DNA of 27,570 nt from a virus. Where the stretch lies: IMG/VR virus record IMGVR_UViG_3300005588_000082, positions 1 through 27,570 of that record; one strand, given 5' to 3'. Of the stretch, positions 1 through 27,570 are shown in pieces (position 1 is the stretch's first letter; each line of letters begins with the position of its first letter). The position numbers and the translations under genes were made by a program. The notes beneath the pieces are model-generated. The model was given only the letters and a program-made list of their open reading frames with translations. It did no database searches and was not told the DNA's origin.

Positions 1-3000
1 CCTAGCACACCAAATGTTTCTAGTGGAAGCCTTATAAACCTTTCATCTTGTTGTCTTTCAATAGCATCAGGTTGCACCCTGTCTGATTCAAATAATTTAT
101 TTATTCCAAACTCAAGAGTTTTTATCATAGGACTGTATGCAGCAAATAAGTTTGGAGCTATATCTGCAAACTGAGGAGGTCTACCACTCTTTCCTTCTGG
201 AATAATAGTGTACTGTATGGCATCCCTATACTTGTCGTAATCTCCATCTCTAAGGAATTGACCATACGCTTCATTAAGATTTTCTAAACCAAGGTTTATA
301 ATACTCTTGGTTGCATTACCAAAGTCTCTACCAAACAGTAAAGATGTAAAGGCTGACACCATTGCTTGCCCTAACATTTTATCAACAGACTTCATGCCTT
401 GTTCGTCATCATCTTCAAACTGAAAGTTTGAGAAATCAAAGTCTTCATCATCATCATCTTCAGTTAAGTCTTTAATAGCTTCTGCTACAAGTGTACCCAT
501 AAATGTATATGCTATCATACGAGTTGTTACACCTGCAAGTAAAGCAGCACCCTGTCTTTTGTTGACTTGTCCGTTACCTACGGCAGCCATTATTCCTGTT
601 CTAGCAGTTATGTATTCAAAGATTAAAAACCTAGTCATAAATCCATTAAAAGCATTAAACCCTCTTAATAACATTCCTTGATTTGGTTTTACAGTTCCTT
701 TAAGGATACCCATAAAAGCATTATCGGTAGCTCCCATAGCTACTGATCTGTTGTCTGCTAGTGTCTTGGCATCATTCAATTCAGTAGCATACTTATTCAT
801 GTAAGCTTCGTCATTGGCTGCAATCTTATCAAAGTCTGGAGACTTACCAGTAAGTTGTTTGAATCTATTTTCAAATGCACCAAACCACATCGGTTGCATT
901 ACTAACTTATCAGGTGCAGATATCAATGAATCAGCAGTGAACTCAACACCTTTAATCCATCTTTGACCAGTCTTGTTCCATAACTGTAGTATTGTATTTT
1001 TAACTCTACCTTTAGCTCTACTTGCAGTAACGCCTGCTGCTTGATTTAAAATTCCTGTATCCACAAATTTACCAGACAATCCTGTTGAGAACACCCTGTT
1101 TGTTTGTGTACTATTAAGGTTATTCATAACCTCTTTACCTTCAGGACTTGCTAAAAGTTTTCTATTTTTTATTCCTGAGATTATACCTTTTGGGTCTATA
1201 TAAATTCCTGCAAGTATGTTGCTTAAAAGTTCATATGAAGCTCTAGGAATTCCTGCAAGTATTGCTCTGTATCCTTGCTTTTGTATATAGTCTACTGCTT
1301 GATCTGCAATGGTGTTTTGAGTTAATGCATTGCTTAATAGGTTTTCTATTGATTCTATAGAAGCATCACGAATGGCATTAAACTTTCTTCTATTACTTAC
1401 AGACATGTTTCCATCTTCATCGGATAGATTTTTTTCTATCTGATTAAGTGTTCTTCTAGCAGTTCTAATTGGCTCTGTTAAATTAAAGTCCATTAAAGTA
1501 TACTTAGCACCTCTTTGAACAGACGCATACACATCAAAGTTTAAAGGCGATACCTTACCTGTTCTTTCAATTAAACTCTTAGCCTTTGTGGATGGCTTTA
1601 AGTATTTATTAAACATATCAGATATTTGAGATGTCTCCGTTTCAATAATATCTGCTTTAGAAACATCAGGTATAACACTCAAGTGAGTATAATTTTTAAG
1701 AGGTGTAATCTTGTTTCCTCTAATTATATTAGCAGTATAAACTGCCTTGTCAGTCATAGACTTATTTATTTCCTCTAGTGTTCTTATTGAATTTCTTTCT
1801 GCAACATTAAAGGATTCATATAGTTGGTCAATATCAAAAGGCTTTGTTCCGTTAGCCGTATATTTATCAAGTATCTCCTGAAGCATTTTAGCATCAGTCT
1901 CGGTGTAACTTGTTGTCTCTGTCTTTATTCTTTTGATAGTGGCTTTCAAAAAGTCTTCAACACTATTCACTTGATTACTATCTGGGTTACTTAAAAACTC
2001 TTGCTGAATAAGATAAGACATCTGCTTATACTTAGACATAATAACCTTATTTGGGTTACGACCAAAAGATTTAAACACTGCCTGCTCTACTTTTTCTATT
2101 TTAGCCTGCACCTCTTTTATAGCCTTAGTGTATTTAGCTGAAGCTTCAGCAGACCTTTTAAATATAGAATTAAATATATCTTTAGTTTTAAAGTCTCCAA
2201 AGACTTGGTCAATATAAAAAGTAGGGTTACGTCTTATTAATTCTAAAGTAGGAGACTTGCCTGTTCTTCCAATTTTAGATTTAAGGTTTGCATAAATCTT
2301 ACTTAGTGGCAATAACTTACTTCTCTTTATTGCGTTAGTACCTACCTTAGCATCATTGATAGCATTCATTTTGCCTACCATTATTTGAGCATAGTGTGGC
2401 AGGTATCCGTTGTTTATGTTATCAATTACTTTGAATAAATTTTTCAGGTCATCCAAAGACAAGTCATTAATTGCATCAGTCTTTAAAAGTTTCTTAAACC
2501 TTTTAGCTAAGTCTCTTTCTAGCCTGCTTGGGAAAACCGATGGGTCAACTTCTTTTGTTGCCTTTACATCCTTAATAACCTCTTGTCTTTCTGCTTCAAT
2601 TTCTGCTTTCTTTTCTTGTGTTTCTGCTTCAATTTCTGCTTCCGTTTTAGGTGTTGCAATCTCAGATTTAATCTGAGACTTGTATTTCTTCATCACCTCA
2701 TACTCACGTTCATCTATAACCTCATTGTCAAGCATTTCTTTTATAGTTGCAGCATAGTCCACTCCATTGTCACCCATAACCTTTTCTGCATTTTTATACC
2801 TGTCTGCAAGCTCAATAGCCATAGAATACTCCTCGTCTAACTGCTGAAGAACATCCTCAGTTAGTTGTATAACTTGTTCCATTGGAGGTAGTGACAAAAC
2901 ACTTTCTCTCTTTCCAAATATGTTAATCAACTCCATGTATTGATCTAACACAGAGTCAGGTATTAGAGATGGTTTTACAGAGAACAGTCTCTGTAGTTGG

Positions 3001-6000
3001 TCTACCAATCCTTCAGCGATACCTATCTTTGTGGACACATTCTTTCTAGCCTTACCTTTCTTGGCATTCGCTATCATCATTTTATTTCCGTAATCAGCGT
3101 CATTGAATACCTTTGTCATATACTCCACAAACCTTTCTACAGTGATTGGGTTGTTAAAGTCATCAGGTACTTTGTTTATTACAGACACCATCTTACTTGG
3201 CGTAATCTTTCCTTCCTTTGTAAGCTCTCTTAGTGAGGCAACAATATCTTTCTTGACATCCTTGGCTCTTTTTTTCTGGTCGTTAAGAGCCTTAAATATT
3301 TTTCGTTGTTCGTCTGGAGTTATATTTAAAACATTCTTAATCTCTGTGATTGCCTTCTTTATAGATGACGTTCTCTTTCTTGTTGGTTTCTTACTAGGCT
3401 TTTTCTTTCCACTAGGCTTCTGCTTACGAATAGAAGGTGCGTCTGGGTTAAAAGTTTTATTAGTTCCATCGGCTAACTTAGATTGATTAGATTCAAAAGT
3501 AACATAAGAGTCTGTAAATTTTTGTTCACCTGTAAACAAATCAAAATCAGAATGAGTTTTAGAAGAGTTTACTGTAGATACAAACCCCCCTGCATCTAAC
3601 AACTCCTTGATTCTATTGTTATCCTGAGAGGTTAACTCTGTGCCTTCATTATTTTCAATAACATACACATTACCTTGATTAGAACTGAATGTTATAAAAG
3701 GTCTAGATTCACTTTCACTTTGTAAAACTACATCCCCAACAAACACATTACCATTATTTCTTACATAAATTTTTGAAGATTGTTCGTCAATTATATAACT
3801 CATTTTAGAGTCTTGAGAATCAAAAGCATTTTCATAGACCAACCCATCATACCCCTCGTTTTCTAACACACTTATTAAAGCATCACTTTGTTTGGTGACT
3901 AAAGTATTGGAATCATAATATTCATCTTCTGTTAGGTTTTCTTCTATATCATAAAATAAATTTTCTAAAGTTTCAAATTGTTCATCATTTATGATGTCAT
4001 TCTTTATCAATTGTTGTATTAAAATAGGTGGGTCAAACCTATGGCTATCTTCAACACGAAGAGGATTTCTTATATTTAAAAAAACATTTATTTCTCTTTC
4101 AAATTGTTCACCTTTGGCTATAGATAAATCCTCCTTTATAGATGGTTCTCCAAAATGAAAACCTGTTTCTTTGTACTTAAATACATCAAAATAATTATTT
4201 GTAAAATGTGATACTGGTAATGGTTCTCCATTCTCATCGACAACCTTGCTTGAGTTTTCAGGGTCAGTCTCCCAATTACCAAACCAATTCTTAAATGCAG
4301 GTGTCCGAACTAATTTATATTGTTCAGGAGTTAAATTGCTTGGATTTCCATTTGGAGCTAAATCAATTTGCTTACGAGACTGAGGTGCGTCTTTTATTAC
4401 TTTTTCTTGTTTGGTTCTAGGGTTAAACATTATTGGAAACCCTTCAGGATTTTTACCAAATGAAAGGTAATACCCTGTAGGAGTACCTCTTCGTCTTCCT
4501 TCTGTAATATATCTTGTTTCTACCCTAAGACCAAAACGTCTAGCAGCTCTTTGTAGTTCTCCAAGTGGCGTAGTTCTATATGGAATGTATCCATTCTTTT
4601 TCATATAAAATGTATCAGCCATCTTGTTAAGACGCTTCATATCAATCTGCTTACGTGATTGTGGAGCATCAGAAATATCTGCAGGAATTATAGATGTTTT
4701 CTGCTTACGAGACTGAGGTGCGTCTTTTTTTATTTCAGCTTTTACAGTAGCCACTTTAGGTCCTGATCCTGCACTACTTGATACGTTAGACGACTTAAAG
4801 TCTTTAGTATTTTCTCTTGTAGAAACTACTGCTCCTGACTTGTTAAATTTTGTATAAGAATCGGTAACCTCAGTGCTTTGATAAAAATTTGTAGGTTGAA
4901 CAATAGTTTTTATTTTGGCTTTTACAGTCCATGCAAAAGATGGGTGATAATCAGCGTCTCCCTTTTTTGGTCTTGAAGGAGTTTCAAAAGTAGTATTATC
5001 AAATTCAACAAGACCTATAATATCAAATTTTTGACTTCCTAAATTCATAGGGTCTTCTAATAACTCAGCAAATTGAATTTTATTTTTAACACCTAAAGCA
5101 GCTTGAACTTTTTTGTTTGAAGCTATTTTATCGTTTAATATTTTTCTTAAATCTGGTGAATAATTATTATCAATATCTAAAAGCTCTACTAATCTTTTAG
5201 GATTTTCTATAAAATCATTTAAGTTGTTTGTGTTTTTTAATTTAGGAAGGTTACTTCCTTCTTTTGATTGTGCTTTTTTATATTTTTTATTAAATATATT
5301 TAATGCATTTTGACCATTCTTACTTTTTAAACCATCATTAAAACTTTCAATCAACTCTTGATTAGTTAGTATATTATTATCTAATAATTTTTCAGTTAAC
5401 TGCTCAAATATATTTTGTTGAAACTGCCAAGAACCTTCTTTAGTTCCTACGTGTGGAGCAAATAAATTTGCATTTCCATCTATAGCATTTTTAATAAATC
5501 CTTCAGCTTGACCTTGAGTGTTAAAAGCAGCAACATTAGAAACTTCTCCTAATTTAGTTCCTGTTTTTTCCATCATATCAGCAACATAATTTTTACCTCC
5601 ATACAAGTCAAGTACAATACCAGCACCAATATTAGTTGGTCCAGCATTTGTAAAGTCATACATATTAGTTACAAAATTTTGCCCTCTATAATCTTGCAAG
5701 TCTTTTTGAATTATATTTTTTGCATAATCTCTAGTGTCATCTTTTATGTTTGGAGCTTTTTGTTTTCTGTCTTTAAAAGTAAAAGTAAAAGTACCTACTT
5801 GACCAGAACCTCCTTGCTCTTCAACTTCGAGAATTTCAACATCCTGCTCTGTAATTTCTTGTCCTGCTTTTACCTTTGCAGAAACTACATTTAGCAAGTC
5901 AATAACCTCAGCATCAGTAAACTTCTTAACTCCTAGTATCTTAGCTAGTTTGTTAACCCATCTCTGTACTAAGTTCTGAGTAGGTGCATCCATTTTTGGC

Positions 6001-9000
6001 AACTCTGATGCTAGTAATCCAAACAACTCGGCAATACTCTCCTCACTCTCAAGTGCAGACTCATATTTATCAGAATGTTTCTTTAGTTTCTCTAGTAACT
6101 CTGGCGATGCAGTTTTTTTAACTGCCTTAAACATCCTGTCAGTGATGGCTTTAGCCTGCTTATTAGTGATTCCATTTCTTAGTAACAACGCATGGAACAC
6201 CTCGTGTGCAACAGTGTTATCCTGTACCTTTGTTGCGTTTATGTGGATAGTCTTTGTTCTAGGATTATACTCCCCATTTGAAGACTTCTTTATCGTCTCT
6301 TCTCCTGTAGCTTTACGATAAGATGAGTCATCACTATGCAAAACTATTTTAATGTCCTTATCGAGCTTCTCTAAAGCTCTCCTAGCATTATCTATTTGCT
6401 TCTCTACTTTAGTAATTTTCTTTTCTACTTTAGTGACTTGCTTTCTAGGTTTCTGAGTAATCTTTTCTAAAGCCTTCTTAGCCTTTCTAATCTCTGATTT
6501 TTTTTGTTTTAAATCTTCTCTATAAGATTCAATGACACCATCCCTTTCATCTTTTAAATCCTCTTGTTCAGCTACCTTTTCTTCTATCGCTTCAATCTTT
6601 TGTTCCTTTGATAGCTTTTTATCTTTTCTTATTTTAGCCTTCTCTTCCTTAATTCTAGCAACCTCTTCTTTGTAGTTATCTTGTTCAATGGTTATCTCCT
6701 CTAAAATGGTTTCAGCACTCATCTGATCATTCTCAATCTCATTCTCAAGCCTTGATATTTCTGGGTCAGTCTGAGGCGTGGCAGGAGTTTTTAATTTGAA
6801 TCGTTTCGTGACATCTTTAACAAAGTCATTAAATTGATTATCAGTCATAGCAATCAAGTCTTCTACCTTCACTGATATTCCTCCCATTATAACTTCTCCG
6901 TTGTCTTCTCTAAAGTTTGGACTAAGTTCTACAACTTGATTTACTCTTTCATTTCCTTCAGGTGTCACCTCAACTTGTTCTTCTACTTTTACTTCTGCTT
7001 TAGGAGTAGGAGCAGGAGCAGGAGCAGGAGCAGGAGTAGGAGCAGGAGCAGGAGTAACTATCATATCAACCCCTACCTTTGTTCCATCACCAAAGGTTTC
7101 TGCATACGCAGGAGCATTTGCAATGATATCTTTAGCCATTGTTTTTGTACCTACCTCAATTATTTGTCCTGTAACTTTATTGACAACCCACCATTTATCA
7201 CTTGTCTTATTTCCTTCTTCATCAAATAAAGCCTGTTCTTGTCCTTTACGATTATCTAGTATTTCAAAATCTTTAGACCATGTTTTTTTATTGGTCTTGT
7301 TCATTTCGTAAACCACTTCATCATCAACCTCTACCTCAGCTTCAGGCGTTACATCCAAGCCTGCTGCTTTACGCTGCCTGTCAGACATTCTAGATTCTAA
7401 CTTAGGATTTATTACAGTCTTAATATCTACCTCTTCAGTGCTTTTAACATCTCCTTTTGTACTAACACTAACATATTCTTCGTTTGTGAGTGTGTTATCT
7501 TTTGAAATTGTTTCCCTAAAAAAAACAGCACCTTCTTCATCTGAAATTTGCACCTTCCTGCTACCATCAAGTTGAGTGGTTACTGTAGCAATGTTTGTTT
7601 CCCCATTACCATCTTCATAGGTAATATTTTGTTGCGATACAGGTACTTGAGAGTCGTTATATCTTTCTTCTTTTACCTCTGTCTCTTCTTTAGAAGTAAC
7701 CTCTACCTCTGTATCCGTTTCTGTTTGCTGGTCTTTATTAAACAACTCAACTGCTCGTTCTAAATTTTGTTGCTCAGTTATTTCAAACTCCTCATCACCC
7801 TTTGCCTCAGACTCTTCTACTAACTCTTTACTAGCCTGCTCTATATATTTTAATTGCTCACTCTGTTCAAGTTCTCTAAAGGCATCTACCTCAGTGTTAA
7901 CCTCAGCTTCTAGCTGATTTTCTTGTAAATCTTTTATTTTAGATTTAAGTATACTAGCCTTTTCCTTAGCAACCTCAGTCTTGTTTCCTTCTAATTTACT
8001 AAGCTCTAGTTGTAGCTTTGTTATTTCAGCTAAAGTCTCAGGGTTAATATCAGGATTAGCCTCTAGTATTAATCTCTCAGTATTTAATTGTAATATTCTA
8101 TCAGAAAGTTTTTCTGCTCTACCTTCGTAATCGTTGTCAATCTTTATTTTTGTAGACTGTAGTTGGTCTAAAGTCATGGTCTCTATAAGGTTGTCTATAG
8201 TCTCTACGTCTACCTTCTTTCCGTTTACCCTATACTTTGGCTTCGAAAACCTTGCAGATATAACATCCTTTACCCCACCTGGTGCTTCAGCAATACCCTC
8301 TAATGCAATCTCAGAGATATCCATCTCTTGACCAATCACACCTCTAGCAGTAGCTTCACCTAAAGACCCACCTACAGATTCAATTCCTGACGCAGCTAAA
8401 ACAGATTTAATTTTTGTGCCTTTAGTTGCACCTTTACCAGCTTTACTAAGAATTTTACCTGCAACCTTACCACCTAACCTACCTGTAAACGCATCAATTA
8501 CACCAATGGTTAGACCTCTAGCTAATGCTCTGTTTCGTAGACTCGTATATATTTTATCATCATTTAATGCCTCTCTAATTTTTTCAGGAGTAAGCTCTCC
8601 CTCAATCTCCTCTTGTAGTAACTCAGAGAATGTAGCACCCATTTCAAGAACTGATCCTGCTGCTGCAAATGCGTATGGAAGCGTTGCTGCTGCACCTGCT
8701 ATTGCTCCTGGTACTGCTCCAACACCACCTGCTAAAGCACCTGAACCTGCTCCTACTGCTGCACCTGAACCTATTACTGAACCTGCAGCTACTAAGGAAT
8801 CTTTATTAGTTCCCATAGATGTTATAGAACTAATTATAACTTCAGGAATAACTTGTAATCCTGACTTAGCTAACCCCATAACAACCCCCATAAAACCTTT
8901 TCCATTTTCTTCGTAGGTCTTTTGGTAAGCCATCATCTCATCAGATGGACCTAGTTTCTGTGCCTCTTTATTGGCTTCAATAAAACTGTATATATCTTCA

Positions 9001-9434
9001 TCGGTAGCGTTTGCACCTCGTAGTAATATGTCTGATGCATCTTCAGCAACCTGACCTTGATAGTAACCTGTAGCAACACTACGAGCCATGTCATCTACAA
9101 AGTCTCCTAGTCCTATTCTTGTTACTGCATCAAAGCCTCTTAGTATGTCACCAAAAGTTCCTTCAAAAAAGTCCTGTTCAGTCTGTGGTTGTATAGCCGA
9201 AGAAATGTTTTCCGTAACCAATTCCCCATTTTGATCTTGAGCAATAAAACCTGATTCGTCTTTTTTTTTTTGAGAAAATGCAGCTTCAAATTCTTGTAAA
9301 TCGGCAAAAGCACCTGGCTTTATTATAGAAAACAAAGTAGCATTATCAACTTGGTTTGCAAAATCTTGAAACTCTTCAAAAGATGAAAAAGCTCCATCAA
9401 CAGTTAATCCAAATAAATCTTCAATTTCAAACAT
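1..9434 (-). CDS. Giant polyvalent virion protein with zincin protease and ADP-ribosyltransferase-like domains (3' end outside window)
   Basis: One uninterrupted frame of at least 3144 codons runs from ATG at 9434 to the window edge without a stop. Approximate residues seen: 165-290 Gly/Ala-rich hydrophobic stretch; 405-545 coiled coil rich in Glu/Lys/Leu; 794-811 Pro-Ala linker; 885-1020 second, highly charged coiled coil; 1025-1165 metalloprotease with HEVFH at 1077-1081 and a later Glu at 1136; 1226-1570 unknown domain; 1597-1681 small basic domain; 1690-1997 ADP-ribosyltransferase-like domain; about 2360 onward a long helical region with hydrophobic helices near 2930-2990 and an Asp/Glu cluster near 2990-3012. 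This architecture fits the phage polyvalent proteins, which are packaged and delivered into the host with the genome. It starts two bases after the stop of the preceding helical virion gene, implying coupled expression. Function of the whole is inferred; the protein continues beyond the window. Confidence 0.85.
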   Translation of the reverse strand, partial: MFEIEDLFGLTVDGAFSSFEEFQDFANQVDNATLFSIIKPGAFADLQEFEAAFSQKKKDESGFIAQDQNGELVTENISSAIQPQTEQDFFEGTFGDILRGFDAVTRIGLGDFVDDMARSVATGYYQGQVAEDASDILLRGANATDEDIYSFIEANKEAQKLGPSDEMMAYQKTYEENGKGFMGVVMGLAKSGLQVIPEVIISSITSMGTNKDSLVAAGSVIGSGAAVGAGSGALAGGVGAVPGAIAGAAATLPYAFAAAGSVLEMGATFSELLQEEIEGELTPEKIREALNDDKIYTSLRNRALARGLTIGVIDAFTGRLGGKVAGKILSKAGKGATKGTKIKSVLAASGIESVGGSLGEATARGVIGQEMDISEIALEGIAEAPGGVKDVISARFSKPKYRVNGKKVDVETIDNLIETMTLDQLQSTKIKIDNDYEGRAEKLSDRILQLNTERLILEANPDINPETLAEITKLQLELSKLEGNKTEVAKEKASILKSKIKDLQENQLEAEVNTEVDAFRELEQSEQLKYIEQASKELVEESEAKGDEEFEITEQQNLERAVELFNKDQQTETDTEVEVTSKEETEVKEERYNDSQVPVSQQNITYEDGNGETNIATVTTQLDGSRKVQISDEEGAVFFRETISKDNTLTNEEYVSVSTKGDVKSTEEVDIKTVINPKLESRMSDRQRKAAGLDVTPEAEVEVDDEVVYEMNKTNKKTWSKDFEILDNRKGQEQALFDEEGNKTSDKWWVVNKVTGQIIEVGTKTMAKDIIANAPAYAETFGDGTKVGVDMIVTPAPAPTPAPAPAPAPTPKAEVKVEEQVEVTPEGNERVNQVVELSPNFREDNGEVIMGGISVKVEDLIAMTDNQFNDFVKDVTKRFKLKTPATPQTDPEISRLENEIENDQMSAETILEEITIEQDNYKEEVARIKEEKAKIRKDKKLSKEQKIEAIEEKVAEQEDLKDERDGVIESYREDLKQKKSEIRKAKKALEKITQKPRKQVTKVEKKITKVEKQIDNARRALEKLDKDIKIVLHSDDSSYRKATGEETIKKSSNGEYNPRTKTIHINATKVQDNTVAHEVFHALLLRNGITNKQAKAITDRMFKAVKKTASPELLEKLKKHSDKYESALESEESIAELFGLLASELPKMDAPTQNLVQRWVNKLAKILGVKKFTDAEVIDLLNVVSAKVKAGQEITEQDVEILEVEEQGGSGQVGTFTFTFKDRKQKAPNIKDDTRDYAKNIIQKDLQDYRGQNFVTNMYDFTNAGPTNIGAGIVLDLYGGKNYVADMMEKTGTKLGEVSNVAAFNTQGQAEGFIKNAIDGNANLFAPHVGTKEGSWQFQQNIFEQLTEKLLDNNILTNQELIESFNDGLKSKNGQNALNIFNKKYKKAQSKEGSNLPKLKNTNNLNDFIENPKRLVELLDIDNNYSPDLRKILNDKIASNKKVQAALGVKNKIQFAELLEDPMNLGSQKFDIIGLVEFDNTTFETPSRPKKGDADYHPSFAWTVKAKIKTIVQPTNFYQSTEVTDSYTKFNKSGAVVSTRENTKDFKSSNVSSSAGSGPKVATVKAEIKKDAPQSRKQKTSIIPADISDAPQSRKQIDMKRLNKMADTFYMKKNGYIPYRTTPLGELQRAARRFGLRVETRYITEGRRRGTPTGYYLSFGKNPEGFPIMFNPRTKQEKVIKDAPQSRKQIDLAPNGNPSNLTPEQYKLVRTPAFKNWFGNWETDPENSSKVVDENGEPLPVSHFTNNYFDVFKYKETGFHFGEPSIKEDLSIAKGEQFEREINVFLNIRNPLRVEDSHRFDPPILIQQLIKNDIINDEQFETLENLFYDIEENLTEDEYYDSNTLVTKQSDALISVLENEGYDGLVYENAFDSQDSKMSYIIDEQSSKIYVRNNGNVFVGDVVLQSESESRPFITFSSNQGNVYVIENNEGTELTSQDNNRIKELLDAGGFVSTVNSSKTHSDFDLFTGEQKFTDSYVTFESNQSKLADGTNKTFNPDAPSIRKQKPSGKKKPSKKPTRKRTSSIKKAITEIKNVLNITPDEQRKIFKALNDQKKRAKDVKKDIVASLRELTKEGKITPSKMVSVINKVPDDFNNPITVERFVEYMTKVFNDADYGNKMMIANAKKGKARKNVSTKIGIAEGLVDQLQRLFSVKPSLIPDSVLDQYMELINIFGKRESVLSLPPMEQVIQLTEDVLQQLDEEYSMAIELADRYKNAEKVMGDNGVDYAATIKEMLDNEVIDEREYEVMKKYKSQIKSEIATPKTEAEIEAETQEKKAEIEAERQEVIKDVKATKEVDPSVFPSRLERDLAKRFKKLLKTDAINDLSLDDLKNLFKVIDNINNGYLPHYAQIMVGKMNAINDAKVGTNAIKRSKLLPLSKIYANLKSKIGRTGKSPTLELIRRNPTFYIDQVFGDFKTKDIFNSIFKRSAEASAKYTKAIKEVQAKIEKVEQAVFKSFGRNPNKVIMSKYKQMSYLIQQEFLSNPDSNQVNSVEDFLKATIKRIKTETTSYTETDAKMLQEILDKYTANGTKPFDIDQLYESFNVAERNSIRTLEEINKSMTDKAVYTANIIRGNKITPLKNYTHLSVIPDVSKADIIETETSQISDMFNKYLKPSTKAKSLIERTGKVSPLNFDVYASVQRGAKYTLMDFNLTEPIRTARRTLNQIEKNLSDEDGNMSVSNRRKFNAIRDASIESIENLLSNALTQNTIADQAVDYIQKQGYRAILAGIPRASYELLSNILAGIYIDPKGIISGIKNRKLLASPEGKEVMNNLNSTQTNRVFSTGLSGKFVDTGILNQAAGVTASRAKGRVKNTILQLWNKTGQRWIKGVEFTADSLISAPDKLVMQPMWFGAFENRFKQLTGKSPDFDKIAANDEAYMNKYATELNDAKTLADNRSVAMGATDNAFMGILKGTVKPNQGMLLRGFNAFNGFMTRFLIFEYITARTGIMAAVGNGQVNKRQGAALLAGVTTRMIAYTFMGTLVAEAIKDLTEDDDDEDFDFSNFQFEDDDEQGMKSVDKMLGQAMVSAFTSLLFGRDFGNATKSIINLGLENLNEAYGQFLRDGDYDKYRDAIQYTIIPEGKSGRPPQFADIAPNLFAAYSPMIKTLEFGINKLFESDRVQPDAIERQQDERFIRLPLETFGVL
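3420..3443 (-). repeat. Domain-boundary motif copy, DAPSIRKQ
   Basis: Residues 1998-2005 read DAPSIRKQ, the most divergent of the four full copies. It closes the ADP-ribosyltransferase-like domain and opens a Lys/Pro/Ser-rich basic linker (PSGKKKPSKKPTRKR). Confidence 0.8.
3444..4367 (-). other. ADP-ribosyltransferase-like domain inside the giant protein
   Basis: Residues about 1690-1997 follow the pattern of the phage polyvalent ART-like family: FKNWFGNW near 1717, SKVVDENGEPLPVSHFTN with His1743 at the position of the usual HGT, GFHFGEP with His1760, NVFLNIRNPLRVED, GYDGLVYEN near 1863, and the closing SYVTFESNQSKLADG followed by TFNPDAPSIRKQ. The last parts match the recalled family ending SYVVFDPNQIK...FDPNNPDIRFS. 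The usual HGT is replaced by HFT, and about 97 residues (1880-1975) are inserted before the final strand. Activity is not certain because the catalytic acidic residue cannot be assigned by eye. Confidence 0.6.
4368..4391 (-). repeat. Domain-boundary motif copy, DAPQSRKQ
   Basis: Residues 1682-1689 read DAPQSRKQ. It separates the small basic domain from the ADP-ribosyltransferase-like domain. The DNA is nearly identical to the copy at 4701-4724, including the flanking bases. Confidence 0.85.
4392..4646 (-). other. Small basic domain isolated between two DAPQSRKQ motifs
   Basis: Residues about 1597-1681 are an 85-residue module, cut off on both sides by DAPQSRKQ copies. It is rich in Arg, Tyr and Gly, with a central helix (LGELQRAARRFGLRVETRY), an Arg cluster (EGRRRG) and a beta hairpin ending FGKNPEGFPIMFNP. 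The size and basic charge would suit a nucleic-acid-binding or small effector domain, but nothing identifies it. I report it as unrecognised. Confidence 0.5.
4647..4670 (-). repeat. Domain-boundary motif copy, DAPQSRKQ
   Basis: Residues 1589-1596 read DAPQSRKQ, followed by Ile-Asp as in the copy at 1682. The codons differ from the other copies (GAT GCT CCA CAA TCA), so the peptide, not the DNA, is what is conserved. Confidence 0.85.
4701..4724 (-). repeat. Domain-boundary motif copy, DAPQSRKQ
   Basis: Residues 1571-1578 read DAPQSRKQ at the end of a Ser-rich linker. Only ten residues separate it from the next copy, so the two form a close pair between the unknown domain and the small basic domain. 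Confidence 0.85.
4725..5759 (-). other. Domain of unknown function between two RKQ motifs
   Basis: Residues about 1226-1570 of the giant protein form a unit bounded by RKQ at 1223-1225 and DAPQSRKQ at 1571-1578. It begins with a basic helix, then a Gly-rich loop reading GAGIVLDLYGGKNYV, then Asn/Leu-rich helices, and ends in a beta-rich part around ADYHPSFAWTVKAKI followed by a Ser-rich linker. It resembles, from memory, a domain of unknown function found in other phage polyvalent proteins, but I cannot name it. No catalytic motif is obvious. Confidence 0.5.
5940..6362 (-). other. Zincin-type metalloprotease domain inside the giant protein
   Basis: Residues about 1025-1165 contain VAHEVFHALLL, a classic HEXXH zinc site (His1077, Glu1078, His1081), preceded by a beta-strand-like segment ending TIHINATKV. 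About 50 residues later comes EESIAELF, whose Glu1132/Glu1136 pair fits the ExxxE/D third-ligand helix of gluzincin-like enzymes. All residues expected for zinc binding and catalysis are present. Such domains are common in phage polyvalent proteins, where a role in self-processing or in cutting host proteins has been suggested. Substrate is unknown. Confidence 0.75.
7004..7055 (-). repeat. Pro-Ala hexanucleotide repeat linker
   Basis: A GCTCCT-type hexamer (minus strand) repeats with occasional ACTCCT, encoding a Pro-Ala/Pro-Thr run at residues about 794-811. This is a stiff extended linker between the N-terminal half and the coiled-coil/protease half of the giant protein. Tandem repeats of this type vary in copy number between relatives. 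Confidence 0.85.
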
Positions 9435-9436
9435 AC

Positions 9437-11326
9437 TTATTCTTCTGTATTAAATATTTTTGTGGCTTCAGTTATATCTACATTTTCTTGAGCCATAATT
9501 TCGGCAATAGTTCTTTTTCTTTTATTGGATGAAGGTTTGCCCTTATTTTTTTTAAATTTCTGTATTTCTAATGTTTTCATAAACGCTTTAAGTTTACGTT
9601 TTTCCTTTTCTCCTTCAACATTACTAATACCCATAAAATCACCTTCTATTGTGACAGACCCCTCATAACCTGCAACATCAATAATAAACTTATCATTGTC
9701 TATTGGTGTAATAGTTAATTCAAAGTCAGGGAAAGCTTCTTGAATTTTAGCTCTTAATCCTTTTTCTCCTTCATCTTCGCCATAAAAATCTAAATCTTTT
9801 ACGGCTAAATTTAATTTTTTATCTAATGCCTCCATGTCTAAACCTTCCTCTACAACATCATCTATACCTGTTTTTGAAATATATTCTAAGTCTAAATCTG
9901 AAAATTCAGCATCTTTCTTCCAATTACCTCTGTCTAGTATAGTCCTTATATTTTTTTGACCTGTTAATAATGGACTTGCAGATTCAATAAACTGCTCTTG
10001 AGTTTTACGAACTTTAATAGTTTTAGGGTTGCTATCACTCACAGGCTTATTTGCGTCAAAATCAGGATTAGTTTTATCAGCATAAAAACTAATTGTTTTT
10101 GTTTCAAGTTTTCCACTAGTCGGACTTACATATTGTACTGTTACACCATCTTTAGTTCTTTTAACCTCTCTTGTAGCAGGGTTTAAAGTGCTAAAATAAT
10201 CAGTCAATGTTTGCATATCAGTCTCACCTCCAAACCATAATTTACCAACATTAGAGATAATTTTGTCTTGTTGTTGTCTCTCTTCTCTAGCATTTTTATC
10301 TGATTGACTTTCTGGTGTAGGTTCTTTTTGAGTTTCCTTACGACCTAGTTGTTTGTCTATGTGTCTTCTTAAAAACTCTTCAGCTTTAGCTTTTTGTTTT
10401 TTACCCATTTCACTTGTAACATCCATAATCATTTTACCTGATCCTGGTTGTGAAGGGTCTTCTATCATAAGTATAGAGTTTTCGTCTTGGTCTTTTTTAT
10501 TAAAAACAGTATTATAACCACCAACATAATCTTTAAGAATACTAGCAACCCCATTTGGAATTTGTACTTGACTCTGAACCATATCATTTACCATAATATC
10601 AAAATCTTTCATCTGCCTAACATCATCGATAGTTCGGTATAATCCATCTGTTGTTAAATAGGTGTCTGCAAATTTAGCAACCTCAGCGTCTAAATCATCT
10701 AATTGATACTTTAGTATTTCTTGAGATAAAGAAAAGTTTAACTGTTGCACTGTAGTAAAATTACCAGGAGTTCTATCCATAGTAACAACCTTTTTTCCAT
10801 CAACATCTTTCTCTACTAATTTACCAATACTTACCTGACCATTTGTAGGGTTAATATAAGCCTCATGATTAGAAAAATTTGCGAATCCTTCAAGCCTAGC
10901 TAACATATCAGCATCTAGTTGAGACGTAGTTCCATTTTGAAACTTCTTCATTCTATCAGAGTATATGGCTTGGTATTTTTTTCCTAAATTAAAAAGTTGT
11001 GTAGTTCCTTGGGTAAGATTAGCACGACCAATGTTATAGTCTTTTAATTTTAACTGACCTGATTTTAATAGTTGGTCTTGCATTAAACGCATCTGTTGTG
11101 CGTTGTTTGCATATGTCATAGCGAACTCATTTAACCCTCTGTGGTCTCCTTGTGGAGCTTCTGAAAGGGTTGCACCTAATTCTGCAGTAGCATCATTAAT
11201 AGCCTGTCTTTTAGACTCTCTAATAGCCTCAGCCTCTTTGAGAGAGTTTACCATATTAGAGGTAATCTCTGCCCAATTTACTTGATTGCTAGCATCCCTT
11301 TCTGCGTATTTATAATATGTTGCCAT
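9437..11326 (-). CDS. Helical internal virion protein (putative ejection protein), 629 aa
   Basis: The protein is hydrophilic, with long predicted helices in residues 1-130 (rich in Ala, Gln, Glu, Leu), a mixed middle, a charged segment near 330-350 rich in Glu/Lys/Gln, and a very basic tail with KFKKNKGKPSSNKRKR. No catalytic motif, signal peptide or membrane segment is visible. It lies between a smaller Ala/Gln-rich virion protein and the giant polyvalent protein, separated by 18 and 2 bases, so the three are probably one translation unit. By position and composition it fits the internal or cargo proteins of podoviruses that are packed in the head and leave with the DNA. The family itself is not recognised, and this role is inferred. 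Confidence 0.6.
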   Translation of the reverse strand: MATYYKYAERDASNQVNWAEITSNMVNSLKEAEAIRESKRQAINDATAELGATLSEAPQGDHRGLNEFAMTYANNAQQMRLMQDQLLKSGQLKLKDYNIGRANLTQGTTQLFNLGKKYQAIYSDRMKKFQNGTTSQLDADMLARLEGFANFSNHEAYINPTNGQVSIGKLVEKDVDGKKVVTMDRTPGNFTTVQQLNFSLSQEILKYQLDDLDAEVAKFADTYLTTDGLYRTIDDVRQMKDFDIMVNDMVQSQVQIPNGVASILKDYVGGYNTVFNKKDQDENSILMIEDPSQPGSGKMIMDVTSEMGKKQKAKAEEFLRRHIDKQLGRKETQKEPTPESQSDKNAREERQQQDKIISNVGKLWFGGETDMQTLTDYFSTLNPATREVKRTKDGVTVQYVSPTSGKLETKTISFYADKTNPDFDANKPVSDSNPKTIKVRKTQEQFIESASPLLTGQKNIRTILDRGNWKKDAEFSDLDLEYISKTGIDDVVEEGLDMEALDKKLNLAVKDLDFYGEDEGEKGLRAKIQEAFPDFELTITPIDNDKFIIDVAGYEGSVTIEGDFMGISNVEGEKEKRKLKAFMKTLEIQKFKKNKGKPSSNKRKRTIAEIMAQENVDITEATKIFNTEE

Positions 11327-11344
11327 TTAAGTTATTGTTTTTTT

Positions 11345-12307
11345 CTAATAAAATCCATACATGCCATTCATTGGATCACCACTTTTTTTTCTTTTAACTT
11401 CTTCAATGATAACTTCGTCTTCTATAGGACCACCATAATTCATTTGACCACCATAGAGTATATTATTCAAATATGATTGTTGTTCTACACTACCTCTGTT
11501 TATATAAGACTGAGGGTTGGCTAAGAATTGTTTTTCATCAAAAGAACTAAGTCCTTGCTTTCCTCCAAGTTTAGCAAACCTATTCATATCAAATCCTGAA
11601 TTAGTCTTCTGTAATTCCGTAAGCATAAATTTATTTTGCACTGCTTGTTTATCAACTCCTGTGCCTATTCCTAAAAATCCTTTTCCTGAATCCTGCCTAG
11701 CTTGTCTAACTGCTTGTCTTTGACCTTTATTAAAATCTCTAACACCTGCACTTTTTGAAAACAATGGTGCTGCTGCCATAAGTTCAGCACCAAAAGACGC
11801 TAATTGTTGAAACCCTTGTGTCTGTGCTGCAGTAGCAGCCTGACTAGCATCTGATGCTGCCATCTGTGCTCCTGCAACCTCACCTAAATCTAACTGAACA
11901 CCAACGTCACGAAGCCTTGAATCTTCTGCTGCTGCTGCTCTATCTAATGCAGTCAACTCTTGACCCATTGCAGTACGAATTCCTTGTTGACCTTTTTGTT
12001 GTGCTAGTTGTATTCGACCAACACCTGCTGCTGCACCACGTTCAGACTCTCTTGCTGCCTCAACACCCTGTGCTCCTGCAACTAGTAAAGCCTCACGTTC
12101 AAGTTCGTAAGGTTCTTTCTGTATGCCTAATGCGTCTATATAATTTACCTCAAGTTTTTTCCTAGCTGCTGCCATTGCTTTTTCGGCTTCACGCTTGGCT
12201 TTTTCTTCGGCTTTACGTTGTTGACCTGCCTGAAGAAAAGATGCACCCATTCCCCCTGCACTTAATGCTAAACTACCTATTAATAAACCTGTTGCTATTC
12301 CTGCCAT
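11345..12307 (-). CDS. Ala/Gln-rich internal virion protein with N-terminal hydrophobic helix, 320 aa
   Basis: Residues 1-27 form a Gly/Ala/Leu hydrophobic helix (AGIATGLLIGSLALSAGGMG), followed by a long Ala/Gln/Arg/Glu helical region (about 28-180) of coiled-coil character. A Gly/Tyr-rich C-terminus ends in GGPIEDEVIIEEV and MNGMYGFY. This resembles small internal core or DNA-ejection proteins of podoviruses (T7 gp14 or P22 gp7/gp20 type) in layout, though I see no specific family signature. Its start overlaps the end of the upstream cupin gene by 13 bases, and its stop is 18 bases before the next internal protein. Start choice is supported by the overlap and the hydrophobic N-terminus. Role is inferred from composition and context. 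Confidence 0.65.
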   Translation of the reverse strand: MAGIATGLLIGSLALSAGGMGASFLQAGQQRKAEEKAKREAEKAMAAARKKLEVNYIDALGIQKEPYELEREALLVAGAQGVEAARESERGAAAGVGRIQLAQQKGQQGIRTAMGQELTALDRAAAAEDSRLRDVGVQLDLGEVAGAQMAASDASQAATAAQTQGFQQLASFGAELMAAAPLFSKSAGVRDFNKGQRQAVRQARQDSGKGFLGIGTGVDKQAVQNKFMLTELQKTNSGFDMNRFAKLGGKQGLSSFDEKQFLANPQSYINRGSVEQQSYLNNILYGGQMNYGGPIEDEVIIEEVKRKKSGDPMNGMYGFY

Positions 12308-12759
12308 AACTTTTCTTTTTTATTGTATTCTTCCATGGTTATTGAAAAAAAATTATTTTCTATGTCTTCCATGTTTTTAGTATTTGTTGGATTAGCTATT
12401 ATATTTATCCAAACACAATCCTCCACACATTTAATTAGCCTTTTAGTTCCCTTTAAAGAGTAAGACCAACAGGGAGCTATATGTTCTACAGTTTCGTTGT
12501 CAGCCTGCAATATAACTTTCCCAGACAATAAAAACCAAAAATGATTGGTATGGTGTATGGCACTTATGACTACACTACCTGCCTTCATTTTCATCTGACG
12601 CATATATAATCCATCAGAAAAATTGTTTGTTATTGGAAAATGTTCATTGTTAACTAAATTTTTACCATCTCCAAATGTTTGTTCATTATCACTTTCTATA
12701 AGTATGTTTTGTAATACCTCTAGTTTTTTTATAAAATTAACTGATAATTCGCTATTCAT
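12295..12759 (-). CDS. Cupin-fold (RmlC-like) phage protein, 154 aa
   Basis: Residues about 50-125 show the two cupin motifs in compact form: GLYMRQMKMKAGSVVISAIH, then HHTNHFWFLLSGKV (His69, His70, His73, Gly80) and later APCWSYSLKGTKRLIKCVED. This closely follows a cupin seen in many phage structural clusters, whose pattern is PAGT...HKT.H...L.G...P......G.KR....ED. The histidines could bind a metal, but no substrate is suggested and the protein may be structural or help assembly. About 50 residues before and 30 after the barrel are helical and polar. A TATCTTTG box lies 22 bases before the ATG, so this gene may start its own transcript serving the cupin and the internal proteins. It overlaps the next gene by 13 bases. 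Confidence 0.75.
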   Translation of the reverse strand: MNSELSVNFIKKLEVLQNILIESDNEQTFGDGKNLVNNEHFPITNNFSDGLYMRQMKMKAGSVVISAIHHTNHFWFLLSGKVILQADNETVEHIAPCWSYSLKGTKRLIKCVEDCVWINIIANPTNTKNMEDIENNFFSITMEEYNKKEKLWQE

Positions 12760-12781
12760 TTAATATAATATACTTTTACTT

Positions 12782-12789
12782 CAAAGATA
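12782..12789 (-). promoter_or_regulatory. TAnnTTTG promoter box before the cupin gene
   Basis: The minus strand reads TATCTTTG in the 36-base gap, ending 22 bases before the ATG. It matches the Bacteroidota -7 consensus. No clear TTG box is seen at the -33 position. Confidence 0.45.
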
Positions 12790-12795
12790 CTAATT

Positions 12796-13647
12796 TTATG
12801 GAAATGATTTCATAACCTCTGATCCAACTGCAAATAACTCTACTGCACCTGTATCATTATTGGTTAAAGTAAATACTGCATAGTGACCTAATATACCATG
12901 AGACTCTGCAGTACCATTCTTTATGAAAAAATAATAGCTTGGACTAGTAGGTGGTAAATTACCTATTGGAGTTCCAGCAGAATCTGTGATGGTGGTATCA
13001 ACTATCAAATAATTTTCTCCACTTTGAAGATTAACAACCTTATCTTTTACTTCTCCAATTAAAGTAACTTGATTTGTAAAGCCACTTTTGATGTATAAAT
13101 AATCACCAATACTTAATATTGTTCCAATGTTTACATATGGGTCTGTGCTAAAATTAATGATTACATTATTTGGAGATAAGGTATTTACTGTTGTGTTGTT
13201 CCCAATACCATTGGCAGACCTTAAAGGATATTGAGCTGCACTTGCAGGCTCTGAATTTTGTGCTCTAAGATATCCGAAATAGTTTCCTTCTTTAAGTTTA
13301 AACTCGTCTTCATTAATAAAGTTCCCAATCTGCTGATCACTATCTGCAGTTGCACTCCACGATGCATCAGACTCTAACTCTAAAGTTTTAAATAATTTAT
13401 TCTCTAAAGGTAAATCATTAAACACCGATGTTAGTATGGAAGAAAAATCTTCTCCATAATAATTATTTCTAGTTTCATTTGTGTTATGTCTATAAATATT
13501 ACCTCCCTTAAAAGTGTATAGGTAATTATTCATACCTTGAATCCAATCAGGATAGTAGGTATAAAAAGAAGGAAATCCTTTTACTCCATCATCATATGTT
13601 AAGGTATATTTTGATTCTAATGTTGGTATTGGTACAGGTCCAGCCAT
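12796..13647 (-). CDS. Muzzle C-terminal-domain-like tail protein, 283 aa
   Basis: The N-terminal 110 residues match a pattern I recall at the C-terminus of crAss-like muzzle proteins: a beta strand, then DGVKGFPSFYTYYPDW, GMNNYLYTFKGGNIYRHN, NNYYGEDFSSILTSVFN and a KLFKTLELESDASW strand. Here it is a separate gene. The remainder (about 155-283) is beta-rich and includes GTILSIGDYLYIK, which resembles small beta-barrel domains in phage adaptor proteins. It begins four bases after the stop of the DGFY-repeat gene and is followed by a promoter-like box. The natural reading is an accessory tail-tip component that sits with the large nozzle protein. The match is from memory of the family, not a search. 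Confidence 0.6.
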   Translation of the reverse strand: MAGPVPIPTLESKYTLTYDDGVKGFPSFYTYYPDWIQGMNNYLYTFKGGNIYRHNTNETRNNYYGEDFSSILTSVFNDLPLENKLFKTLELESDASWSATADSDQQIGNFINEDEFKLKEGNYFGYLRAQNSEPASAAQYPLRSANGIGNNTTVNTLSPNNVIINFSTDPYVNIGTILSIGDYLYIKSGFTNQVTLIGEVKDKVVNLQSGENYLIVDTTITDSAGTPIGNLPPTSPSYYFFIKNGTAESHGILGHYAVFTLTNNDTGAVELFAVGSEVMKSFP

Positions 13648-13650
13648 AAT

Positions 13651-14358
13651 TTAAAGGTTTTGACAGTTATTAGATGCATCACATGCTAAAATATCAGTAA
13701 CAAGATTGCTTTGTATTTCCATTACCCTCCAACCATTAGCAGGAGCACTAGTAGACGAAGTTTCAAAATAATAGGCATACCATCCATCAACTAATCCTCC
13801 TACAATTTCATCACCTAATGTTAAGCTATAGTAGTCATTACCACTAACTGTAGATTTCTGTATAACTATATTATAATTATTAGTACAAAAAGTACTACAA
13901 GGTATAGCTACTCCTGATAGGTATAATTGACTTGTTGGAGGACAAACAGGTCCAGGTTGCTGAATTTGTAAGTTACTTCCAGAATTTTCACGATAAATAT
14001 TTGAACCTATTTCTTTGTAAAAACCATCAGCCATAGGAGTGGTTAAAGAATTAGTTTGAAATATTTGTGAAGCAGTTAGAAATGTATCACCTAAAGCCAT
14101 ATAAGCAGTAACCTGTACACTTGATACACAAAATAAATCCAAAGCAGATGTTACATTATACTCAAGTGTTATAGGATTCTCAATGCAATTAGGACAAACT
14201 TGTTGAGGTAGAAGAACACAATTAACTTGTTCCCTAGAAATAGTTCCATCAGAATAAAATCCATCTGGAGCACATACAGTTAAATCAATATCTGTAAATA
14301 CTGCAGTGGATAATCCTAATGTAGGTCCGTTTAAATAATAATTTCCTGTTACTGCCAT
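13651..14358 (-). CDS. Triple DGFY/DGWY-repeat tail protein, 235 aa
   Basis: Three internal repeats about 80 residues apart are visible, centred on DGFY at 32-35, DGFY at 111-114 and DGWY at 191-194. Each has a beta segment about 20 residues before (YYLNGPTLGLSTAVFTD; YMALGDTFLTASQIFQT; YYSLTLGDEI), and all or most have a downstream Arg-Glu strand (SREQ, YREN, RVME) and a cysteine pair (CPNC 55-58; Cys139; C226...C232). This repeat recurs in short structural proteins and tail fibres of Bacteroidota phages, where it probably forms small beta modules exposed on the tail. It lies between the nozzle and the muzzle-domain protein. Host-surface contact is inferred. The start at 14358 has an A-rich leader and no Shine-Dalgarno sequence. 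Confidence 0.7.
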   Translation of the reverse strand: MAVTGNYYLNGPTLGLSTAVFTDIDLTVCAPDGFYSDGTISREQVNCVLLPQQVCPNCIENPITLEYNVTSALDLFCVSSVQVTAYMALGDTFLTASQIFQTNSLTTPMADGFYKEIGSNIYRENSGSNLQIQQPGPVCPPTSQLYLSGVAIPCSTFCTNNYNIVIQKSTVSGNDYYSLTLGDEIVGGLVDGWYAYYFETSSTSAPANGWRVMEIQSNLVTDILACDASNNCQNL

Positions 14359-14359
14359 A

Positions 14360-14516
14360 TTAATTTTTTATTCCAAAATTTAATAATGTGAATATAAATT
14401 TCTTTTTTCCAAAATCAACGTTAAATTTAATAAAAGTTACTTTACCAATTCTAAGGATAAAATCTAATTTATCATTTTGTTTTGCGTTTGATTTCCAACT
14501 GTTAGTGTATTTCATA
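14360..14516 (-). pseudogene. Possible frame-broken mini-gene of about 51 codons
   Basis: In the 168-base gap below the nozzle gene, the minus strand has an ATG at 14516 and an open frame MKYTNSWKSNAKQNDKLDF followed by Tyr-Pro and TAG (21 residues). If one T is skipped in the TTTTT run around 14459-14463, the frame instead runs for about 51 codons, continues with IRIGKV-like and FIFTLLNFGIKN segments, and ends in TAA two bases before the next ATG. The neat fit to both neighbours suggests a real small gene with an indel, a sequencing error, or a frameshift. It could also be plain leader sequence. Confidence 0.3.
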
Positions 14517-14526
14517 GTTATTTAAT

Positions 14527-17500
14527 TTAAAAACAAGTGCATGTAACGCTAATTACTGTAGCACCATCATTAGTAATAAGTTGTGATATACAAGCATTCC
14601 AAACCTCAGTAGGAATAAGTGTCTGAGAAACAGGTGTTCCAACACAATCAACATACTCAAGTGTTAAATTACTTCCAGTATTATTTTCCCATGTATATGA
14701 GTTACAAACACAAACTTGATTTGAAGTTAATGCAATTATATCATCAGTAGCAATGTTTACAGTAGTTCCTGTTATTGTCCACTTACAACCATCCCCACTT
14801 AGTAATTCTACTTTATCTCCAACTGAAACTGCAATAGAAGATGTCACTGTTCTAACTTCATTAGTAACACATTCTTGAATTGAATAGTTTGAAGGAACAG
14901 GGTTGCAATCACAAGTCACAAATTCTATATCTATTCCTGTTTTAGGAGTAATTGACGATGCACAAATAGTTTCAACTACTGGACTATTAACATCTATTTT
15001 TACTAATAATCCATTACAATCTATATAATTAACAGATATACTACCTCCTATGGTGTTTGTAAGTGTATATTCATTACAAACGTCACTGCAATCTTCACCT
15101 GGATAAGTGTTTATTATGTTAGTATTAACAGTTCCAAACTCAGTAAATGATATTACTTTAAATTTACAATCAGGCTCGTTGTCAATTTGAACTATATCAC
15201 TTACAGTGTAACTTGAATTATTTGCGATATATGTGGTAGGACTTGTAATACCTGGTGTTTCACATCTTTCTACAATTACCTTAGAAGGTTCACTACTAGG
15301 GCATTCACAACTTGTCCAAACTAAATCAAAATCAGGTTGTGGTGCTGCATCTTTAGCACATATATTTTTAAAATTTCCTACTTTAATATCTTCATTTATA
15401 ACTACACCATTACAATTAGTATATATAAAATCAACTGTTGAAGCATTATTAGTTACTGTATAAAAATTACATACTTCACTACAATCTGCAGCAGTGCTTA
15501 ATCCTGTAGAAGTAGCGTCTGCAGGACCAGCATTTGTTTCAGAAACAACAACATACGTACAGTCTGCATCTTCATTTATAGTAATTAAATCACCGATATT
15601 AAACAGACCACTATTTACTATAGTAACTTGATTAAAACCATTTGTACTCCAATCTATTACACATCTTTCAGCTATTAAGAATGGTGCAATAGGATCACAC
15701 TCACAATCTTCAAGAGTAATAATAATTCCTGGTGTTGCAGAAATCTCTTGAGCACAAATAACCAAATCATCATTTGCTAGAACTGTAGCCGTTACTGAAT
15801 CTCCATTACAATCTATGTAGTCAACATCTGTATCAACTCCATTAGTTTCTTCTAGTTGATATTCTTGACAAATATCTTCACATGTCGTACCTGAAGGTAA
15901 TATAGCAGTAACAGTTGCAGTCGCTGCCGTTGGTGTTACTGCTCCAATTTCATAAGTACATGCATTAATAGTAACTAATTCCCCTGTAGTATATACGCCT
16001 TGAACTGTTTCAGTTTGCACAACCCCATCAGCTCTACATTGTGTAGCTATAAAAGTATCAGGTTCTGAACAACCACAACACGAATCCAAAGAATCTACAG
16101 TTGAGTAACATAACTCTGCAAAAACAGGAGACCTGTAATCATATATTAAATACAAGTAATCACCAGACGTTCCTGCAGGCATTATAAAGTCTCCCAAGTA
16201 TGTACTTGGTGCTCCTGAAGAATTTACTGGTAATTGAGTAGAAGCGTTTAACAATGTTTGTATTGATGCAGGTGTATTTGAATATAACGTTGCTGACCTT
16301 AAATATTTAAAATTCATAGGTGGTGTTACAAAAACAAAATCATCTGTCGGTGGTATCTTATTCGAAATAATCGAAACAATTGCTCCATCAGCAGGAACAA
16401 CTCCTGCACCTTGAACACCTGCAACTGTACTATATTGTGATACATTAGGTGAGTTTGGAGATGACAAAAATTCAATTTGTTCTTGGTGTAATGGAGAAAT
16501 AAATGGTCCATCAACCCATCGATATTGATTATGAATAAATTGACCTGCATCTGAGTTATTAGTAACACAGACTTGTACAATACTTAATGCTTTGGCATCT
16601 ACACAACTAACTGTATAATCTATAACTGCTGACGCAGTTCCATCAAAAGTAAGGTTTAGAGTATCTGTTAAAACTAAATTTTTAATTACTGTGATTGTGT
16701 TTAGTCCATTAACTAAATTTACTACTTGAAGTGTTGTTCCATATTCAGCTTGTGCTTGAAGAGAACCACTAGTTAAATCAGAAACATTAAGTGTTATAGT
16801 TACTTCACCCACTAAATCTCCTACATTAAAACAATAATTAATAGTTGTTCCGTTAAAATTTAATAGTTGATTAATCCCACATTCAACACAAGGCACATCA
16901 ATTGGAAGCAACTCATCATTAATAGAAAAAACATACTCATCCATATAAGGGTCGTACCCTCCTAGTTTTTGATTATTAGGAGATGATATAAATTTATCTC
17001 TAAACCATGAACGCATTCCTGCATCGGATATAACTGTAAGTTGTTCATTAGAATATGCACTACCTTTTAGTTGAATTAATGCTCCACGTTTTTGGTCAGA
17101 AAAATATTTATCAAATCCATATTGTGCAAAACTTTCAGGGTTAAAGCTTATCCCATACTCCTCTAGTCTAGCTATTTGAGTTCCAAGAACTTCTGGAACA
17201 GATGTAATAGCTCCTCCTGGAACTGAATCAGATAATAAATTTTTACCTGCTAGTACATATGATATTTTATCTTCTTGTAATGTAAGTATGTCAGTAGCTC
17301 TAGCGAATAGTTTTTCAATAGGACCGAATGATTCTTCTGTTCTTTTAAAATTTAAAAGTCCAAGGTTAAACTCATTAAGTTTATTTACGTTACTTTCATC
17401 ATTGTATATACCACTATAAGTAATGTCTGCAAACCTATCAGCTTCTCTATAATCTTCTGCAGATGTAGTTGTTACTCTATTACCTAATAATAATGGTTTT

Positions 17501-20500
17501 CCCACTATTGAATCTCTAATCTTGTAACTTTCTACACCATTACCAAAAGAAAAACAATTAAAAAATGATGTGTCAATAATTGCAGGATTAGTTGCGTCTT
17601 GATCTTGAACATTTCCAAGATGCACATCTTGATATGGAGTGTTAGTAATTGTTACATCTGCAGGGTCATCAGGTGGAGTAGATGGTGATATTATAGCAGA
17701 CCCACAATCTGTCCATGATGCTGCCGAATCTCCTGGCTGAAGAACAAGTTGAGATTGAATACCATCTAAAGTGTATACAAATGCAATTGGGTTAGATTCA
17801 CTAGAACCTACTTGAAACACAGTTTTACAACCTCCAGTGGCAATGTCAAATGTTTGAGCACCTTCATACCAAACATCTGGTAGTGCATCAGTAGGCTCTG
17901 TTTCAAATACAAGTGTAGATTCAGCTCTAAATATTTGCCATGTTGCAGTAGCTCTAGACCTTCTTTTCTTAGTTGATCCACAAGCTCTAGTACCTGACAT
18001 TATAAAACGTATCTCTTGAGTATTAGGGTGTTGAAACCATCTATAATAATTTGTTCCCAACGCAGGCGTAATTCCATATCTATTAAATGGATTTGAAGAT
18101 GTTGCCGTAGTTGGTATGTACACATTCTCTACATCTCCACCAGTACCACCAACTTCTTGCGTTCCTGTATTTAAAACTGATTGAATATTATCTCCATTAA
18201 ACCACTCAATAATATCATCATAATCAGTAGATGCAATTAAACTAACATCTAAATTATATTTTCTACGTTCACATGCATTATTACCTTTTTGAGGTCCTCT
18301 TCTTTCGAATTCAAATGTCATTTGTATTCTACTACCTGCAGGAATAGTAAGGTTCTGATAATTACCTGCATCATCAGGCTCTGCAAATCCTTTATAGGCA
18401 AGTACAGGATAGTTATCATTTCCTCTTACTGTTATAGACTGCTTACCTGGTAATATAAAAGGGTCAGGTCCTGTAGCTGTAGAAAAATCTTGAGCTTTTA
18501 TTTTCATATAAGTCCCTGAAGGAATATTTATTTCTTTTCCATTTTCATCAGTTGGTAAAGGGTCAAGAAAATCTCTTTCTTGTGCTTGCTTATCTAAAAT
18601 TGTAGCATAAGCACATCTTAACAAAGAACCAGTTGTGTCAGCTTTAACAATTAACCTGTCTCCTGTTTCTACTTTTCTTTGGTTTTCCCCTTCTAATAAA
18701 AAGTACGTGTCATTGGTAGCAGGGTCTGTAAAAAATATATTGGTATAAACTGTTTCGTAAGTTTCTGCATTAGGTTTTATTGCAAATCTATATTTAGTTG
18801 CCCAATACGGAGGTTTCTGTTGAGGTGGTATTGAAACCCTTATAAAATTTTTAAGGTCAGCAAAGCTACAAGGAACGTGTTCAGTATTTAATGGACTAAC
18901 TAAAGCAGTTGAAGCTCTATTAAAATCATCCATATAAACTATACCTATTTCGTAATCTCTATTACTATGAAGACTTTTGGTATTACTAAGTTCTTGATAA
19001 GTAACTTCTGCATTACTCCATTTAAAATATTCATAGGCACTTTGAGTTGGAGTTGTAGTATTGTCTACTCTTCTCATAGCAATTAATCCTATAGAAATTT
19101 CATTAGGAGAACTAGGAGAAGCAATAATTTGTAAAGGTTGATTTACTGCTGAAATACCACTTTCATATTTAGTCCAAGAAGTTGGAGAGCCACCATCTAA
19201 TATATTAGGGATAACACAGTTAATATTGTCAGTAAATGTAACCCCATCACAAGAAGTTTCAACTAGTGGGTCAATATTAAAAATAGGTTTTATATTGCTA
19301 GCTATACCTATCTTTTCTTGAAAATCTAAACTACTAGCTAATTCGTATGCATTATTAAAATCTTGAGGCAACACATAACTGAATTGAACTTCTAATGAAC
19401 CACTTGTTTCAGTTGGAGTATTTCCACTAAAAGCACTATGTTCAATAGTTGCGTCAATACTTAAAAGACCACCTGCTTTTAAATCTACATCTAATTCAAT
19501 TAGTAACATTGAATCTGAAATAACTACCGAACCATCAATACTGTATGTAATAGGAATAAAATTATCCTCTATTTCAGTAAGACCTATATTCTCGCTTATT
19601 AATTCAGTAACATACTCAAATCGTACAGGGGAATTGTTTTTATCAACTAAATTATAATTCTCTATATAGTTACCATACATTAGTCTGTTACCCATAATTG
19701 TTTGAGCTTTAGCTAATAAAGGAACATTGTCATATAATCTAAGCAGTTCTGAGTCTGGGAGTATGGTAAATATTTTACTATTTCTAAAATTAAAAGTATA
19801 TTCGGTATTATCTGCTAAACCTAATTCAGATTTTTTTAATTTTTCAATTACTTTTATAAAAGTACCATCACTGTCTTTAAAAAGTAAATCAATTGCAGTA
19901 ACTAAAGGTCCTCCTGAATTATATGTTATAACGGCAGTATTAAACCTATTAATAGCACCTTCATTTAAAAAAGATTCTGCACTAAAATCAAAAGCTTTAG
20001 GCTGAAAAGCTGCATCTGTAAATTGTGAAACGGCAGAATATTCATCATCTTGGTATTCATATCTGTAAGCAAAAGATATAAACCTTTCTTCTAAAAAATT
20101 TTCTTGTCCACCACTAGTAACTGTTAACTCTATTTCTGGAGCTTTAGCAGGTGGTTTTTTGATAACTAACAAAGACTCTCTTAAAAGGCTTGCATTACCT
20201 CCACCATCAACCAAAGGACTTCCTAAAGGGTCTGGGTAACTTCTTAGTATATTAATAAACCTTGGAGGATTGTAATCATCAGTCCAAAATAATAATCCAT
20301 CAATAACATTAATTCCAGTTATTAAATGTTTATCATCAAAGTTTAATACTGTTTGTGATGATGTACCTCCATCCGAAACACTTATTACTAAATAGGATAA
20401 AATGCTTGTTACTACATTAAACGAGACAATTAAGTCTAACTTTCCTGAAGGACTTGTAGAACCAAACGCAGGGTCAGTTACAAACCAATACAAAGTATCA

Positions 20501-20739
20501 TTAGCACCATCGTCTACAGCACCAATACACTTTGCTTGGTTACTTAAAAGAACTCCTTCGTATGATAAGTTCGTAAGCTTAGTATTTCCTTTAGAATTTT
20601 CTACTGCTCCAATCTCGGTTGATTCAGATGATCCTAACCTAACATTTACTGCGTCAATATATTGTCCGTTTGGAACGAGTCTTTCGTCAACGGACTTATT
20701 CATTTTACCTGCTACAAAGTTTCTTGAAAGTTTAGCCAT
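14527..20739 (-). CDS. Large tail nozzle (muzzle-type) protein with cysteine-rich tandem repeats, 2070 aa
   Basis: The N-terminus (SRNFVAGKMNKSVDERLVPNG, then YIDAVNVRLG) matches the start of nozzle or gp12-like tail proteins of T7-like and crAss-like phages. Residues about 1190-1270 contain a highly characteristic block: SFAQYGFDKYFSDQKRGALIQL, ISDAGMRSWFRDKF and GGYDPYMDEYVFS, which I associate with the crAss-like muzzle. About 1300-1390 is a beta-sandwich-like segment, 1530-1555 reads YLYLIYDYR and CCGC, and about 1560-2070 is four tandem cysteine-rich units. The protein is almost entirely beta/loop in character, with no signal peptide or transmembrane helix. It begins one base after the upstream adaptor gene ends. 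Role: the distal tube of the short tail, with the C-terminal array projecting toward the host. The tail assignment is strong; the host-binding role of the repeats is inferred. Confidence 0.8.
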   Translation of the reverse strand: MAKLSRNFVAGKMNKSVDERLVPNGQYIDAVNVRLGSSESTEIGAVENSKGNTKLTNLSYEGVLLSNQAKCIGAVDDGANDTLYWFVTDPAFGSTSPSGKLDLIVSFNVVTSILSYLVISVSDGGTSSQTVLNFDDKHLITGINVIDGLLFWTDDYNPPRFINILRSYPDPLGSPLVDGGGNASLLRESLLVIKKPPAKAPEIELTVTSGGQENFLEERFISFAYRYEYQDDEYSAVSQFTDAAFQPKAFDFSAESFLNEGAINRFNTAVITYNSGGPLVTAIDLLFKDSDGTFIKVIEKLKKSELGLADNTEYTFNFRNSKIFTILPDSELLRLYDNVPLLAKAQTIMGNRLMYGNYIENYNLVDKNNSPVRFEYVTELISENIGLTEIEDNFIPITYSIDGSVVISDSMLLIELDVDLKAGGLLSIDATIEHSAFSGNTPTETSGSLEVQFSYVLPQDFNNAYELASSLDFQEKIGIASNIKPIFNIDPLVETSCDGVTFTDNINCVIPNILDGGSPTSWTKYESGISAVNQPLQIIASPSSPNEISIGLIAMRRVDNTTTPTQSAYEYFKWSNAEVTYQELSNTKSLHSNRDYEIGIVYMDDFNRASTALVSPLNTEHVPCSFADLKNFIRVSIPPQQKPPYWATKYRFAIKPNAETYETVYTNIFFTDPATNDTYFLLEGENQRKVETGDRLIVKADTTGSLLRCAYATILDKQAQERDFLDPLPTDENGKEINIPSGTYMKIKAQDFSTATGPDPFILPGKQSITVRGNDNYPVLAYKGFAEPDDAGNYQNLTIPAGSRIQMTFEFERRGPQKGNNACERRKYNLDVSLIASTDYDDIIEWFNGDNIQSVLNTGTQEVGGTGGDVENVYIPTTATSSNPFNRYGITPALGTNYYRWFQHPNTQEIRFIMSGTRACGSTKKRRSRATATWQIFRAESTLVFETEPTDALPDVWYEGAQTFDIATGGCKTVFQVGSSESNPIAFVYTLDGIQSQLVLQPGDSAASWTDCGSAIISPSTPPDDPADVTITNTPYQDVHLGNVQDQDATNPAIIDTSFFNCFSFGNGVESYKIRDSIVGKPLLLGNRVTTTSAEDYREADRFADITYSGIYNDESNVNKLNEFNLGLLNFKRTEESFGPIEKLFARATDILTLQEDKISYVLAGKNLLSDSVPGGAITSVPEVLGTQIARLEEYGISFNPESFAQYGFDKYFSDQKRGALIQLKGSAYSNEQLTVISDAGMRSWFRDKFISSPNNQKLGGYDPYMDEYVFSINDELLPIDVPCVECGINQLLNFNGTTINYCFNVGDLVGEVTITLNVSDLTSGSLQAQAEYGTTLQVVNLVNGLNTITVIKNLVLTDTLNLTFDGTASAVIDYTVSCVDAKALSIVQVCVTNNSDAGQFIHNQYRWVDGPFISPLHQEQIEFLSSPNSPNVSQYSTVAGVQGAGVVPADGAIVSIISNKIPPTDDFVFVTPPMNFKYLRSATLYSNTPASIQTLLNASTQLPVNSSGAPSTYLGDFIMPAGTSGDYLYLIYDYRSPVFAELCYSTVDSLDSCCGCSEPDTFIATQCRADGVVQTETVQGVYTTGELVTINACTYEIGAVTPTAATATVTAILPSGTTCEDICQEYQLEETNGVDTDVDYIDCNGDSVTATVLANDDLVICAQEISATPGIIITLEDCECDPIAPFLIAERCVIDWSTNGFNQVTIVNSGLFNIGDLITINEDADCTYVVVSETNAGPADATSTGLSTAADCSEVCNFYTVTNNASTVDFIYTNCNGVVINEDIKVGNFKNICAKDAAPQPDFDLVWTSCECPSSEPSKVIVERCETPGITSPTTYIANNSSYTVSDIVQIDNEPDCKFKVISFTEFGTVNTNIINTYPGEDCSDVCNEYTLTNTIGGSISVNYIDCNGLLVKIDVNSPVVETICASSITPKTGIDIEFVTCDCNPVPSNYSIQECVTNEVRTVTSSIAVSVGDKVELLSGDGCKWTITGTTVNIATDDIIALTSNQVCVCNSYTWENNTGSNLTLEYVDCVGTPVSQTLIPTEVWNACISQLITNDGATVISVTCTCF
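14530..16059 (-). repeat. Four tandem cysteine-rich units at the nozzle C-terminus
   Basis: Residues about 1560-2070 hold four units of roughly 120-133 residues. Each has part B (an ERC-like strand, then VGD/IGDLITIN and a CTY/CKF/CKW strand) and part A (C-x2/3-C, E-Y-x-L-x-N, then YIDCNG or a variant, an ICA strand, and a final C-x-C such as CECDP, CECPS, CDCNP, CTCF). Unit boundaries are approximate: 15690-16059, 15290-15689, 14895-15289 and 14530-14894. The first and third copies keep YIDCNG exactly, while the others read YTNCNG and YVDCVG. Confidence 0.8.
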
Positions 20740-20740
20740 A

Positions 20741-21664
20741 TTATTTTATCCACTTGTCTCTACCTCTCAGATTCATTAATAATCTTCCTGGGTGTATATT
20801 GCTTAATCTTATTTTTGCGTTCCTTAGAAGTGCTGATTTAGATTTTCTTGCTCTATTAACTATGTACTCCTGAACTCCTAATTTACTACCTAATATTTGA
20901 TAGCTAATATATGCATAAACATATTCTTCAAATAATTTATTTACAGTTATCTGAGTATCATCACCACCTTCCATACCATCAGAAACATATTCTAAAATAC
21001 AACTTTCATTAGCCATTGTAGAATCAAAGTTAATTACTCCTGATTTTTTATCAATTCTAAAAGTAGGATTAGCATTTGCAGTTTCTGTGTTAAGACCAAA
21101 CCTAGCACCAACTGCAAAGTCAAAGTACCAACATCCTTCATATTCATATCCTAAAAATCCATTATATGGACTTAAACTATTTAAATAAATACTTGGTTGT
21201 TGACCTGTAATTCTAGCAAAATCCAAAGGTGAGTATTGAGGTTGTATAGCATTTCCATCTTGGTCAAAAAGTATTCTAGCATCATTGGCTTGTAAATAAG
21301 CTCTAGCTGAATTTACTTGAATGTTTTCTACCATTGGTCTAATAACACCATCTTTATAGTAAGATATTCTAACCCAATTTACATAATCTGAAGGTAATAT
21401 AAATCTAAGTTCTTCTGAAACAGTAAGTTGTAAAACCTTTATTTCTTTAAATGCATCATAGTTCAATTCTTGAATAGCTCTCTTTGCATGAAAAAGTATC
21501 TTGTATCTTTCTTCATTATTTATCAAAGAATGATTACCTGAATACATTAATTGATAGTTTACAACTATATCTTGCAATGATACATATTGGTATGATCCCC
21601 AATTAGCATCTTCTGGAGCATTTCCCCCATTCTCGTAATATTGGTATTGACTAATGTATGACAT
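20741..21664 (-). CDS. Tail adaptor / ring protein (gp11-like), 307 aa
   Basis: The pattern fits tail adaptor (tail tubular protein A or ring) proteins: a helical N-terminal part with SLQDIVVNYQ, ERYKILFHAKRAIQELNYDA and a LQLTVSEELRFILPSDYVNW strand pair, then a beta middle, and a C-terminal helix (FEEYVYAYISYQIL) followed by a basic segment with NRARKSKSALLRNAKIRLSN. The KRAIQELNYDA and LPSDYV elements are ones I recall from crAss-like and other Bacteroidota phage adaptor proteins. It lies between another adaptor-type gene and the nozzle, with gaps of two and one bases, which suits proteins that assemble in sequence between portal and tail tube. Family placement is by pattern; the exact ring position is not known. 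Confidence 0.7.
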   Translation of the reverse strand: MSYISQYQYYENGGNAPEDANWGSYQYVSLQDIVVNYQLMYSGNHSLINNEERYKILFHAKRAIQELNYDAFKEIKVLQLTVSEELRFILPSDYVNWVRISYYKDGVIRPMVENIQVNSARAYLQANDARILFDQDGNAIQPQYSPLDFARITGQQPSIYLNSLSPYNGFLGYEYEGCWYFDFAVGARFGLNTETANANPTFRIDKKSGVINFDSTMANESCILEYVSDGMEGGDDTQITVNKLFEEYVYAYISYQILGSKLGVQEYIVNRARKSKSALLRNAKIRLSNIHPGRLLMNLRGRDKWIK

Positions 21665-21666
21665 AA

Positions 21667-22629
21667 TTATTTTTCGCTATTAATTTCAGAAGCTTCTTTT
21701 GCTCCTGCGTATTGTACAACTGATGCTTCACGTATTGATACTCCTGCATACTGTAAAATTTTCATTGTTAAATCCGTAGCATCATCTGGAAACAATTCAA
21801 AGTCTTGATAATCAGGTTGTGATTGGTCAAAGACTGGTTCATTATCATTACCTAAATCCACATAAGTCCACTTAGGAACTTTAGGATAGCGTATATATTG
21901 ACTCGTCACAACTGTTCCTAATGCAGGTGTTGGATATAATGTAGCAACATTTCCTTCGGTTGTGTAAGCAGGAAACATCAAAGATGGTGCAGTTAAAGGA
22001 GACATATTTAATAAAGTAATTTTACTTTGCTCCACCCTTTCAACTTCCTTGATGGTGCTTCCTTTGTATATTTGATAAGCTAATGGAAACGTATTTATAA
22101 CATTAGGTTCAATAGTTAGTTGTATACTACTATCAACACTCGTTACAGTAACATAAGTAGGAACTGAAGCTATGACTACAAAAACAATATCTCCAACCTG
22201 AACACCTGATGATGTAAAGTTTGCATTTGAATCTATTATTTTATTTTGCCCACCAACATTTCCTGTTGTAGTTCCAGAAGCTACTAAAGTATTATTAATA
22301 ATTATCTTGTTAATTAAGTAATAATCTGAACCTGTCGTAGCTAATGAAGGTAAATTATACTGTGTATAATTTGGTGCTATTGGTGTTAATGGCGTAGTTA
22401 CAGAAAAGAAATCTATAACTTCTACATAACCTTTTTTTATATCAGCATATCCTGTTCCAGAAGTTCTTTGGTTTTCTTTATTAACCTGATAGTTATATGC
22501 ATAAAAATAATCCTCAAATAAATCCATTTGAGCTTGTTGTGCATATAGATTAAAATCTTGTGGAGAGATGTAGCCGTAATTATTTTTGTTCAATACGGCT
22601 AAAACTGTATTTCTAATATCGTTTATCAT
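21667..22629 (-). CDS. Head-tail connector / ring-type protein with beta-barrel insert, 320 aa
   Basis: It starts with INDIRNTVLAVLNKNNYGYI and SPQDFNLYAQQAQMDLFEDY, a helical pattern I recall from connector-type proteins in Bacteroidota phages. A small beta insert spans roughly residues 115-190 (NKIIDSNANFTSSGVQVGDI, then TYVTVTSVDSSIQLTI and YQIYKGS). The C-terminal part has YIRYPKVPKWTY, DFELFPDDATDLTMKILQYA and a final helix. The combination of a helical core, beta insert and position next to the gp11-like adaptor supports a ring or connector role below the portal. A terminator and a TATCTTTG box lie just upstream, so this gene likely begins the tail transcript. Its stop is two bases before the next start. 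Confidence 0.65.
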   Translation of the reverse strand: MINDIRNTVLAVLNKNNYGYISPQDFNLYAQQAQMDLFEDYFYAYNYQVNKENQRTSGTGYADIKKGYVEVIDFFSVTTPLTPIAPNYTQYNLPSLATTGSDYYLINKIIINNTLVASGTTTGNVGGQNKIIDSNANFTSSGVQVGDIVFVVIASVPTYVTVTSVDSSIQLTIEPNVINTFPLAYQIYKGSTIKEVERVEQSKITLLNMSPLTAPSLMFPAYTTEGNVATLYPTPALGTVVTSQYIRYPKVPKWTYVDLGNDNEPVFDQSQPDYQDFELFPDDATDLTMKILQYAGVSIREASVVQYAGAKEASEINSEK

Positions 22630-22646
22630 CCTAACTATTATTTACA

Positions 22647-22654
22647 CAAAGATA
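22647..22654 (-). promoter_or_regulatory. TAnnTTTG promoter box before the tail-connector gene
   Basis: The minus strand reads TATCTTTG immediately after the T-tract of the upstream terminator and 17 bases before the ATG at 22629. It matches the Bacteroidota -7 consensus; a -33 TTG element is not evident. Confidence 0.5.
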
Positions 22655-22657
22655 ATC

Positions 22658-22689
22658 AAAAAAAAAAGAGGTCTTAAAAAAGACCCCCC
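22658..22689 (-). terminator. Rho-independent terminator after the 248-aa virion gene
   Basis: On the minus strand, GGTCTT and AAGACC (22685-22680 and 22675-22670) form a six-pair stem with a four-base loop, preceded by G's and followed by CTC and ten T's (22667-22658). It lies 37 bases past the stop codon. Confidence 0.8.
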
Positions 22690-22726
22690 TACTTAATAAA
22701 TCACAAAAAAAATTATTATTAACTAA

Positions 22727-23473
22727 TTACTCCATTAAGTTCTCTAATACTTTTAATGCCTCAATTCCATCGTCAGATTGGAAATATGATGACACTATAT
22801 AAATTGGGTCTTCTCCAAAAGGTATTACACATAGTCGTGTTTTGTTAGTTTTGGTAGAAAACCACACTTCTTTATTTTTATTTCTATATTTAATAAGACC
22901 TTGTTCAAACAACTTATGTACAGTTGCTTGTAACTTTAATACAGGGTCGTTTATAACCGACATAAAATCTTCAGGTTCTCTCTTAGCATAAACCAAGATG
23001 TCTCTCTTCATTTCATCCGTACTAATTCTAGATGGGTCTTTTTGAAACAACACTCTTGTTAAAGTTTCTAATTGTGATATAGATAAAGAACGAGCTTCTA
23101 TCATTGCGTCAAGCTCTATGTTAATGTTTTCTACAACTTGTTGAGCATCTTTTGCATTATCTAATTCTTTAAACTTAACACCATTGTGGGGGTGAACATC
23201 TAAGAATTTTTGTAAAACTTGATTATTTTTAGTAACTCTTAAAAATCCATCTTCAAAAATAACAGGCTCTATAATTGCATTATCATCTTGTTCATCTACA
23301 AATGGAGATGATTGATTTCTAGCATAACGTAATTCTCTGTTTATTCCTGTTTCAGGGTCAACCCAAAGTAATGGGAATCTTCTAGTGTGTCTAGTTGCAA
23401 GCATGAAAGATAAAGGTGCTGCATTTCTTGTTAATTTGTAGACTTTGTCTACTCTCTGTACTGTAGTTTTCAT
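22727..23473 (-). CDS. Phage virion structural protein next to the capsid gene, 248 aa
   Basis: The N-terminal 100 residues are beta-rich and contain RYARNQSSPFVDEQDD, EPVIFEDGFLRVTKNNQVLQ and KFLDVHPHNG, a pattern I recall from a conserved structural protein of marine T4-like and crAss-like phages encoded near the major capsid gene. Residues about 105-165 are helical. Residues about 165-210 look like a winged-helix unit: LKLQATVHKLFEQGLIKYR followed by a beta pair NKEVWFSTKT...RLCVIPF. The winged helix might bind DNA or serve as a protein contact; nothing decides this. The gene is bracketed by terminators on both sides and has no recognisable promoter in its 71-base leader, so it may be expressed by read-through from the capsid gene. 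Confidence 0.55.
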   Translation of the reverse strand: MKTTVQRVDKVYKLTRNAAPLSFMLATRHTRRFPLLWVDPETGINRELRYARNQSSPFVDEQDDNAIIEPVIFEDGFLRVTKNNQVLQKFLDVHPHNGVKFKELDNAKDAQQVVENINIELDAMIEARSLSISQLETLTRVLFQKDPSRISTDEMKRDILVYAKREPEDFMSVINDPVLKLQATVHKLFEQGLIKYRNKNKEVWFSTKTNKTRLCVIPFGEDPIYIVSSYFQSDDGIEALKVLENLME

Positions 23474-23497
23474 TTGATATAATTTAATTTAATTTAT

Positions 23498-23526
23498 AAA
23501 AAAGGAGTCTCTTTAAAGAGACCCCC
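23498..23526 (-). terminator. Terminator after the major capsid gene
   Basis: On the minus strand, GTCTCT and AGAGAC pair around a TTAA loop (a perfect 16-base inverted repeat), with a G-run before and CC plus six T's after (23503-23498). It lies about 18 bases past the capsid stop and is weaker in T-tract than the next one. Confidence 0.7.
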
Positions 23527-23544
23527 TTTCACTTGTTGGTATTC

Positions 23545-25002
23545 TTAATCTTGGAAGATGAAGAAGTTATTTGCACCTAAAGTACAAACTGCTCTTTCAC
23601 TCAAGAAGTTTACTTCCATCGCATCTAAGTCAGATGTTCTTGCACCACCAGCAGAACCAGTAATCCAAGTTTTGTAACGTCTGTCTTCAGTTTCAGAAGC
23701 TCTGTATCGAACATGTAAGAATGGTCTCTTAGCGTTCTTTCCAAGAATTTGATCATAAACAGTTGTAGAACCTGCAGGCACTAACAATCCATTGATGCTT
23801 CCTGTACCATCAACTCCACCACGCATTGTTGGGTCGTTTAAGTATTTCCAGTCAGACTTGTAAAAGTCATAACCTCTACGGAATCCTGTAAATCCTAAGT
23901 TAAGTGCCATCTCCTCATCATTGTCAAAAAGACCATAAGAAGTTCCACCTGCTCCATAAGAGTTTTGAGCTGCTAACATATCATCGATGTCAAATCCAAA
24001 GTCTCTGTTCAAGAAAATTACATTCTCTTCAATAGAACCTTGCTTATCTAAACGTGAAATGATTGCATCAAAATCTGCTAAAGCATTAGGATTTCCACCT
24101 GCCCATACATTTCCTCTTTGTTGCACTACATAGAATACACCTTCAGAACCTTTGTTTCCAACTTGGTCAGAAGTAACTTGTGTAGCAACACCAGAACCTG
24201 CTTCAGCAGGAACTGCTTCAATCATTGCAGTTTCTAAATAGTCATCATAACGTAAACGAGTTTCGTGTTCAGACTTTAAGTACCATAAGTAACCTGAAGC
24301 TCCGTTTTCAGTAGTAACCTCAATCCATCCGATTTGAGCCATATCAGAACCTGATACTGCATACTTATCTTTGATGATAATTGGAGAGTTTTCGAAAATG
24401 AAATCGTCAGATTCTAATGAACCTTGCATTCCGTTTGTTCCTTTCTTAAATTCAGAACCATAGATGAAAACACTTGCATCAGCATTTCCTAATCCTGAAC
24501 CACCTGTATAACCACCTGCATCGTAGAATGCAACAGTGAATTGGTTGTTTGCAAGGTCAACTGCTATAACAATAGCTTTGAACTCACCTGATCCATCATT
24601 GTTTACAACAACAACTGTTTGACCAACTCTAATTGCAATTTGAACTGTTGCACCAGAACCTGGTTGTACAGTTGAACCTGCAGGGTTAAGAACGTCATTT
24701 ACTTGGAAAACTGCTTCTCCACCTGCTACTACTGCTGCAGTACCACAATCAACGTACTTGGTGTGTAATCTTCCTTGCTCTGCCCATTTAATAAGGTCTG
24801 AGTTAGAAGGCATTTCTGCTCCTACCATTCTAATGAATGAGGAGATTGTTCTGTTACCATATCTTTCGAATTCTTTTTCGTAAGTATCTGGTAAATACTG
24901 ATTCAAAAAGTTGAAGTCAGTAATATAATTTGACGCTAAAGGTGTTTGATGCGAACTTGGTTGCAAATCAAAACCTGGCGTAGCTTGGACTGATCCTGCC
25001 AT
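23545..25002 (-). CDS. Major capsid protein, 485 aa
   Basis: The N-terminal arm (about 1-30) is flexible, followed by the block NFLNQYLPDTYEKEFERYGN, RTISSFIRMVGAEMPSNSDL and IKWAEQGRLH, a signature I associate with crAss-like and related Bacteroidota phage capsid proteins of the HK97 fold. Residues about 85-185 are a beta insertion rich in Gly, Val and Asn. The second half contains helical and strand segments and a conserved-looking end with RASETEDRRYKTWITGSAG and a final beta strand. Length and position between scaffold and head-tail genes are as expected. A terminator follows directly, which would favour high, separate expression. The start has an A/T-rich 22-base leader (AAAAATT before ATG) and no Shine-Dalgarno sequence. 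Confidence 0.8.
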   Translation of the reverse strand: MAGSVQATPGFDLQPSSHQTPLASNYITDFNFLNQYLPDTYEKEFERYGNRTISSFIRMVGAEMPSNSDLIKWAEQGRLHTKYVDCGTAAVVAGGEAVFQVNDVLNPAGSTVQPGSGATVQIAIRVGQTVVVVNNDGSGEFKAIVIAVDLANNQFTVAFYDAGGYTGGSGLGNADASVFIYGSEFKKGTNGMQGSLESDDFIFENSPIIIKDKYAVSGSDMAQIGWIEVTTENGASGYLWYLKSEHETRLRYDDYLETAMIEAVPAEAGSGVATQVTSDQVGNKGSEGVFYVVQQRGNVWAGGNPNALADFDAIISRLDKQGSIEENVIFLNRDFGFDIDDMLAAQNSYGAGGTSYGLFDNDEEMALNLGFTGFRRGYDFYKSDWKYLNDPTMRGGVDGTGSINGLLVPAGSTTVYDQILGKNAKRPFLHVRYRASETEDRRYKTWITGSAGGARTSDLDAMEVNFLSERAVCTLGANNFFIFQD

Positions 25003-25024
25003 AATTTTTATTTTTTTAAATTAA

Positions 25025-26095
25025 TTATTTTCTTTTTATACTCTTAATTTTAAGTCCTCTACCACTATCTGTGCTTAAAGACTTAAATTGTGTTCCTCCC
25101 TTGCTTGTCACTTCAGGTGTTCTGCGTTCTGACATATTTATATTTTTTGTCTTACGCATTACGTCTTCTGTGGCATTAGCTTTACCTTGTTCGTAAAAAA
25201 ACTTAGCAAACTTTTCAGGATTCTGTGCAATTGCTACACTCCTATGAAAACCTTTAGAATCTTTTAAAAGACCACTATCATCTAAATACTTGGTTGCCCA
25301 ACCACCTGGATTTAATGCATTTTTTTTTAAATCTTCTAAACTACCTGGAGAAAATGTTATTGTTTCTTCACCTATATTAAACTCAAAACCTTTGAATTCA
25401 GGTGTAAATACTTCTAACGTCTTTGAGTCGTAAAACTCTTTCTTTCTAGTAGTCTCTTCTTCATGAGACTTCGCATCTGCAATGTATTGCTTATAGCCTT
25501 CCATTTCTTCATCAGAGACATTTGAAGTCTGCATTCCCCTTGACTCAAGTGGTTGCTTATACTTCTCTTGCATTTCTTTAAAGTAATCTTTTGCCTTAGC
25601 AATAGCTTTTTTCTTCTTTAACTTAATTTTCTTTATGTCACCCTCATCATCTAAGTCTTCATCAAAAGAATAGTCATCCATTAAGGTTTCTATATCCTCT
25701 TCATCAAGACCATCTTCCGTAACACGTAAATAATCTCTAAGTAAAGAATCAGGATTGGTATCATCAAAATCTTTTTGTAATTCTACATAGTCTTTGATTC
25801 CTCTCCCTGTATCTTTTTTATATTTAAAGTAAGCAGCGACATCTTCAGGTAATTCTTCCTGAGTTTCTCTCTCACTCATTAATTCATCAAATGAATTAAT
25901 TTCTTTATTATATCTTTTACCAATATATGAAAGAACGTCTTTCTCGTTTAATTCAGCAGGTTCTTCAGCTTTTGGCTCTTCAGCTTTAGGTTGGTCTTCT
26001 TGAAGACCTTCTTCATGCTTGTCTAAAAGCTCTTGTTCTACCTGTTGTGTAGATTTTTCTTCCCCTACTGTTACTTCTTTTACTTTGAATTCCAT
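25025..26095 (-). CDS. Scaffold-like acidic protein, 356 aa
   Basis: The gene sits between portal and capsid, where scaffold proteins normally lie. The protein is strongly acidic and helical: a Glu/Gln-rich start, two KAEEP repeats near 37-46, VAAYFKYKKDTGRGIKDYVE, LLRDYLRVTEDGLDEEDIET, an Asp/Glu cluster near 142-152, then a Lys-rich helix (KKIKLKKKKAIAKAKDYF) and a basic C-terminus (LKIKSIKRK). This layout matches scaffold-type proteins I recall in Bacteroidota phages, including the DTGR and LLREYL-like segments. The charged C-terminal tail could contact the capsid shell. No protease motif is visible. A TATATTTG box lies 20 bases before the ATG, so transcription could start here independently of the portal. 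Confidence 0.65.
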   Translation of the reverse strand: MEFKVKEVTVGEEKSTQQVEQELLDKHEEGLQEDQPKAEEPKAEEPAELNEKDVLSYIGKRYNKEINSFDELMSERETQEELPEDVAAYFKYKKDTGRGIKDYVELQKDFDDTNPDSLLRDYLRVTEDGLDEEDIETLMDDYSFDEDLDDEGDIKKIKLKKKKAIAKAKDYFKEMQEKYKQPLESRGMQTSNVSDEEMEGYKQYIADAKSHEEETTRKKEFYDSKTLEVFTPEFKGFEFNIGEETITFSPGSLEDLKKNALNPGGWATKYLDDSGLLKDSKGFHRSVAIAQNPEKFAKFFYEQGKANATEDVMRKTKNINMSERRTPEVTSKGGTQFKSLSTDSGRGLKIKSIKRK

Positions 26096-26115
26096 ATGAT
26101 TAAATTTAATTATTA

Positions 26116-26123
26116 CAAATATA
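26116..26123 (-). promoter_or_regulatory. TAnnTTTG promoter box before the scaffold-like gene
   Basis: The minus strand reads TATATTTG in the 55-base gap, ending 20 bases before the ATG at 26095. It matches the Bacteroidota -7 consensus, without a clear -33 TTG. Confidence 0.45.
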
Positions 26124-26150
26124 AGAAAAAAATAATACCGATTTTAGACA

Positions 26151-27570
26151 TTATCTAGGATTGAATTCAGCCAAGTCAAATCCATCTAGACTATCCTCAT
26201 TTGATTCAAAATTTACTGGTGGTAAATTATTTTTTCTTTGTTGTATTAGTTTTGATTGTTCAGTATTAGCTTGACTAATTCTATTAGCTTTTGCTCCTTC
26301 TCTTTGTACCTCTCTTTGAGCTAATGATTGTTCCGATATATTTCTTAGTTGTATATTATAATTAAACTCTTCTTGCATTAATTTACTTTTAAGCATAGCC
26401 TCATTATTTTGCTTTTCAATCTCAAAAGCTATCTCAGCTTGTTTTAATTGCATCTTACCTTGCATCTCAGCTTGTTGCTTTTGCATTTCCATTTGAGACT
26501 TTATTTCTTGAGACTTTAAAGCTTGTTGAGCCTGCATAGCTTGAGCTTGCATAACTTGTTGTTGTTGCTGCTCTTGTAATGCTTTACGTTTTACTTTAAG
26601 TAATTGATTAGCAAGTTTGATATTTTTTATTTCTCGAATATCAATAGCATCTTCTAAATTAATGTCACCCTTAGATAAAGCCATTTGTATGTTAGCTTCT
26701 AATTGAGCTCTTTGTTCTTCATCTGGAGCTACTTCAATAAAAATACCAAAGTCATAAATATACAAGTCTTTAATATCATTAAGTATACTTACGTTGTATT
26801 TACCTATAGCATTAGCAAAATCATCTTTAAAATCTGCATATTGTAATATATCTGCCACCCTATAAGTTATAGCTTCTGCTAAAGTTCTATATATATATAA
26901 CGAACCTTCAAGTATATGTCTAGTTGCAACATTAGAATTTAAAGCTGCAAGTTTTTGTAAACCAACTAAAGAATTAGGATCAGGTGAAGAAGCATCTCTA
27001 GCTTCATTTAATCCTGTGACTTGTCTAATCATTCCTAAATAATGATTATAATTAGCAATAAGCATTTGTGTTTTACTAGAACCTGAACTAGATTGTAATT
27101 CTTTTATTGGTACTTTACCTTGGTTGTAATCTCCATCTTGTGTATAGCTTCTACCAATAACAGAACCTGTTTGAAAATATAATCTCAAAGCATCTTCTGG
27201 ATTATAAGCATTTCCTGTACCTAGGTCTACTTCATTCAATCCATCAGCATCAATATAAACCCCATCAGGAACAACTCTTGAAATTACTTGTTGTAGTTTT
27301 AAATGTGTTATTTGTATTAAATCTGCAAAAGGAATCATACGTCTAGTTAAAGACTCAATAACACCTTTGTACATTCTTGGTGCAACTGCTACATAGTTTG
27401 GTAATGCATGTTGTTGAGCTGATTTAGGTCTTACCATATTTTCTGCAAGTTCCCACTTTAAAAGAATATTTGTACCCATAACCATTACTCCTTCATACCA
27501 CACATCAATGGTTTTTTCCATCTTTTCAAATCTTCCTTCTTCCATCATTTCTACAGGTGGATTAAATTGG
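26151..27570 (-). CDS. Portal protein, C-terminal part (5' end outside window)
   Basis: The frame is open to the right edge: before the first Met-Met at 27548 it reads QFNPPVE in frame, so the true start lies beyond 27570. The segment contains IDVWYEGVMVMGTNILLKWE, a long middle with MIRQVTGLNEARDASSPDPN and SLVGLQKLAALNSNVATRHI, typical of phage portal stem and crown regions (the TGxNEAR...PD...VG pattern). The C-terminal 130 residues are a Gln/Met/Ala-rich coiled coil (QEQQQQQVMQAQAMQAQQAL and onward). Such Gln-rich tails occur in crAss-like portals. It precedes scaffold and capsid, as usual. The role is the ring at the capsid vertex through which DNA enters and leaves. Confidence 0.8.
   Translation of the reverse strand, partial: QFNPPVEMMEEGRFEKMEKTIDVWYEGVMVMGTNILLKWELAENMVRPKSAQQHALPNYVAVAPRMYKGVIESLTRRMIPFADLIQITHLKLQQVISRVVPDGVYIDADGLNEVDLGTGNAYNPEDALRLYFQTGSVIGRSYTQDGDYNQGKVPIKELQSSSGSSKTQMLIANYNHYLGMIRQVTGLNEARDASSPDPNSLVGLQKLAALNSNVATRHILEGSLYIYRTLAEAITYRVADILQYADFKDDFANAIGKYNVSILNDIKDLYIYDFGIFIEVAPDEEQRAQLEANIQMALSKGDINLEDAIDIREIKNIKLANQLLKVKRKALQEQQQQQVMQAQAMQAQQALKSQEIKSQMEMQKQQAEMQGKMQLKQAEIAFEIEKQNNEAMLKSKLMQEEFNYNIQLRNISEQSLAQREVQREGAKANRISQANTEQSKLIQQRKNNLPPVNFESNEDSLDGFDLAEFNPR

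Follow-up and report, generated by a model that had tools for sequence, protein, structure and literature searches.

According to the available text of Iyer et al. (2017), polyvalent proteins were proposed to be autoprocessed by a zincin that they carry (PMC5512222). Among the cases given there, the zincin-bearing polyvalent protein DdrB of phage P1 is processed before packaging. The plasmid zincin proteins ArdC of pSa and TraC1 of RP4 are transferred as full-length proteins, which counts against cutting (PMC5512222). Autoprocessing as a proposal has thus been known since 2017; the part that appears to be new here, as read from sequence, is a joint code that is readable and that switches between lineages. 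Joint tags of this type are not described in the open-access literature searched, and the available portions of PMC7824862 and PMC9503650 name no such tag. The reading favored below, which we regard as probable, is that the chain's own zincin recognizes the tag and cuts there, and that the protein would process itself.

The window, which is the whole stretch of DNA analyzed, comprises 27,570 bases of a tailed-phage record. Its minus strand encodes a giant polyvalent protein with an ATG at 9434, which in the ORF listing is open at the contig end and has 3144 aa within the window. The kin of the window are tailed phages: a structural protein is 67%, 53%, and 47% identical to those of ctfjg026, Maribacter phage Panino, and Flavobacterium Elemovirus, respectively. 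In a close relative, L004, the domain designated X is 100% identical to that of the window and the entire ORF is present (3272 codons from stop to stop). The giant-protein gene shares a gene block with portal and virion structural protein genes, in an order similar to that of ctfjg026 and Elemovirus, and the Elemovirus homologue (elemoF, L029) bears the GenBank label 'structural protein'. As in other polyvalent proteins, several effector and processing domains are found in one chain, here a zincin with HExxH and an ART-PolyVal domain (below cut-off in the window), and the gene lies beside head and packaging genes. The giant protein is probably injected by the phage into its marine bacterial host. 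A 356-aa protein, encoded at 25025-26095 between the portal and capsid-like genes, has a weak match to a crAss cargo protein (E 0.0092, below cut-off). After an N-terminal region, the modules of the giant protein follow in this order:

3..9434, minus strand: giant polyvalent protein ORF, 3144 aa, open at contig end; residues 2376-3143 match phrog_32588 (E 2.4e-101)
6438..6446, minus strand: RKQ directly ahead of the zincin, residues 997-999; same RKQ in L004 and L005
5862..6431, minus strand: zincin metallopeptidase domain, residues 1002-1191; HEVFH at 1077-1081 (6206-6192), Glu 1132 invariant; pLDDT 48-88
5751..5771, minus strand: joint tag 1, DRKQKAP, residues 1222-1228, at the zincin/domain X joint; from sequence and relatives
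4725..5759, minus strand: conserved domain X, residues 1226-1570; a profile scan finds 53 loci, mean pLDDT of the model 84.8
4701..4724, minus strand: joint tag 2, DAPQSRKQ, residues 1571-1578; from sequence and structure models
4647..4670, minus strand: joint tag 3, DAPQSRKQ, residues 1589-1596; from sequence, codons differ
4392..4646, minus strand: small module, residues 1597-1681; relatives match its profile
4368..4391, minus strand: joint tag 4, DAPQSRKQ, residues 1682-1689; from sequence
3444..4367, minus strand: ADP-ribosyltransferase (ART)-like module, residues 1690-1997; ART-PolyVal PF18760 at 1733-1896 (E 1.8e-4, 22.7 bits, below the cut-off of 31.2)
3420..3443, minus strand: joint tag 5, DAPSIRKQ, residues 1998-2005, where the ART tail ends; from sequence
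3..3419, minus strand: C-terminal region, residues 2006-3144; from the ORF, with the phrog_32588 match within

The sequence-only reading had described DAPQSRKQ or DAPSIRKQ at residues 1571, 1589, 1682, and 1998 and DRKQKAP at 1222-1228, at domain borders downstream of a HEXXH protease in the same chain. The ORF translation contains all of these residues; the tags are indeed located between the zincin, X, the small module, the ART-like module, and the C-terminal region; and the protease motif is HEVFH. As a unit, eight letters proved too long: R-K-Q alone is common to all five joint copies, with DAPQS as the window's local flank, and a sixth RKQ is present at 997, just N-terminal of the zincin. 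The NPDIRFS ending of ART-like domains does not hold up as a separate element either, since the ART tail (..PD.P.IR) continues directly into the tag itself (NPDAPSIRKQ in the window, DPDSPDIRKQ in L079). RKQ is absent from all 12 of the other window ORFs checked. The presence of an 8-mer in three copies far exceeds what is expected from shuffling: when the L004 protein was shuffled 50 times, the most frequent 4-mer made of four different letters occurred twice in 14 shuffles, three times in 35, and four times in one. As a widespread motif, exact DAPQSRKQ was rejected; a degenerate DNA pattern (with serine as TCN) hits two IMG/VR stretches only, both of them close relatives. Thus, the tag is to be read as lineage-specific. 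A search of related phages, as the sequence-only reading had proposed, finds tags at the equivalent X joints.

A search with domain X yielded 19 loci and a profile built from it yielded 53, of which 50 were analyzed after removal of two near-duplicates (L033 and L036) and a truncated locus (L082); these include 28 representatives with <90% identity in X. In the representatives, both X joints carry a short [R/K]-x-[Q/S] tag that matches within a protein and varies across lineages; the tags of the group include RKQ, REQ, RQQ, KQQ, KAQ, KSQ, KIK, and others. When read by eye, the tripeptides before and after X are identical in 15 of the 28, one position off in nine, two positions off in three (L049, L059, and L072), and without a counterpart in one (L061, which has no matching first tag). 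The 13 pairs that are not identical, L061 among them, are points against cutting by the zincin. RKQ/RKQ is found in the window, L052, L057, and L079; REQ/REQ in L040, L041, L044, L045, and L050; RQQ/RQQ in L063; KQQ/KQQ in L042 and L080; RQR/RQR in L039; KIK/KIK in L073 and L076; KSQ/KAQ in L051; and KSS/KSQ in L074.

Further joint copies accompany these pairs, with EK[AS]Q present seven times in L051, SKS[SQ] seven times in L074, REQ four times from X onward in L044, and R[RQ]Q six times in L066, where the copies at 936 and 2263 are perhaps off joints. Recognizable domains lie between such tags. ART-PolyVal is above cut-off downstream of X in L048, L079 (2031-2240, between tags 1946 and 2248), and L037 (1865-1981, between tags 1700 and 2002). 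A methyltransferase, also above cut-off, occupies about 1582-1677 of L054, between tags 1548 and 1759. LPD23 is above cut-off in L044 and L072; in L044 it lies at about 1649-1675 and DUF3293 at about 1997-2065, with tags at 1604, 1966, and 2132. A GNAT match in L074 (about 1789-1860, below cut-off) falls between tags 1726 and 1902. The L074 protein also has a 20-residue repeat (LGNLQSIGG...) that is present 11 times within residues 2420-2620.

In five contigs, the tag is nearly confined to the giant protein. Counts inside versus outside that protein, over ORFs of at least 60 codons and, for G001 and G010, over the first 60,000 bases only, are 6 and 0 for RKQ in G001; 7 and 1 for EK[AS]Q in G004; 3 and 0 for RKQK in G006 (RKQ once more); 2 and 0 for K[IV]KF in G010; and 3 and 0 for KQQI in G011 (KQQ twice more). 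These counts bear on whether the tags are cut by some other protease, either a phage head-maturation enzyme or one of the host, rather than by the embedded zincin. Cutting after short tripeptides is known for the head-maturation proteases of other phages; in the available text on SPN3US, gp245 recognizes A-x-E at 14 sites in nine substrates (PMC10052503). Concerted change of the tags within a protein would likewise be expected if the protease acted in trans. Given that the tag is hardly found beyond the giant protein in the five contigs, and given the comparison with virion proteins below, we consider this explanation unlikely. By the same counts, the tag in these contigs is not a site shared by several head proteins, unlike in the prohead-protease substrate sets of T4 gp21 or SPN3US gp245.

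Agreement between the two X joints was also scored with no tag assignment, as the best four-letter match between the 28 residues before X and the 28 after it. The score for own pairs is 17.04, compared with 13.51 (sd 0.48) for permuted pairs, and none of 20,000 permutations is as high (n=28). When permutation is restricted to clades linked at ≥65% identity, the permuted score is 14.49 (sd 0.50), with none of 20,000 as high here either. Four control window pairs shifted by 60 or 150 residues are not significant (2150, 1074, 2082, and 4376 of 5000 permutations). The first tag fits a protein's own after-X tag better than that of its nearest relative in 20 of the 28 cases, equally well in one, and worse in seven. 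Some of the best matches in the score are not tags (e.g., in L048, L049, L066, and L071), which adds noise to the test. A recurrent site at the joints that matches within the protein is thus present, as would be expected for a self-processing polyprotein.

The codons of the tags distinguish selection on the peptide from the shuffling of DNA. In the window, the RKQ of the first tag is encoded as AGA-AAA-CAA and that of the other tags as CGT-AAG-CAG or CAA. Relative to copy 1571, copy 1589 differs at five of eight codons, which bears out the earlier observation that one copy uses different codons, and copy 1682 differs at one of eight. Over 22 proteins, 82 of 160 equal residues in the tag before X and the tags after it use the same codon, compared with 80.9 expected; among downstream tags, 132 of 203 codons are identical, compared with 102.3 expected. 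Over all tag pairs in a set of 25 proteins, the corresponding values are 232 of 388 and 195.6. (The expectation is derived from each gene's codon usage, and the tag patterns in both sets were assigned by eye.) Codon agreement across X is therefore at chance level, indicating selection on the tag peptide, while the excess sharing among downstream tags indicates that modules there are also shuffled as DNA.

These values weigh upon the idea, raised in the sequence-only reading, that the tags are simply recombination joints, i.e., short shared DNA whose peptide has no use. The downstream codon sharing fits such joints, as does the 34-nt DNA repeat (94% identity) that contains copies 1571 and 1682. 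In L037, an ART cassette sits between two GREQ copies with identical codons where L035 and L006 have a single copy, and in L039, L050, and L052 every codon of the tag before X is the same as in the tag after it. Across X, however, the 22 proteins agree as peptides with codons at expectation, several proteins have AGA in the first tag where the tags that follow X have CGT or CGC, and the two joints match despite at least 13 tag changes among 20 phages (see below). Across the 22 proteins as a whole, the match between the first tag and the others is one of peptide sequence only, and recombination alone fails to explain this codon-independent match across X. As the whole explanation, we judge recombination to be very improbable, although swapping at downstream joints stands.

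In 26 of the 28 representatives, HExxH lies no more than 350 residues before X. The exceptions are L061 and L080; in L080, HExxH is about 490 residues before X and the tags still match, so absence of a zincin near X says little. All 27 aligned zincin rows, which were selected by HExxH, share a downstream Glu, and the invariance of HExxH itself in these rows is partly a product of that selection. The embedded protease is accordingly predicted to have intact catalytic residues (HExxH and the downstream Glu). Second HExxH motifs are present farther along in L044 (1748), L063 (1544), L069 (1719), and L072 (1523), with an LPD23 match preceding the motif in L044 and L072.

Partial Mantel tests suggest that the tag is coupled to the embedded zincin. 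With X distance held fixed, tag distance correlates with zincin distance for both the after-X tags (r 0.373, p 0.003) and the before-X tags (r 0.409, p 0.001), while with the zincin fixed the correlation with X is r -0.08 and -0.13 (n=26 throughout; L061 and L080, with no near zincin, are omitted, and a further run, also positive, omits L048 as well, n=25). Without the KIK pair, the values are r 0.276, p 0.012 after X and r 0.333, p 0.004 before X; within R-type tags alone the link is not significant (p 0.10 and 0.087, n=18). The link persists when the fixed distance is that of a capsid-like protein (p 0.005 and 0.001, n=20) or of the 356-aa virion-region protein (p 0.014 and 0.001, n=19), and these two proteins have no positive link of their own to tag distance. 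(The capsid control covers 20 of the 26, missing L035, L042, L045, L059, L076, and L079; the 356-aa control also misses L039; and one control row, L040, contains unknown letters.) Such tests are prone to false positives, and the tags were assigned by eye. That tag distances track the zincin rather than the capsid-like or 356-aa protein, the only two compared, argues against cutting by another protease.

The minimum numbers of tag changes on the zincin, X, and capsid-protein trees of 20 phages are 13, 13, and 13 for the tag after X and 14, 15, and 14 for the tag before X. Switches of the tag have thus been very frequent, no fewer than 13 in these phages, and the tree counts do not favor the zincin over X or the capsid protein. 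Column-wise association with the tag, uncorrected for relatedness, has a mean z of 0.52, 0.76, and 0.73 for the zincin versus 0.04, 0.27, and 0.29 for X. We regard the zincin as the likely reader of the tag.

In a structure model of residues 1002-2010, X is mostly at pLDDT 80-95 and the zincin is mostly ordered. The tag copies at 1571, 1589, 1682, and 1998 have pLDDT of about 27-33. The low value at 1571 is telling because X, which lies ahead of it, is well modeled; those at 1589, 1682, and 1998 are weak evidence because the model is also poor for the small module (33-63) and the ART-like part (27-76). Tag 1222 falls within a coil modeled at a pLDDT of about 83 directly before X, and such a confidently modeled coil counts against cutting by the zincin. 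When X is modeled by itself, confidence is low at construct residues 1-21, 352-355, and 370-381; tag 1222 begins at construct residue 21 and tag 1571 at 370, so both start at the edges of the low-confidence termini.

For the 10 residues that precede tag 1222, pLDDT is 79 in the zincin-containing construct and 40 where X is modeled without it. This difference, a hint only since the alignments of the two models differ, would also fit tags that are never cut and instead act in binding or docking, whether they help to load cargo, tether domains to the zincin or another partner, or order the unfolding at ejection. Retention of HExxH (close before X in 26 of 28) and of the invariant Glu suits cutting instead, as does the separation of whole modules by the tags, and we consider docking without cutting most unlikely.

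A Pfam scan of 12 members of domain X gave no confident match (the best, in two members, has E 0.0075), and Foldseek gave none at E 0.001 or better. In a second-look fold search, the 12 best rows are YTH domains with Z 4.8-5.9, too weak to trust (the best has Z 5.9, rmsd 3.8, and 139 aligned), and the 13th row (Z 4.6) is what we take to be an ASCH-like protein. YTH domains, which like ASCH domains have a PUA-like fold, bind modified bases. The fold search with the zincin ranks a nicking endonuclease, which is unrelated, first (Z 6.9, 63 aligned), ahead of peptidases at Z 5.9 and less, among them a weak match to PPEP-3 (Z 5.9, rmsd 4.2, 141 aligned).

The small module, of about 70 residues in relatives, is bordered on both sides by matching tags in six of 14 phages (L042, L054, L074, L051, L057, and L031): GRQQ/GRQQ in two, SKSQ/SKSQ, EKAQ/EKAQ, RKQK/RKQK, and, in L031, SRKQ/SRKQ. 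For all 14 modules, none of 20,000 permutations reaches the observed agreement. The seeds of the module profile are those same six (with L030 standing for its near relative L031), chosen because they lie between tags. For the eight non-seed modules, 111 of 20,000 permutations reach the observed agreement, and only L034 and L077 (GREQ/GRQQ) score through tags. The module was consequently dropped as a second independent test, with clear agreement in the self-picked seeds only and little in the eight others.

Tags of a similar kind are seen in some other polyvalent proteins. The elemoF protein has six copies of R-x-Q in which the middle letter is free; those at 1449, 1683 (RFQ), 2079 (RQQ), and 2302 (RMQ) fall at four consecutive joints, with borders drawn by eye, and those at 2223 and 2518 are off joints. 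Elemovirus isolates show no module variation, as 68 of 68 records are ≥99% identical over the stretch. A second peptide block, DA[VI]Q[KE]..S.EVDVQ, recurs N-terminal of the zincin in elemoF (1087 and 1219) and is also found in L048, L049, L044, and L039; QEDAVQKQ copies in elemoF flank a stretch of ART-like appearance. Seven gut crAss-like and other ART polyvalent proteins (two in part) have no clear repeated joint tag, with the exception of that of Bacteroides phage BF1-TP2 (L100). One crAss-like polyvalent protein, gp53 of cr115_1 (L107), has an in-frame stop under table 11 at about residue 847, perhaps a reassigned stop codon.

In BF1-TP2, RFRE at 1548, 1754, and 2480 and RFRS at 2259 lie at borders, drawn by eye, of the ART domain and a zincin of a second type, which carries HEVVGHH. 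RFRE is the most over-represented 4-mer of the protein (E 0.0096), and RFR[ESF] peptides are also found near domain borders in L108-L111. A census of this second zincin family in gut Bacteroidales comprises at least 105 loci, one of its searches contributing the best 80 of 130; 93 were parsed, and 44 representatives have both flanks. Among the second-family matches listed, an [FY]R-type peptide, a pattern chosen after inspection of the data, follows the zincin in 24 of 44 and precedes it in 11 of 44, versus an overall rate of about 0.08 per 80 residues. Among those matches, covariation between the flanks is absent (3191 of 20,000 permutations, n=44), a point against cutting at joint tags. The switching tag code is firm for the domain-X group only.

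Cutting by the zincin in the same chain would proceed as follows. Once the giant protein has folded, either inside the capsid or after entry into the new host, every [R/K]-x-[Q/S] tag would be cleaved by the zincin. The products would be the free zincin, X, the small module, the ART-like effector, and the C-terminal part. Between lineages, the letters of the tag would drift, and all tags of one protein would change together because a single protease reads all of its joints. An incoming recombined module would have to bring or acquire the resident tag. The processing site proposed in the sequence-only reading gains from the matching, lineage-own tags at the X joints of homologues and from their covariation with the zincin, while cleavage, its timing, and the scissile bond (perhaps next to Q) are what we infer from them.

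More tentatively, and with some doubt on our part, each lineage may have a private protease-site code in which zincin and cut sites switch together, placing a compatibility lock on effector exchange. If so, a module would work only with the resident tag, and the DNA of the tag would provide swap points for modules; it would also mean that a protease and several of its sites have repeatedly changed specificity together. A tag that can be read from sequence would predict the exact fragments of the giant protein and, if the tags are cut, would supply cut points for delimiting effector modules in injected phage proteins.

Among known systems, the polyproteins of eukaryotic RNA viruses, a comparison found in the available text of PMC5512222, likewise appear to combine an embedded protease with recurring sites between functional units. 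The proteins are unrelated and the peptidases are of other types, making the analogy an operational one. The polyvalent proteins of Iyer et al. are closer: as portrayed in the same text (PMC5512222), they too are giant multidomain phage proteins in a virion-gene context with zincin and ART modules, and LPD23 is present in the relatives studied here. Unlike in that text (PMC5512222), which gives neither a cut-site motif nor a joint tag and has 'cleavage site' once, in the reference list, a lineage-specific tag marks the joints here. Head maturation in SPN3US, from what the available text relates, also employs short, tripeptide-type sites in many uses (PMC10052503). There, a separate protease, gp245, strips propeptides from nine head substrates (PMC10052503); here, the tag is nearly limited to one protein that has its own protease, and it lies between modules.
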